A stretch of DNA of 49,351 nucleotides. It comes from Lachnospiraceae bacterium. GTDB taxonomy: Bacteria > Bacillota > Clostridia > Lachnospirales > Lachnospiraceae. The notes under the pieces are model-generated. The model ran no database searches. It was not told where the DNA came from and worked only from the letters and a program-made list of their open reading frames with translations. The stretch spans positions 1-49,351 of the forward strand of contig JAKSRT010000004.1 in assembly GCA_024403485.1 (NCBI GenBank), read 5' to 3'. Below, in pieces: positions 1-49,351 of the stretch. A program made the position numbers and the translations under genes. The first letter of the stretch is position 1. Each line of letters starts with the position of its first letter.

Positions 1-1273
1 TGCCAAGTGCTCTCGGGCCAAATTCAGCTCTGCCTTGGAACAAGCCTATTACTTTTCGATTTGCAATATGCTCCGCTATTGCATCGGCTCTGTCTTCCTT
101 GCTAACCTCATGGTATGGAATATTGTTGTCTTCAAGCCATGTCTTTACTTCATCGTTGCTGTAACCAAGGCCTAAATAGCTGCCCTGCTGAGAGTCATAT
201 TCTTCCGGAACTCTTTCATTTCCAAGATAAGAATAATATGCATATAAGGCGGCACCAAGAGCACCACCGGCATCTCCTGCAGCAGGCTGAATCCAAATCC
301 TGTCAAATATTTTTTCTCTTAACAGAACGCCGTTGGCAACACAGTTTAAGCCACATCCCCCTGCAAGAACAATATTCTTGACTTCGGGATAAAGTGACTT
401 TGCATACTTAGCCTGCTTAACAATGATTTCTTCTGTAATCTTCTGGACAGACGCAGCCACATCCATCTCGTGTCTTGTAATTCGGCTTTCAGGCTCTCTG
501 CGAGGGGAACCAAGCAGTTTTTCAAGACTATCGGTAATCATTGTACGACCGTTCTGATAATCAAAGTATTCAAGATTTAAGCGGTATGAACCGTCTTCCT
601 TAACATCTATAACATTTTCTTTAATAAGATCATAATATTTGGGTACACCATATGGGGCCAAACCCATAAACTTATAGTCTCCCTCGTTTACTTTAAATCC
701 ACAGTAATATGTAAATGCACTGTAGAGAAGTCCGAGAGAATGAGGATAAGATATAGTCTTAACCTTTTTAATATCATTATTTTTTCCATAACCTATGGTA
801 GTAGTATCCCATTCGCCAACACCGTCATTAGTCAGTATCATGGCTTCATCGAAGGGTGAAGGGTAGAAAGCAGATGCCGCATGAGAAATATGGTGTTCGC
901 ATACCATAAACTTGCAGCTCTCCTTAGGTTTTCCACAGGACTTTAAGAATAAATTCTTAATCCAAATGCGCTTTGAGAAAATGTCATCATAGGTCCACTC
1001 CACAAGATCATCTTCACCTTCGGGTAATGAAGCGGCATTGGCTACAAATCTTTGTAAGGTCAATAACGGGTTATCATAATAGCAAACCAAATCAATATCG
1101 CCGATGGTAACGCCGGCAGTTTTTAAACAAAATGCCACTGCGTTTATCGGAAATCTTTTGTCATGTTTAACTCTGGAAAATCTCTCTTCCTGAGCAGCTG
1201 CACTGATTTTACCGTCTACAACAATTGCTGCAGCCGAATCATGATAGAGAGCTGAAATTCCCAAAATAATCAT
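1..1273 (-). CDS. NodU/TobZ-family carbamoyltransferase, C-terminus cut by window edge
   Basis: Reading from ATG at 1273 leftwards gives an open frame of 424 codons that leaves the window. It opens with the Kae1-like nucleotide-binding fold typical of carbamoyltransferases: the family's HDSAAAIVVDG run at residues 11-21, HHISHA at 127-132 and a conserved GDYKFMGLAPYG at 198-209. The last visible residues (FQGRAEFGPRALG) are the entry to the C-terminal carbamoyl-phosphate-binding domain. Known members transfer a carbamoyl group from carbamoyl phosphate to a sugar hydroxyl through carbamoyl-AMP. Here it most likely O-carbamoylates a sugar of the surface glycan made by this operon. An AGGAG site lies 8 bases before the start. 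It is the most distal visible gene of the long minus-strand operon, 13 bases after the SGNH hydrolase gene. The exact acceptor cannot be read from sequence. Confidence 0.9.
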   Translation of the reverse strand, partial: MIILGISALYHDSAAAIVVDGKISAAAQEERFSRVKHDKRFPINAVAFCLKTAGVTIGDIDLVCYYDNPLLTLQRFVANAASLPEGEDDLVEWTYDDIFSKRIWIKNLFLKSCGKPKESCKFMVCEHHISHAASAFYPSPFDEAMILTNDGVGEWDTTTIGYGKNNDIKKVKTISYPHSLGLLYSAFTYYCGFKVNEGDYKFMGLAPYGVPKYYDLIKENVIDVKEDGSYRLNLEYFDYQNGRTMITDSLEKLLGSPRREPESRITRHEMDVAASVQKITEEIIVKQAKYAKSLYPEVKNIVLAGGCGLNCVANGVLLREKIFDRIWIQPAAGDAGGALGAALYAYYSYLGNERVPEEYDSQQGSYLGLGYSNDEVKTWLEDNNIPYHEVSKEDRADAIAEHIANRKVIGLFQGRAEFGPRALG

Positions 1274-1286
1274 ATAATATCTCCTT

Positions 1287-2462
1287 TTATATAAACTGAT
1301 GCTGCTTCAATACTTCAAAAATGTTTGAGGCAACAATCCTGTTTCCTTCTTCATTAATGTGTAAACGGTCAATATAAACATCCTCGTTATCGAATATTCC
1401 CGACATATCCTCTAACCAATCCAGCTTTTTTGCATCTTCACATACAAGCTGTCTGAATCTTATGGATTGCTCCTTATTCTTCTCCACAGATTGCTTATCA
1501 ACTCCGCAAAAACAAATATTACCCAAATATTCCTCTTCGTATGTGGACATATTTACTTTTCCGTTGCACATATTGGGCTGATGCACAGTAATATGCTTTA
1601 TTCCCATTTCCGAACAAATAGCATTTATCATACGCTGATTTCTTATCCAGAACCTGTAATTTGAATCAGGCTCTCTTTCGCCTTTGATTCCCCAGGTTAC
1701 ACCAAATGGATTTGATTCAAATCTTGTACCGATTGAACTGTTTTGTCCGCTTAAATAATTACTTATCCTCTTCATATATGAATTGATATAAGGATAATCA
1801 CCGAGTTTAATATCGTTACAGCCGGAATAGTTAATAATGATATCCGGTTTAAGTTCAACTCCGTCTCTAATAATTTTATATAACTCATCTGCTGATGAAT
1901 ATCCGCTTACAGCACCGCACATGACAACATTTTCAATTCCGGATTCATTAATCATTTCGTGCAAATATTCTGACCAACACTTAAACGGATACAAGTAAGC
2001 GTCTGTGGTACTTCCACCGATAGTAAGTATTCTGACCGCGTCCGACTCGGGATTGCCAAACATTCTAAATCCATTGTACTTATCGTCGGTAAAAAGATTG
2101 TATCCGCATACCGGGTCGTAATAATACGGGGCACTCAAAGATTCAAAAGTATATTTGCGCAAGTTTTTATAACTTACTCCTATCTTTAATCCCAAAGAAT
2201 TTAAAGTAGCTTTAGCCTTTGAAAAATCATCTTTTGCGACAACAACCATAATGTCATCGGGATTTTCCATTAATAGGTCATAAACAGACTGTTCGTCGTT
2301 GATTGGATCATCAAAAATCTTATATGCAATATCGACATCCAGGTTTTTTAATACTGATGATATTTTTTCGCTGTATTTGCGATCTGAAAAAAGTATCATT
2401 TTTTTCTTCTTTGAATCCTCAATCAGAAACCACAAATCAACATCTCGAATTACTCTAAACAC
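1287..2462 (-). CDS. SGNH/GDSL-family hydrolase (probable glycan O-acyl esterase or transferase)
   Basis: A 391-residue protein starting at GTG 2462, with AAGGTG 8 bases upstream. Residues 1 to about 110 form a domain I do not recognise. Residues 144-391 carry the four SGNH blocks: GGSTTD with nucleophile Ser151, Gly187 in the GAVSGYSS segment, Asn216 in GCND, and Asp365/His368 in DRLHIN. Such proteins in surface-glycan loci usually add or remove O-acetyl or related esters. No signal peptide or membrane segment is seen, so it should act in the cytoplasm on precursors or lipid-linked intermediates (inference). It sits between a CMP-sugar synthetase and a carbamoyltransferase, so it may belong to a decoration module. 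Hydrolase versus acyltransferase activity is undecided. Confidence 0.82.
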   Translation of the reverse strand: MFRVIRDVDLWFLIEDSKKKKMILFSDRKYSEKISSVLKNLDVDIAYKIFDDPINDEQSVYDLLMENPDDIMVVVAKDDFSKAKATLNSLGLKIGVSYKNLRKYTFESLSAPYYYDPVCGYNLFTDDKYNGFRMFGNPESDAVRILTIGGSTTDAYLYPFKCWSEYLHEMINESGIENVVMCGAVSGYSSADELYKIIRDGVELKPDIIINYSGCNDIKLGDYPYINSYMKRISNYLSGQNSSIGTRFESNPFGVTWGIKGEREPDSNYRFWIRNQRMINAICSEMGIKHITVHQPNMCNGKVNMSTYEEEYLGNICFCGVDKQSVEKNKEQSIRFRQLVCEDAKKLDWLEDMSGIFDNEDVYIDRLHINEEGNRIVASNIFEVLKQHQFI

Positions 2463-2498
2463 TCCTTAATCACCTTTCAAATAAAAAGCATATGGGGC

Positions 2499-3206
2499 TT
2501 AAACATCCAAATAACGAATTTCGGTAGTATTCTTCTCTATACGAGCCTTTAGTACTGCTTCAGCGATAGCCCAATCTTCTTCATTATCAAGATCCGGGGC
2601 TTCATCCTTAGGAATTGAGAATGTTGCCATATTTCCGCCAAATACAGGGCATTCACCACTTTCCTGAAGCTTAATGAATGTTTCTCTCTTCCACGCAGTC
2701 ATTGCCCAAACAATGTAATCCAAAGGATATAGATTTTCACTTGGAATCTTGTCTTTTCCGTCAAAATTAAGCTTTTCTCCAAGATAAAAGCCTTCGGCTT
2801 TTATTGAATTAACAGACATGATTGTATCAAATTCATTGTTCTGAAGATATTCAACAAACTGCTTAAGTGTATCAAGACGAAGTGTCGGAGAAGTTGGATT
2901 AATCATTACTATGTAGTCGCAATCGTGGGTTTTAAAAAACTCATATACAAAGTCTCGGTTTGTAGCTTTATCACCGGACAATTCAGCAGGTCTTTTATGA
3001 AACTTCGCACCCATTTTTATACAAGCGTTTCCAAGTTCTTCACTTTCGGTATTAACCCAAATCTCATCAAACATTTCAGATTCGATAGCCAAATCAATAG
3101 GATATTGGATAAGAGGCTTATCCAGCATATATCTTATATTTTTTTTAGGAATTCTTCTTGATCCCATTCTGGCGGGAATCATAGCCAAAATCTTATATTT
3201 TTTCAT
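2499..3206 (-). CDS. Second acylneuraminate/ulosonate cytidylyltransferase (NeuA-like)
   Basis: A 235-residue CMP-sugar synthetase. The nucleotide-binding motif IPARMGSRRIPKKN lies at residues 10-23, followed by the WVNTESEELG, INPTSPTLR and late PDLDNEEDW segments typical of NeuA/KdsB-like enzymes, which activate a 2-keto-3-deoxy sugar acid with CTP. Its start follows GGAG by 6 bases, and the stop of the upstream HAD gene lies in that same site, so translation is coupled. It is clearly different from the neuA at 9176-9883, so the operon encodes two CMP-activating enzymes. Its neighbours are a HAD phosphatase and a pyruvate-aldolase-like gene rather than a NeuB, which hints that it serves a different ulosonic acid. 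The substrate is unknown. Confidence 0.87.
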   Translation of the reverse strand: MKKYKILAMIPARMGSRRIPKKNIRYMLDKPLIQYPIDLAIESEMFDEIWVNTESEELGNACIKMGAKFHKRPAELSGDKATNRDFVYEFFKTHDCDYIVMINPTSPTLRLDTLKQFVEYLQNNEFDTIMSVNSIKAEGFYLGEKLNFDGKDKIPSENLYPLDYIVWAMTAWKRETFIKLQESGECPVFGGNMATFSIPKDEAPDLDNEEDWAIAEAVLKARIEKNTTEIRYLDV

Positions 3207-3209
3207 TGT

Positions 3210-3863
3210 TTACTCCATGTTACTGATATATTTGTATATTTCCTCGGTACGACTAAATAATATATCCGGGTCAGAATCCTGTTTTTTTGCAGAAAAACCA
3301 AAACCATAAGTCACACCGATAAATCCGATTCCTATTTGCTCTGCAGCTTCCATATCAAAAACCGTGTCTCCCACAAGGATTACTTCCTGCTTGTCGACAG
3401 CACCCAAAGCCTCCATACATTTAATAACAATATCCGGCTTCTTCATCTTATTTTCCATATCACTGCCAAGGATAAAATCAAAATATTCGTCGAAACCAAA
3501 TCCCCTCAGCAATACCTTCGCATAATCATCACGCTTATTGGTAGCTACACCGGTCTTAATTCCTAAAGACTTGAGCTTCTTCAGCAAATCATATATTCCA
3601 TCATATGCCGTTGCTCCCATAAGAAATTGATTCTTATACGCATCACGGAATATTTCTGTAGCTTTTTTTGATTCCTCATCACTCATTTTGTAATATCTTA
3701 CAAATGATTCATATATTGGCGGACCGATAAATGTATCCATTTCTTCTTCGGTTGGTACCGGCAATCCATACTGCTTAACGGTATAGCAAATAGCCTGTTT
3801 CACTCCCACTGAAGTATCCAACAATGTTCCGTCCAAATCGAAAATAACATATTTTACTTGCAT
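3210..3863 (-). CDS. HAD-family sugar phosphatase (phosphoglycolate-phosphatase-like)
   Basis: A 217-residue HAD subfamily IA hydrolase. The nucleophile motif DLDGT has Asp9 and Asp11. The conserved Thr108 follows in VATNK, Lys142 in KKPD, and the acidic pair Asp166/Asp170 in GDTVFD. A helical C1 cap occupies about residues 16-90. Family members remove phosphate from small phosphorylated metabolites. Between a CMP-sulosonate-type synthetase and an aldolase-like gene, the simplest role is dephosphorylation of a sugar-acid phosphate before CMP activation, as KdsC or Neu5Ac-9-phosphate phosphatase do in their pathways (inference). The start follows AGGAG by 9 bases. The substrate cannot be determined from sequence. 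Confidence 0.85.
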   Translation of the reverse strand: MQVKYVIFDLDGTLLDTSVGVKQAICYTVKQYGLPVPTEEEMDTFIGPPIYESFVRYYKMSDEESKKATEIFRDAYKNQFLMGATAYDGIYDLLKKLKSLGIKTGVATNKRDDYAKVLLRGFGFDEYFDFILGSDMENKMKKPDIVIKCMEALGAVDKQEVILVGDTVFDMEAAEQIGIGFIGVTYGFGFSAKKQDSDPDILFSRTEEIYKYISNME

Positions 3864-3869
3864 TTATAT

Positions 3870-5403
3870 TTACTCCTGATATATGGACGCAGTGAGAAAT
3901 TCAATATCAACCTCTTTTGAAAGCTTTGCTAACGAATCTTTCGTTCTCGAATTGATATCATCACGGTCATCTCTTGAAAAGTGGAATGAATAGCTTACGT
4001 CAAAGTAATCCTTCTCTGTGTTACTCAATCCGTCAAATCCCACCAGCTTAACTTGACCGATTCCTATTTTACTCAATAATGAAAGACATAAAATCAAGGC
4101 GTTATCGATAAGATAGTTTTCTTTTTCAAGAAGAAATTGGTAATTGATTGTATAATCAGGCTTTATATCGAAAGCATTCACATTTGAAGTAATAATAAGT
4201 TTATTTCCAAAAGGTTCGGCAGACAATGAATCTACCATTCTGTTATATCTTTTGGCATTACTGCAGAATACAAAATCACATTCAAATTCTTTGGGCGCAA
4301 AGTTTGTGGAAATCAAAACAGCGTCTAATTTTTCCTGTTCATGCCTTACCAAATCTATATTATCGTATAAGCTTCCGCCGGGTCCGATCAGTATTACATT
4401 TTTCCCTTTTAAAATGCCCTGCAATTCATTAAAACCGCTTCCTTCAAAGGCAAAAGAACTCTGATGCTTTATATATAAGTCCTCAATAATATCCACATTG
4501 TAATGAAGTTTACGTTCCTCCGGTATTCTGTGAAGGATTTCGCTGACATCGCTTACCGTAAGCGTTCTTTTGTCCAAAAGATATTTTACATAGTCAGGAT
4601 GACAATTTTCCATTGCAGAAAGATAAAAATTATATCTATATCCCCAATAATGCTTATTGTAAATAGGCATCAGGTCATTATCCATTACCTCAAGATACTG
4701 ACATATATCATAGTGTTTTCCGTAATACTGGTTCAGGTGAAGAGCGAGCAACTCACTGGTACAGTTTCCCGCACTTTTTCCCATTCCGTAAACAGTCGCA
4801 TCAACAATACGTTCACGGTCTGACGGATGTTCCAAAAACCTGATGGAATTACTGAATGCCTATGATTTCAAAACAATGAGTCAGTTTATTTGAATCAAGC
4901 AAACCGTACGTATCTACAATAGAAAAAGCATATGGCTCAACCTCATTAATCTTCTCTACATAGTCGGACAGTTCTGCATCGGAATAGGCTGTAATTGATA
5001 TAGCCTGAATAAATAACTTGTATCCCTTTTCCTTTATTGCCTTACAGAAAGGCAGAGCATCCTTTATTTTTTCTTTTTTAAAAATAACTCTTATTCCGTC
5101 GATGAATGAGTCTTTGCACTCACTGATATTATCAATGGAGCATGTTCCAAAATCAATCATTGCAACGGGAGTGGCATTTCCCTTTTCAATGCCGGAAAAA
5201 ATCTTATCAAAGCACTCTGTGGAAGGCGCAATGGTACGATTCATATCAAAAGGTCTTCTGTCGTCCAAAAAACCAATCTCAATAAAATCCGTTCCGGCCT
5301 TATCCAGTCGTTTATATATACTTGAAATTACATCATGACCAAAATTCCAATCATTTACGTAACCACCGTCACGCAAAGTACAGTCAAGCATTGAACATTG
5401 CAT
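3870..5403 (-). pseudogene. HMGL-like (DRE-TIM) pyruvate aldolase fused to a Rossmann-like domain, broken by a frameshifting deletion
   Basis: Two frames form one family member. From ATG 5403 (GGAG upstream) the first 184 residues show the DRE-TIM signature LDCTLRDGGYVNDW and continue to CFEII, then stop. The next frame resumes as AFSNSIRFLEHPSDRE and runs to 3870, with the rest of the barrel (ATVYGMGKSAGNC) and a C-terminal Rossmann-like domain beginning GKNVILIGPGGSLYDN. The junction is near 4860. Compared with the family, roughly 20 residues are missing there, including the HxHN metal-binding motif, and the frame is lost. Intact relatives resemble 4-hydroxy-2-oxovalerate aldolase and would join pyruvate to an aldehyde. 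As read, neither fragment can be an active aldolase, though the C-terminal part could be translated from TTG 4835. An assembly error is possible but would have to remove coding sequence. Confidence 0.85.
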
Positions 5404-5420
5404 ACACTAGCTCCCGTCAG

Positions 5421-6782
5421 TTATCTGTGCTTAAGCACGGAGACAACATATGTATAAAAATCAGGAAGATCCACATCCTTTGCGTCTTCCCTTCTGTTAA
5501 GAATATCTTTTCTCTCAGCTATCTTCTTTGCAAAAGAAGTTCTTCCTTCATCTGTTAAAATACTTTCGAATTCCTCTATTGTAATATCAACTACAGATAA
5601 TGGAATACCTTCAACCATTAAAATCGGAGAAAACTTAGGAACAAAAACAACCGTGCAGTCAGCAAGAGCAATAATTTTGTACAAACGCTCATTGGCAATC
5701 TTACAGCCCGGTATTTCTTCAAGCATCGCATACTTATCTCTGCTCATTCTCGGGTGCAATGAAAGCAACACATAATCGTATGTTTCCCTAAGAGACTCCA
5801 CTATTCCTTTGTATATCTTTAACGCTTCTTCGTATCCAACAGAATATGATGCTTCGGCAATGGCTTCTCCGGCTATAACAGTCAGCGTTCCTTCACCAAA
5901 ACCATACTCTGTTCTAATATTCTGAAGATGCTTTTCTTTTTCGGCATACGTCTTTAAAACCCCCGTACGCTCAATAGAACGCATCATATGAAGCTTTTTA
6001 CTATGCTTTTCGTCAAAATTCGCTTTCGCGTCGTCAAATGCCTGCTGTTCCGCTATTCCGACAAAATCAAATTCGTTACCACCCGGATACCAAGGGCTGT
6101 ACGGTGCTGTACCGGTAAAGGCCATTGCTATCATATCCGGTATTTCATATCGCATAATCACGATATCACCCACATGGCCCACATTTTCCGAATACTTTCT
6201 GCTAATATACTTAAACCAAAAGGTCTTTTGCTGCCAGGTCTCGACTCTTGGAAATTTAACTCCAAAATACACGGCGGCATCAGGAGACATAAAACAACCA
6301 AACGGGGCAAATATTGCAGGAATTTTCATATCCCGTGAAACCTTTATTGTCGCCAGTTCATATCCCATCCTTATACCGTCAACAAACAAAGCAGCATCAG
6401 GCTTGTGCTGTTTAAATAATGCTCTAATTTCAGCCTTCTGCCCATTAATCTTCTTAATTCTTACCAAAGCTTGAAGTCCTATGTAGAAGAAATTGAATCT
6501 CTTTCGAAGAAAACGTTTAATCTTCTTAAAAGCGGATTCTTTCTCCTCTGTTACTTTGCTCTCATAATGATTTGCAAAATCGTTGGGTTTAGCAAGAATA
6601 ATCGGCTGCATTGATACATCTTTTATCAAATCAAAAGGCATCTTATTTGCATAATCCGCACCTTCGTCACACAATACATAATATTCAACGGTATCATCGA
6701 TGGCACTGTTTATTTGATTGGCAAGTTCGGCCCAAACATGAAAGCAGTTAGAACTTCCGGCAAACATAAAAACTTTTTTCAT
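5421..6782 (-). CDS. Unrecognised GT-B-like protein, probable glycosyltransferase
   Basis: A 453-residue protein. I chose ATG 6782 because AGGA lies 7 bases upstream and the preceding codon is TTG. I do not recognise a named family. The layout is two alpha/beta halves: an N-terminal half with a nucleotide-fold-like opening (KKVFMFAGSSNCFHVW), a basic stretch at about residues 85-97, and a C-terminal half with LLSLHPRMS at about 340-347 followed by ALADCTVVFVPKFSPILMVEGIP. That HP motif plus a late pocket lined with small residues recalls sialyl/polysialyltransferase-like and other GT-B enzymes (inference). No transmembrane segments are visible. It lies 11 bases after the UDP-sugar dehydrogenase and 17 bases before the broken aldolase, and close to the nonulosonic-acid genes, so a role in transferring that sugar is possible. 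Confidence 0.6.
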   Translation of the reverse strand: MKKVFMFAGSSNCFHVWAELANQINSAIDDTVEYYVLCDEGADYANKMPFDLIKDVSMQPIILAKPNDFANHYESKVTEEKESAFKKIKRFLRKRFNFFYIGLQALVRIKKINGQKAEIRALFKQHKPDAALFVDGIRMGYELATIKVSRDMKIPAIFAPFGCFMSPDAAVYFGVKFPRVETWQQKTFWFKYISRKYSENVGHVGDIVIMRYEIPDMIAMAFTGTAPYSPWYPGGNEFDFVGIAEQQAFDDAKANFDEKHSKKLHMMRSIERTGVLKTYAEKEKHLQNIRTEYGFGEGTLTVIAGEAIAEASYSVGYEEALKIYKGIVESLRETYDYVLLSLHPRMSRDKYAMLEEIPGCKIANERLYKIIALADCTVVFVPKFSPILMVEGIPLSVVDITIEEFESILTDEGRTSFAKKIAERKDILNRREDAKDVDLPDFYTYVVSVLKHR

Positions 6783-6796
6783 CAAATTTTCCTAAA

Positions 6797-8119
6797 TTAC
6801 AGACGCCAGTATCTGTAGCCCATCTTTTTAATATCTTCAGGTTTCCACATTCCCTTAACATCAATAAGAATTTTCTCTGAATTGTCGTCTGTCTTTATAA
6901 ACAAAGAATCCAACCTGTCACCCACAATATCCTTAAAACAGTCGTGAGCAACCGCAAACATGATGCAGTCCGCGTCCTTAATATCTTTTATATCCGTAAG
7001 TTCAATATCATATTCCCGAATGGTTTCTTTTGCATCAGCCCAAGGATCTACGATTACAGGCTTAATGTCAAACTGCTTCAAGCGATGAACAATATCTATA
7101 ACTTTAGTATTACGAATGTCGGGACAGTTTTCCTTAAAGGTAAGTCCCAAAATAACCACCTTTGCATCACGAACCACCTTGCCTGAGCAGATAAGCTGCT
7201 TTATAGCCGCATCAGCTACAAATTCACCCATACTGTCATTTATCTTACGTCCCGAAGATATAATTTGACTGTGATATCCGAGATTTTCAGCCTCATATAC
7301 AAAGTAATAAGGATCAACGCCGATACAATGCCCGCCTACAAGACCCGGACGGAAGCCTAAAGCATTCCACTTTGTATTCATACCGTCAACAACCTCATTG
7401 GTATCGATTCCCATACGATCAAATACCATTGCCAGTTCGTTCATAAAAGCGATATTTATGTCTCTTTGGCTATTTTCTACAACCTTAATTGCCTCAGCTG
7501 TCTTAATGCTGGATACGGGGTACGTACCTGCTTCAATAACAATATTGTAAACATTTCGAATCTCTTCCAGGGATTCTTCGTCCATACCGGATACAATTTT
7601 ACGAATGTTCTTTAATGTATGAACCTTGTCACCGGGATTAATTCTTTCGGGCGAATAACCTACTTTGAAATCAACTCCGCACTTTAATCCGGATTCACGC
7701 TCAAGAATCGGAACACAGACGTCCTCGGTTACTCCGGGATACACTGTAGATTCATATACTACTATTGAACCCTTTGTGAGATTCTTGCCCAAAATAGCAG
7801 AAGCAGATTCTACCGGAAACAGGTTTGGAGTCTTATCCTGGTTCACGGGAGTAGGTACCGCTACAATGTGAAACTTGGCTTCTTTAAGCTTACTGTCATC
7901 AGAAGTAAACAAAACGGTAGACTTGGCTATTTCTTCATCACCCACTTCTTTTGTGGGGTCGATTCCCTTCTTATATAAATCAACCTTTGCGGTATTAAGA
8001 TCGAATCCTATAACATTTATTTCCTTGGCAAAAGCCACCGCAAGAGGCATTCCAACATATCCAAGTCCGATAACCGATAAGGTTTCATTCTTGCTTTTTA
8101 AATCATTACATAAAGACAT
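6797..8119 (-). CDS. UDP-N-acetylhexosamine 6-dehydrogenase (WbpO/TviB type)
   Basis: A 440-residue nucleotide-sugar dehydrogenase of normal length. The Rossmann motif GLGYVG is at 18-23, the YSPERINPGD segment at about 155-164, and the catalytic cysteine is Cys265 in GGHCIGVDPYYF. The C-terminal UDP-binding domain includes GLTFKENCPDIRN. Family members use two NAD+ to oxidise UDP-GlcNAc or UDP-GalNAc at C6 to the uronic acid; TviB and WbpO are the closest types by motif pattern. It supplies an acidic sugar to the operon's glycan. The start follows AGGAG by 10 bases. GlcNAcA, GalNAcA and ManNAcA cannot be told apart with certainty from sequence. Confidence 0.92.
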   Translation of the reverse strand: MSLCNDLKSKNETLSVIGLGYVGMPLAVAFAKEINVIGFDLNTAKVDLYKKGIDPTKEVGDEEIAKSTVLFTSDDSKLKEAKFHIVAVPTPVNQDKTPNLFPVESASAILGKNLTKGSIVVYESTVYPGVTEDVCVPILERESGLKCGVDFKVGYSPERINPGDKVHTLKNIRKIVSGMDEESLEEIRNVYNIVIEAGTYPVSSIKTAEAIKVVENSQRDINIAFMNELAMVFDRMGIDTNEVVDGMNTKWNALGFRPGLVGGHCIGVDPYYFVYEAENLGYHSQIISSGRKINDSMGEFVADAAIKQLICSGKVVRDAKVVILGLTFKENCPDIRNTKVIDIVHRLKQFDIKPVIVDPWADAKETIREYDIELTDIKDIKDADCIMFAVAHDCFKDIVGDRLDSLFIKTDDNSEKILIDVKGMWKPEDIKKMGYRYWRL

Positions 8120-8148
8120 TTTCTTATATCTCCTATTATCTGCGGAAA

Positions 8149-9186
8149 TTACTGTTCAAGCATGCTGCTCTCTATAGGCGTGTTGGCATCTATCGCTACA
8201 ACTGCCTTTTTACCTATAACACTTTCATACTGCTCCGCAGGAATACCCTTTAACGGTTTTTTCATGCGCACCTTCTCAAGTGTTATTTCTTCGCCTGCCG
8301 CAATGGGACCTGCCGCATATAATCCTTTTGCAAAAATCTGCTTAAGATCCGCCTGCTGCTTTGGAAGAACCGTTTTATCAACTTCATGATTAAGCATTGT
8401 TGTTATCGCACGAACGCCCTTTACGAGTTCGGTAAGTTCATCAACCGTAACCGACGAAGAAACATCCGGGCCAAACATATAAGGGCTTAAAGTAATATGT
8501 ACTTCAACAATCTTTGCCCCCCTGGCTACAGCCGCCAGTGCGGGGTAAATCGTTCCGCTGTGGTCCGACAATCCGATTGGACAGTCATAATCGGCAATTA
8601 ATTTATCAATAACATTGAGCCCTACTGCTTCAAAAGAAGACGGATATGAGGTAGTGCACTGAACAATACCTACCTTGTCACTGTACTTCTTAATTGAATC
8701 ATAATGCTCTTTTATATTTTCGTAAGTACTCATACCGGAGGATATAATAACCGGCTTACCGGTCTGAGCCATTCTTTCCAGAAGGTATTTGCTGTATACC
8801 TCTCCGCTTCCTACTTTCCAACCCACAATGCCGATTTCTTCCAGAAGATCAACCGCTTCGAGTGAAAATGGAGAACTTAAAAAATCCAGCCCTTTTTCTT
8901 CGGCATGATTTTTAAGACCAACCCACTGTTCTCTTGTGAATTCCATTCTCTTCCAGTAATCGTATCTTGTATTGTCTTCATAGCTGAATTTAACTCTGAA
9001 GGGTTCTTCCAAAGTGCTTTCCGCATCGGCTATATGAGTCTGAAATTTTATGGCATCAACTCCTGTTTTAGCGGCTGCATCTATGAAAGCATGAGCCTGA
9101 CCGAGACTTCCGTCATGCGTCTGGCTTACTTCCGCAATAATGTAAACATCCTTATTTCCGGTTTCAAAAAGCTTATTAATGTTCAT
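8149..9186 (-). CDS. neuB: Nonulosonic acid synthase, NeuB family (divergent)
   Basis: A 345-residue PEP-dependent synthase. The TIM barrel starts at about residue 13 with IIAEVSQTHDGS, continues with WKVGSGE at 123-128 and GLSDHSGT with His209, then EVHITL with His230. A SAF (antifreeze-like) domain covers about 285-340. Known enzymes condense PEP with ManNAc or a 6-deoxy-diacetamido relative. Two conserved spots differ: the usual EKHFTL reads EVHITL (His kept), and the SAF-domain KRPGxG reads KKPLKGI at 309-315, so the arginine that contacts the substrate N-acetyl group in meningococcal NeuB is a lysine. The start overlaps the neuA stop by 11 bases with no clear ribosome binding site, so translation is probably coupled. 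The exact sugar is uncertain. Confidence 0.88.
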   Translation of the reverse strand: MNINKLFETGNKDVYIIAEVSQTHDGSLGQAHAFIDAAAKTGVDAIKFQTHIADAESTLEEPFRVKFSYEDNTRYDYWKRMEFTREQWVGLKNHAEEKGLDFLSSPFSLEAVDLLEEIGIVGWKVGSGEVYSKYLLERMAQTGKPVIISSGMSTYENIKEHYDSIKKYSDKVGIVQCTTSYPSSFEAVGLNVIDKLIADYDCPIGLSDHSGTIYPALAAVARGAKIVEVHITLSPYMFGPDVSSSVTVDELTELVKGVRAITTMLNHEVDKTVLPKQQADLKQIFAKGLYAAGPIAAGEEITLEKVRMKKPLKGIPAEQYESVIGKKAVVAIDANTPIESSMLEQ

Positions 9187-9883
9187 TCTGAGTCGCTACC
9201 ATCCATTCTGTCAGCTTCATATCATATATAGTATCTATATTTACCGATCTCTCATGAGGCATCACATAAACGGCAGGTTTATCGGCCACTACAAGTTTTG
9301 TCCTAAGCATATAATCGGTATTTGTAATGAATATCGCACCGTTTCGAACATACATAGGCGGAAGATCCTGTCTTCGCTTACCTTTATTGTGATTTTCGTC
9401 AAGGGCAATTCCTAAATTGCCTTCTAGATAATATGAATTGAATACACTGACACTCTCTTCAAGATAGCAGGAGACAAGTGACTCACTGCCCGATTCATCA
9501 TACACCTTAATGGAATTGATAATATCTTCGCCGTTTCTTAATGGAGAAGTAGGCTGCAAAAGAACGATATCATCGTACACCTTTCCCTGTTCTTTAAAAA
9601 ATTCAAAAGCATGAATCATGCAATCGACACTTTTTGATTTGTCAGAAGCCAGTTCAGCCGGTCTTAAAAACGGAACCTCAGCACCATACTGTCTTGAAAT
9701 CTCTGCAATTTCTTCATCTTCGGTGGATACAATAACCCTGTCAACTACTCCGGCTTCTTTAGCTTCAAGTCCCGCCTCAATGGAATAGGCAATTAAAGGC
9801 TTGTTATTTATCAAATATATGTTTTTTCTGGGTATTCCCTTGGAACCGCCTCGCGCGGGTATAAGTGCCATACGCTGTTTCAT
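9176..9883 (-). CDS. neuA: CMP-nonulosonic acid synthetase (acylneuraminate cytidylyltransferase)
   Basis: A 235-residue enzyme with the CTP-binding motif ALIPARGGSKGIPRKN at residues 6-21, the STEDEEIAEIS and QPTSPLRN segments, and the C-terminal VNIDTIYDMKLTE typical of CMP-sialate synthetases. It activates the NeuB product as a CMP-sugar in the cytoplasm for a glycosyltransferase. It lies between neuC (19 bases upstream) and neuB (11-base overlap), which is the standard nonulosonic-acid cassette. The start follows GAGGA by 5 bases. The length is normal for the short, esterase-free bacterial form. Confidence 0.92.
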   Translation of the reverse strand: MKQRMALIPARGGSKGIPRKNIYLINNKPLIAYSIEAGLEAKEAGVVDRVIVSTEDEEIAEISRQYGAEVPFLRPAELASDKSKSVDCMIHAFEFFKEQGKVYDDIVLLQPTSPLRNGEDIINSIKVYDESGSESLVSCYLEESVSVFNSYYLEGNLGIALDENHNKGKRRQDLPPMYVRNGAIFITNTDYMLRTKLVVADKPAVYVMPHERSVNIDTIYDMKLTEWMVATQNEH

Positions 9884-9902
9884 AATAGTCCTCGGTTTTT
9901 GA

Positions 9903-11051
9903 TTAATATGTCATTCTCTTGTGAATCGATAATTCAACATTTGCAAGATAATCGGCAATGATTTCTCCGGCTCTTCCGGTTCCGAAGATTTCCTGTTTTT
10001 CATATCTGCCATGGGCAATCTGCTTTTCAACACACTGCGCAATCTGATTTCTGTCATAATCACAGAATGTAACATTATGGCCATGTTCGCGCCCTTCCTG
10101 ACGGTCGCCTACAACAACGGTAGGAGTACCAAGAAATGATGCTTCTCTAATAAAACTCGAACTGTTACCTACGCAGCACACTGCATTGTTAAGAACACAG
10201 TTATAAATTTCAGGGGAAAAGTTTTTGTGATAAGCATAATTGCAATCTTGATGTTTATCTCTGAATACTCTGATACCACGGGATACCATATCGCTTCCCG
10301 CATCTATATTGGGCCACATAACAAGCTTCTGTTCCGGTCTGTCCACAAGAGCGTAAAGGGTTTCTTCAATCTGACGACGTCCCTCCTCCGGAGTAGTGGT
10401 AACAGGATGCTGAAGAACAAGAATGTATGGCTTTGTGAAATCAAATTCATGACCCACAAATTCAGGAATTTGAGCAAGAAATTCAGGTGTAATATCAAGA
10501 TTTTGGTGGCAAAGCGTATCCATAGCGGGGCATCCCGAATTAACTACTCTCCAAGGCTCTTCGCCCATCTTTAAAAGTCTCTGTTTACTTTCTTCGGTAG
10601 CCGGGAAATGGTAATGAGAAAGCTTTGTAATAGCATGTCTTACCAGTTCATCAATATTACCGGTAATTTCACCACCCTGAATATGCGCCAAGGGGATGTT
10701 TAAGTAAGATGCCGCAATGGCTGTAGCCATTGTTTCGTAACGGTCCGCCACGGTAATAACAACATCCGGTTTAAGATCTTCAAAAACACCGGAAAGCTCA
10801 ATAATACCAAGTCCTGTAGACTTTGCCTGTGCTTCAAGGTTTTCACCTTCAACCACATAATAAACCTTTCTTAACGGCTTAAATCCATCCTGCTCAATAA
10901 CACGAATAGCCCGACCGTAACGATCGAGCAATACACTTGCTGAAACAACTAACTGAAGTTCCAAATCGGGATGAGCTTCAATAGCCTTCAAAACATATTT
11001 AACACGGCCGTAATTGGCACGACTTGCAACTACAACACAGATTTTTCTCAT
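9903..11051 (-). CDS. neuC: Hydrolysing UDP-N-acetylglucosamine 2-epimerase, NeuC type
   Basis: A 382-residue GT-B-fold epimerase. The N-terminus CVVVASRANYGRVKYVLKA, the HIQGGEITGNIDELVRHA segment at 123-140 and CCVGNSSSFIREASFLGTP near the C-terminus are typical of NeuC/LegG/NnaA. These release UDP and give ManNAc (or the 2,4-diacetamido-6-deoxymannose analogue) for NeuB. No LegC aminotransferase or LegH acetyltransferase is in the operon, which favours ManNAc and a Neu5Ac-like product, but this is inference. The start follows AGAGG by 8 bases. It is the first gene of the nonulosonic-acid cassette, just after the ABC flippase. Confidence 0.92.
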   Translation of the reverse strand: MRKICVVVASRANYGRVKYVLKAIEAHPDLELQLVVSASVLLDRYGRAIRVIEQDGFKPLRKVYYVVEGENLEAQAKSTGLGIIELSGVFEDLKPDVVITVADRYETMATAIAASYLNIPLAHIQGGEITGNIDELVRHAITKLSHYHFPATEESKQRLLKMGEEPWRVVNSGCPAMDTLCHQNLDITPEFLAQIPEFVGHEFDFTKPYILVLQHPVTTTPEEGRRQIEETLYALVDRPEQKLVMWPNIDAGSDMVSRGIRVFRDKHQDCNYAYHKNFSPEIYNCVLNNAVCCVGNSSSFIREASFLGTPTVVVGDRQEGREHGHNVTFCDYDRNQIAQCVEKQIAHGRYEKQEIFGTGRAGEIIADYLANVELSIHKRMTY

Positions 11052-11092
11052 TCTATATACCTCTGATATCTTTAATCATGTTATTATACCAT

Positions 11093-12835
11093 TTATCGCT
11101 CTTTAATAATATCCCCATTTTCAACGCGATATATCGTATCGCATCCTTCAATGGTAGTCAAACGATGGGCAATTATTATCATGGTCTTTCTACCATGGAA
11201 AGCGTTTATTGAGCGCATAAGTGCATCTTCTGTTTCATTATCAAGAGCTGAAGTGGCTTCATCGAATACCAGAACTTCCGGATTACCGTACAGTGCACGT
11301 GCAATTCCGATTCTTTGTCTTTGTCCGCCGGAAAGTCTCACTCCCCTTTCACCTACCTGAGTATCAAGACCCTCCGGAAGGCTTTTAACGAAATCTGCGA
11401 TTTGTGCTTCCTCAAGAACACGCCATATTTCTTCATCACCACAGCCTTTGTTTCGTCCGAAAACGACGTTTTCTCTGATAGAAGAATCCAACAAAAATAT
11501 CGTCTGCGGAATGTATCCTACCTTCTCAAGCCAGCTTGAGTAACAATCCGATATAGCCACATCATTAAGAGAAACCGATCCTTTTTGCGGTAAAAGCAAC
11601 CCGAATAAAATATCAACCACTGTTGTTTTACCCGATCCGCTGGCGCCTACTATTCCCACCGATATGCCCTTCGGAATAGTTAAATCAGCATCGGAAAGAA
11701 TCATTTTTTCGCTGTTGTCATATTTAAACTCTATTCCGCTTAGTTTTATGTTCTCTATTGTTTCAATTGGTACTTCTTCCCTCTTTACTTCTACAGGTGC
11801 ATTGGCCTGCTCAATTCTTAACTGTTCAAGATGTGTTAACAACTTATCAACCGAAGGTGTAAAGAAAGTAATCTGGTTAACTGCGGCTCCGATTCTGCTG
11901 ACGCTTGGGAGCAATCTCATAGCAGCCATGGCAAAAGCAGAGATAATCGGGATTAAAACCGACATAGTTTCTCCCGATAAAAGCATTATGGCAAATGCAA
12001 CCATGGCAGCGCTCATGCAAACCATTTCAATTATCATTCTGGGAATTGCGGAATAAGTTGCATTTTGGGCTTCAGCGTCAACTCGCTTTGCTCCACTTTC
12101 TGCAAAAAGATTTTCAAAATATGCTTCTGTTCCGGTTATCTTTAGTTCTTTGATACCGGTTATTGCCTGCATAATACATTTGCTGTTCTCAACTTTTCCT
12201 TCCATTCTTCTGTTACTTGCTCTAACCATTGAAGGTCTGACAAACTTGATAAGAACAAGAAGAGATATGGCCATCGAAATGGCTACAATTATGGTAATCA
12301 TTGGACTGATAACAAATACGGTAACTATAAGAGCAAAAGAAACAATTGCTTCTGCAACTACCTGTAGAAGCAGGTTCAGTAATGCAAAAGATCCAACTAC
12401 ATCATCGTTGATTACACTAAGTATTTCCCCCGTACTGGCGGAAAGGAAATATGAATACGGTTTATGAAGATAAATGTTGAAGGCTTCTTTCTGAATATCC
12501 AGGCGGGCATTAAATACAAATTTATTCTGAACTTTAGTTTGGAAAATGAGATACAGGTTTTTAACAATGTACAGAAAAATCATCGCCGCTATAAGGAGCA
12601 GAATGAACGTTTTTTGATTGTGAATTCCAAGAATCTTAACAATTTTTCCTATTCCTGAATGATTTTCCAAAAATTGCTCATCCATGCATACGGATAAGAG
12701 GGGTACTATCATTGTTACCCCTAAAACTTCCAGAAAACCACCTATAACCATCAAAACCACAAGAGAAGGAACTTTTCTTTTCTGCTCTTTTGTTAAAATG
12801 GTGTTCATTTTTTTATATACCTGAGTAAGTACCAT
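11093..12835 (-). CDS. ABC transporter, lipid-linked oligosaccharide flippase type (PglK/MsbA-like)
   Basis: A 580-residue half-transporter. The membrane domain covers residues 20-330 with about six hydrophobic spans. The ATPase domain follows: Walker A GASGSGKTT at 397-405, Q-loop near YIPQ, signature LSGGQ at 501-505, Walker B VLVFDE at 521-526 and H-loop His557. It should act as a homodimer in the cytoplasmic membrane. Organisation and context match PglK-type flippases that turn over undecaprenyl-diphosphate oligosaccharides, so the operon appears to hold this exporter in addition to a Wzx. A shorter start at ATG 12808 is possible; neither start has a strong ribosome binding site. The substrate is inferred from context only. 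Confidence 0.87.
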   Translation of the reverse strand: MVLTQVYKKMNTILTKEQKRKVPSLVVLMVIGGFLEVLGVTMIVPLLSVCMDEQFLENHSGIGKIVKILGIHNQKTFILLLIAAMIFLYIVKNLYLIFQTKVQNKFVFNARLDIQKEAFNIYLHKPYSYFLSASTGEILSVINDDVVGSFALLNLLLQVVAEAIVSFALIVTVFVISPMITIIVAISMAISLLVLIKFVRPSMVRASNRRMEGKVENSKCIMQAITGIKELKITGTEAYFENLFAESGAKRVDAEAQNATYSAIPRMIIEMVCMSAAMVAFAIMLLSGETMSVLIPIISAFAMAAMRLLPSVSRIGAAVNQITFFTPSVDKLLTHLEQLRIEQANAPVEVKREEVPIETIENIKLSGIEFKYDNSEKMILSDADLTIPKGISVGIVGASGSGKTTVVDILFGLLLPQKGSVSLNDVAISDCYSSWLEKVGYIPQTIFLLDSSIRENVVFGRNKGCGDEEIWRVLEEAQIADFVKSLPEGLDTQVGERGVRLSGGQRQRIGIARALYGNPEVLVFDEATSALDNETEDALMRSINAFHGRKTMIIIAHRLTTIEGCDTIYRVENGDIIKER

Positions 12836-12873
12836 ATCTGTCTTTTATTCCTTAGAATAATATTTTAATCTTC

Positions 12874-14256
12874 CTACTTTTCAAAAAAAGGGCGAAGCCT
12901 TTCCTCGTATGCTTTCTCTCGTTCCAACTGGCTTCTGTGCTTTTCAACCGAATGAGTACAATACATTTTTTTCATTAATTTATCAAGCTTCTCTGTGTCT
13001 GCCGCTTCATTATCCAAGTTAGGTACAATAACGAGGCGCTTAATCGGGTTACGATATACAAAATCCTTTACATATCGGTAAGCGAGTCTAAGCTCCATAA
13101 ACATATTAAGCTGACGTGGTTCAGGCTTAGGTCTGAATCTGTATGCTTTCTTGTTATATATTTCCTCAGCATAGTCAGCCAACGCTTCATATGCCTTTTT
13201 ACCTTCTGTAGTATTAACAATCGAATGTTCAAAAATACCATCTGCTAAAGGATAATAATCTCTTCCTGCTTCTACTGCATTTTCAAGTTCATTGACGGAG
13301 CCAATCTTTGTTGCTCCGCGATATGTATCCGCCCAGAAAGCTTCGTTATGCTCTCTTGTTTCAATTAATCCAAAGGGTTTCTTTTGCATAATAACATCGG
13401 TCATGCTGGTACTGTCTGTCGTTAGAAACATATCGCAGGCAGGAATCCAATCCTGTATGGTACCGTCATTTATGCATCTGAAAGAATCCGGCATTTCCTT
13501 CATTTTTTTGATGAGTTCTTCTTCCTTCTTCATTTCAGCCGGATGATATCTGTAAATAATAAGCACATCCGGATTTCGTTTGATGAAATCATAAAGAATT
13601 CCAAGAGTACCTTCGCATTCACCCGGTGCCTCTTCAAATCTTTTTGCCGCAAGGCCTTTTAATCGCTCCGGAGCCCATGCAATATATTCATCTATATCTT
13701 CCTGATTCATACGGGCATACTTAAAGTTTGAAAAAAACATAATCCAGGGCTTGTTTACGTCCAAGTCATATTTTTTAGCCCAGTCCTCTTTTGTAAAAAA
13801 CAAATTTCTGTATTCTTCGCGATCAATGTCCAGATGGATATTCCCCACTACTTTTAAATTACTTTCCGGAACTCCGGCAGCGCTCATTCGTTCCTTCGTT
13901 TTTTCACCCCAACAGACGTGATATCCGTATTTTGCATCTCCGGTAGGCATTTTGGGGCGCCACTGAACCGTAAAATCCGAAAGAATCTGTTCAGACTGAA
14001 GATTAATAATGTTCTCAGGTCTTTTACCGAACGAAATTGCCTGACGAACACAACCATCTGCATACAAAAAAGGATATATTACAACTTTAGGTGCCCATTG
14101 CCTGCGATAAGGGCTCAAAGTATTATCAACCGGAAAATGATCCATCTTTACCGTATATCCCCTTCTTTCAAGCTCAAGCTTCAAAAGAGTGCAGCCGTAC
14201 AATTCTCTCTGCCAGTTTTCATATGAAATTACAAAATCTATTTTCTGCTTTTTCAT
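12874..14256 (-). CDS. Surface carbohydrate biosynthesis protein, GT-B-like glycosyltransferase
   Basis: A 460-residue soluble protein. Visible motifs are YRYHPAE at 235-241 and TTDSTSMTD at 279-287, matching the pattern of GT-B enzymes of the surface-carbohydrate/CDP-glycerol glycerophosphotransferase-like group, where a His-Pro and a later Thr/Ser-rich loop bind the donor. The C-terminus (about 400-460) is highly charged and basic, which may aid membrane association. The start follows GGAG by 6 bases. It lies between the GT4 enzyme and the ABC flippase. Donor and acceptor are unknown, and assignment to a numbered GT family is not secure. Confidence 0.68.
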   Translation of the reverse strand: MKKQKIDFVISYENWQRELYGCTLLKLELERRGYTVKMDHFPVDNTLSPYRRQWAPKVVIYPFLYADGCVRQAISFGKRPENIINLQSEQILSDFTVQWRPKMPTGDAKYGYHVCWGEKTKERMSAAGVPESNLKVVGNIHLDIDREEYRNLFFTKEDWAKKYDLDVNKPWIMFFSNFKYARMNQEDIDEYIAWAPERLKGLAAKRFEEAPGECEGTLGILYDFIKRNPDVLIIYRYHPAEMKKEEELIKKMKEMPDSFRCINDGTIQDWIPACDMFLTTDSTSMTDVIMQKKPFGLIETREHNEAFWADTYRGATKIGSVNELENAVEAGRDYYPLADGIFEHSIVNTTEGKKAYEALADYAEEIYNKKAYRFRPKPEPRQLNMFMELRLAYRYVKDFVYRNPIKRLVIVPNLDNEAADTEKLDKLMKKMYCTHSVEKHRSQLEREKAYEERLRPFFEK

Positions 14257-14306
14257 TTTTTTCTCCGTAAACTTTTAATACAAAATATTACTTCTATTAG
14301 AATCAT

Positions 14307-15455
14307 TTACAGCATTTCGTATTCCTTAAGCATTTTGGCGGCTATTTCATTCCAATCAGCGTATGATGAGGCTTCAATGTTTTCTGAGTGAATACGATCC
14401 ATTGACTCTTTATCCTTTCCCGCCCACTCATATATTTTTTCGAGCATCTTCGCTTCGTCATCGCACATAAATACACCTTCAAGATTGCCAAGAATCTCAA
14501 CAGACTCAGCATCACCCGGGGTTGTAATAATCGGAACCCCGTGAGAAAGATAAGCTATAAAGCTCCCCCTTCTTAAGCTCATACCGTCTTCAAACAAAAG
14601 AGTGGCTACGTCACTGTTTCGTATCTCAACGGAGGCTTCTTCGTCAGATACGTAACCGGTTATAACGATGTCATCCCTAAGCCCGAGACTATCGATTCTT
14701 TCACGCACGAATTTATGATATTCAAGAAAATGATTATCGGGATTAACATCCACTTCACCGATTATTTTAAAGATAAACTTATTATCCTTATCATTTTCTT
14801 TTATGCTTTTCCATAGTTCGAGAATTCTTTCTATTCCCTTACCGGGGTAAACTGAACCGAAATAAGAAATCACTGTTTTCCCCGATATATTTTCTTTTTC
14901 TCTGTCAACAACAGTAATGTTGCTTCCGATTAATGTTCTGTGAACACGCTTTCCCGCAATTTTTGTTGCTGCCTGCCTGTCTTCCATAGCCGGAATCCAT
15001 ATACCGTGAGCAAACAAAAGAATAGGTACGATTGCCATTCTTCTTAGTAATCGCGCTTTTGTAAACTCATGGAGTCTAACGTTGCATTCAATATTTGTTT
15101 TATGTTTTCTGTTATATCTTCTTATAAGTATAGGAAGAAAAGTGGCAAGAAATGTCTTGCCATACAAATCCCCGGGATATTCCATATGAACATGAGTGAT
15201 ATTTTCTTTTGAAAGAATCTCATATAAGCATTTAACATTACCGATACGCATTCTCCAATCAGACATAAGTTCATATTTGACTGATGCATTAGCTGAAATA
15301 TTATTCGTAATAATAGGTTTATCTGTTGTAAGAAGAACCACATTATCACCACCGAGATGGTTTACCATTGCGTCCATCAATACCTTTGCACTTGCGGCAA
15401 TGCCTTCCTGATTGTCAGGAAAACTACCGGTTACATATAGCATTTTGTTGTTCAT
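14307..15455 (-). CDS. Glycosyltransferase family 4
   Basis: A 382-residue GT-B glycosyltransferase. The N-terminal domain opens with MLYVTGSFPDNQEGIAAS. The donor domain starts near ISYFGSVYPGKGIERILELW (197-216), followed by GYVSDEEASVEIRNSDV and the phosphate-binding loop LLFEDGMSLRRGSFIAYLSHG. In the EX7E motif the first Glu is kept (289) while the second position is Gly297. It should transfer a sugar from a nucleotide donor to the lipid-linked intermediate at the inner membrane face. The start overlaps the end of the upstream wzy-like gene by 32 bases, and GAGGA lies inside that gene, so the two are translationally linked. Confidence 0.85.
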   Translation of the reverse strand: MNNKMLYVTGSFPDNQEGIAASAKVLMDAMVNHLGGDNVVLLTTDKPIITNNISANASVKYELMSDWRMRIGNVKCLYEILSKENITHVHMEYPGDLYGKTFLATFLPILIRRYNRKHKTNIECNVRLHEFTKARLLRRMAIVPILLFAHGIWIPAMEDRQAATKIAGKRVHRTLIGSNITVVDREKENISGKTVISYFGSVYPGKGIERILELWKSIKENDKDNKFIFKIIGEVDVNPDNHFLEYHKFVRERIDSLGLRDDIVITGYVSDEEASVEIRNSDVATLLFEDGMSLRRGSFIAYLSHGVPIITTPGDAESVEILGNLEGVFMCDDEAKMLEKIYEWAGKDKESMDRIHSENIEASSYADWNEIAAKMLKEYEML

Positions 15456-16695
15456 TAGTTTTATCCTCGTACTGTTCCCACGAACATTCTTTAAAATTCT
15501 TGTTGCCCACTATGCCCAAGATGGCAAACCACATACAAAGCAGCCAACTTACACCATCCATATCTTCTAAAGCAAAATACGCATGCACACAGAATACGCT
15601 TATTATTATCCATGATGTGTACACTGATTTCGCTGTTACAGATACCCTGTACATATCCCTGAGTTTATAAATAAGTGCCACCAGCAGAATCGATGTTCCT
15701 ATTAATCCCGATTTGAACAGAAAGCCCAAATAACTGCTATGACTTCCAAGCGGATACAAGTCCCACGAACTTTTTACTTTTATACCATAACCCAAAAAAG
15801 GATACTCCTTTATCTTTAACCATGTTTCTGAATATATTACCGAACGACTGAATTGACTGCCTTCTCGCATTAGCAATAACTTTTCAACTAAAGTAATACA
15901 TAATTCCAAATTAAATATGCAAAACAATCCGGCAACGACAGCACAAAAAATAACGAAACCCTTTATCTGTTTACGTTTTATTTTTGCAACAATTCCCATA
16001 AGCGGAAGTATCAAAACTGGAACCCAGTATAATAAGTACCCGGTTCTCGACCTGCAAAGCGCTATTGGCAAAAATCCCATAACAGTAAAAACAGCAAGAC
16101 TTAAAAAGCGTCTTTTTGTAAAACGTCTTCGTACATACATGCTTGCCCATGGATACAAAAGAATTTCAAATGCGGTCACTAATGTCGGATAATCCAAAAA
16201 ACCTTCAAAACGAAGTGATGTCCACTCCCAGTAAAACAAATCACTTCCAAATATCGAAATATTTTTCGGATAACCATAGATTTTCGAGTGAAGAATAGCT
16301 ATTACAGCCAGCATAAACATGACAAAGACATTAATAAATGCCGCTTTGGTAAGTTTGTCAAACGAAAAATCATAGTGTAAAAAGTAAAGATACAATATTG
16401 TAGCCACTATCCATAATATGTATAGATAGCCGGTACTGACAATTCGTTCCAAAGCAATATTTTCATCTATCCAAAGTCTTCTGAAAATCGAGATTCCATA
16501 TACTCCAAGATAAATGAAAATCAGCATGGAAAAAGTATCAATTTTTACCTTACGACTATGTGAAATCATTAGTACACAGGCAAAAATATATATGCCCAGC
16601 TGAACCATTTTCGGGATAACCGCTATTGGAAAAAATAAAAAAAACAAACTTTCAAGCAGAAATTCTATACCGATTTTTTTGTTTTTATTCGCCAT
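15424..16695 (-). CDS. O-antigen ligase/polymerase-like membrane protein (Wzy-like)
   Basis: A 423-residue polytopic membrane protein with about ten to twelve hydrophobic spans. The last third carries a large loop with YSETWLKIKEYPFLGYGIK and then GSHSSYLGFLFKSGLIG, the layout of Wzy/WaaL proteins, which join lipid-linked repeat units or ligate a finished glycan. I chose ATG 16695 because AAAGGGG sits just upstream and it leaves a 13-base gap to the previous gene. The longer frame from 16773 would add 26 residues without a membrane-protein character and would overlap that gene. A second Wzy-like domain is in the protein at 20785-23574, so the two may have different roles (polymerase and ligase). 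Confidence 0.82.
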   Translation of the reverse strand: MANKNKKIGIEFLLESLFFLFFPIAVIPKMVQLGIYIFACVLMISHSRKVKIDTFSMLIFIYLGVYGISIFRRLWIDENIALERIVSTGYLYILWIVATILYLYFLHYDFSFDKLTKAAFINVFVMFMLAVIAILHSKIYGYPKNISIFGSDLFYWEWTSLRFEGFLDYPTLVTAFEILLYPWASMYVRRRFTKRRFLSLAVFTVMGFLPIALCRSRTGYLLYWVPVLILPLMGIVAKIKRKQIKGFVIFCAVVAGLFCIFNLELCITLVEKLLLMREGSQFSRSVIYSETWLKIKEYPFLGYGIKVKSSWDLYPLGSHSSYLGFLFKSGLIGTSILLVALIYKLRDMYRVSVTAKSVYTSWIIISVFCVHAYFALEDMDGVSWLLCMWFAILGIVGNKNFKECSWEQYEDKTNEQQNAICNR

Positions 16696-16708
16696 ACAGT
16701 CCCCTTTG

Positions 16709-18214
16709 TTATTCTTTATATACAGGGAAATTGAACTCCTCATTTTTCTCCAAAGTCTCAATAATCTTAACATCCATATATTTGGTGGTCAAGCCGTGGA
16801 AATATGCCGCGCGAGCTATAACCTCATTGCATTTTACAGTGTTTTCCGGCAGTTCAGGATTGTGAGAAATTGGTATATATACCTCGCAGTATGTTTCACC
16901 TTTTTGGTCGGCCTCAACTATCTGATCGATAATATCATTACATATGTCCTTAATGATTGGAGTGTAATATACATCTCTGTAATTTTCCTTGGTCACTACA
17001 AATACAGAACTTAAAACAAATAATGCAATCGGAACACCAATGAAAAACTGCGGAACGTTTTTCATGATGTAACCTGTTGAGACAATAAATATTAGTATTT
17101 CAAAGAATGGAACAGCCCATAAAGCTGCACAGTTTTGAGCGCTGGCCGGTGAGACTCTTGCGCAAAGAAGAAAATCAAATATAAATGTCAGTAATAAGCT
17201 GAACAGGGTTTTCCACTGGTAACTTATAAAGGAATGATCTTTTTCATTTCTCTTTACAGCTCTGTATATCCAAATAACCCATGCAACAAATAAACTGCCA
17301 AATACTAAAAGAAGAAACAGCTTATTCATTCCGAGAATTGAATTGATATATATTGCCCAGGTTTCCTTAATTTTAATTTCGGTTCCACCTGCCACAGCTC
17401 TGTCTCCGCAAGCTTCCAATATCGCAGAGCAAAACCACATCAGAAGAATCAAAAGATAGGTATAATTATCTTTAACATACTCTGATACAAATTTAATGAA
17501 GCCTTTCTTTTCGCTGTTTCTTATCTGTATATATAATTTTTCTACCAAAATCGATCCAACAAAAGCAGCTCCTATTATGCTGTGGAATAGGTTTGAATTA
17601 ATGCATAAATAAATGAATAAAAGAAGGATTCCGTTTGCATATATCTTTTTTCTGTTAAACCATTCAAATTTTTCAATTTCAAAAAGAACAAATACCAGAA
17701 TTGCATTAAATAAGCCAGGAACTACATAGTTAAATATTGCATTTGTATTGCTGGCATAAAACATACTTGAAAAAGAAAACTTCAAATTATAATACGGCAT
17801 AAAAAACATTAGTAGGACAACTATAACCAGACCAGATATTATGCCCGCGGACAAACCATAATGCTTTTTCAGCCATCCGGCCACATACCCCATCAATATG
17901 GTAGTAAACAAACTTAATACAATACCGAAAACCTTAGCCATAGAGCCAATGTAATCACCGGTAATCGGATAAACAATATCAACTGCTATCTCTGCCGAAG
18001 CAGGAAGCAATACCTCCGGAAGAATTTTGGTAGGATTAAAATAATGAGTAGAAGGTATTCCGATCCGATTGTAGGATATATAAACCCAGTCATCCAGTTG
18101 ATAAACATACATAGGATGCACGTTGCAGAAAAATATTATCAGTACTGCAAATACAAAAAGTATGGTCAATAATGAAATAACAAAATCTTTACTCTTAAGT
18201 TTTTCTTTTATCAT
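16709..18214 (-). CDS. GT-C-like polytopic membrane protein, tandem paralogue B
   Basis: A 501-residue protein with about eleven hydrophobic spans and a soluble C-terminal tail (about 415-501). After the first span comes an acidic extracytoplasmic loop HPMYVYQLDDWVYIS (about 33-47). An Asp-Asp pair in the first loop is the hallmark of GT-C glycosyltransferases that use polyprenyl-phosphate sugars. It is clearly homologous along its length to the preceding gene: shared features are NRIGIP, NPTKILPE, YPITGDYI, NAIFNYVVPGLFN, the KENYRDVY stretch and a closing FNFPVYKE-type tail. AGGAG 6 bases upstream overlaps the end of the paralogue, with a 3-base gap. Function as a glycosyltransferase is inference; no named family was recognised with certainty. 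Confidence 0.72.
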   Translation of the reverse strand: MIKEKLKSKDFVISLLTILFVFAVLIIFFCNVHPMYVYQLDDWVYISYNRIGIPSTHYFNPTKILPEVLLPASAEIAVDIVYPITGDYIGSMAKVFGIVLSLFTTILMGYVAGWLKKHYGLSAGIISGLVIVVLLMFFMPYYNLKFSFSSMFYASNTNAIFNYVVPGLFNAILVFVLFEIEKFEWFNRKKIYANGILLLFIYLCINSNLFHSIIGAAFVGSILVEKLYIQIRNSEKKGFIKFVSEYVKDNYTYLLILLMWFCSAILEACGDRAVAGGTEIKIKETWAIYINSILGMNKLFLLLVFGSLFVAWVIWIYRAVKRNEKDHSFISYQWKTLFSLLLTFIFDFLLCARVSPASAQNCAALWAVPFFEILIFIVSTGYIMKNVPQFFIGVPIALFVLSSVFVVTKENYRDVYYTPIIKDICNDIIDQIVEADQKGETYCEVYIPISHNPELPENTVKCNEVIARAAYFHGLTTKYMDVKIIETLEKNEEFNFPVYKE

Positions 18215-18217
18215 TTA

Positions 18218-19729
18218 CTACTCCTCAGGATATCCGAACTCCGCATTTTTTTCTTCGCTTGGTACAAGAATTACTTCCATTTCCGAATTGATAATGCCAT
18301 GTTGAAACAGGGTTTTGTATATTCTCTCACCCCCATAAGACAAAACAATAGGCCATTCCGGATTAATATGTTTTGGTACATATACCTCAACATATGTATC
18401 TCCGTTCTTTTCGGCTTCAATTATCTGCGAAACAATATCATCATCTATCCTTTTAATCTTTGAAGGTGTATACGTATCTTTATAATTATTTTTTGTTATC
18501 ACGAAAACAGAAATAAGCACAAATGCCAAAAGAGGGAATGTCATACCTACCCATTCAAATGAGCTGACAATGTATCCGATGCATAAAAACATAATAATCA
18601 CCAGATAAAAAACGATTCCCCAGTTTACCGAAGAGTTTCGTATGTATCCGGGAGCCAACTTTGAACTTACCAGCACCAGATAAACGGTAACGAGAATGAG
18701 TGAAAATACATTTCTCAAAAGAAGAACCACATATTCCCGATCCTTTTCTTGCACATTTTTTTGAACAACACGTCGAAACAAATAAGTCGCCAACCCCGCA
18801 GTCACACATGACAAAAGCATCAGCCAAAATATTTTATTGATTTCCTTTAGCCCTGTTATCAGGTTTCTTATGGTTTCACCCACCGAGCCATAGGATGTAT
18901 CGATTGCCCAACCGGCCCGTCTGCCGTTTCCCTCCAAATAAAGTGCTAAGAACCAGCACATCAAAATTCCCAAATATACTGCATTTTCCTTAATGAATCT
19001 CAATATTACTTTGTGTAACTTTTCTTTTTTTAGGAGTTTTAAAAGAAGACTTATCAATCTAAAAAACAGCAGTGACCCCACAAAACTCATAAAAATAATG
19101 CTGCTTGTAAGGCTTGAAAAAATACATAAATAAACCAAAAGAACTACTATGGAATTCTTTACAACATGTTTTGAGTCAAACCAGTTCATCTCCTCGTCAT
19201 TCCATATTATAAAAAGAAGAATTCCGTTAAATACATTAGGAACAATGTAATTAAACAATGCATTTACTCCACCACCATAAAACATATGCGAGTACATATA
19301 TTCCTGAGTATAGTATGGAGTAAACATCGTAATAGTTAAGAAAATCAAGAGAAAACAATAGTTAATCAAAGATAATGAAAATTTGTTCTTTATTATTATT
19401 GAAAAAAATACTAAAAAAACAGTAAAAAGAACACTCACAAAAATTCCCGTTGCAAATGCAATCGACTGAATGTAATCGCCTGTAAAAGGATAAATTACCG
19501 TTGCACCAATCTCACCGATAAGCGGCAACAAGCATTCGGGTAATACTTTGGTCGGGTTCCATGCATTAGGCATAGGAATGCCCAAACGGTTATTAGATAT
19601 ATATGTCCAATCATCTGTATCATAAATATACAAAGGATGTGCCCAAAGAAAAAAAACGGCCATACATATAAGTAATGCGATAAATGCCATGCGATATACA
19701 GTTTTTTCCTTTAGCGGCCTGTTTTCCAT
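18218..19729 (-). CDS. GT-C-like polytopic membrane protein, tandem paralogue A
   Basis: A 503-residue protein with about eleven hydrophobic spans and a soluble tail of some 90 residues (EVYVPKHINPEWP and following). The first loop reads HPLYIYDTDDWTYIS, with the acidic pair expected in GT-C enzymes. It matches the following gene over the whole length, most strongly in the first 100 residues and the tail, so the pair arose by duplication. It lies 9 bases after the Alg13-like gene, with AGGA 7 bases before the ATG. Possible roles are transfer of a side-branch sugar outside the membrane or a polymerase/ligase-like function. The sequence does not decide between them. Confidence 0.72.
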   Translation of the reverse strand: MENRPLKEKTVYRMAFIALLICMAVFFLWAHPLYIYDTDDWTYISNNRLGIPMPNAWNPTKVLPECLLPLIGEIGATVIYPFTGDYIQSIAFATGIFVSVLFTVFLVFFSIIIKNKFSLSLINYCFLLIFLTITMFTPYYTQEYMYSHMFYGGGVNALFNYIVPNVFNGILLFIIWNDEEMNWFDSKHVVKNSIVVLLVYLCIFSSLTSSIIFMSFVGSLLFFRLISLLLKLLKKEKLHKVILRFIKENAVYLGILMCWFLALYLEGNGRRAGWAIDTSYGSVGETIRNLITGLKEINKIFWLMLLSCVTAGLATYLFRRVVQKNVQEKDREYVVLLLRNVFSLILVTVYLVLVSSKLAPGYIRNSSVNWGIVFYLVIIMFLCIGYIVSSFEWVGMTFPLLAFVLISVFVITKNNYKDTYTPSKIKRIDDDIVSQIIEAEKNGDTYVEVYVPKHINPEWPIVLSYGGERIYKTLFQHGIINSEMEVILVPSEEKNAEFGYPEE

Positions 19730-19738
19730 TACAAAATC

Positions 19739-20239
19739 CTATTCACCAATCAATTTTGATACAATCTCTTCAAATCTTGAATTAAAGGAAGCATTGTTGC
19801 TTTCAAATTTTCCGGTTCTAAGCGAAACGATTTCTGCATAATTTTGAATCGTTTCTTTAAGTTTGGAAATATCTTCCACCAATATAATATTCCCGTATTT
19901 TTCTTCCACTGCGGTGCAAAACTGTACTTGATGATCATTCACATGTTCATTAAACGCAGCTTTTCTCGGAACAACTATAGGAATTTTTCCAACCTGAAGG
20001 GCCGCGATAAAACTGGCCGGGCCTCCATGAGTGATTATAATATCCGCTTGCGATACTAATTTGCTCATTTCTTCATATCCGAACAGTTTCTGCCATTTAC
20101 AGGACTTTGGTACATAATCACTAAAGCCACTCTGAACAACAACTTCATCACTAATCTCACCCGAAGTTTTCAATTCATCTATGCACTCTATTAATCTGTT
20201 AAACTGCTGCTCGTGGGTTCCCACCGTAACAAAAATCAT
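19739..20239 (-). CDS. Alg13/PssE-type catalytic subunit of a split glycosyltransferase
   Basis: A 166-residue protein equal to the C-terminal half of a GT28-like enzyme. MIFVTVGTHEQQFNRLI opens it. HGG at 71-73 and NEHVNDHQ at about 97-104 form the UDP-sugar pocket, as in Alg13, PssE and the Cps14G group. These work only with a membrane-bound Alg14-like partner, which is encoded immediately upstream (24-base gap). Together they add a sugar to the polyprenyl-diphosphate-linked first sugar on the cytoplasmic side. GAGG lies 7 bases before the start. Donor specificity (Gal, GlcNAc or glucuronic acid in known members) is not readable. Confidence 0.88.
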   Translation of the reverse strand: MIFVTVGTHEQQFNRLIECIDELKTSGEISDEVVVQSGFSDYVPKSCKWQKLFGYEEMSKLVSQADIIITHGGPASFIAALQVGKIPIVVPRKAAFNEHVNDHQVQFCTAVEEKYGNIILVEDISKLKETIQNYAEIVSLRTGKFESNNASFNSRFEEIVSKLIGE

Positions 20240-20263
20240 ATACTGCCTCTCAAACTGTTATCA

Positions 20264-20725
20264 TTAAAAAATGCTTCCAAGATTTTCGGCCTTCTTATAA
20301 ACCTTTTTCATTTCATCCCATTGAACAATAAATTTATCCGTTACCGGATATACCATCTTTCCGGTCATGGTAGGACGGTCAATGCGGTCAAAAACCTCAA
20401 TATATACGGTTTTAGCACCATATAGCTTTCCGACGTAAAAGAAAGGAACAGCCACTGCGGCTCCTGATGAAATAATAATATCCGGTCTCTCTTTCTTTAT
20501 CAGTTTAAACGCCAGCTTAGTATTAATAATAAGTGCTTTCAGGCTTCTGTTAGTGGGAAAATAACAAGGATACATCACTTCATCCTTAAGGACACTTCTT
20601 GCATCTTCTTTATCAAAAGTAACCCAGAATCTTTCCTTGTTTTCCCAAAAAGGTTTAAGCATATACAAATGAGTCAAATGTCCGCCCGATGAACCCACCA
20701 GGCAGACTTTAATTTTTTTATCCAT
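20264..20725 (-). CDS. Alg14/PssD-type membrane subunit of a split glycosyltransferase
   Basis: A 153-residue protein from ATG 20725. The family start is MDKKIKVCLVGSSGGHL, with the GSSGGHL acceptor/partner-binding motif at 11-17. A hydrophobic stretch near 85-97 (IIISSGAAVAVPFFYVG) and the segment RPTMTGKMVYPVTDKFIVQW are typical of Alg14, PssD and the Cps14F group. It recruits the Alg13-like catalytic partner to the membrane. An upstream in-frame ATG at 20764 would add 13 residues without family support. The GGA spacing before 20725 is only fair, so the start is not certain. Confidence 0.85.
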   Translation of the reverse strand: MDKKIKVCLVGSSGGHLTHLYMLKPFWENKERFWVTFDKEDARSVLKDEVMYPCYFPTNRSLKALIINTKLAFKLIKKERPDIIISSGAAVAVPFFYVGKLYGAKTVYIEVFDRIDRPTMTGKMVYPVTDKFIVQWDEMKKVYKKAENLGSIF

Positions 20726-20784
20726 TATAGTATTCCGCATGAGCCAACCATAGTAACTTCCCATCGCTAACTCACATTTTATAA

Positions 20785-23574
20785 TTATTTTGATCCCTTA
20801 CGGCTAAGAACCACACCAATGGTTTTAATAAGAATTTTTATATCTTTTCTTACAGACCATCCATCAATATACTGCAGGTCTAGCTTAACGACCTCATCAA
20901 AATCTTCGATATCACTTCTGCCGCTTACTTGCCAAAGTCCAGTAAGCCCGGGTGTAAAGCTCATTCTTCTTCTGTAGTACGAACTGTACTGCTCATATTC
21001 CTCCACTGTGGGTGGTCTTGTTCCTACAAGGCTCATGTCTCCGATTAATACATTCCAGAACTGAGGAAGTTCATCAATACTTGTCTTTCTTATGAATTTT
21101 CCGACCTTTGTAATTCTGGGATCGTCATCCATTTTAAACATGGGACCGGACATTTTATTTTTTTCCATAAGCTCCTTCTTGCGTTCTTCGGCATCTTCAT
21201 ACATGGAACGGAATTTGTACATTTTGAAGCGTCTTCCGTTTCTACCGATTCTTGTCTGTGAAAAGAACACAGGTCCCTCTGAATCAAGCTTAATGGCCAA
21301 CGCAACGAAAGGAGTCACAACAATAAGAATAATTATTCCTACCAATCCACCTACAATATCCATCACACGCTTAATAATTCGCCTTCTGTAATCAATCATA
21401 TTCATGGAATATGTTACCACAGGCATTTCGGCAAAGCGCTCCATTGAGCTATACGGGGCATCCATTGAACGCACATCAACACAATTGTGAACTACAACAC
21501 CCATTGACAAAAATTCTTTGATTTCTGCTTCTATTTTCTCATCATTAGAATCTGCACAGTCAAAAATTACCGCGTCAAGAGTAGATTGTCTGCCTACCTC
21601 GGCAGCACTTTCAAGCTCAGCTATTATCGGAACTCCGCATACACTTTCACCCACCATATCACAATCGGTCAGAACAAGACCTATTATCTTATAGCTCCAC
21701 TCGCCGCCACGTTTTATATTATTAATAATCTTTTCTACTCTCTCTCTCGTGGACACAATCATTATTTTATCGCTTCCACCGGTGGACCAGTAATATGCTT
21801 TCATAACAGATCTGAAAATGCATCTTAGTACGAAAGTTAATATGCCGGTTATTACAATAAAGTATCCAAGCATCAGTCTTGAAAACTTCATTTCCATATC
21901 AAATATATAAATATATGCGCTTATGCCGATAAACAGAGTGAGTATATAGCGTACAACCTTAACTAACTCATCAAAAATACCACGTTTAAAAAAGTTTTTA
22001 TATCCGGCTGAAATCAAATCATAAATAATGCTACCTGCCAAACACAGCATCAAAATTTCAAACCATTTTCCTCTTTCACGTATAGCATTTCCTTCTGTCC
22101 AAAATCTTAAATAACATGCCGCAACATAGGCAAATGTTGCCGAAAACAGGTTAATCACTATAAATCCGTATGTTTCAATCGTCTGATTCTTTTTATTGTA
22201 GGAATTCATTTCCTCATCAGTCTCCTCAGATTCACCTATTTCTTCAAATAAAACTTTACTAATGTATATAAGCGGAACATTCCATAATACACTTAGTGGA
22301 AATTGTTCCAAAAATCCGTATACCGCCATCGCAGTCAATGCAAGAGCTCCAAATGTGTTCTTTTTCCGAACGCAGTGCCAAATTGCTGCCGAGTATGCCA
22401 CCAAAAAGACTACCGTTATTATCCAACCGTAATTATATGCAGAATGAAAGTAAACACTGTCAAAAGTCTCTCTTATCTTATTCCCGATAAGCCCTATTCC
22501 TGTTCTGTCGTAAAATATTCTTGTATGGTGAAAACGCCCTGTAAAACTTCTGTGAATATTCGTTAATACTCTTGTTCTGATTTTTTGACTGTTTAAAGCA
22601 AGCCACGAAAACCATATGGTGCCTCCAATCATTGCAGGAGCTACCATATCACAGGCAAAGCCATATATTTTCTTATATTTTCCTGCGGTAAATCTTAAAA
22701 ATAGCACAATAAAAACCAGTGCACATACAGCAATTACAATCGATTTAAGTATCAGCTGAAAAAAAGCCACGCCGTCAATATCACTCTGTCGATTCTTTTC
22801 CATGTAGAAATAAGTTTTCGATAGTAACGCCGTAAGAATATATGTTACTATCATTAGCACATAAGGCGTAAAGGAACAAAACCTTAAAAACTCAACTCCG
22901 ATTTTTGTTTTCCTAAGAATGTAATGCAATGCAAGTAAGAAACAAAAACCAAGCCATATAGCAAAGCCGGTTCGACAATACAAATACTTATACGCGACTG
23001 CAAAAAAAGTTGTAAAAAGGACATACCAATACCATTTTGCTTTCTCTCTGTATACTATGAAAAACAACATCGCTATGACTATCATATTTCCGTACAACAT
23101 GTTTGCACTGTAAAAACCATAGCATTTTACTTCGGTGAGTCCGACATATATTCCCTCTTTAGGTATCTCGATTATCTCATTTTCAACTACACCGGTAATA
23201 GCAAGAAGCACTCTAAAAACCGTTAATGGTAATTTTGTCCACAACGACAGCTTGAGCGTTTTTGTAATGTCCACATTTTTAGCTCCTATAACTGCCATAT
23301 ATGTAACAATGAGAGTTCTTTCACCATTGATTAGAAAATTGACTATCAGCAGAACCCCAATCAAAACCATCCAGGTGATCTCTTTTAGGCTGTAGTCGGT
23401 AATAACCACTTTTACACCCAAAAGGAGAGTTACCACCGCAAAACAGATTAGGTATATTTTATCTTCAGAGGTGATACCAAAAGACATCAATCCACCCATC
23501 ACAATAATAAAGGGAAGATAGAACCACTCCTGATAATCACCCAAACGCTTTCTAAAATCCAATAGCTTGTTCAT
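20785..23574 (-). CDS. Fusion of a Wzy-like polymerase with a WbaP-like polyprenyl phosphoglycosyl transferase
   Basis: A 929-residue protein in one open frame. Residues 1-445 are polytopic and Wzy-like: about ten hydrophobic spans and a late loop with SFTGRFHH at 343-350 and FDSVYFHSAYNYGW, as in repeat-unit polymerases. After an acidic linker (446-455), residues 456-929 are a full-length WbaP/EpsE-type enzyme: four hydrophobic spans, a nucleotide-fold domain (about 600-720) and the catalytic module with KFRSM at 787-791, DPRITKVG at 818-825 and the Asp834-Glu835 dyad in IDELPQ. The second half would transfer a sugar phosphate to undecaprenyl phosphate; the first would polymerise finished units. 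Met456 (22209) could be an internal start, but the nearest good GAGGAG lies too far upstream. GGAGAG precedes the main start. Confidence 0.88.
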   Translation of the reverse strand: MNKLLDFRKRLGDYQEWFYLPFIIVMGGLMSFGITSEDKIYLICFAVVTLLLGVKVVITDYSLKEITWMVLIGVLLIVNFLINGERTLIVTYMAVIGAKNVDITKTLKLSLWTKLPLTVFRVLLAITGVVENEIIEIPKEGIYVGLTEVKCYGFYSANMLYGNMIVIAMLFFIVYREKAKWYWYVLFTTFFAVAYKYLYCRTGFAIWLGFCFLLALHYILRKTKIGVEFLRFCSFTPYVLMIVTYILTALLSKTYFYMEKNRQSDIDGVAFFQLILKSIVIAVCALVFIVLFLRFTAGKYKKIYGFACDMVAPAMIGGTIWFSWLALNSQKIRTRVLTNIHRSFTGRFHHTRIFYDRTGIGLIGNKIRETFDSVYFHSAYNYGWIITVVFLVAYSAAIWHCVRKKNTFGALALTAMAVYGFLEQFPLSVLWNVPLIYISKVLFEEIGESEETDEEMNSYNKKNQTIETYGFIVINLFSATFAYVAACYLRFWTEGNAIRERGKWFEILMLCLAGSIIYDLISAGYKNFFKRGIFDELVKVVRYILTLFIGISAYIYIFDMEMKFSRLMLGYFIVITGILTFVLRCIFRSVMKAYYWSTGGSDKIMIVSTRERVEKIINNIKRGGEWSYKIIGLVLTDCDMVGESVCGVPIIAELESAAEVGRQSTLDAVIFDCADSNDEKIEAEIKEFLSMGVVVHNCVDVRSMDAPYSSMERFAEMPVVTYSMNMIDYRRRIIKRVMDIVGGLVGIIILIVVTPFVALAIKLDSEGPVFFSQTRIGRNGRRFKMYKFRSMYEDAEERKKELMEKNKMSGPMFKMDDDPRITKVGKFIRKTSIDELPQFWNVLIGDMSLVGTRPPTVEEYEQYSSYYRRRMSFTPGLTGLWQVSGRSDIEDFDEVVKLDLQYIDGWSVRKDIKILIKTIGVVLSRKGSK

Positions 23575-23577
23575 TAA

Positions 23578-25113
23578 TTACTCTCCGTGCGATGCTTTGT
23601 CACCAAATCTACCTTTAATTAATCCAATATAATAACGCATTTCAGCGCTTCTTGCATAAAAGGCAAAGAAAACAATCTGGGATACCAAAACAGCCGCAAT
23701 TCCACCTGCAAAAAATCGTCCCCAGGGATTATAGTCGGCCAGAGTCATCTTAATTCCGCCTATGCCTAATATAGCTATGGAAAGAACCAAAAGGTGTGAA
23801 ACCGTTCCCCAAAGATATTTTGCAAAAGACATATCAAACAAGGGGCCGCACACATATTTAGGGTAACCATATAAGTATACCACAAGCGAGCTTACTATTG
23901 TACCGACAAATACACCTGCAACACCCAGATACATCGCAAGGACAATAGATACCGCCAGATTCAGCATCGCTTCAATCACAGGGACAAATCTGTCCTCATG
24001 GAAGATTCCCGCAGCTTCCTTAAAGGTGATTACGCTGGTTCTTACACCCTGAAGATAAAAATTATATACAAGTACAATCAGCACCGTCTCCGAAAATAGA
24101 AAACGTTCTCCCATCCAGAGTTCGATAAGCGGCTGCATAACGGCATACATACCAACCGCAGCAGTTCCAAAAAGCCAAAAATTTAAAAATTCGACCTTTT
24201 TAAACACATCTTTGTTTCTTTCCTTGCTGCTGTCCAACAAGAAGTTTCCCACGCTGTTTGAAAGAGTTTCAAACCCCTTATTAAACAAAGCAGAAATACC
24301 TGCAATCACCAAATAATAATTGGCATACAGGTTCATGGCTGTGATTCCCACAACACCCGTCAGCACAAGGCTGTCACTTCCGGTTACAATAAGTTTTCCT
24401 ATTTTATGAAGAAAAAGACCTTTAACCTTTTTAACAATGTCGTTCCGCACTTCACTGTCAAGTGGCTTAACGTTTTTCTCCGCAGTATAAGGATATTTAA
24501 CCCTAATATAAAGAGAAATAAGAATATTTGGAACAATCTTTCCCATACTCTTTATTATCAAGAATGCAATATAACTGTGAAAAGCAAGCAATACATAAAT
24601 CTGAAGCGCATTCTGCACCATATATACACAAAAATATATGGTGTCGGGAATGAAATTTACCATGTCTGCGTAAAGCATGGACTTTTTGTATCCAAGAAAA
24701 TAAGAGCATACACAGTCAAATATAAAAAGAACAAAAATCAGGTAGATATTTTCCTTAATCTTGGCTCCATCGGTAAGCAAAGGCAAAAAGAATGCAACCA
24801 CAACTCCTATGAGCAGCACAACCCCAGAAATGACCATATAGCTGTACTTATAAAACTTAAGAAGTGATTTGATCTTCTCAGAGTCCCTCTCTGCCATCGG
24901 ACGGTACATATGATAAATAATAGCCGTTCCGATTCCCAAATCTGTCATAGACATCATACTTATGATGCTTGAAAAAAGACCGTTTATTCCGTTGTAATCA
25001 TCTCCAAGTGACAAAACAAGAACTTTTTGCACCAGGAATGCCGTAACCAGCGGAATGGCATATGTAAAAAGGGCCACCGCCACATTCAGCATAGAACGAC
25101 GGGTTCTGTTCAT
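23578..25113 (-). CDS. Wzx-type flippase / polysaccharide export membrane protein (MOP superfamily)
   Basis: A 511-residue protein with about fourteen hydrophobic spans. The N-terminal pattern (FLVQKVLVLSLGDDYNGINGLFSSIISMMSMTDLGIG when read along residues 25-65) matches the oligosaccharide flippases of Firmicutes. It would flip undecaprenyl-diphosphate repeat units outward for the polymerase. I chose ATG 25113 because AGGAG lies 10 bases upstream; the longer frame begins with a TTG that is itself part of that ribosome binding site. It sits 3 bases before the polymerase-phosphoglycosyl transferase fusion gene, which fits a Wzx/Wzy pathway. No key residue is missing as far as can be seen. Confidence 0.88.
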   Translation of the reverse strand: MNRTRRSMLNVAVALFTYAIPLVTAFLVQKVLVLSLGDDYNGINGLFSSIISMMSMTDLGIGTAIIYHMYRPMAERDSEKIKSLLKFYKYSYMVISGVVLLIGVVVAFFLPLLTDGAKIKENIYLIFVLFIFDCVCSYFLGYKKSMLYADMVNFIPDTIYFCVYMVQNALQIYVLLAFHSYIAFLIIKSMGKIVPNILISLYIRVKYPYTAEKNVKPLDSEVRNDIVKKVKGLFLHKIGKLIVTGSDSLVLTGVVGITAMNLYANYYLVIAGISALFNKGFETLSNSVGNFLLDSSKERNKDVFKKVEFLNFWLFGTAAVGMYAVMQPLIELWMGERFLFSETVLIVLVYNFYLQGVRTSVITFKEAAGIFHEDRFVPVIEAMLNLAVSIVLAMYLGVAGVFVGTIVSSLVVYLYGYPKYVCGPLFDMSFAKYLWGTVSHLLVLSIAILGIGGIKMTLADYNPWGRFFAGGIAAVLVSQIVFFAFYARSAEMRYYIGLIKGRFGDKASHGE

Positions 25114-25131
25114 CAGGAAACATCTCCTCAA

Positions 25132-26241
25132 TTATGCTTCAAACAATTTTACAAATTCTTCTGTAATAACCGAAAGATTATACTGTTCAAATGTCTCTGT
25201 CGCTTCAGGCTGTTTTGAAGCAATTTCAATCTTTTCAATCCACTCTTTTACATCGTAAGGATCATCGACATAAACAGCCTTGCCGCCGGTAACTTCCATA
25301 AGACAGCTCTTTTTGGTCATTACCACGTTTTTCCCCTTACGCATTGCTTCTATAGGGGGCATTCCAAAGCCTTCAAAAATACTGGGAAAAAGAAAGAGTT
25401 TACAGTTTTCGTACAAACTGTCTCTCTCGGCATCCTTAACAAATCCGGTACATATTACATATTCGCTGATACCAAGTTCATCAACCAAAGCTTCAAGTTC
25501 CTGCTGTCTGCCTCCTACACCACTTAATACAAGGGGCTTTAGCAGGGGACTCTCTTCTTTTTTCAATTCTGCCAACACTTTTAAGACAGTATTCAAATTT
25601 TTGTGCGGCAAAACAGAGCTTACACAATAATAGTATTCTCCCTTTGTTATTTTAAGTCTTCCCGCAATGGAATCAAAATCCGCAACCTCTGCATCCGAAA
25701 TGATAGGGTCGTATATAGTCAGTATCCTGTCTTTCACGTAAGGATATCTTGTTATCAAATCCTCTTTACAATAATCGGATATGGTCACTACTTTCGAAGA
25801 AGTTTTGCATGCATATTTCCATTTATATTTAAGAAACAGCTTCTTAACAAAAGAAAAATACTCCGGGTAATGAAGTGCCTGAACATCGTGAATAACGGTT
25901 ATATACTTCATTTTTTTAGAAAAACTCAGTGGTTTACTGTAAACAGGGATAAACATTTTGTCTATCTTTTCGTCTTTTGCATATCTGTCGATATTAAGGT
26001 TTTCCCACAATATACGCTTCCACTGAACCGCACAGTTTACCGGACATTCTTTTATGGTTATGTTATTCTGTTTTAGCTTCGTATATTCCGTAAAAGTAGA
26101 CGCATTATCTTTAGCAGCAAAAAGAATATATTCATTTTTATCATCATAGGTTCCAAAGCCCGTAAGCAAATTACGCGTATATGACTCTGTTCCGCCACAT
26201 TTGCCGGGGCGCACCCATAAAAGATCGATTCCTATTTTCAT
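25132..26241 (-). CDS. Glycosyltransferase family 4 (retaining, GT-B)
   Basis: A 369-residue GT4 enzyme. The glycine-rich acceptor loop GKCGGTESYTRNLL is at 13-26, HDV at 118-120, CVSSVLPHKNLNTVL at about 206-220, and the EX7E donor motif is intact with Glu290 and Glu298 in EGFGMPPIE. It should add a sugar from a nucleotide donor to the lipid-linked repeat unit in the cytoplasm. It lies 28 bases after another glycosyltransferase gene and 18 bases before wzx. The ribosome binding site is weak (GGGTGTG). The donor sugar is unknown. Confidence 0.9.
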   Translation of the reverse strand: MKIGIDLLWVRPGKCGGTESYTRNLLTGFGTYDDKNEYILFAAKDNASTFTEYTKLKQNNITIKECPVNCAVQWKRILWENLNIDRYAKDEKIDKMFIPVYSKPLSFSKKMKYITVIHDVQALHYPEYFSFVKKLFLKYKWKYACKTSSKVVTISDYCKEDLITRYPYVKDRILTIYDPIISDAEVADFDSIAGRLKITKGEYYYCVSSVLPHKNLNTVLKVLAELKKEESPLLKPLVLSGVGGRQQELEALVDELGISEYVICTGFVKDAERDSLYENCKLFLFPSIFEGFGMPPIEAMRKGKNVVMTKKSCLMEVTGGKAVYVDDPYDVKEWIEKIEIASKQPEATETFEQYNLSVITEEFVKLFEA

Positions 26242-26269
26242 ATCACACCCAAAATTTCTTTCTTCAATA

Positions 26270-27271
26270 TTACTGATTCAAAAGCGTTAATACCCACTCG
26301 CGAAGTGAATATTTATTATAGATTTTTTCCGAAAGCTCGTGGTATTCCCTGTCAAAAAATGACACATCGACTTTCCCGTTATTACGGTCAAAAATGCAAA
26401 CGTTGTTATCATCGTAAAAATCGTAATTTACAACATCTTTATTAGTTGTCATCAGTTTCTTTTTTAATCCAAGGATTTCAATTGTTCTCATTGTAAGTCC
26501 GGTTTGCGTTGAACTTTCAACATCAAGGACACAGCTCGCCTCGCTGTATATTCTGTACACTTCGCTAAGCGGCAAAAAGCCAAACTGAACATCCTTCTTT
26601 TTAACATGACTAAAATATGGATTAAAGAGTTTGTTGTAATAGAAGACAAAAATGTGGGGCATATAAATATAATAGTAAAATTTAAGACCCTTTTCCCTGC
26701 ATTGCTCGTCTACCGCCTTAATGATGGATACTCTGTCCTCGTGTCCCGTCCCTATGAAAGCAATATCATATTTCTTTTCTGCTTTTTCATAATCTTCAGG
26801 CAGTACCTTTTCACAATAATAAAGGGGCAGAAATTTCAACCTATCCTTGTATTGCAGGTAATCTTTTCGATCAAAGGTCCAAACCTCATCATAAGAGTCC
26901 CACTTTTTTTCTATCCCTTTATTATTAATAATGCTGTCCCACATATACAAAACAAGTTTTGCGTTGGGGAATTTATTTCTTAATTTATCAAGTACGGATA
27001 TGGGAGTATATTCTCCCCGTACCGAAAGAACATAATCTATATCACCATCTATTGCATCTATCTTTTTCTCATAATGGGAACATAACGGGCCGTTAATGTA
27101 GGGCTTAAACTTAAGTCTGCCTAAGACCTTATCCCAAAATCCATCATTGGGTTTATCGGTTATTGTTATGCAGGTCGCCCCCAAAGACTTGATTTCCTCC
27201 TCAATTTGAAGATAGTATGCCCTGCTCGCTATTAATATTATTCTTTTTCCCGATAAAGGTTTATTTTCCAC
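26270..27271 (-). CDS. Putative GT-B glycosyltransferase (CgeB/LPS-biosynthesis-like)
   Basis: A 333-residue soluble protein that starts at GTG 27271. The N-terminal half is Rossmann-like (KRIILIASRAYYLQIEEEIK). The C-terminal half has IAFIGTGHEDR at about 170-180 and a donor-pocket-like segment, SASCVLDVESSTQTGLTMR, followed by TIEILGLKKKLMTTN. The pattern is that of the poorly characterised CgeB-like glycosyltransferases found in capsule loci. It lies between a sugar reductase and a GT4 enzyme, so it probably adds the second or third sugar of the repeat. The donor is unknown; the family call rests on fold-level features only. Confidence 0.68.
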   Translation of the reverse strand: MENKPLSGKRIILIASRAYYLQIEEEIKSLGATCITITDKPNDGFWDKVLGRLKFKPYINGPLCSHYEKKIDAIDGDIDYVLSVRGEYTPISVLDKLRNKFPNAKLVLYMWDSIINNKGIEKKWDSYDEVWTFDRKDYLQYKDRLKFLPLYYCEKVLPEDYEKAEKKYDIAFIGTGHEDRVSIIKAVDEQCREKGLKFYYYIYMPHIFVFYYNKLFNPYFSHVKKKDVQFGFLPLSEVYRIYSEASCVLDVESSTQTGLTMRTIEILGLKKKLMTTNKDVVNYDFYDDNNVCIFDRNNGKVDVSFFDREYHELSEKIYNKYSLREWVLTLLNQ

Positions 27272-27310
27272 TCTTTACGTCTTTCCCTCTGTCATCAAAT
27301 CATCGGCATA

Positions 27311-28204
27311 TTACTTATATATTCTTCTGATGCTCTCTTTCATATCATACTTCGCATATTCGCCAAAAGAATATTTACTCAGTGACTGTTCTATACTTAA
27401 ATTTCCAAAAGCCTTATCAGCCATGTTTCCTATCTTCCCCGGCACTTTTGCGGCCAGCCTCACAAACGGATTCAACATCCCCCACAGTCGGATTTTTTTC
27501 CCGTTTGAAGCAGCAATCTCTTTAACCATCTCTGCTGTCGAAACAAATTCCTTATTCTGAGGATAAAAGTATCCGCCCTCACCGGATTCTCCAAGGATTC
27601 TCAAAAACTCCGTCAGGTTTTCTATATATAACATGCTTCTCTCATTGGATATTGAAGGAAATACAGGAAGCTTCATCGCTATTTTTGTCAAAAGCGGAAA
27701 ATTTCCTTTACTCAAATACCCATAAATCATAGGAGCTCTTACAATCGCCACATGAAAGCTTTCATCATTAAGCTCCATCAGTTGCATTTCGGCCTGAAGT
27801 TTACTGTCGCCGTAGAAGTTCGACGGTTCCGGATTTGTATCTGCTGAAATTCTCTTTGTTTTTCCGACAGGTGCACTGTCTCCAAAAATGATAACGCTAC
27901 TCATATATACGAATTGAGAAACACCGTCCGCTTTAGCCTTTTTCGCAGTCTCCACAGCCAATTTACAATTTATGTCATAATATTCCTGTTGGCCTTCTTT
28001 GGTAAGCGTTGAAATATCCACATGAGCTTTTCCTGCCATATGAAATACGGTATCCGTGCCGGCAAACGAAGCCTGTTTCCAATTTTCACCGCGAAGCGAT
28101 ATACAATCGACTTCGTACATTCCTTTAAAATCGGGTCCCATAAGATAATCCTTAAGATTCAACCCTATATAACTTTTCTCCCCTGTTATCAAGCATTTTT
28201 TCAT
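27311..28204 (-). CDS. NAD-dependent epimerase/reductase (extended SDR), nucleotide-sugar modifying
   Basis: A 297-residue extended SDR. The nucleotide loop is TGEKSYIG at 7-14, a form in which the middle glycine of TGxxGxxG is serine; this GxxSYIG variant is familiar in Firmicute capsule loci. FHMAGKAHVD, the YMSS segment and the catalytic YGDSK (Tyr/Lys) follow. Together with the PglF/CapD-like 4,6-dehydratase and the PglC-like transferase just upstream, it probably reduces or epimerises a UDP-4-keto-6-deoxy-HexNAc to a QuiNAc- or FucNAc-type sugar, which the transferase then loads on the lipid (inference from neighbours). AGG lies a few bases before the ATG. Confidence 0.8.
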   Translation of the reverse strand: MKKCLITGEKSYIGLNLKDYLMGPDFKGMYEVDCISLRGENWKQASFAGTDTVFHMAGKAHVDISTLTKEGQQEYYDINCKLAVETAKKAKADGVSQFVYMSSVIIFGDSAPVGKTKRISADTNPEPSNFYGDSKLQAEMQLMELNDESFHVAIVRAPMIYGYLSKGNFPLLTKIAMKLPVFPSISNERSMLYIENLTEFLRILGESGEGGYFYPQNKEFVSTAEMVKEIAASNGKKIRLWGMLNPFVRLAAKVPGKIGNMADKAFGNLSIEQSLSKYSFGEYAKYDMKESIRRIYK

Positions 28205-28290
28205 CTGAAAAACCTATATAATCCAACTGTGATTCTTATTGTCTTTTCGATACTGTTTTTTGCGATTTTCCCTTTTGGAAACCATCATCT

Positions 28291-28923
28291 TTACGATTTT
28301 TTTTCGGATTCACCCGACTCTTTTGATTCTTTAAGCGCACCGGTTCCACCCTCGACAACACCATCTCCCCTGAATACGCTTATAAAAGTTCCAAAAATAC
28401 ATCGTATATCCATCAAAGGGCCCATTTTTTTAACATACTCGCCATCAAAAGCAGCCTTTACCGGTATCTCAAGCTCATCTCTCCCGTTAATCTGAGCCCA
28501 TCCCGTAAGACCTGGCTTAATATTATTTGCACCGTATTTATCACGCTCCGCAATCAAATCATCCTGATTCCATAAAGCCGGGCGGGGGCCGACAATTGCC
28601 ATATCGCCTTTTAAAATATTAATAATCTGCGGAAGTTCATCAAGACTGCTCTTTCTTAAAAATCGTCCAACCTTTGTTATATACTGCTCAGGATTAGCCA
28701 GAAGATGCGTTGGCGTATCTTTGGGCGTATCAATTCGCATTGATCGAAATTTGAGCAGTTTAAAATACGACTTATTGATTCCGATTCTCTTTTGCGAAAA
28801 GAAAACAGGTCCTCTGGAATCAATCTTTACCGCCAAAACCAAAATCAAAAAAATAGGAGAAAGAACAATAAGTCCAATTAAAGCCAACATTCTGTCTAAT
28901 ATATCTTTAATACGAACATACAT
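28291..28923 (-). CDS. Small monotopic polyprenyl phosphoglycosyl transferase (PglC-like)
   Basis: A 210-residue enzyme, the minimal form of the family. One re-entrant N-terminal hydrophobic helix covers about residues 10-32, followed by KIDSRGPVFFSQKRIG, KFRSM at about 58-62, and the catalytic pair Asp95-Glu96 in LDELPQ. GPRPALWNQ and KPGLTGWAQINGRDEL complete the pattern. It transfers a 6-deoxy-HexNAc-1-phosphate or similar to undecaprenyl phosphate, starting glycan assembly at the inner membrane face. It follows the 4,6-dehydratase by 20 bases with AGGAG in place. The operon has a second such catalytic domain in the protein at 20785-23574. Confidence 0.92.
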   Translation of the reverse strand: MYVRIKDILDRMLALIGLIVLSPIFLILVLAVKIDSRGPVFFSQKRIGINKSYFKLLKFRSMRIDTPKDTPTHLLANPEQYITKVGRFLRKSSLDELPQIINILKGDMAIVGPRPALWNQDDLIAERDKYGANNIKPGLTGWAQINGRDELEIPVKAAFDGEYVKKMGPLMDIRCIFGTFISVFRGDGVVEGGTGALKESKESGESEKKS

Positions 28924-28943
28924 AATTCTCTCTCCTGCATCTT

Positions 28944-30806
28944 TTAGTCAAAATTATAGGTGGGTACAATTTCCTTTACTATTTCACGAATATCCTGATT
29001 TTCGTTGATTGCGGCATCCTGAAGAAGATTTAATTTTTCTTCAAACCATTCGCTGTCAAATTCAAGTGGCTTTCCGATAAAAATCATCTTATTTGATGTT
29101 TTCTTAAGTCCTTCCTCATTCATAAGAAGTTCCTCGTACATCTTTTCTCCGGGGCGAAGACCGGTAAATACAATTTCTATATCCTCATCTACCTTGTAGC
29201 CCGAAAGTTTAATCAGATTTTTGGCCAAATCAAGAATTTTAACCGGTTCACCCATGTCAAGAACAAAAATTTCCCCGCCCTTTGCCGATGCTCCTGCCTG
29301 CAAAACAAGCGATACAGCCTCGGGAATAGTCATAAAATATCTTATGATATCGGGATGAGTTACCGTTACCGGTCCTCCCTCTTCTATCTGTTTCTTAAAC
29401 AACGGAATTACACTTCCGTTACTACCCAAAACATTACCGAAACGTACTGCAACAAAGTTGGTGGCCGATTTCTTGTTCATGAGAGTAATGACCATTTCAC
29501 ATATATATTTGGAAGCACCCATAATATTTGTGGGATTAACGGCTTTATCCGTAGAAATAAGAACAAACTTCTTTACTCCGTATTTATCAGCCATTTGCGC
29601 TACCTTGTAAGTACCGAATACATTGTTTTTAATCGCCTCATTAGGACTGTCTTCCATAAGAGGAACATGTTTATGGGCAGCGGCATGATATACAATATCC
29701 GGCCTGTATGTGCTGAAAATGTATTCCATACGATTTGTATTTCTTACCGAAGCAATCAACACCTTTAAATCCAGTTCAGGATATTTTCTTATAAGTTCCT
29801 GCTGTATTTCATAAGCATTGTTTTCATAAATGTCCACAATTATAAGCTGTTTTGGCTCATGTTCGGCAATCTGTCGACAAAGTTCGCTTCCGATAGAACC
29901 GCCTCCGCCGGTAACCATTATTGTTTTATTCTTTACAAAATCAAGAACTTCCTCGGTATTGATTTCGATAGGTTCCCTTCCGAGTAAGTCTTCAATGGCT
30001 ACCTCTCTAAGATTTGAAGTTGAAACCTCTCCGTTAAGAAGCTGGTACATGCCGGGAAGCGTTCTAAGCTTACAGCCCGACTCTTTACATATGTCAAGGA
30101 TTTCTTTTCTTGTTTTTACTCCGGCTGTGGGAATTGCAAAAATGATTTCGTCAATATCATACTTTGTTGCCGATTCAAGTATTTTTTCTCTTCCACCTAC
30201 AATCGGAACACCTCTTAACAATTTTCCGTGACAAATCGGAGCATCGTCAATAATACACTTTGCATGCATATTAAGGTGCTGACTGGTTTCAATCTCTTTT
30301 AAAATCGCATCTCCCGCTTCACCGGCGCCGATGACCATTATGTTATGAAATTCAATTTCACCACTGCGTTCTTTTCGCTTCATATTAATGGTTCTGAGAA
30401 GTCTGTAACTAAAGCGTGTACAGCAGGTTGCTCCAAAAAGAATAAACCAATATAAGGGATAATAGCTTCGAGGCATTCTGTGGTTGGTGCCGTAGCAGTA
30501 TATAATCTGCACAGCCGTAGCTGAACATGTTGCAAAGGTTATGTTTATTAGTTCCGCCATGCTTGCATAACGCCATACACTTTTATACATCTTCCAGCCG
30601 AAGAAGCAGACAAGCATAACAACTATATTTACCGGAAGAAGCTGCTCAAACAAAAGCATGTATCTTTCGGGAATTGCTTCAAAGCTGAAATCAAAACGGA
30701 TAAAAATTGCCACAAAGGAAGCCACAACGCAGGCCATAATATCCAGTAAAATCATCGCTATTATTCTGCTTATGGTTGTTTTTGACATATCATTAAAAAT
30801 CTTCAT
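28944..30806 (-). CDS. Membrane-bound UDP-HexNAc 4,6-dehydratase (PglF/CapD-like)
   Basis: A 620-residue protein of normal length for the long form. Four hydrophobic spans occupy about residues 10-130. A first nucleotide fold (VIGAGEAGD near 158-166) is followed by the catalytic SDR domain with TGGGGSIGSE at 299-308 and STDKAVNPTNIMGASK at 418-433, where Asp420/Lys421 replace the usual Tyr and Met429 precedes the GASK lysine, as in PglF. It dehydrates UDP-GlcNAc to the 4-keto-6-deoxy sugar at the membrane. As the first gene of the operon it sets up the initiating sugar with the two genes that follow. AGGA lies 8 bases before the start. Confidence 0.93.
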   Translation of the reverse strand: MKIFNDMSKTTISRIIAMILLDIMACVVASFVAIFIRFDFSFEAIPERYMLLFEQLLPVNIVVMLVCFFGWKMYKSVWRYASMAELINITFATCSATAVQIIYCYGTNHRMPRSYYPLYWFILFGATCCTRFSYRLLRTINMKRKERSGEIEFHNIMVIGAGEAGDAILKEIETSQHLNMHAKCIIDDAPICHGKLLRGVPIVGGREKILESATKYDIDEIIFAIPTAGVKTRKEILDICKESGCKLRTLPGMYQLLNGEVSTSNLREVAIEDLLGREPIEINTEEVLDFVKNKTIMVTGGGGSIGSELCRQIAEHEPKQLIIVDIYENNAYEIQQELIRKYPELDLKVLIASVRNTNRMEYIFSTYRPDIVYHAAAHKHVPLMEDSPNEAIKNNVFGTYKVAQMADKYGVKKFVLISTDKAVNPTNIMGASKYICEMVITLMNKKSATNFVAVRFGNVLGSNGSVIPLFKKQIEEGGPVTVTHPDIIRYFMTIPEAVSLVLQAGASAKGGEIFVLDMGEPVKILDLAKNLIKLSGYKVDEDIEIVFTGLRPGEKMYEELLMNEEGLKKTSNKMIFIGKPLEFDSEWFEEKLNLLQDAAINENQDIREIVKEIVPTYNFD

Positions 30807-30842
30807 TTATATATTCCTAGTCTTAATATGTTCTGTAACTGT

Positions 30843-30882
30843 CTGATTATGAGAAGGCACAGTCTCACATCAGTATATTATA
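30843..30882 (-). promoter_or_regulatory. Candidate operon promoter -10 box and 5'-end hairpin
   Basis: On the minus strand a perfect TATAAT lies at 30877-30882, about 70 bases before the 4,6-dehydratase start, but no good -35 box is seen at 15-19 bases. The predicted RNA start near 30870 falls on the first bases of an imperfect hairpin at 30843-30873 (CTGAT/ATCAG and TGAGA/TCTCA arms around an 8-base loop). No U-run follows, so it is not a terminator; a 5' hairpin protecting the mRNA is possible. Pattern-based only. Confidence 0.45.
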
Positions 30883-30933
30883 CTATAAAAATCTCAATAA
30901 GTTTTAAATATTTTCTTAAAAGCAAAAGAAAAA

Positions 30934-30980
30934 TCCCCCATAAGCAAAGGCCTTTGATTGCACCATCTTCTCATAGGGGA
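30934..30980 (-). terminator. Rho-independent terminator of galE
   Basis: Minus-strand RNA forms an 11-pair stem: TCCCCTATGAG (30970-30980) with CTTATGGGGGA (30934-30944), including two G-U pairs. The 25-base loop contains a self-complementary CAAAGGCCTTTG. The stem runs straight into TTTTTC. It lies about 50 bases after the galE stop and separates galE from the glycan operon. Confidence 0.8.
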
Positions 30981-31028
30981 CGAAATTATTGTTTATTAAT
31001 ATGATTTTGTTTTAGTAAGAATAATAAA

Positions 31029-32045
31029 TCAGACATCGTATCCGTTAGGATTATTCTTCTGCCAGTTCCACGAATCGGCACACATTTCTTTAATGCCGTA
31101 CTCAGCAACCCAGCCAAGCTCTTCTTTGGCCTTTTCGGCACTTGAGTAACAGGTTGCAATGTCACCGGCACGTCTTGGTCCGATTTCATAAGGGATTTTA
31201 ACACCATTGGCTTCCTCAAAGTTCTTTACTATATCAAGAACACTGTAACCTATACCAGTTCCAAGGTTATAAACCTTAAGACCGACATTCTCTTTAATTT
31301 TATTTAAAGCCTTAACATGTCCTTTAGCCAAATCCACAACATGAATATAGTCTCTTACACCTGTTCCGTCAGGGGTATCGTAATCATTGCCAAAAACCGT
31401 GAGATGATCACGCTTTCCAATTGCTACCTGTGTTACATAAGGCATAAGATTGTTTGGAATTCCGTTAGGATTCTCTCCTATGGTTCCGCTCTTATGCGCT
31501 CCGATAGGATTGAAGTATCTTAATAGAATCACATTCCATTCAGGATCCGCCTTCTGTATATCCGAAAGAATTTCTTCAAGCATGGACTTGGTCCAGCCAT
31601 AAGGGTTTGTGCAGCGTCCTTTGGGGCATTCCTCGGTAATGGGAATAAACTGAGGATCACCGTAAACAGTTGCTGATGATGAGAAGATTATATTCTTAAC
31701 TCCGTGCTGTCTCATTACATCCACAAGTGTCAATGTTCCCGCAATATTATTCTCATAATATTCCCAGGGCTTCTGAACAGATTCGCCAACTGCCTTGAGT
31801 CCGGCAAAGTGAATGCAGGCATCTACTTTTTCTTTATCAAGAATTTCATTCAATGCCTCACGATCCAGAATGTCGGCCTTATAAAAAGGGACCTTCTTTC
31901 CCGTGATCTTTTCTACTCTTTCAAGAGATTTGGAATTGGAGTTTGAAAGGTTATCAACTACAACTACGTCATAACCGTTTTCCTGTAATTCAACTACCGT
32001 ATGAGAACCGATATATCCGGCACCGCCTGTAACAAGAATTTTCAT
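31029..32045 (-). CDS. galE: UDP-glucose 4-epimerase
   Basis: A 338-residue GalE, the standard length. NAD-binding [10 protein letters not shown] is at 6-15. The catalytic residues are in SSSATVYG (122-129) and NPYGWTK, with Tyr149 and Lys153. The UDP-binding segments (NPIGAH, NNLMPYV) follow. It interconverts UDP-Glc and UDP-Gal (and in some forms UDP-GlcNAc/GalNAc), feeding galactose into glycans. I chose ATG 32045 because AAGGA lies 6 bases upstream; an ATG at 32060 would add five residues not found in the family. It has its own terminator, so it is not part of the glycan operon transcript even though it borders it. Confidence 0.95.
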
Positions 32046-32204
32046 TTCATTTCCTTTCATAAGTTGCCTTTATGTTTTATTTACCAGTATAGCCTAATCA
32101 ATATTTTCTGTTTATACAACATTCTCATGTTACTATTACCAGTCAAAATGTTAAATACATAGTATAACAGTGCAACACTGCTCAGTAAGATCAAGACAAT
32201 GCCA

Positions 32205-33041
32205 TTAAAATTTTATTGTTTCGCCGCCTTTAATCACAAGCTCCTTATCACCATAGCAGAACCACACATCTGTAGCTGTGGGATTATAACATTCATTCAT
32301 GGCCATATTAAAGCGAAGCTGTTTGAATGCATACCAATAATCATATATTTCAATATTTGTCGCATACCAAATATCTTCTTTGCCTCCAACCAGCTTACAA
32401 AAGTTTTCGAGTACATCCCAGTTGTCTTTTTCTTCAAATTCATAACTGTGGCCCCATAAATAGAACATTTTGGGATCCCAGTTTGCGGGGATGTCAAGAA
32501 AGCGCTGTGCAAGTTCCATTAACATAGGATCGTTATGATGACAGGTTGCATCAAGTCTTAACCAGTCTTTGGGAATATTAAAGTCATGTGTTGTTCCAAC
32601 TGTTCTTGCATAGCAGATACCGCAGCTTCTCAGCACCTCCACCGCCGTATCGTCATAAGCGCCGAAAGGATAAGCAAAGCCTCTTATCATACCTCCGAAC
32701 TGTTCTTCAAGAGCCTTTCTGTCGTCAACTATTTCCTGAGTGGCTATATTAATAGGAAGCCCTACCAAGGAAGGGTGAGTATAACCGTGAGTAGCCACTT
32801 CCCAGTCACAGTTTGAATAAACTTTTGTAACCTTTGACTTAGGCATTCTTCTGTGAATTGTGCCCGGAGCCCAAGTAATATCCTCAGGTGGATAGCAGCC
32901 GCTGTTTAAATTAAAAGTACCTCTTATTCCGTATTTTTTTACTATTTCAATAAGCTTTATGTCCTGTTCAACACCGTCATCGTAGCTTAATGTAACGGCT
33001 TTTCCCTTGCCACCCGGGAATCTCATAATTAAATTTGCCAC
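32205..33041 (-). CDS. Polysaccharide deacetylase (NodB-like, carbohydrate esterase 4)
   Basis: A 278-residue protein from GTG 33041, chosen because GGAGG lies 10 bases upstream; the longer frame to 33104 crosses that ribosome binding site. The NodB core starts with LSYDDG (Asp21, Asp22), the zinc-binding histidines are His85 and His89 in HGYTHPSL, and AYPFGAYDD and the late LWGHSYEFEE follow. No signal peptide or membrane segment is present, so it probably acts inside the cell, unlike the peptidoglycan-processing secreted forms. It is transcribed away from rsmI. The substrate is unknown; a cytosolic N-acetyl sugar or lipid intermediate is possible. Confidence 0.85.
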   Translation of the reverse strand: MANLIMRFPGGKGKAVTLSYDDGVEQDIKLIEIVKKYGIRGTFNLNSGCYPPEDITWAPGTIHRRMPKSKVTKVYSNCDWEVATHGYTHPSLVGLPINIATQEIVDDRKALEEQFGGMIRGFAYPFGAYDDTAVEVLRSCGICYARTVGTTHDFNIPKDWLRLDATCHHNDPMLMELAQRFLDIPANWDPKMFYLWGHSYEFEEKDNWDVLENFCKLVGGKEDIWYATNIEIYDYWYAFKQLRFNMAMNECYNPTATDVWFCYGDKELVIKGGETIKF

Positions 33042-33085
33042 TGTTGTTCTTCCTCCAAAACAAAAATTACCTTCAATTAAAAGTA

Positions 33086-33094
33086 TGATATAAT
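33086..33094 (+). promoter_or_regulatory. Candidate extended -10 promoter for rsmI
   Basis: TGATATAAT (extended -10 plus consensus hexamer at 33089-33094) lies 87 bases before the rsmI start in the divergent gap. The -35 region is poor, as is common with extended -10 promoters. Confidence 0.5.
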
Positions 33095-33180
33095 GATAGC
33101 GCAATTTTCAAAAATATAATATGGATTTTTCTTATGATATTTGGAATTTTCCATAATTTTTAAACCTCGGAGATATTATT

Positions 33181-34041
33181 ATGGCCGGAACTTTATTTGT
33201 GGTAGCCACACCTATCGGGAACTTAAGCGATATGACACCAAGAGCAATTGAGACATTGAAAAGCGTGGATTTGATTGCTGCGGAAGATACAAGAAACACT
33301 TTAAAGCTTTTAAATCATTTCGATATACATACTCCCCAGACCGCCAATCACAAATTCAACGAAAGACAGGCTGTGGATCGTCTGGTAAAAGAACTTCTGG
33401 ATGGTAAAAATATAGCTGTGGTTTCAGATGCCGGTACCCCCTGTATAAACGACCCGGGCTTTATTCTTGTTGAAGCAGCCGCAAGTGTAGGAATCGAAGT
33501 AGTTGGTGTCAGCGGTGCCTGTGCAGCGGTTACTGCCATATCCGCTTCAGGGCTTCCCTCAGATTCTTTTCATTTTATGGGCTTCTTTCCAAGGGAAAAG
33601 AAAGATGCTTTAAAAGTAACCGATTTTATAAAAAATACAATAAAAGATCTTTATGTTTTTTATGAATCACCCAAGCGCATAATCGATACAATGGCAATCC
33701 TTGCCGATGAGCTTCCCGCCGCGAAAGTTGCTCTCTGTAATGACTTAACAAAAGCCCACGAGCGCATATACAGAGGCACACCATCAGAAGTACATGGTCA
33801 GCTTCTTTCTAATCCCAACGCGCAAAAGGGTGAATATGCTCTGCTCGTTTATTATGAACCCGAAGAAAAAAATACCCCAAAAGAAAACCCAATTTCTCTT
33901 GAGGCACTTTTAGTTGATGAAATTGTCAAATCAGGCTGCACCATGAAAGATGCAATTGCAAATCTTGCTGCCCGCAAAGATATTGAAGCAGGCAAAAAGG
34001 AAATATATGCGGCTTCCCTTAATTTAAAGGAACTGTTTTAA
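33181..34041 (+). CDS. rsmI: 16S rRNA (cytidine1402-2'-O)-methyltransferase
   Basis: A 286-residue RsmI, normal length. The N-terminus LFVVATPIGNLSDMTPRAIETL is diagnostic, followed by AAEDTRNT, VSDAGTPCINDPG and SGLPSDSFHFMGFFPR, all of the tetrapyrrole-methylase fold used to bind S-adenosylmethionine. It methylates the 2'-hydroxyl of C1402 in the decoding centre. GGAG lies 9 bases before the ATG. It is the only plus-strand gene in its neighbourhood, and its stop codon overlaps that of argC tail to tail within TTTTAAAG. Confidence 0.96.
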   Translation: MAGTLFVVATPIGNLSDMTPRAIETLKSVDLIAAEDTRNTLKLLNHFDIHTPQTANHKFNERQAVDRLVKELLDGKNIAVVSDAGTPCINDPGFILVEAAASVGIEVVGVSGACAAVTAISASGLPSDSFHFMGFFPREKKDALKVTDFIKNTIKDLYVFYESPKRIIDTMAILADELPAAKVALCNDLTKAHERIYRGTPSEVHGQLLSNPNAQKGEYALLVYYEPEEKNTPKENPISLEALLVDEIVKSGCTMKDAIANLAARKDIEAGKKEIYAASLNLKELF

Positions 34042-34982
34042 AGATTTAATCCTGTAGCTTCATCTACTCCGAGTACTGCATTTAGGCACTGTACTGCTGC
34101 ACCTGAAGCTCCTTTTCCAAGATTGTCAAATCTGCTCGCAACAACAATTCTTTCCTCATTACCGGTTACAAAAATTTCAAGACCGTCCCAACCTGATGCT
34201 GCATCTGAGAAAAGAATGTTTCCGGTCTGGGCTTCTGCACCAAATTCGTTTACTCTGATAAACTGCTCACCTTCATAAAACTTTGCCAGATAATCTCTTA
34301 TCTCTTCAGGAGTTTTCTTTTCACCGAGCATATCGGCATATAAAGGAACCTCAACAAGCATTCCGCTGTAGTAATCCGTAGTAAGAGGATTAAACAAAGG
34401 AGCTCTGTCTATCCCCGTAACTGCTTTCATTTCTTTTAAGTGTTTATGGCTTTGAGTCCAGGCATAGGTCCTAGCGGAACCATACTTTTTATCTCTTTCA
34501 GGATTTTCATATTCTGCTATAAGTTTTTTTCCTCCGCCTGAATAGCCTGAAATTGCAAAGCACGAAACAGGATAATCCTTTGGAAGGATACCACCTTTAA
34601 CGAGCGGATAAACAAGACTTATAAATCCTGTTGCATAGCATCCCGGAACCGCTATTCTCTTTCCCGTTTTAATCTTATTTCTGTGTTCGTCGGATAATTC
34701 CGGAAAACCGTATGCCCAGTCGGGATTTGTACGGTGAGCTGTCGAAGTATCGATAATTACCGTATTATCATTGTCACAAAGCTCAACCGCCTCAATAGCT
34801 GCCTGATCGGGAAGGCAGAGAAAGGTCACATCCGAAGCATTAATAAAGTTCTTAATCTCTTCAGGGTTCTTTCTTAACTCAGGATCGATTTTTAATATTT
34901 CAATATCATTTCTTCCCTCAAATCTTTCAAATATACGAAGGCCGGTTGTACCTTCACTTCCGTCTATAAATACTTTTGTCAT
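34038..34982 (-). CDS. argC: N-acetyl-gamma-glutamyl-phosphate reductase, type 2
   Basis: A 314-residue ArgC of the shorter type-2 class. The NADP loop FIDGSEGTTGLRI is at 5-17, the catalytic cysteine is Cys115 in VPGCYATG, and SGYSGGGKK follows. It reduces N-acetylglutamyl phosphate to the semialdehyde in arginine synthesis. I chose ATG 34982 (AGAGG upstream) over the ATG at 34997. No other arginine genes are in the window. It lies 84 bases after the YolD-like gene on the same strand, with only a weak 6-pair hairpin between them, so readthrough from the polymerase pair is possible. Confidence 0.93.
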   Translation of the reverse strand: MTKVFIDGSEGTTGLRIFERFEGRNDIEILKIDPELRKNPEEIKNFINASDVTFLCLPDQAAIEAVELCDNDNTVIIDTSTAHRTNPDWAYGFPELSDEHRNKIKTGKRIAVPGCYATGFISLVYPLVKGGILPKDYPVSCFAISGYSGGGKKLIAEYENPERDKKYGSARTYAWTQSHKHLKEMKAVTGIDRAPLFNPLTTDYYSGMLVEVPLYADMLGEKKTPEEIRDYLAKFYEGEQFIRVNEFGAEAQTGNILFSDAASGWDGLEIFVTGNEERIVVASRFDNLGKGASGAAVQCLNAVLGVDEATGLNL

Positions 34983-35066
34983 ATTTCCTCTTTTCATGCC
35001 TTATGACATACTTTGTTATTAATAACTTGTATAATACCTTTAAGGCCAAAGAAACGCAAATAAAAT

Positions 35067-35435
35067 CTACGTTTCCTGAATATAAATATCCTGAATGTTA
35101 TCAAAACCAATGGATTTATTTACTATTTTTATTATTCTCGAGTCCGCATCGATTTTTGATAATATGCCTGTAATCCTTAAATAATTCTCTTCTTTTTTGC
35201 TGTAGTAAATACAGGTAACAATATCCTTGATTCTCAGCGACCTGAATATTTCATCAAGTTCGCTAAGTTTTTCTTCGGATAATTCACTCTTTTCAACCAC
35301 GATATGTTCTTTTGCTCTAAGCGCCTCTTCGTAACCCTTAAGCGCCGCAAAGGGCATAAATTGCTTGGCTCTCTCCTCCCTGGCCATTTGAGGGCGGGGT
35401 TTGTGGTTCATACGGGGACGGGATTCAGGGTTCAT
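35067..35435 (-). CDS. YolD-like family protein
   Basis: A 122-residue protein. The core QFMPFAALKGYEEALRAKE (about residues 25-43) and the C-terminal beta-rich part (DIVTCIYYSKKEENYLRITG) match the YolD-like family, which in Firmicutes is encoded beside Y-family polymerases of the UvrX/YqjW type. Its biochemical role is unsettled; it is thought to assist the polymerase. The start overlaps the polymerase stop as ATGA, and GGAGG lies 9 bases upstream inside the polymerase gene. The first 17 residues are rich in Pro, Arg and Met and look disordered. Confidence 0.85.
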   Translation of the reverse strand: MNPESRPRMNHKPRPQMAREERAKQFMPFAALKGYEEALRAKEHIVVEKSELSEEKLSELDEIFRSLRIKDIVTCIYYSKKEENYLRITGILSKIDADSRIIKIVNKSIGFDNIQDIYIQET

Positions 35436-36691
35436 TTTTTGTGACCTCCTATCTGAGCATTTCGCTCAATGGTAGTTCCGCCCTCCTCGAGGTTCATCCC
35501 TTTAAGAATTGCATTCTTACCAAATTTGTTCTTTATGGAAATAACCGCCTTCTGCATTCGGTTCTCCCTTTCAAGTTCCGCCGGATCGGTAAACAAATCG
35601 TACTGTCTAAAACTTTCATCGGTTACATTGTTAAAGGATAATCCTACCCTTTTTATATAGCAGTTTTTATCCATAATCCTGTCATACAGTTCATCTACGC
35701 ACGGAATAATAACCCTTGCGGAACTGGTACTTACCGGAATATTTATACTTCCCGAAGCACTTTCTCCTTTATGTGCTCCTCCGTAACCCAGATATAAGCT
35801 CACATTTTCGGTAATAAGTCCCTTGTCTACAAGATCAAGGCAAAGAAGATCAGTCATTTCCCGAACAATCAGCTTCCCCTCGTCAAAACCATGGTCTGCC
35901 GCCAATACCTGACCACTTGATAAAGAATTTGCCCGTGGACGATAATTTTTAATATCAGACATAGTGGTAGTTTCCCGTCCCCACGCATGATCAATAAGAA
36001 GTTCGGCATCTATTCCCAATAAATGATACAAAAGGTCTTCGTCGGCATTGGCGATTTCACGCATGGTTTCAATGCCGCTTCTTTTAAGTCTTGCGGCAAT
36101 TCCCGGACCCACTCGCCAAAAATCCGTTAATGGTCTATGATCCCAAAGAATATCCCTGTAAGTCTCTTCATCGAGAATGCCTATGTGGTCCTCAACATGT
36201 TTAGCCCATATATCAAGAGCTATCTTTGCAAGATAAAGATTACTTCCGATGCCGCAGGTAGAGGTTATTCCGGTTTCCTCGAAAATATCATTCATAATTC
36301 TTTGGCCAAGCTCTTTAGCTGTCATATCATAAAGTGTCAGATAATCTGTTACATCCATAAATACTTCATCAATGGAATAAACATGGATGTCCTCCTTAGC
36401 AATATATCTTAAATAAATAGCATAAATATCCGCAGACACATCTATATACTTCTGCATCCTCGGTTCGGCCATAATATATTCAATATTTTTAGGGATTTCA
36501 AAGACTCTGCATCGACCGGGCACTCCCAATGCTTTTAATGCCGGAGAAACAGCCAGACAAATGGTTTTCTCAGATCTTTCGGGATCTGCCACCACCAGTT
36601 TTGTTTTGAAAGGATCCAGCCCTCTTGCCACACATTCAACCGAAGCATAAAAGGATTTTAAATCGATGCAAACATAAGTTCGCGTGTTCAT
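35432..36691 (-). CDS. Y-family DNA polymerase (UvrX/UmuC-like, error-prone repair)
   Basis: A 419-residue translesion polymerase. CIDLKSFYASVEC at 8-20 holds the first catalytic Asp and the aromatic steric gate region; YSIDEVFMDVT (near 105) holds the second catalytic Asp-Glu pair. A helix-hairpin-helix (WRVGPGIAARLKRSGI) and a little-finger domain follow. It copies past damaged bases. The ATG at 36691 has almost no ribosome binding site, and a near-consensus promoter places the RNA start on the ATG itself, so the mRNA may be leaderless. A LexA-box match lies within codons 4-8. It is co-transcribed with the YolD-like gene (ATGA overlap). Confidence 0.93.
   Translation of the reverse strand: MNTRTYVCIDLKSFYASVECVARGLDPFKTKLVVADPERSEKTICLAVSPALKALGVPGRCRVFEIPKNIEYIMAEPRMQKYIDVSADIYAIYLRYIAKEDIHVYSIDEVFMDVTDYLTLYDMTAKELGQRIMNDIFEETGITSTCGIGSNLYLAKIALDIWAKHVEDHIGILDEETYRDILWDHRPLTDFWRVGPGIAARLKRSGIETMREIANADEDLLYHLLGIDAELLIDHAWGRETTTMSDIKNYRPRANSLSSGQVLAADHGFDEGKLIVREMTDLLCLDLVDKGLITENVSLYLGYGGAHKGESASGSINIPVSTSSARVIIPCVDELYDRIMDKNCYIKRVGLSFNNVTDESFRQYDLFTDPAELERENRMQKAVISIKNKFGKNAILKGMNLEEGGTTIERNAQIGGHKK
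36669..36682 (-). promoter_or_regulatory. Probable LexA (SOS) operator inside the polymerase gene start
   Basis: CGAACTTATGTTTG matches the Gram-positive LexA/DinR pattern CGAAC-N4-GTTYG. It starts about 10 bases after the predicted RNA start, a position where bound repressor would block transcription. The gene it controls is a typical SOS target. Confidence 0.72.
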
Positions 36692-36697
36692 ATCTCG

Positions 36698-36726
36698 ATT
36701 ATAGTAATGTCTATCCTGTTTTTCAA
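36698..36726 (-). promoter_or_regulatory. SigA-type promoter of the Y-family polymerase
   Basis: TTGAAA (36721-36726), 17-base spacer, TATAAT (36698-36703) on the minus strand. The expected start, 7 bases downstream, is the A of the ATG at 36691. Confidence 0.75.
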
Positions 36727-36800
36727 ATATTTATTACAGAAAAGCACCCATATTTCAGACAGTTGTGGTAATATAAGTATTATTCAAGGAGGAGTTATGT

Positions 36801-37628
36801 ATGTTTTGTGAAAATTGTGGGGCTCAGATCCCCGATGGTTCTAAATTCTGTACTTCCTGCGGGGCTTCCGTCGGAAATGCAAATACATCATTATTTGAAA
36901 ATGCAATTAAAGTAGATGCACCCGATCCCGTTGCTCCCATTGCTTCACCCGCTGGCGAAGCGTTTGGCGAGACTTCACCGGTCGAGGAAACGCCGGTTGT
37001 CACTCCCGCTGATACTTTTCCCGGAATCGAGCCTGTTCCGTCATCTGCGGATAATAATCCATTTCAGAATTCCGCTTACCAGGCCAATACATATTCAGAA
37101 GCAAGCAGCGCTTATCAGAATACATACTCGACGGTTAATGCCGGAAGTTATCAGGCACCTCCCGTACAGCCCGCACCTTACGCCCCTGCCGATGCAGTCA
37201 AAAACGAAACACCGGCACTTGTTCTTGGTATTTTCTCCATTGTAATTGCAGTTTTAGGTTGTATATTCTTCGGTGTTATCGGCGGTGCAATAGCGATAGC
37301 CCTTGGTATCTGGGGTATTGTTCTTTCCATCAGTGTCAGAAAAAGCACCTTCAATCAGAAGGGAACCGGAGCATTTGTCTGCAGCATTATCGGTATAGTT
37401 TTGGGCGCTCTTTTTTCACTCGGATGTTCCTTATGCACCTGCGGCACAGGCTGTTACGGATGCGTAGGTACCTGCAGTGCTCTCTCAGGCACCGCAAAAG
37501 GCGCTTACAATATTTACCAGGATGTAAATGATATTTATAACGGCGGTTCCGGTATGTACGACAATCTTCAGGATTTAGAGGAAAGTCTTGAAGGTCTCGA
37601 GGACATTTTAAACAGCTTAGGTGACTAA
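36801..37628 (+). CDS. Zinc-ribbon, DUF4190-like membrane protein with a cysteine cluster
   Basis: A 275-residue protein. The N-terminal zinc ribbon has Cys3, Cys6, Cys17 and Cys20. A low-complexity Pro/Thr/Ala/Tyr-rich linker runs from about 36 to 130. Two hydrophobic spans (about 138-178 and 190-208) resemble DUF4190. Straight after the second span, six cysteines fall within 17 residues (209, 212, 214, 218, 221, 225), then an acidic helical tail. The function is unknown; zinc-ribbon membrane proteins of this layout are common in Clostridia. AAGGAGG lies 10 bases before the ATG. A strong terminator follows directly, so it is a single-gene unit. Confidence 0.8.
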   Translation: MFCENCGAQIPDGSKFCTSCGASVGNANTSLFENAIKVDAPDPVAPIASPAGEAFGETSPVEETPVVTPADTFPGIEPVPSSADNNPFQNSAYQANTYSEASSAYQNTYSTVNAGSYQAPPVQPAPYAPADAVKNETPALVLGIFSIVIAVLGCIFFGVIGGAIAIALGIWGIVLSISVRKSTFNQKGTGAFVCSIIGIVLGALFSLGCSLCTCGTGCYGCVGTCSALSGTAKGAYNIYQDVNDIYNGGSGMYDNLQDLEESLEGLEDILNSLGD

Positions 37629-37643
37629 TAACACAAAGAAACG

Positions 37644-37673
37644 AGCTGCAGGCCATTGGCTTGCAGCTTTTTT
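37644..37673 (+). terminator. Rho-independent terminator after the zinc-ribbon gene
   Basis: An 11-pair stem, AGCTGCAGGCC/GGCTTGCAGCT with one G-U pair and an ATT loop, followed by six T residues. It lies 16 bases after the stop and only 17 bases before the Lgt-like gene, so that gene needs readthrough or its own promoter. Confidence 0.9.
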
Positions 37674-37689
37674 AAAAATAAGGAAATAA

Positions 37690-38538
37690 ATGTATCCGTA
37701 TATACCTATTTACAAAGAAATAAAAATACCCTGCTACACTCTATGCTTTTTTGTAGGTTTTGTTATAGCCGTATGCATGGCTATGAAATCAATAAATAAG
37801 CTTCCGCCCAAAGATTCCCAAATAAGTTTCCCAAATAAATATGATGTTCTTTTCGCAGCTGTTTATGCATTAATAGGTTTGGCCGCCGGAGCAAAAATAT
37901 TTTTTGTATTAAGCCGCCTTCCAAAGGTCATTGCCCATCCTGCAGCCTATAAAGCTATGTGGAATCTGAGTAAAGCTGCTGCCCTTAACTATTTATTTGG
38001 CGGTCTGGTCTTTTACGGCGGCCTTTTGGGCGCCGCAGTCGGCACATACATTTACTGTAGGCAATACAAAGTGCTGCTTGAACCAATAGTCAAAGTAACT
38101 GCTCCTCTGATTCCCTTTGTCCATGGATTTGGCCGCATAGGCTGTTTTCTCGGAGGTTGCTGCTACGGAATTGAATATCATGGCATTTTTTCCGTAAAAT
38201 ACCCGTTCAATGAAATGGTTCCAAAGCTGAATGAAGTTCCAAGATTCCCTGTTCAGCTTCTCGAAGCCGGGCTTAACTTTATCTGCACTTTTGTTTTATT
38301 ATCCCTTGGCAAAAAAATGGATTCAAGAAGGCTCCTTGGCAGTTACCTGTTTTACTATTCCGTAACGCGATTTCTCCTTGAATATCTTCGCGGAGATGCG
38401 GAAAGAGGTGTTTATTCCCTGTTCTCCACATCACAGGTTATCAGCATAATTCTCTTTCCCATTGCTGTCTTTCTGATAGTCGGTCAAAGATTCGGCCTGA
38501 AAAACGCCAAAAAAGAAAAAGCCGATTATGGACCATAA
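37690..38538 (+). CDS. Lgt-like membrane protein (prolipoprotein diacylglyceryl transferase paralogue)
   Basis: A 282-residue polytopic protein with about seven hydrophobic spans and the Lgt core HGFGRIGCFLGGCCYG at 145-160, including the conserved Arg149. Canonical Lgt transfers diacylglycerol from phosphatidylglycerol to a lipobox cysteine. Two canonical features are changed: the HGG histidine needed for activity in E. coli Lgt is Tyr109 (FYGG), and the signature Asn after GRIG is Cys152, with further Cys157 and Cys158. It is therefore probably a divergent paralogue rather than the housekeeping enzyme. AAGGA precedes the start. Acceptor and activity are unknown. Confidence 0.82.
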   Translation: MYPYIPIYKEIKIPCYTLCFFVGFVIAVCMAMKSINKLPPKDSQISFPNKYDVLFAAVYALIGLAAGAKIFFVLSRLPKVIAHPAAYKAMWNLSKAAALNYLFGGLVFYGGLLGAAVGTYIYCRQYKVLLEPIVKVTAPLIPFVHGFGRIGCFLGGCCYGIEYHGIFSVKYPFNEMVPKLNEVPRFPVQLLEAGLNFICTFVLLSLGKKMDSRRLLGSYLFYYSVTRFLLEYLRGDAERGVYSLFSTSQVISIILFPIAVFLIVGQRFGLKNAKKEKADYGP

Positions 38539-38565
38539 TGCATCGGCAAATATAAACATTAAAAA

Positions 38566-38598
38566 TCCCGGGGACTGCAAACACTGCAGTTCCCGGGA
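38566..38598. terminator. Bidirectional rho-independent terminator
   Basis: A 14-pair stem (TCCCGGGGACTGCA with TGCAGTTCCCGGGA, one G-U pair, loop AACAC) lies between the converging Lgt-like gene and the GtrB-like gene. Minus-strand RNA has TTTTT directly after it; plus-strand RNA has ATATTTATTT. Confidence 0.9.
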
Positions 38599-38602
38599 AT
38601 AT

Positions 38603-39544
38603 TTATTTATCGTTCTTTTCTTCTTTAACAATCGTATCGATTATAAACGGAGGACGGGTTCTTGACGCGTCAAGTGTTCTCCACAAATACTCACCAAGCA
38701 CACCAAGCGACGAGAGAATCAATCCGGACGATACCAGTACAACACACATTAATGACGACCAGCCTACAATCGGAACTCCTTTTGTAAACTTTTCAACAAT
38801 CACATTGATCAAAAGAATAACGGCAAGGATATCAAAAATAACCCCGGCCCAGGTCATACATTTAATCGGAAAGAAAGAAAAGCTCATCATCGAATCTGCT
38901 ACAAGTTTAAACTTCTTTGCAAGAGTCCAGCGAGACTTACCGACCTCTCTGTTTTTACGGTGAAAATATACTTTATCGGTCTGAAAACCTGCCCAGAGGA
39001 CCTGAAGTGTTAATGAAGAATTCTTTTCATCAAGCTTCTCAAGTACTTCTATAACCTGTCTGTCTACAAGGTAACAGTCACAGCCTCCCTTAGGCATATT
39101 CTTGTTTATCGTCTTGCGCACGATTGCGTAATACATATTTGCAAAGAATATCTTTATAGGATTCTCATCACGGTCTTCTCTGACCGCAAGCACCACCTTA
39201 TTGCCTTTCTTCCAGCTTTCGTACATTTCAAGAATAATTTCAGAGTCTTCCTGGAGGTCTGCCTGCTTGGTAACCGCACAATCTCCGGTACATACCGAAA
39301 GCCCTGCCAAAAGGGCTGCATGCTCACCAAAATTTCTTGATAATTTGACACAAACCACATGCTCGGGATCCTTAGCTTTGATTCCATTCATAACTTCCCA
39401 GGAATTGTCTCCTGATCCGTCATCGACAAAAACCAGCTCATAATCACCAATGACAGGAAGAATTTTTTCTTTCATATCATCATAAAGCATGTCAAGGGTA
39501 TCTGAATTATAATATACGGGGACAACAATCGAAATCTTACTCAT
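38603..39544 (-). CDS. GtrB/DPM1-like glycosyltransferase family 2 (polyprenyl-phosphate sugar synthase)
   Basis: A 313-residue GT2 enzyme. The GT-A core has VVPVYYNSD near the start, DDGSGD at 41-46 and ADLQED at 95-100, then two C-terminal hydrophobic spans (about 235-255 and 265-290) as in GtrB. Such enzymes load a sugar onto undecaprenyl phosphate; a GT-C enzyme then uses it outside the membrane. The usual residues before ADLQ are changed to TKQ, a modest oddity. It follows a DegT-family aminotransferase by 19 bases, so the sugar may be an amino-deoxy hexose. A partner GT-C enzyme is not adjacent but could be one of the GT-C-like proteins elsewhere in the window. Confidence 0.88.
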   Translation of the reverse strand: MSKISIVVPVYYNSDTLDMLYDDMKEKILPVIGDYELVFVDDGSGDNSWEVMNGIKAKDPEHVVCVKLSRNFGEHAALLAGLSVCTGDCAVTKQADLQEDSEIILEMYESWKKGNKVVLAVREDRDENPIKIFFANMYYAIVRKTINKNMPKGGCDCYLVDRQVIEVLEKLDEKNSSLTLQVLWAGFQTDKVYFHRKNREVGKSRWTLAKKFKLVADSMMSFSFFPIKCMTWAGVIFDILAVILLINVIVEKFTKGVPIVGWSSLMCVVLVSSGLILSSLGVLGEYLWRTLDASRTRPPFIIDTIVKEEKNDK

Positions 39545-39563
39545 ATAAAATCCTTATTAATTA

Positions 39564-40661
39564 TTAGCCCTTATACGCATTAAGGGCTTCTATAACATAA
39601 TCCTGTTCCTCTTTTGTAATTCCATTATACATCGGAATGGAAAGAACCTCATCGGCAAACTGCTCCGTTATCGGATAATCGCCCTTTTTATGCCCTAAGT
39701 TCTCATAGCATTCAGAAAGATGAGGTGGAATCGGATAATGAATTATAGTGGAAATTTCTTTATCATTCAAATATTTTATCAGATTATCACGGGTTTTACA
39801 TCTTATAACAAACTGGTGCCACACACACGTAGCGCCGTCTCTTTCCTTTGGAAGGTCAATTAATGGATTATTGATGCCATCAAGATAACGTTTCGCTATT
39901 TCCTCGCGTTCTTTTGTAAGTTCACCTATATGAGAGAGTCTTACCCGCAAAAGTCCGGCCTGCATCTCATCAAGGCGCGAATTAAGGCCAACCTCTCTAA
40001 AATAATATCTGACATCACTTCCGTAATTTCGAAGCATCTTAATCTTCTTAAGTATTTCTTCGTTATCTGTAACAATAGCGCCACCATCTCCGAATGCGCC
40101 CAAATTCTTTGAAGGGTAAAAAGAAAAACAGCCTATATCTCCGAAGGTTCCTGTCATTTTTCCATCATAGCAGGCACCGTGGCTCTGTGCACAGTCCTCG
40201 ATAAGCTTTAGATTATATTTCTTACAAAGAGCTACCACATCATCCATCTTGGCCGCTTCACCATATAAATGTACTACCATTATGGCCTTTGTTTTGTCTG
40301 TTATAGCTGCTTCCAGCTTTGTCACATCGATTTGATGATACTCATCAGGCTCAATGAAGACAGGCGTAGCTCCGTTCATGGTAATTCCCATTACACTTGC
40401 AATATATGTATTGCCTTGAACAAGAACCTCATCGCCTTTTCCTATGTCCAACACTCTTACGCCAAGAGAAAGAGCATCAAGTCCCGAAGCCAAACCTGCG
40501 CAGTACTTTGCACCTGTATATGCTGCGAATTCTTCTTCAAATGCTGCAACTTCCTTACCGAGAATATACCATCCGGAACGAAGTACCTCCAGCGCTTTTG
40601 CTTCAAACTCACTCTGATATTTGTAAAATCCCCTGTCAAGGCGGTTTGTCATTATCTTCAT
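39564..40661 (-). CDS. DegT/DnrJ/EryC1 sugar aminotransferase (FdtB/QdtB-like)
   Basis: A 365-residue PLP enzyme. The Schiff-base lysine is Lys185 in FYPSKNLGAFGDGG, Asp156 binds the PLP nitrogen in IEDCAQSHG, and the opening LRSGWYILGKEVAAFEEEFA is the family start. The pattern SGLDALSLGVR and the late HQFVIR and IHYPIPPH segments resemble the 3-aminotransferases FdtB/QdtB that act on dTDP-3-keto-6-deoxyhexoses. The ATG at 40661 has AGAGG 6 bases upstream and is preferred to the longer frame. No dTDP-sugar isomerase or RmlA/B is in the window, so the substrate must come from elsewhere. It is in an operon with the GtrB-like gene. Confidence 0.88.
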   Translation of the reverse strand: MKIMTNRLDRGFYKYQSEFEAKALEVLRSGWYILGKEVAAFEEEFAAYTGAKYCAGLASGLDALSLGVRVLDIGKGDEVLVQGNTYIASVMGITMNGATPVFIEPDEYHQIDVTKLEAAITDKTKAIMVVHLYGEAAKMDDVVALCKKYNLKLIEDCAQSHGACYDGKMTGTFGDIGCFSFYPSKNLGAFGDGGAIVTDNEEILKKIKMLRNYGSDVRYYFREVGLNSRLDEMQAGLLRVRLSHIGELTKEREEIAKRYLDGINNPLIDLPKERDGATCVWHQFVIRCKTRDNLIKYLNDKEISTIIHYPIPPHLSECYENLGHKKGDYPITEQFADEVLSIPMYNGITKEEQDYVIEALNAYKG

Positions 40662-40710
40662 AGTTAACCTCTTCTGTTCACGGGTTCCGTTCAAATCACT
40701 CAAAAATCAA

Positions 40711-40740
40711 CAAATGGCAGGTTAAAACACCTGCCATTTG
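40711..40740 (-). terminator. Rho-independent terminator after nhaC
   Basis: A perfect 12-pair stem (CAAATGGCAGGT/ACCTGCCATTTG, 6-base loop), followed on the minus strand by TTGATTTTTGAG. It lies about 90 bases after the antiporter stop, just upstream of the aminotransferase gene. Confidence 0.75.
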
Positions 40741-40769
40741 ATAATACACTTTATTTGGATTTTCGTCCA
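40741..40769 (-). promoter_or_regulatory. Candidate promoter of the aminotransferase/GtrB operon
   Basis: TGGACG (40764-40769), 17-base spacer, TATTAT (40741-40746). The predicted start near 40734 lies inside the 5' arm of the adjoining terminator hairpin, so only readthrough RNA from nhaC could form the complete stem. Confidence 0.45.
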
Positions 40770-40827
40770 CTTTTAATACTTAATACCATCATGTAAAAAA
40801 AGTTAAGATTTGCTGAATTTCAGCAAT

Positions 40828-42456
40828 TTATGCAACTTTCTTCTTATCGGTAACCTTTTTCATAACAATAAGGAATGCAATTGTAAGAACAATACCTACA
40901 GGAATTGAAAGCCAAGCAAATCCGCCAAGATCAAATAAACCTGCAAGAATATAAGTTACAAAAGAAATGCCTGCCACACTGATTACATAAGGAAGCTGAG
41001 TCGATACATGGTCGATGTGATTGCAATGTGCACCTGCGCTTGACATGATTGTAGTATCTGAAATAGGTGAACAATGGTCACCGCAAACAGCACCTGCAAG
41101 GCAAGCAGAAATGCCTACAAAGAATAATCCGGAGGTTTCAGGGAATACTGCAGATACAATAGGAATAAGAATACCGAAAGTTCCCCAAGAAGTACCGGTT
41201 GCAAATGCAATAACACAGGCAACTATAAATACGATAGCAGGTAATGCCCACTGAAGTCCCTTTGCGTTTTCCATCATGGCAGCTACAAAAGTCTTTACTT
41301 CAAGCGCATTGGTCATAGCCTTAAGTGAAGTAGCAAGAGTAAGAATGGTAATAGCAGGTACCATTGCCATAAATCCCTGAGGAACACATTCCATTGCTTC
41401 TTCAAAAGAAATAACCTTACGAACAACAAGATATAAAACAATAACAACAAGAGCTAAAATAGAACCCCAAGGAAGACCTACGTAAGCATCTGTCTCAGAA
41501 AATGCATCTACAAATGAGCCCTCGCCGCCAAGGGAATCAAAACCATTCTTTAAAAGACCCCAAACGCAGAGAACAATTAAAACAACAATAGGAATAATAA
41601 GATCAAAGAGTTTACCCTTGTGAGGATTTGCGGGACCTTCTTCTTCAACAGTACGCACATTCTTATCGGTCTGTGCTGTAGTATCGAGAATACTTAAGTC
41701 TCCTGTTTCCTGAGCTTTAACTTCAAATTCGCTCATTTTACCATAGTCATAACCAAGAATTGCAAGCCCGATGATAAAAATAAGAGTAAGAATTGAATAG
41801 AAGTTATAAGGAATAGCTCTGATAAAAAGAGAAATACCTGAATAGGTCTCACTTTCCACACAACCGGAAACAGCTGCTGCCCATGAAGAAACGGGAGCAA
41901 TCATACATACAGGAGCTGCTGTAGCATCAATAAGATATGCCAGCTTAACTCTTGAGATTTTCTTTGAATCTGTTACCGGTGACATTACAGAACCAACGGT
42001 GAGGCAGTTAAAGTAGTCATCAATGAAGATTAATACACCAAGAGCAAATGTAGCAAGCATAGCGCCTGTCTTTGTCTTAATGTTTTTCTGTGCCCATTCA
42101 CCGAATGCTCTTGAAGCACCGGACTTGTTAACCAAAGCAACAACAATACCAAGAATAACAAGGAACAGGAATATACCTGCATTATCGGCAACCGCTGTGC
42201 TGAGTGCGTCAACAGTAATTGCATCTACTGTTCCAAGGAAATTACAGTTGGCACTCATAAATGCGCCAAGTACAATTCCTATAAAAAGGGATGAGTATGC
42301 TTCTTTGGTAATTAATGCAAGAATGATTGCTACAAAAGGAGGAACAAGTGCCCAGAATGTAGCCACAAATGTGCCGCCGGTAGCATTAACTATTGCGATT
42401 ACAGCAATCATTATCACAAAGATAATGCCGGCAATCAGTACGGATTTCTTTTTCAT
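40828..42456 (-). CDS. NhaC-family Na+/H+ antiporter
   Basis: A 542-residue polytopic protein with about eleven to twelve hydrophobic spans. FWALVPPFVAIILALITKEAYSSLF-type sequence at about 30-55, FIDDYFNCLTVGSVMSPVTD in the middle and FATGTSWGTFGIL plus AGAVCGDHCSPISDTTIMSS late in the protein are typical of the NhaC group. It would exchange Na+ for protons, or a small substrate such as malate/lactate in related members. I chose ATG 42456 (AAGGAG 10 bases upstream); the longer frame runs into the leader hairpin. A charged cytoplasmic loop lies at about 240-285. It is a single-gene unit with its own promoter and terminator. Confidence 0.9.
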   Translation of the reverse strand: MKKKSVLIAGIIFVIMIAVIAIVNATGGTFVATFWALVPPFVAIILALITKEAYSSLFIGIVLGAFMSANCNFLGTVDAITVDALSTAVADNAGIFLFLVILGIVVALVNKSGASRAFGEWAQKNIKTKTGAMLATFALGVLIFIDDYFNCLTVGSVMSPVTDSKKISRVKLAYLIDATAAPVCMIAPVSSWAAAVSGCVESETYSGISLFIRAIPYNFYSILTLIFIIGLAILGYDYGKMSEFEVKAQETGDLSILDTTAQTDKNVRTVEEEGPANPHKGKLFDLIIPIVVLIVLCVWGLLKNGFDSLGGEGSFVDAFSETDAYVGLPWGSILALVVIVLYLVVRKVISFEEAMECVPQGFMAMVPAITILTLATSLKAMTNALEVKTFVAAMMENAKGLQWALPAIVFIVACVIAFATGTSWGTFGILIPIVSAVFPETSGLFFVGISACLAGAVCGDHCSPISDTTIMSSAGAHCNHIDHVSTQLPYVISVAGISFVTYILAGLFDLGGFAWLSIPVGIVLTIAFLIVMKKVTDKKKVA

Positions 42457-42485
42457 AACCCTAATACTCCTTATATAATTTTTTT

Positions 42486-42553
42486 GCCCGCTCCACATAT
42501 GCGAAGCGGGCATATTTCTTCTTTAGATTAACTTTTCAAAATACGTTTGTCAA
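42486..42553 (-). promoter_or_regulatory. nhaC promoter candidate and leader hairpin
   Basis: TTGACA (42548-42553), 17-base spacer and a weak TAATCT -10 (42525-42530) precede nhaC. The roughly 60-base leader holds a 7-pair GC-rich stem, GCCCGCT/AGCGGGC (42486-42511), followed by seven A residues and then the AAGGAG site. The A-run rules out an ordinary terminator in this direction. Confidence 0.45.
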
Positions 42554-42581
42554 CGCATTTTATGCATCGGATAATGCATAA

Positions 42582-44546
42582 TTATTTATCTTCCTTAGGC
42601 ATTTCCTGTCTGATTTCCTTGGTCTGAATTTCCTTCACGATTGAAGCCACAAAATCAGCCAAAGGCTTCTGACCTTCATTGCCTGCATATCTTGAAGATA
42701 CTGAAACAAGTCCGTCAGCCTCTTCCTGTTCACCTACTACTACCCAATAAGGAAGCTTGTCAAGGCGAGCTTCTCTAATCTTATATCCAATCTTTTCCGA
42801 ACGGTTATCAACAGTAGCATCAACACCGTTCTTTTTAAGTTCCGCACGTACCTTTTCAGCATACTCGCCGTATTTTTCGGAAATAGGTAATACTCTTACC
42901 TGTTCGGGGCAAAGCCATGTAGGGAACTTACCTGCATAATGCTCAATGAGCCAAGCGAGAGTTCTTTCATAACATCCCATGGAAGTTCTGTGAATAATCC
43001 AAGGGTTAACCTTCTCACCGTTTTCATTGATATAAGTCATACCAAACTTTTCTGCAGCTGCACAGTCAAGCTGAATTGTTACCATTGTATCTTCTTTGCC
43101 GTAAACATTCTTTGCCTGAATATCAATCTTAGGACCATAGAATGCAGCCTCACCATCAGCTTCTGTGAAAGGAATGTTATGCTTAATCATAACGTCTCTC
43201 AAATACTGCTGAGTTGAATTCCAATATTCTTCATCGCCAAGATATTTCTCAGTATTGTTTGGATCCCACTTTGAAAGTCTATAGGTTACATCACCTTCAA
43301 TGCCAAGTGTTGACATTACATGGTGGCAAAGGTCTACACATCTTGTAAGTTCTTCCTCGGCCTGTTCGGGAGTAAGAATAATATGTGCCTCCGTAATCGT
43401 AAACTGTCTTACTCTTGTAAGTCCATGCATTTCACCGGAATCTTCGTTTCTGAAAAGTGTTGATGTTTCTGCCATTCTGTAGGGAAGATCTCTGTATGAA
43501 TGCTGTTCGTTCATATATACATAATACTGGAAAGGACATGTCATAGGGCGAAGAGCCATTACTTCTTTTCCGTCTTCGGCATCCTTGTTAAGAATGAACA
43601 TACCATCCATATAATGATCCCAGTGACCTGATATCTTATAAAGATCCGACTTGGCCATTAAAGGTGTACGGGTACGAACATAGCCCCATTCATTATCTTC
43701 AAGATCCTCTATCCATCTTTGAAGCTTCATAATCATTTTGGTTCCCTTGGGAGTAAATAAAGGAAGTCCCTGTCCTATTACATCTGCTGTAAGGAAAAGA
43801 CCCATTTCGCGACCAAGCTTATTGTGATCTCTCATCTTGGCATCTTCAAGTTTCTGAAGATGCGCCTCAAGTTCTTCTTTTTTGTTAAATGCGGTTCCAT
43901 AGATTCTCTGAAGTCTGTCCCTGTTAGAATCGCCTCTCCAATAAGCCATTGAAGAGGAAATAAGCTTAAATGCCTTAATTCCCTTAGTACTCATGAGATG
44001 AGGGCCTGCACAAAGGTCAACGAAATCACCCTGATCATAGAAAGAAATTTCTGCGTCTTCAGGAAGATCGTTAATAAGCTCTACCTTGAAGGGCTCACCC
44101 TTTTCTTCCATAAACTTAACTGCTTCGGCTCTGGGAAGAGTGAATCTTTTAAGTTCCTTGCCCTCTTTAATAATTTTTTTCATTTCAGCCTCAAGAGCAT
44201 CCAAGTCTTCTCTTGAGAAAGGATCTGTTAAGAAGTCGTAGTAAAAGCCGTCTTCTACGCTGGGTCCGATTGTAATCTTTGCTTCGGGGCGAAGTCTTTT
44301 AACAGCTTCTGCCAAAACATGAGATGTTGTATGTCTGATTATAGGTAATGCAGCGGGGTCTGTAACGGTAATGATATTAAGGGCTACGTCCTTATCAATA
44401 ACTGTGCGAAGGTCTACCACCTTACCGTCTACTTCACCTGCAGCAGCTACTCTTGCAAGTCCTTCTGAAATGTCGAGTGCTATTTCATATACACTCTTTG
44501 ATTCTGCGTACTCTTTAAAAGAGCCGTCTTTCAAAGTAATTTTCAT
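42582..44546 (-). CDS. thrS: Threonyl-tRNA synthetase
   Basis: A 654-residue ThrRS with all parts: TGS domain (1-62), editing domain with HTTSHVLAEA, class II catalytic core with the zinc-binding Cys in MTCPFQYYVY and motif 2 FRNEDSGEMHGLTRVRQF, motif 3 HRTSMGCYER, and the C-terminal anticodon-binding domain (VRVLPISEKYGEYA). It charges tRNA-Thr and removes mischarged serine. GGAG lies 8 bases before the ATG. Expression is controlled by the T-box leader directly upstream. Confidence 0.98.
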   Translation of the reverse strand: MKITLKDGSFKEYAESKSVYEIALDISEGLARVAAAGEVDGKVVDLRTVIDKDVALNIITVTDPAALPIIRHTTSHVLAEAVKRLRPEAKITIGPSVEDGFYYDFLTDPFSREDLDALEAEMKKIIKEGKELKRFTLPRAEAVKFMEEKGEPFKVELINDLPEDAEISFYDQGDFVDLCAGPHLMSTKGIKAFKLISSSMAYWRGDSNRDRLQRIYGTAFNKKEELEAHLQKLEDAKMRDHNKLGREMGLFLTADVIGQGLPLFTPKGTKMIMKLQRWIEDLEDNEWGYVRTRTPLMAKSDLYKISGHWDHYMDGMFILNKDAEDGKEVMALRPMTCPFQYYVYMNEQHSYRDLPYRMAETSTLFRNEDSGEMHGLTRVRQFTITEAHIILTPEQAEEELTRCVDLCHHVMSTLGIEGDVTYRLSKWDPNNTEKYLGDEEYWNSTQQYLRDVMIKHNIPFTEADGEAAFYGPKIDIQAKNVYGKEDTMVTIQLDCAAAEKFGMTYINENGEKVNPWIIHRTSMGCYERTLAWLIEHYAGKFPTWLCPEQVRVLPISEKYGEYAEKVRAELKKNGVDATVDNRSEKIGYKIREARLDKLPYWVVVGEQEEADGLVSVSSRYAGNEGQKPLADFVASIVKEIQTKEIRQEMPKEDK

Positions 44547-44844
44547 TTTTCTTCTCCTCTCTTGAAAATAAAAAACCCTTATATGCCTTTCGACATATAA
44601 GGGTGCTTAATACACGGTTCCACCTTACTTTTATCTCAAAACCCTTAACGCGGGATACGATGTGAAATACTATAATTATGTCATATCATAAGTCGACAGC
44701 CGTAATCTGTTCCTTCACACTACTCAGGAATGGTACCTTGTGGCCATCAATAAGGGGCTTTCACCATATGTCCCTCTCTCTGAAAATCCGGTATCACAAG
44801 ACATGTTTCCGTCAAAGTATTTTGTAAGTAATATAAATTTACTT
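44547..44844 (-). promoter_or_regulatory. T-box riboswitch leader of thrS
   Basis: The roughly 300-base leader between the predicted RNA start and thrS holds a T-box sequence, AAGGTGGAACCGTGT (44612-44626, minus strand), then a terminator stem ACCCTTATATG/CATATAAGGGT (44575-44604) with TTTTT after it. The T-box would bind the free CCA end of uncharged tRNA-Thr and form the antiterminator. A likely specifier codon is ACC (threonine) at 44732-44734, followed by A, upstream of an AGTAGTG-type internal-loop sequence. The specifier choice is less certain than the T-box itself. Confidence 0.93.
44571..44604 (-). terminator. T-box attenuator terminator before thrS
   Basis: An 11-pair stem with an 8-base loop followed by a T-run on the minus strand, 25 bases before the thrS ATG and directly after the T-box sequence with which it competes. 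Confidence 0.9.
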
Positions 44845-44850
44845 AAAATG

Positions 44851-44878
44851 ATTATATTATTAAAATTTGTTTTGTCAA
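44851..44878 (-). promoter_or_regulatory. Consensus SigA promoter of thrS
   Basis: TTGACA (44873-44878), 16-base spacer, TATAAT (44851-44856): both hexamers are perfect. The -35 box overlaps the last bases of the upstream flippase gene. Confidence 0.88.
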
Positions 44879-46326
44879 GTTTTCTTAAATATCCCTTTTA
44901 TGTATGAAACAAAATAAAGAAAAGATGCATTCTTTGTAGCTGCCGAAACTCCTACATAAATCAGCAGACCCGACAATGCCTGCAAGGCAAATGTCACAAA
45001 CAGTGAAAGATTAAAGTGCGGAATCAGTAAAACCGGAATTCCCATCAAAAGACCGGCAAAAACATTTAGAAACACATCCCTGTACAGTTCCAAGAAACCA
45101 TATCCAATTGTTTTTTTACATACATAAGCAGTCATAATCTGTCCAAACAATGTAGATAGCAAAACCGCAAAAGAAACAACATTTATTCCAAAAGGCAATG
45201 TACACAATATTGCAATAATGCCAATTGCCCGTTTTATTATATTTGTCTTCATGACCAAGTCACTTTTGCCTACTGCTTTTATTACATTCTGGCTTGCCGT
45301 TTCAACAGCTATCAACGCATATGCCGCGCAAAAAATACGCAAAAAGAAAACACTGTCCAACCACTTACTGCCCAAAAGCAGTTCGATAAGAATCGGCGCT
45401 GAAAAGAACATTCCAAACAGAAGCGGAACCATAATGTAAGTAAGATACATTACAGATCTTTTCGTTATAGACTTTAAATTCTCTTTTTCGTCTTGCTCAT
45501 ATGACATGGTTGAAAACAGAACCGCATCGGCAGCACCGTTTACATTTTCAACCACTGTATTGGTCAAATCGTAACCTCTGTTAAAAAAAGCCAAATTTGC
45601 CGATGAAAATGCTCTACCGAAAACCAGCTGTTGAAAATACACACCACCAAGCTTGTCGACAAGATTCGATACCAATAGTTTCCAACCATATCCCAAAAGA
45701 CTTTTTAGCCTCTCAAAAGAGAAACAAAGTTTAGGGCGCCATTTTACGGTTACCCATAAGACAATTACATTAAGTGTTGCCTTAATTACCTGCTGGTAAA
45801 CTAAAGACCATACTCCGAATCCCTTTATAGCAAACAGTATCCCAATAATCGAAGACACAATTGTTCCGACCAAAGTAGCATAGAAAAAACGCTTAAACTG
45901 AAAATTTTTCGTTACATAGGCCATTTGAACCGTTTCGAATCCATACATGATGATTACTGTGCACTGAATTCGTATAACAGGAACCAAAATATCCTGCCTG
46001 TAAAATTTGGCTATCAGCGGCGAAGAAACAAACATAAGCAAATACAGCAATATACACATCGCCATATTAGCATAAAATACTGTAGAAAAATCCAAATCGT
46101 CGGAGTCCTTCTTCTGCACCAATGCGTTTCCAAGCCCACCATCTACTAAAATTCTGCATATCGCATTTATAGTAAGGGAAATGGCTACAATACCGTAAAG
46201 GTCCGGCGCCAAAATGCGTGCCAATACAACAGACACAATAAACAGAAGAATATTTGCACCGGAATGCTCAAGAAATCGCCATATAAAATTTACTACCGCT
46301 TTATTTTCTAAATCCTTGGATTCCAT
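44875..46326 (-). CDS. WzxC-type lipopolysaccharide/oligosaccharide flippase
   Basis: A 483-residue MOP-superfamily transporter with about twelve to fourteen hydrophobic spans. The N-terminal pattern VNFIWRFLEHSGANILLFIVSVVLAR followed by LAPDLYGIVAI and the GNALVQ segment, and NRGYDLTNTVVENVNGA in the middle, are typical of the WzxC/TuaB branch. It would flip lipid-linked sugar units. It differs from the Wzx at 23578-25113, which belongs to another branch. It sits 21 bases after a DUF6056-like gene and is last in the glmS-led unit; its 3' end overlaps the thrS promoter. Its ribosome binding site is weak (GTGAG). Confidence 0.88.
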   Translation of the reverse strand: MESKDLENKAVVNFIWRFLEHSGANILLFIVSVVLARILAPDLYGIVAISLTINAICRILVDGGLGNALVQKKDSDDLDFSTVFYANMAMCILLYLLMFVSSPLIAKFYRQDILVPVIRIQCTVIIMYGFETVQMAYVTKNFQFKRFFYATLVGTIVSSIIGILFAIKGFGVWSLVYQQVIKATLNVIVLWVTVKWRPKLCFSFERLKSLLGYGWKLLVSNLVDKLGGVYFQQLVFGRAFSSANLAFFNRGYDLTNTVVENVNGAADAVLFSTMSYEQDEKENLKSITKRSVMYLTYIMVPLLFGMFFSAPILIELLLGSKWLDSVFFLRIFCAAYALIAVETASQNVIKAVGKSDLVMKTNIIKRAIGIIAILCTLPFGINVVSFAVLLSTLFGQIMTAYVCKKTIGYGFLELYRDVFLNVFAGLLMGIPVLLIPHFNLSLFVTFALQALSGLLIYVGVSAATKNASFLYFVSYIKGIFKKT

Positions 46327-46347
46327 CTGTTACTCACACTTATTTAA

Positions 46348-47592
46348 CTATTTTATTATTCCCTTTAAAAAACCCATGTATTCGAGCAGCCAGAACATAC
46401 CTCTAAGCCAGGTAAACAGTGCCGCTATATTTATCCACCATTTTACTCCATATACTTCTTTTGAAAGTCTAAGCAATAAAGAAACGGAAATGATAATAAG
46501 AAATGCCATAGTTCCAAAACAAGCTCTATCGGGATAATGTGGTGAAAGAATCATCGCACCCCATGATACTACCGCCATAGCAAACAAAACCACAGTCCTT
46601 AAATCCATTTTCTTTTTTAATATGGGATAGTAAGCCACCGCAAGCAGCAAAGCAAATATCAATGCAGGATAAAGATAATCTACCCCTGCCCTGCCCTCAG
46701 CGTACACTCTGTTAACAAGCTTCCAAAGCAGTGATTTATCAGCTTCTGCCTGAGCGCCTCTGACAAAATTACCGGGAGCAAGTATACACATTAATGATCC
46801 CACCAGAGAAAGGATACTTCCGAGCATCATCCAAGGCTTTATTTTTTTACCCATTATTTTCAATGCTGCTATGACAAATACGGAAAAAAGCCAAACGGTA
46901 GGACCCATATTTTCATTGCTCCAGCCCGAAAGAACTGCCACCGGAACAATCCATACGGTTATTCCCTTAAGCGGTTTTATTTCTTTGTCCATTATCTCGT
47001 TTTTTGAGTTAACTTCGCTTAAATACCTCGGAAGTTCTCTTATGTACGCATAAACAAACAAAAGAATAAATACGGTTATATATAAGTAATTGGCACTTCC
47101 CGACTGCCAGTACATACTCATTAACCAGTTTGGATTAAGTCCATGAAGCATTCCTATAATAATCGCTACATAAAAAGCAGCGGTAGCGGTACTCTTACTT
47201 ACTTCTGCACCGCTTCCCAAATCAATATGTTTACTACCTTCAACGGAGATTTCTTCGATGATTGTTTCCTTAGAAATAATATAAATAATAATTGCCAGCA
47301 AACCGGTAAATACCACATTAAGAATATTATTGACGGCCTCGCCGCAAAGAATAGTTAACTGCAGAATGGTATGAGTCATACTCCTTCCACCCCAGTTAAG
47401 ATAGTGCCACACCTGGCTTTCCAATACATCGTCGAGAGTTTTTAATGGCTCACCGGTAGCCAAATTGGTAGAATACCAAAGGTCATCATTCATATATGGT
47501 GCCGCTTTATGTGCAAAGAAGACGATAACTACCGTAATGGCCAGCAACAAAAAAGAGGCAGTATTTTCAATAAAATGTTTTTTGTTCTTCAT
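46348..47592 (-). CDS. DUF6056-like polytopic membrane protein, GT-C-like
   Basis: A 414-residue protein with about ten hydrophobic spans. The first external loop has MNDDLWYST, then a later NWGGRSMTH segment, the hallmark pattern of the DUF6056 group, which resembles GT-C glycosyltransferases. I chose ATG 47592; the longer frame would run into glmS on the same strand, and the ribosome binding site is poor. A charged cytoplasmic loop lies near 125-150. It may transfer or modify a surface sugar. It is related in layout, though only distantly in sequence, to the tandem pair at 16709-19729. Confidence 0.75.
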   Translation of the reverse strand: MKNKKHFIENTASFLLLAITVVIVFFAHKAAPYMNDDLWYSTNLATGEPLKTLDDVLESQVWHYLNWGGRSMTHTILQLTILCGEAVNNILNVVFTGLLAIIIYIISKETIIEEISVEGSKHIDLGSGAEVSKSTATAAFYVAIIIGMLHGLNPNWLMSMYWQSGSANYLYITVFILLFVYAYIRELPRYLSEVNSKNEIMDKEIKPLKGITVWIVPVAVLSGWSNENMGPTVWLFSVFVIAALKIMGKKIKPWMMLGSILSLVGSLMCILAPGNFVRGAQAEADKSLLWKLVNRVYAEGRAGVDYLYPALIFALLLAVAYYPILKKKMDLRTVVLFAMAVVSWGAMILSPHYPDRACFGTMAFLIIISVSLLLRLSKEVYGVKWWINIAALFTWLRGMFWLLEYMGFLKGIIK

Positions 47593-47620
47593 ACTGAAAA
47601 TACTACCCCAAATTAAGTTT

Positions 47621-49351
47621 TTATTCAACCGTAACACTTTTTGCGAGGTTTCTTGGCTTATCAACGTCAAGTCCCTTTGCAACAGAAATATAATAACCCA
47701 TTAACTGAAGCGGAATCACCGCAAGACTTGCTGCAAAATGTTCATCGGTCTTTGGAATATAGTTTACAAACTGAGCCACATCTTCAAGTTCATAATTACC
47801 AAAGGTGGTAAGTCCCATAAGGTACGCACCGCGAGCCTTACATTCAACCATATTTGAAACCGTCTTTTCATAAAGCGTCTTCTGTGTCAGCACACCGATA
47901 ACAAGAAGATCCTTTTCGATCAAGCTTATAGTTCCGTGCTTAAGTTCGCCCGCTGCATAAGCTTCAGAATGAATATAGGAAATTTCCTTCATTTTAAGTG
48001 ATCCCTCTAAGCTGATTGCATAGTCAAGACCACGACCTATAAAGAACACATCCTTGGCACTCGAATACTTAGCTGCAAACCACTGAACTCTTTCCTTATC
48101 GTCAAGAACCTTTTCGATTTTTTCCGGAAGAGACTTGAGTTCTTCAACCAATGTCTTATAATACCCTTCTTCGATAGTGCCTCTGACTCTGCCAAGCTTC
48201 ATGGCAATGGCATATCCTGCTATAAGCTGAGCACTGTAAGCTTTTGTTGTTGCAACCGAAATTTCGGGCCCGGCAAGCGTGTAGAACACGCTGTCCGCCT
48301 CTCTTGCTATCGATGAACCTACAACATTAACAATAGCCATTGTCTTGATACCGTTTTCTTTAGCAAGTCTAAGAGCTGCCAAAGTATCAGCTGTTTCACC
48401 GGACTGGCTGATAACAACAACCAGACTGTTTTTAACAAAAATAGGATTTCTGTATCGGTATTCGCTGGCCAGGTCTACATTAACCGGAACTCTTGCAAGA
48501 TCCTCTATTACATAGCGTACTGCCATTCCCACATGGTATGCGGAACCGCAGGCAACAATATCTATTCTTTCAAGATTTCTGATTTCTTCGTCGGAGAGAT
48601 CAAGACCCTCAATTTGGATTTCTCCGTCTTTAATAACCGAAGCCACTGTATCGCCGACAACCTTAGGCTGTTCATGAATCTCTTTCATCATAAAATGCTC
48701 GTAACCGCCCTTTTCAGCAGTTTCGGCATCCCACTCAATTTCAACCAGGTCTTTCTTTATTTCATCACCGTTAAGATCGTAGAAATTTACTTCTCCGGGA
48801 GCCAGTCTTGCAATTTCAAGGTTACCGATATAGTAAACACTTCTTGCATACTTAAGAATAGCAGGAACGTCTGAAGCCACATAAGTTTCCCCGTCTGCTA
48901 TACCGATAATCATGGGAGAATCTTTTCTTGCTACCCATATTTCACCGGGATAATCCTTAAACATTACTGCAAGGGCATAAGAACCTCTTATACGCACCAT
49001 GGTTTTATTGAGTGCATCAATCGGTCCCAGCTTATATTTGTTGTAATAATAATCCACAAGCTTAACCGCAACCTCGGTATCGGTCTGTGAATAAAATGTA
49101 TAATCATGTCTCATGAGCTTTTCTTTAAGCTCAACATAGTTTTCGATAATACCGTTATGAACACCAACAACATTTGATGCCATAGTTCCGTCAGCATCCT
49201 CACCCGAAATATGGGGATGTGCATTTATTTCCGAGGGTTCCCCATGAGTGGCCCATCTGGTATGTCCTATACCGCAATTACCTGTTACGGCATTTCCTCC
49301 ATCTGTTTTCTCGGAGAGAATTTTGAGTCTACCTTTTGCTTTAACAACGCT
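47621..49351 (-). CDS. glmS: Glutamine-fructose-6-phosphate aminotransferase, N-terminus cut by window edge
   Basis: The open frame continues to the right edge, giving 576 residues; about 35 residues with the N-terminal nucleophile cysteine are outside. The visible part starts in the glutaminase domain (GIGHTRWATHGEPSEINAHPH, then VHNGIIENY), followed by two SIS isomerase domains with SQSGETADT, the ELKHGTISLIE segment and the family C-terminus KSVTVE. It makes glucosamine 6-phosphate, the precursor of UDP-GlcNAc for cell wall and for every HexNAc sugar in the glycan loci. It appears to head a unit with the DUF6056-like and flippase genes (28-base gap). Any glmS ribozyme or promoter would lie outside the window. 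Confidence 0.96.
   Translation of the reverse strand, partial: SVVKAKGRLKILSEKTDGGNAVTGNCGIGHTRWATHGEPSEINAHPHISGEDADGTMASNVVGVHNGIIENYVELKEKLMRHDYTFYSQTDTEVAVKLVDYYYNKYKLGPIDALNKTMVRIRGSYALAVMFKDYPGEIWVARKDSPMIIGIADGETYVASDVPAILKYARSVYYIGNLEIARLAPGEVNFYDLNGDEIKKDLVEIEWDAETAEKGGYEHFMMKEIHEQPKVVGDTVASVIKDGEIQIEGLDLSDEEIRNLERIDIVACGSAYHVGMAVRYVIEDLARVPVNVDLASEYRYRNPIFVKNSLVVVISQSGETADTLAALRLAKENGIKTMAIVNVVGSSIAREADSVFYTLAGPEISVATTKAYSAQLIAGYAIAMKLGRVRGTIEEGYYKTLVEELKSLPEKIEKVLDDKERVQWFAAKYSSAKDVFFIGRGLDYAISLEGSLKMKEISYIHSEAYAAGELKHGTISLIEKDLLVIGVLTQKTLYEKTVSNMVECKARGAYLMGLTTFGNYELEDVAQFVNYIPKTDEHFAASLAVIPLQLMGYYISVAKGLDVDKPRNLAKSVTVE

Follow-up and report, generated by a model that had tools for sequence, protein, structure and literature searches.

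The enzymes that start and those that lengthen surface sugar chains are normally separate membrane proteins. Whether the first (cytoplasmic) and the last (outer-face) step of glycan synthesis by the Wzx/Wzy pathway communicate with each other is a question touched by a gene of a Lachnospiraceae bacterium, in which a Wzy/WaaL-like polymerase half and a large phosphoglycosyl transferase (PGT) half share a single reading frame. We characterized this gene and its surroundings on the 49,351 nt long stretch of DNA analysed here, hereafter called the window (Table 1). The frame runs on the minus strand from 23574 down to 20785 and starts with ATG. Its 929 codons contain no internal stop, as an earlier note on this DNA had stated. 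The remaining two forward frames across this gene contain 85 and 76 stops with a longest open run of at most 74 codons; since they are full of stops, the length of the fused frame is not due to chance. We consider it quite likely that the polymerase-PGT join is a real fused gene. The best explanation, to which we assign a probability of about 0.6, is that a wzy-like polymerase gene and the large-PGT gene after it, a pair that recurs side by side, are truly fused in frame within a polysaccharide operon of a Lachnospiraceae bacterium.

Table 1. Positions of the fused gene, its parts and the neighbouring genes in the window.
Feature	Position	Strand	Remark
Second, small PGT of the operon	28291..28923	-	profile match
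NAD-dependent epimerase	27311..28204	-	profile match
WaaS/CpsH-family glycosyltransferase	26270..27271	-	GT2 at corresponding place in relatives
GT4 glycosyltransferase	25132..26241	-	Pfam match
Putative flippase	23578..25131	-	3 nt upstream of the fusion; weak WZX_like match, far under cut-off
Fused ORF, Wzy/WaaL-like polymerase half and large PGT half	20785..23574	-	929 aa
Wzy-like polymerase half, residues 1-455	22210..23574	-	polytopic; WaaL-like predicted fold
Hydrophobic insertion, about 80 residues, 254-333	22576..22815	-	absent from the five closest relatives
GAGGAG, Shine-Dalgarno-like	22222..22227	-	12 nt upstream of the Met456 ATG, read from sequence
ATGA at the join	22206..22209	-	ATG is Met456, TGA out of frame
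Large monotopic PGT half, residues 456-929	20788..22209	-	four hydropathy peaks, PF13727, PF02397
Asp834-Glu835	21070..21075	-	aligned with the pair in solved WbaP chains
PssD/Cps14F-type glycosyltransferase subunit	20264..20764	-	profile match; next gene after the fusion
PssE/Cps14G-type glycosyltransferase subunit	19739..20239	-	114 bits, just below the 120-bit cut-off
Separate PF04932 (Wzy_C/O-antigen ligase) protein of the cluster	15424..16773	-	Pfam match

Judged from its family matches, the C-terminal half is a large monotopic PGT with predicted phosphosugar transfer activity. Residues 479-928 matched TIGR03025 with 411.4 bits (NCBIfam cut-off 295.55), and within this range PF13727 covered residues 533-691 and PF02397 residues 735-923. 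The latter match spans positions 1-178 of the 179 profile positions (E 3.3e-70), i.e. the whole catalytic domain. The four hydropathy peaks lie within residues 471-587, in agreement with an N-terminal four-helix membrane bundle. A Pfam scan found no GT25 domain in this half. The WcaJ and WbaP models scored below their cut-offs, such that the assignment stops at TIGR03025 and does not include the first sugar. In the PDB, solved WbaP chains matched residues 528-928 or part of that range. Asp834-Glu835, presumably the catalytic dyad, as well as the motif around it align with WbaP. Chains of diacetylbacillosaminyl-1-phosphate transferase, which we take to be PglC, matched the catalytic part. The previously claimed complete large PGT with its Asp-Glu pair is thus confirmed.

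The N-terminal half had neither a Pfam nor an NCBIfam match. In particular, PF04932 (Wzy_C) was not found in residues 1-455, matched two relatives of this half at E values of 0.0038 and 0.088 only, and the comparison of the half with the window's own PF04932 protein by hhalign gave a probability of 4.6. Because the PF04932 match is absent we use the label Wzy-like and do not call it a member of that family. Searching PDB sequences with a profile of the polymerase returned nothing usable. The predicted fold of the half is WaaL-like: its best structural match, from Foldseek plus a second aligner, was a WaaL ligase; with Foldseek on its own, no match reached E ≤ 0.001. The half is polytopic, and the model supports a Wzy-type N-terminal half with predicted polymerase activity, in line with the earlier assignment as Wzy-like. 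Glu65, Arg347 and Glu423 were invariant in an alignment of the half with 20 of 33 frames among those listed (alignment A1; 13 fused, longer, short or repeated frames were excluded). Arg201 was invariant only in the close set (alignment A2). The insertion has partly low pLDDT and two hydropathy peaks. For the full-length chain, whose structure prediction had been suggested as a check, AlphaFold provided a poor model (pLDDT 60.9, pTM 0.47) that carries no geometry information.

The fusion is part of a tight minus-strand operon with gaps of 3 nt to the upstream and 20 nt to the downstream gene. The order is dehydratase, small PGT, epimerase, two glycosyltransferases, putative flippase, fusion, and PssD- and PssE-type subunits, followed by two related large proteins and then by the PF04932 protein and more. 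Profile matches of dehydratase, small PGT, epimerase, PssD and PssE extend across nearly the whole length. The two large hydrophobic proteins (16709-18214 and 18218-19729) are adjacent and 36% identical over 504 residues, with no Pfam matches. A small and a large PGT within one operon also occur in three relatives (L126, L127 and G011). Elsewhere on the contig an HMGL aldolase-like gene (3870-5403) seems interrupted, being divided into 3870-4835 and 4849-5403 with frames of 321 and 184 aa; a single frame of 542 aa takes this place in G006 and G011, two relatives from the genus.

To see the unfused state we compared the operon with L126 (JAMPFT010000010.1) and L127 (CANQBS010000001.1, uncultured Acetatifactor). 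Both share the order small PGT, epimerase, glycosyltransferase, GT4, flippase, polymerase and large PGT, and in both polymerase and large PGT are separate genes, which agrees with the statement that these are normally two proteins. Relative to the window, L126 and L127 show protein identities of, respectively, 73% and 73% (small PGT), 48% and 52% (epimerase), 57% and 53% (GT4), 61% and 57% (flippase), 44% and 38% (polymerase), and 54% and 52% (large PGT). The sole differing position is the CpsH-type glycosyltransferase of the window, where L126 and L127 have a GT2. At the place of the join, the polymerase stop of L126 (7111-7113) lies past the PGT start (7100), giving a 14-nt overlap in different frames, and in L127 62 nt separate the two genes. 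Close relatives with two genes, combined with an indel unique to this assembly, had been named as what would speak against the fusion. Relatives with two genes were found and fulfil half of this; with identities of 38-54%, however, they belong to other species and cannot serve to tell if the fused gene is confined to this assembly.

The PGT tree groups the window with L126 and L127 (support 0.92), and the polymerase tree places it in a clade (0.98) with L126, L127, L128 and G039, with G011 outside (1.00); the order within this clade is weak (0.15 and 0.41 at two nodes). Since both trees place the window with L126 and L127, the halves were probably inherited together, with the closest partner weakly supported by the polymerase tree. 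Among the other distinct members of the polymerase family that were retrieved, 14 of 73 are followed immediately by a same-strand large-PGT frame and 59 are not; all 14 are among the 47 others that score at least 250 bits. Including the window the count is 15 of 74, where L122, one gene in two pieces, is counted twice. Seven clusters (L062, L103-L106, L108 and L109) showed no second PGT within the fetched stretches of 8-17 kb. The gene neighbourhoods support a derivation of the fusion from adjacent genes, which overlap in one relative. We also considered that the fusion merely links the end of the gene set of one polymer to the start of another. This idea is weakened by the genes beyond the large PGT of L126, which by eye are not glycan-like, as well as by the clusters that show one PGT only.

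A search for the same fusion in other Lachnospiraceae had been suggested. The fusion was not seen among 18 genomes of the genus, 397 of the family, 392 of the order and 381 of the class (overlapping samples, assessed partly among the matches listed), nor among 28 genomes of the genus of G039. In the family search every match listed except the window's own had an open frame of 408-588. A PF04932 search of 368 family genomes found no polymerase-PGT fusion among the matches listed, and none of the four listed frames longer than 700 codons (L136-L139) carries a PGT. Long frames from the family and order searches were inspected except for the weak hit G470; in the class sample frames of 605-770 codons in G804, G813, G888 and G999 were left out of inspection. 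The weak hits L098-L100 had no match to the polymerase family. A search of genome contigs with P0001 found nothing, and with alignment A2 seven loci were obtained, none of them fused. Viral contigs gave no match, and of 1036 matching plasmid records none covers 80% of the query. In the literature covered, which includes few subscription papers, we found no Wzy-PGT fusion.

Other natural fusions were seen in related proteins. Relatives of the polymerase half carry a C-terminal GT4 domain (L053, L055, L056 and L058), WecG/TagA plus GT4 (L052, 1210 aa), a GT10 fucosyltransferase (L093) or a C-terminal part that matches no Pfam family (L057). In L095, L096 and L097 (frames of 1085-1381 codons) a polymerase-like N-terminal part is followed by a very long tail with many short repeats; L095, the one scanned, had no Pfam match. 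A PF04932 polymerase and a Wzx-type flippase (PF01943) share a single frame of about 900 codons in L136:2785-5466 (G095) and L137:2668-5412 (G235), i.e. in two genera; a brief literature search found no Wzx-Wzy fusion. In the same genus as the window, L051:485-3031 (G003) combines small PGT, epimerase and GT2 in one 848-aa protein, and in G011 and L126 these three kinds of protein are encoded by individual adjoining genes. By analogy, the glycosyltransferase and flippase fusions show that such joins are tolerated. They also suggest a cytoplasmic C-terminus of the polymerase: the fused GT4, WecG/TagA and GT10 enzymes use cytoplasmic nucleotide sugars as substrates, and for this reason the polymerase C-terminus is expected on the cytoplasmic side, where the PGT also has to be.

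The join itself reads ATGA (22209-22206) with the TGA out of frame, as described before. Out-of-frame stops crowd the join and ATGA is one among several, such that the motif alone is silent on the type of an ancestral overlap. As proof of a former 4-nt overlap it was dropped: other out-of-frame stops are equally near, and the nearest relative of the same order overlaps differently. Of the proposed fusion of overlapping genes by a small indel, the origin from adjacent genes is supported, with an overlap in one relative (L126), and the indel is a possible event. Because out-of-frame stops are so dense, any sequence change would be confined to a few codons around the join. The polymerase tail ahead of Met456 is no longer than in relatives and not garbled far upstream. 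Met456 is the position at which the PGTs of relatives begin, and the GAGGAG upstream of it has a counterpart in the AAGGAG that precedes the ATG of the separate PGT of L126 at a similar distance (13 nt). A separate PGT started at Met456 may be made alongside the fused chain. Translation from this start, with the separate PGT standing beside or largely replacing the fused chain, appears rather doubtful to us: the 12-nt spacing exceeds the Shine-Dalgarno-like spacings recognisable by eye before the other operon genes, and with no stop between the halves to halt them, ribosomes on the polymerase part would run through the Met456 site.

A different origin of the join would be an assembly or sequence error, or a frame change private to the strain, that joins genes which are separate in the living population. 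The fusion was seen in one instance, on a single contig of an incomplete MAG (73.3% complete), and its closest relatives have separate genes, overlapping in one case. The interrupted gene at 3870-5403 lies on the same contig and, like the single instance, counts against our best explanation. Further points against it are the second PGT of the operon, the 59 family members that lack a large PGT directly downstream, and the polymerase half's lack of a Pfam, NCBIfam or Foldseek-alone match. However, the tail length and the narrow confinement of any change at the join, the near-complete profile matches of the five operon genes named above, and the 90-100% completeness of the genomes that contain the other fusions of the polymerase family all argue against an error, which we therefore judge unlikely.

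Given a real fusion, it may be neutral and connect neighbours of different steps, or even of different polymers, without functional coupling. With two PGTs in the operon, along with another PF04932 polymerase/ligase, the substrate link is uncertain, and the fusion partners in the polymerase family are many. Against neutrality, polymerase and large PGT are neighbours in numerous clusters, and for seven of these no second PGT was found in the fetched stretch. We give neutrality somewhat less than even odds. The N-terminal half might also be a ligase that hands completed glycans over to an acceptor. A WaaL ligase is the best structural match of the half, and Wzy and WaaL belong to one fold class, for which reason the fold cannot tell polymerase from ligase. 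Yet in the fetched stretch of L126 the homologue of the half is the sole member of the polymerase family found, and a polymerase would be required there for a Wzx/Wzy pathway; to our knowledge no LPS core acceptor is to be expected in Lachnospiraceae. A ligase thus seems quite improbable.

For the preferred fusion of polymerase and PGT the following working can be proposed. The membrane-spanning polymerase half would end at the cytoplasmic side, from where a short acidic tail of about 12 residues would lead to the PGT half, with its helical bundle and catalytic domain at the cytoplasmic face. There the PGT half would place a sugar-1-phosphate on undecaprenyl phosphate, PssD/PssE and glycosyltransferases would extend the lipid-linked sugar, a flippase would turn the unit over, and the polymerase half would join units outside. 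With a second, small PGT in the operon, the units joined by the polymerase half may be started by an enzyme other than the linked PGT. The large PGTs that have been studied, WbaP and EpsZ, function as dimers, on account of which a dimeric fusion would carry two polymerases on one PGT dimer, with fixed stoichiometry and with chain start and growth at the same place. Production of the full chain and any coupling of initiation to polymerisation by the fusion are part of this proposal. A covalent machine in which two Wzy-like polymerases are tethered to a PGT dimer, such that units are started only where chains grow, is a tentative proposal that we hold to be possible but not likely.

The fusion shares with the large monotopic PGTs (WbaP, EpsE, EpsZ; TIGR03025) the helical bundle, PF13727, PF02397 and the Asp-Glu pair, but in the fusion a polymerase precedes the whole large PGT in one chain. 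From the separate wzy-pgt pairs of Lachnospiraceae (L126, L127, L062, L104 and others), which have the same kinds of protein in the same order, it differs by being one chain instead of two abutting or overlapping frames that encode two proteins. Known bifunctional monoPGTs (Bi-PGTs) carry sugar-modifying enzymes or glycosyltransferases. As in the Bi-PGTs of PMC10942596, a monoPGT catalytic domain and a further functional domain are combined in one chain, the function of the added half being a prediction; a fused polymerase is not named in the accessible text of that source. WadA, an O-antigen ligase (GT121) fused to a GT25, likewise has a membrane enzyme of WaaL type and a globular sugar transferase within one chain, yet its partner adds the last core sugar whereas the partner in the fusion is the initiating PGT (PMC10920833, accessible part). 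PGTs with extra domains (PMC10942596) and a ligase-glycosyltransferase fusion (PMC10920833) are already published; no polymerase-PGT fusion was found in the literature covered.

Ideas on how the two ends of the pathway communicate have been put forward. A feedback from WaaL to WbaP was proposed within a hypothetical complex that is still to be shown (PMC4863624, accessible part), and the accessible texts support a control of a large PGT via dimer formation (PMC12802240) and term WbaP a homodimer (PMC10942596). A natural polymerase-PGT link bears directly on both WaaL-WbaP signalling and control through the PGT dimer. The single chain of a WaaL-like polymerase and a WbaP-like PGT, with the recurrent fusions in related proteins, provides a direct handle on the coupling of the steps. 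If the covalent machine were true, it would be the extreme of a habit of Lachnospiraceae to fuse polymerases to flippase, PGT and glycosyltransferases, and the Wzx/Wzy pathway would be one membrane complex.
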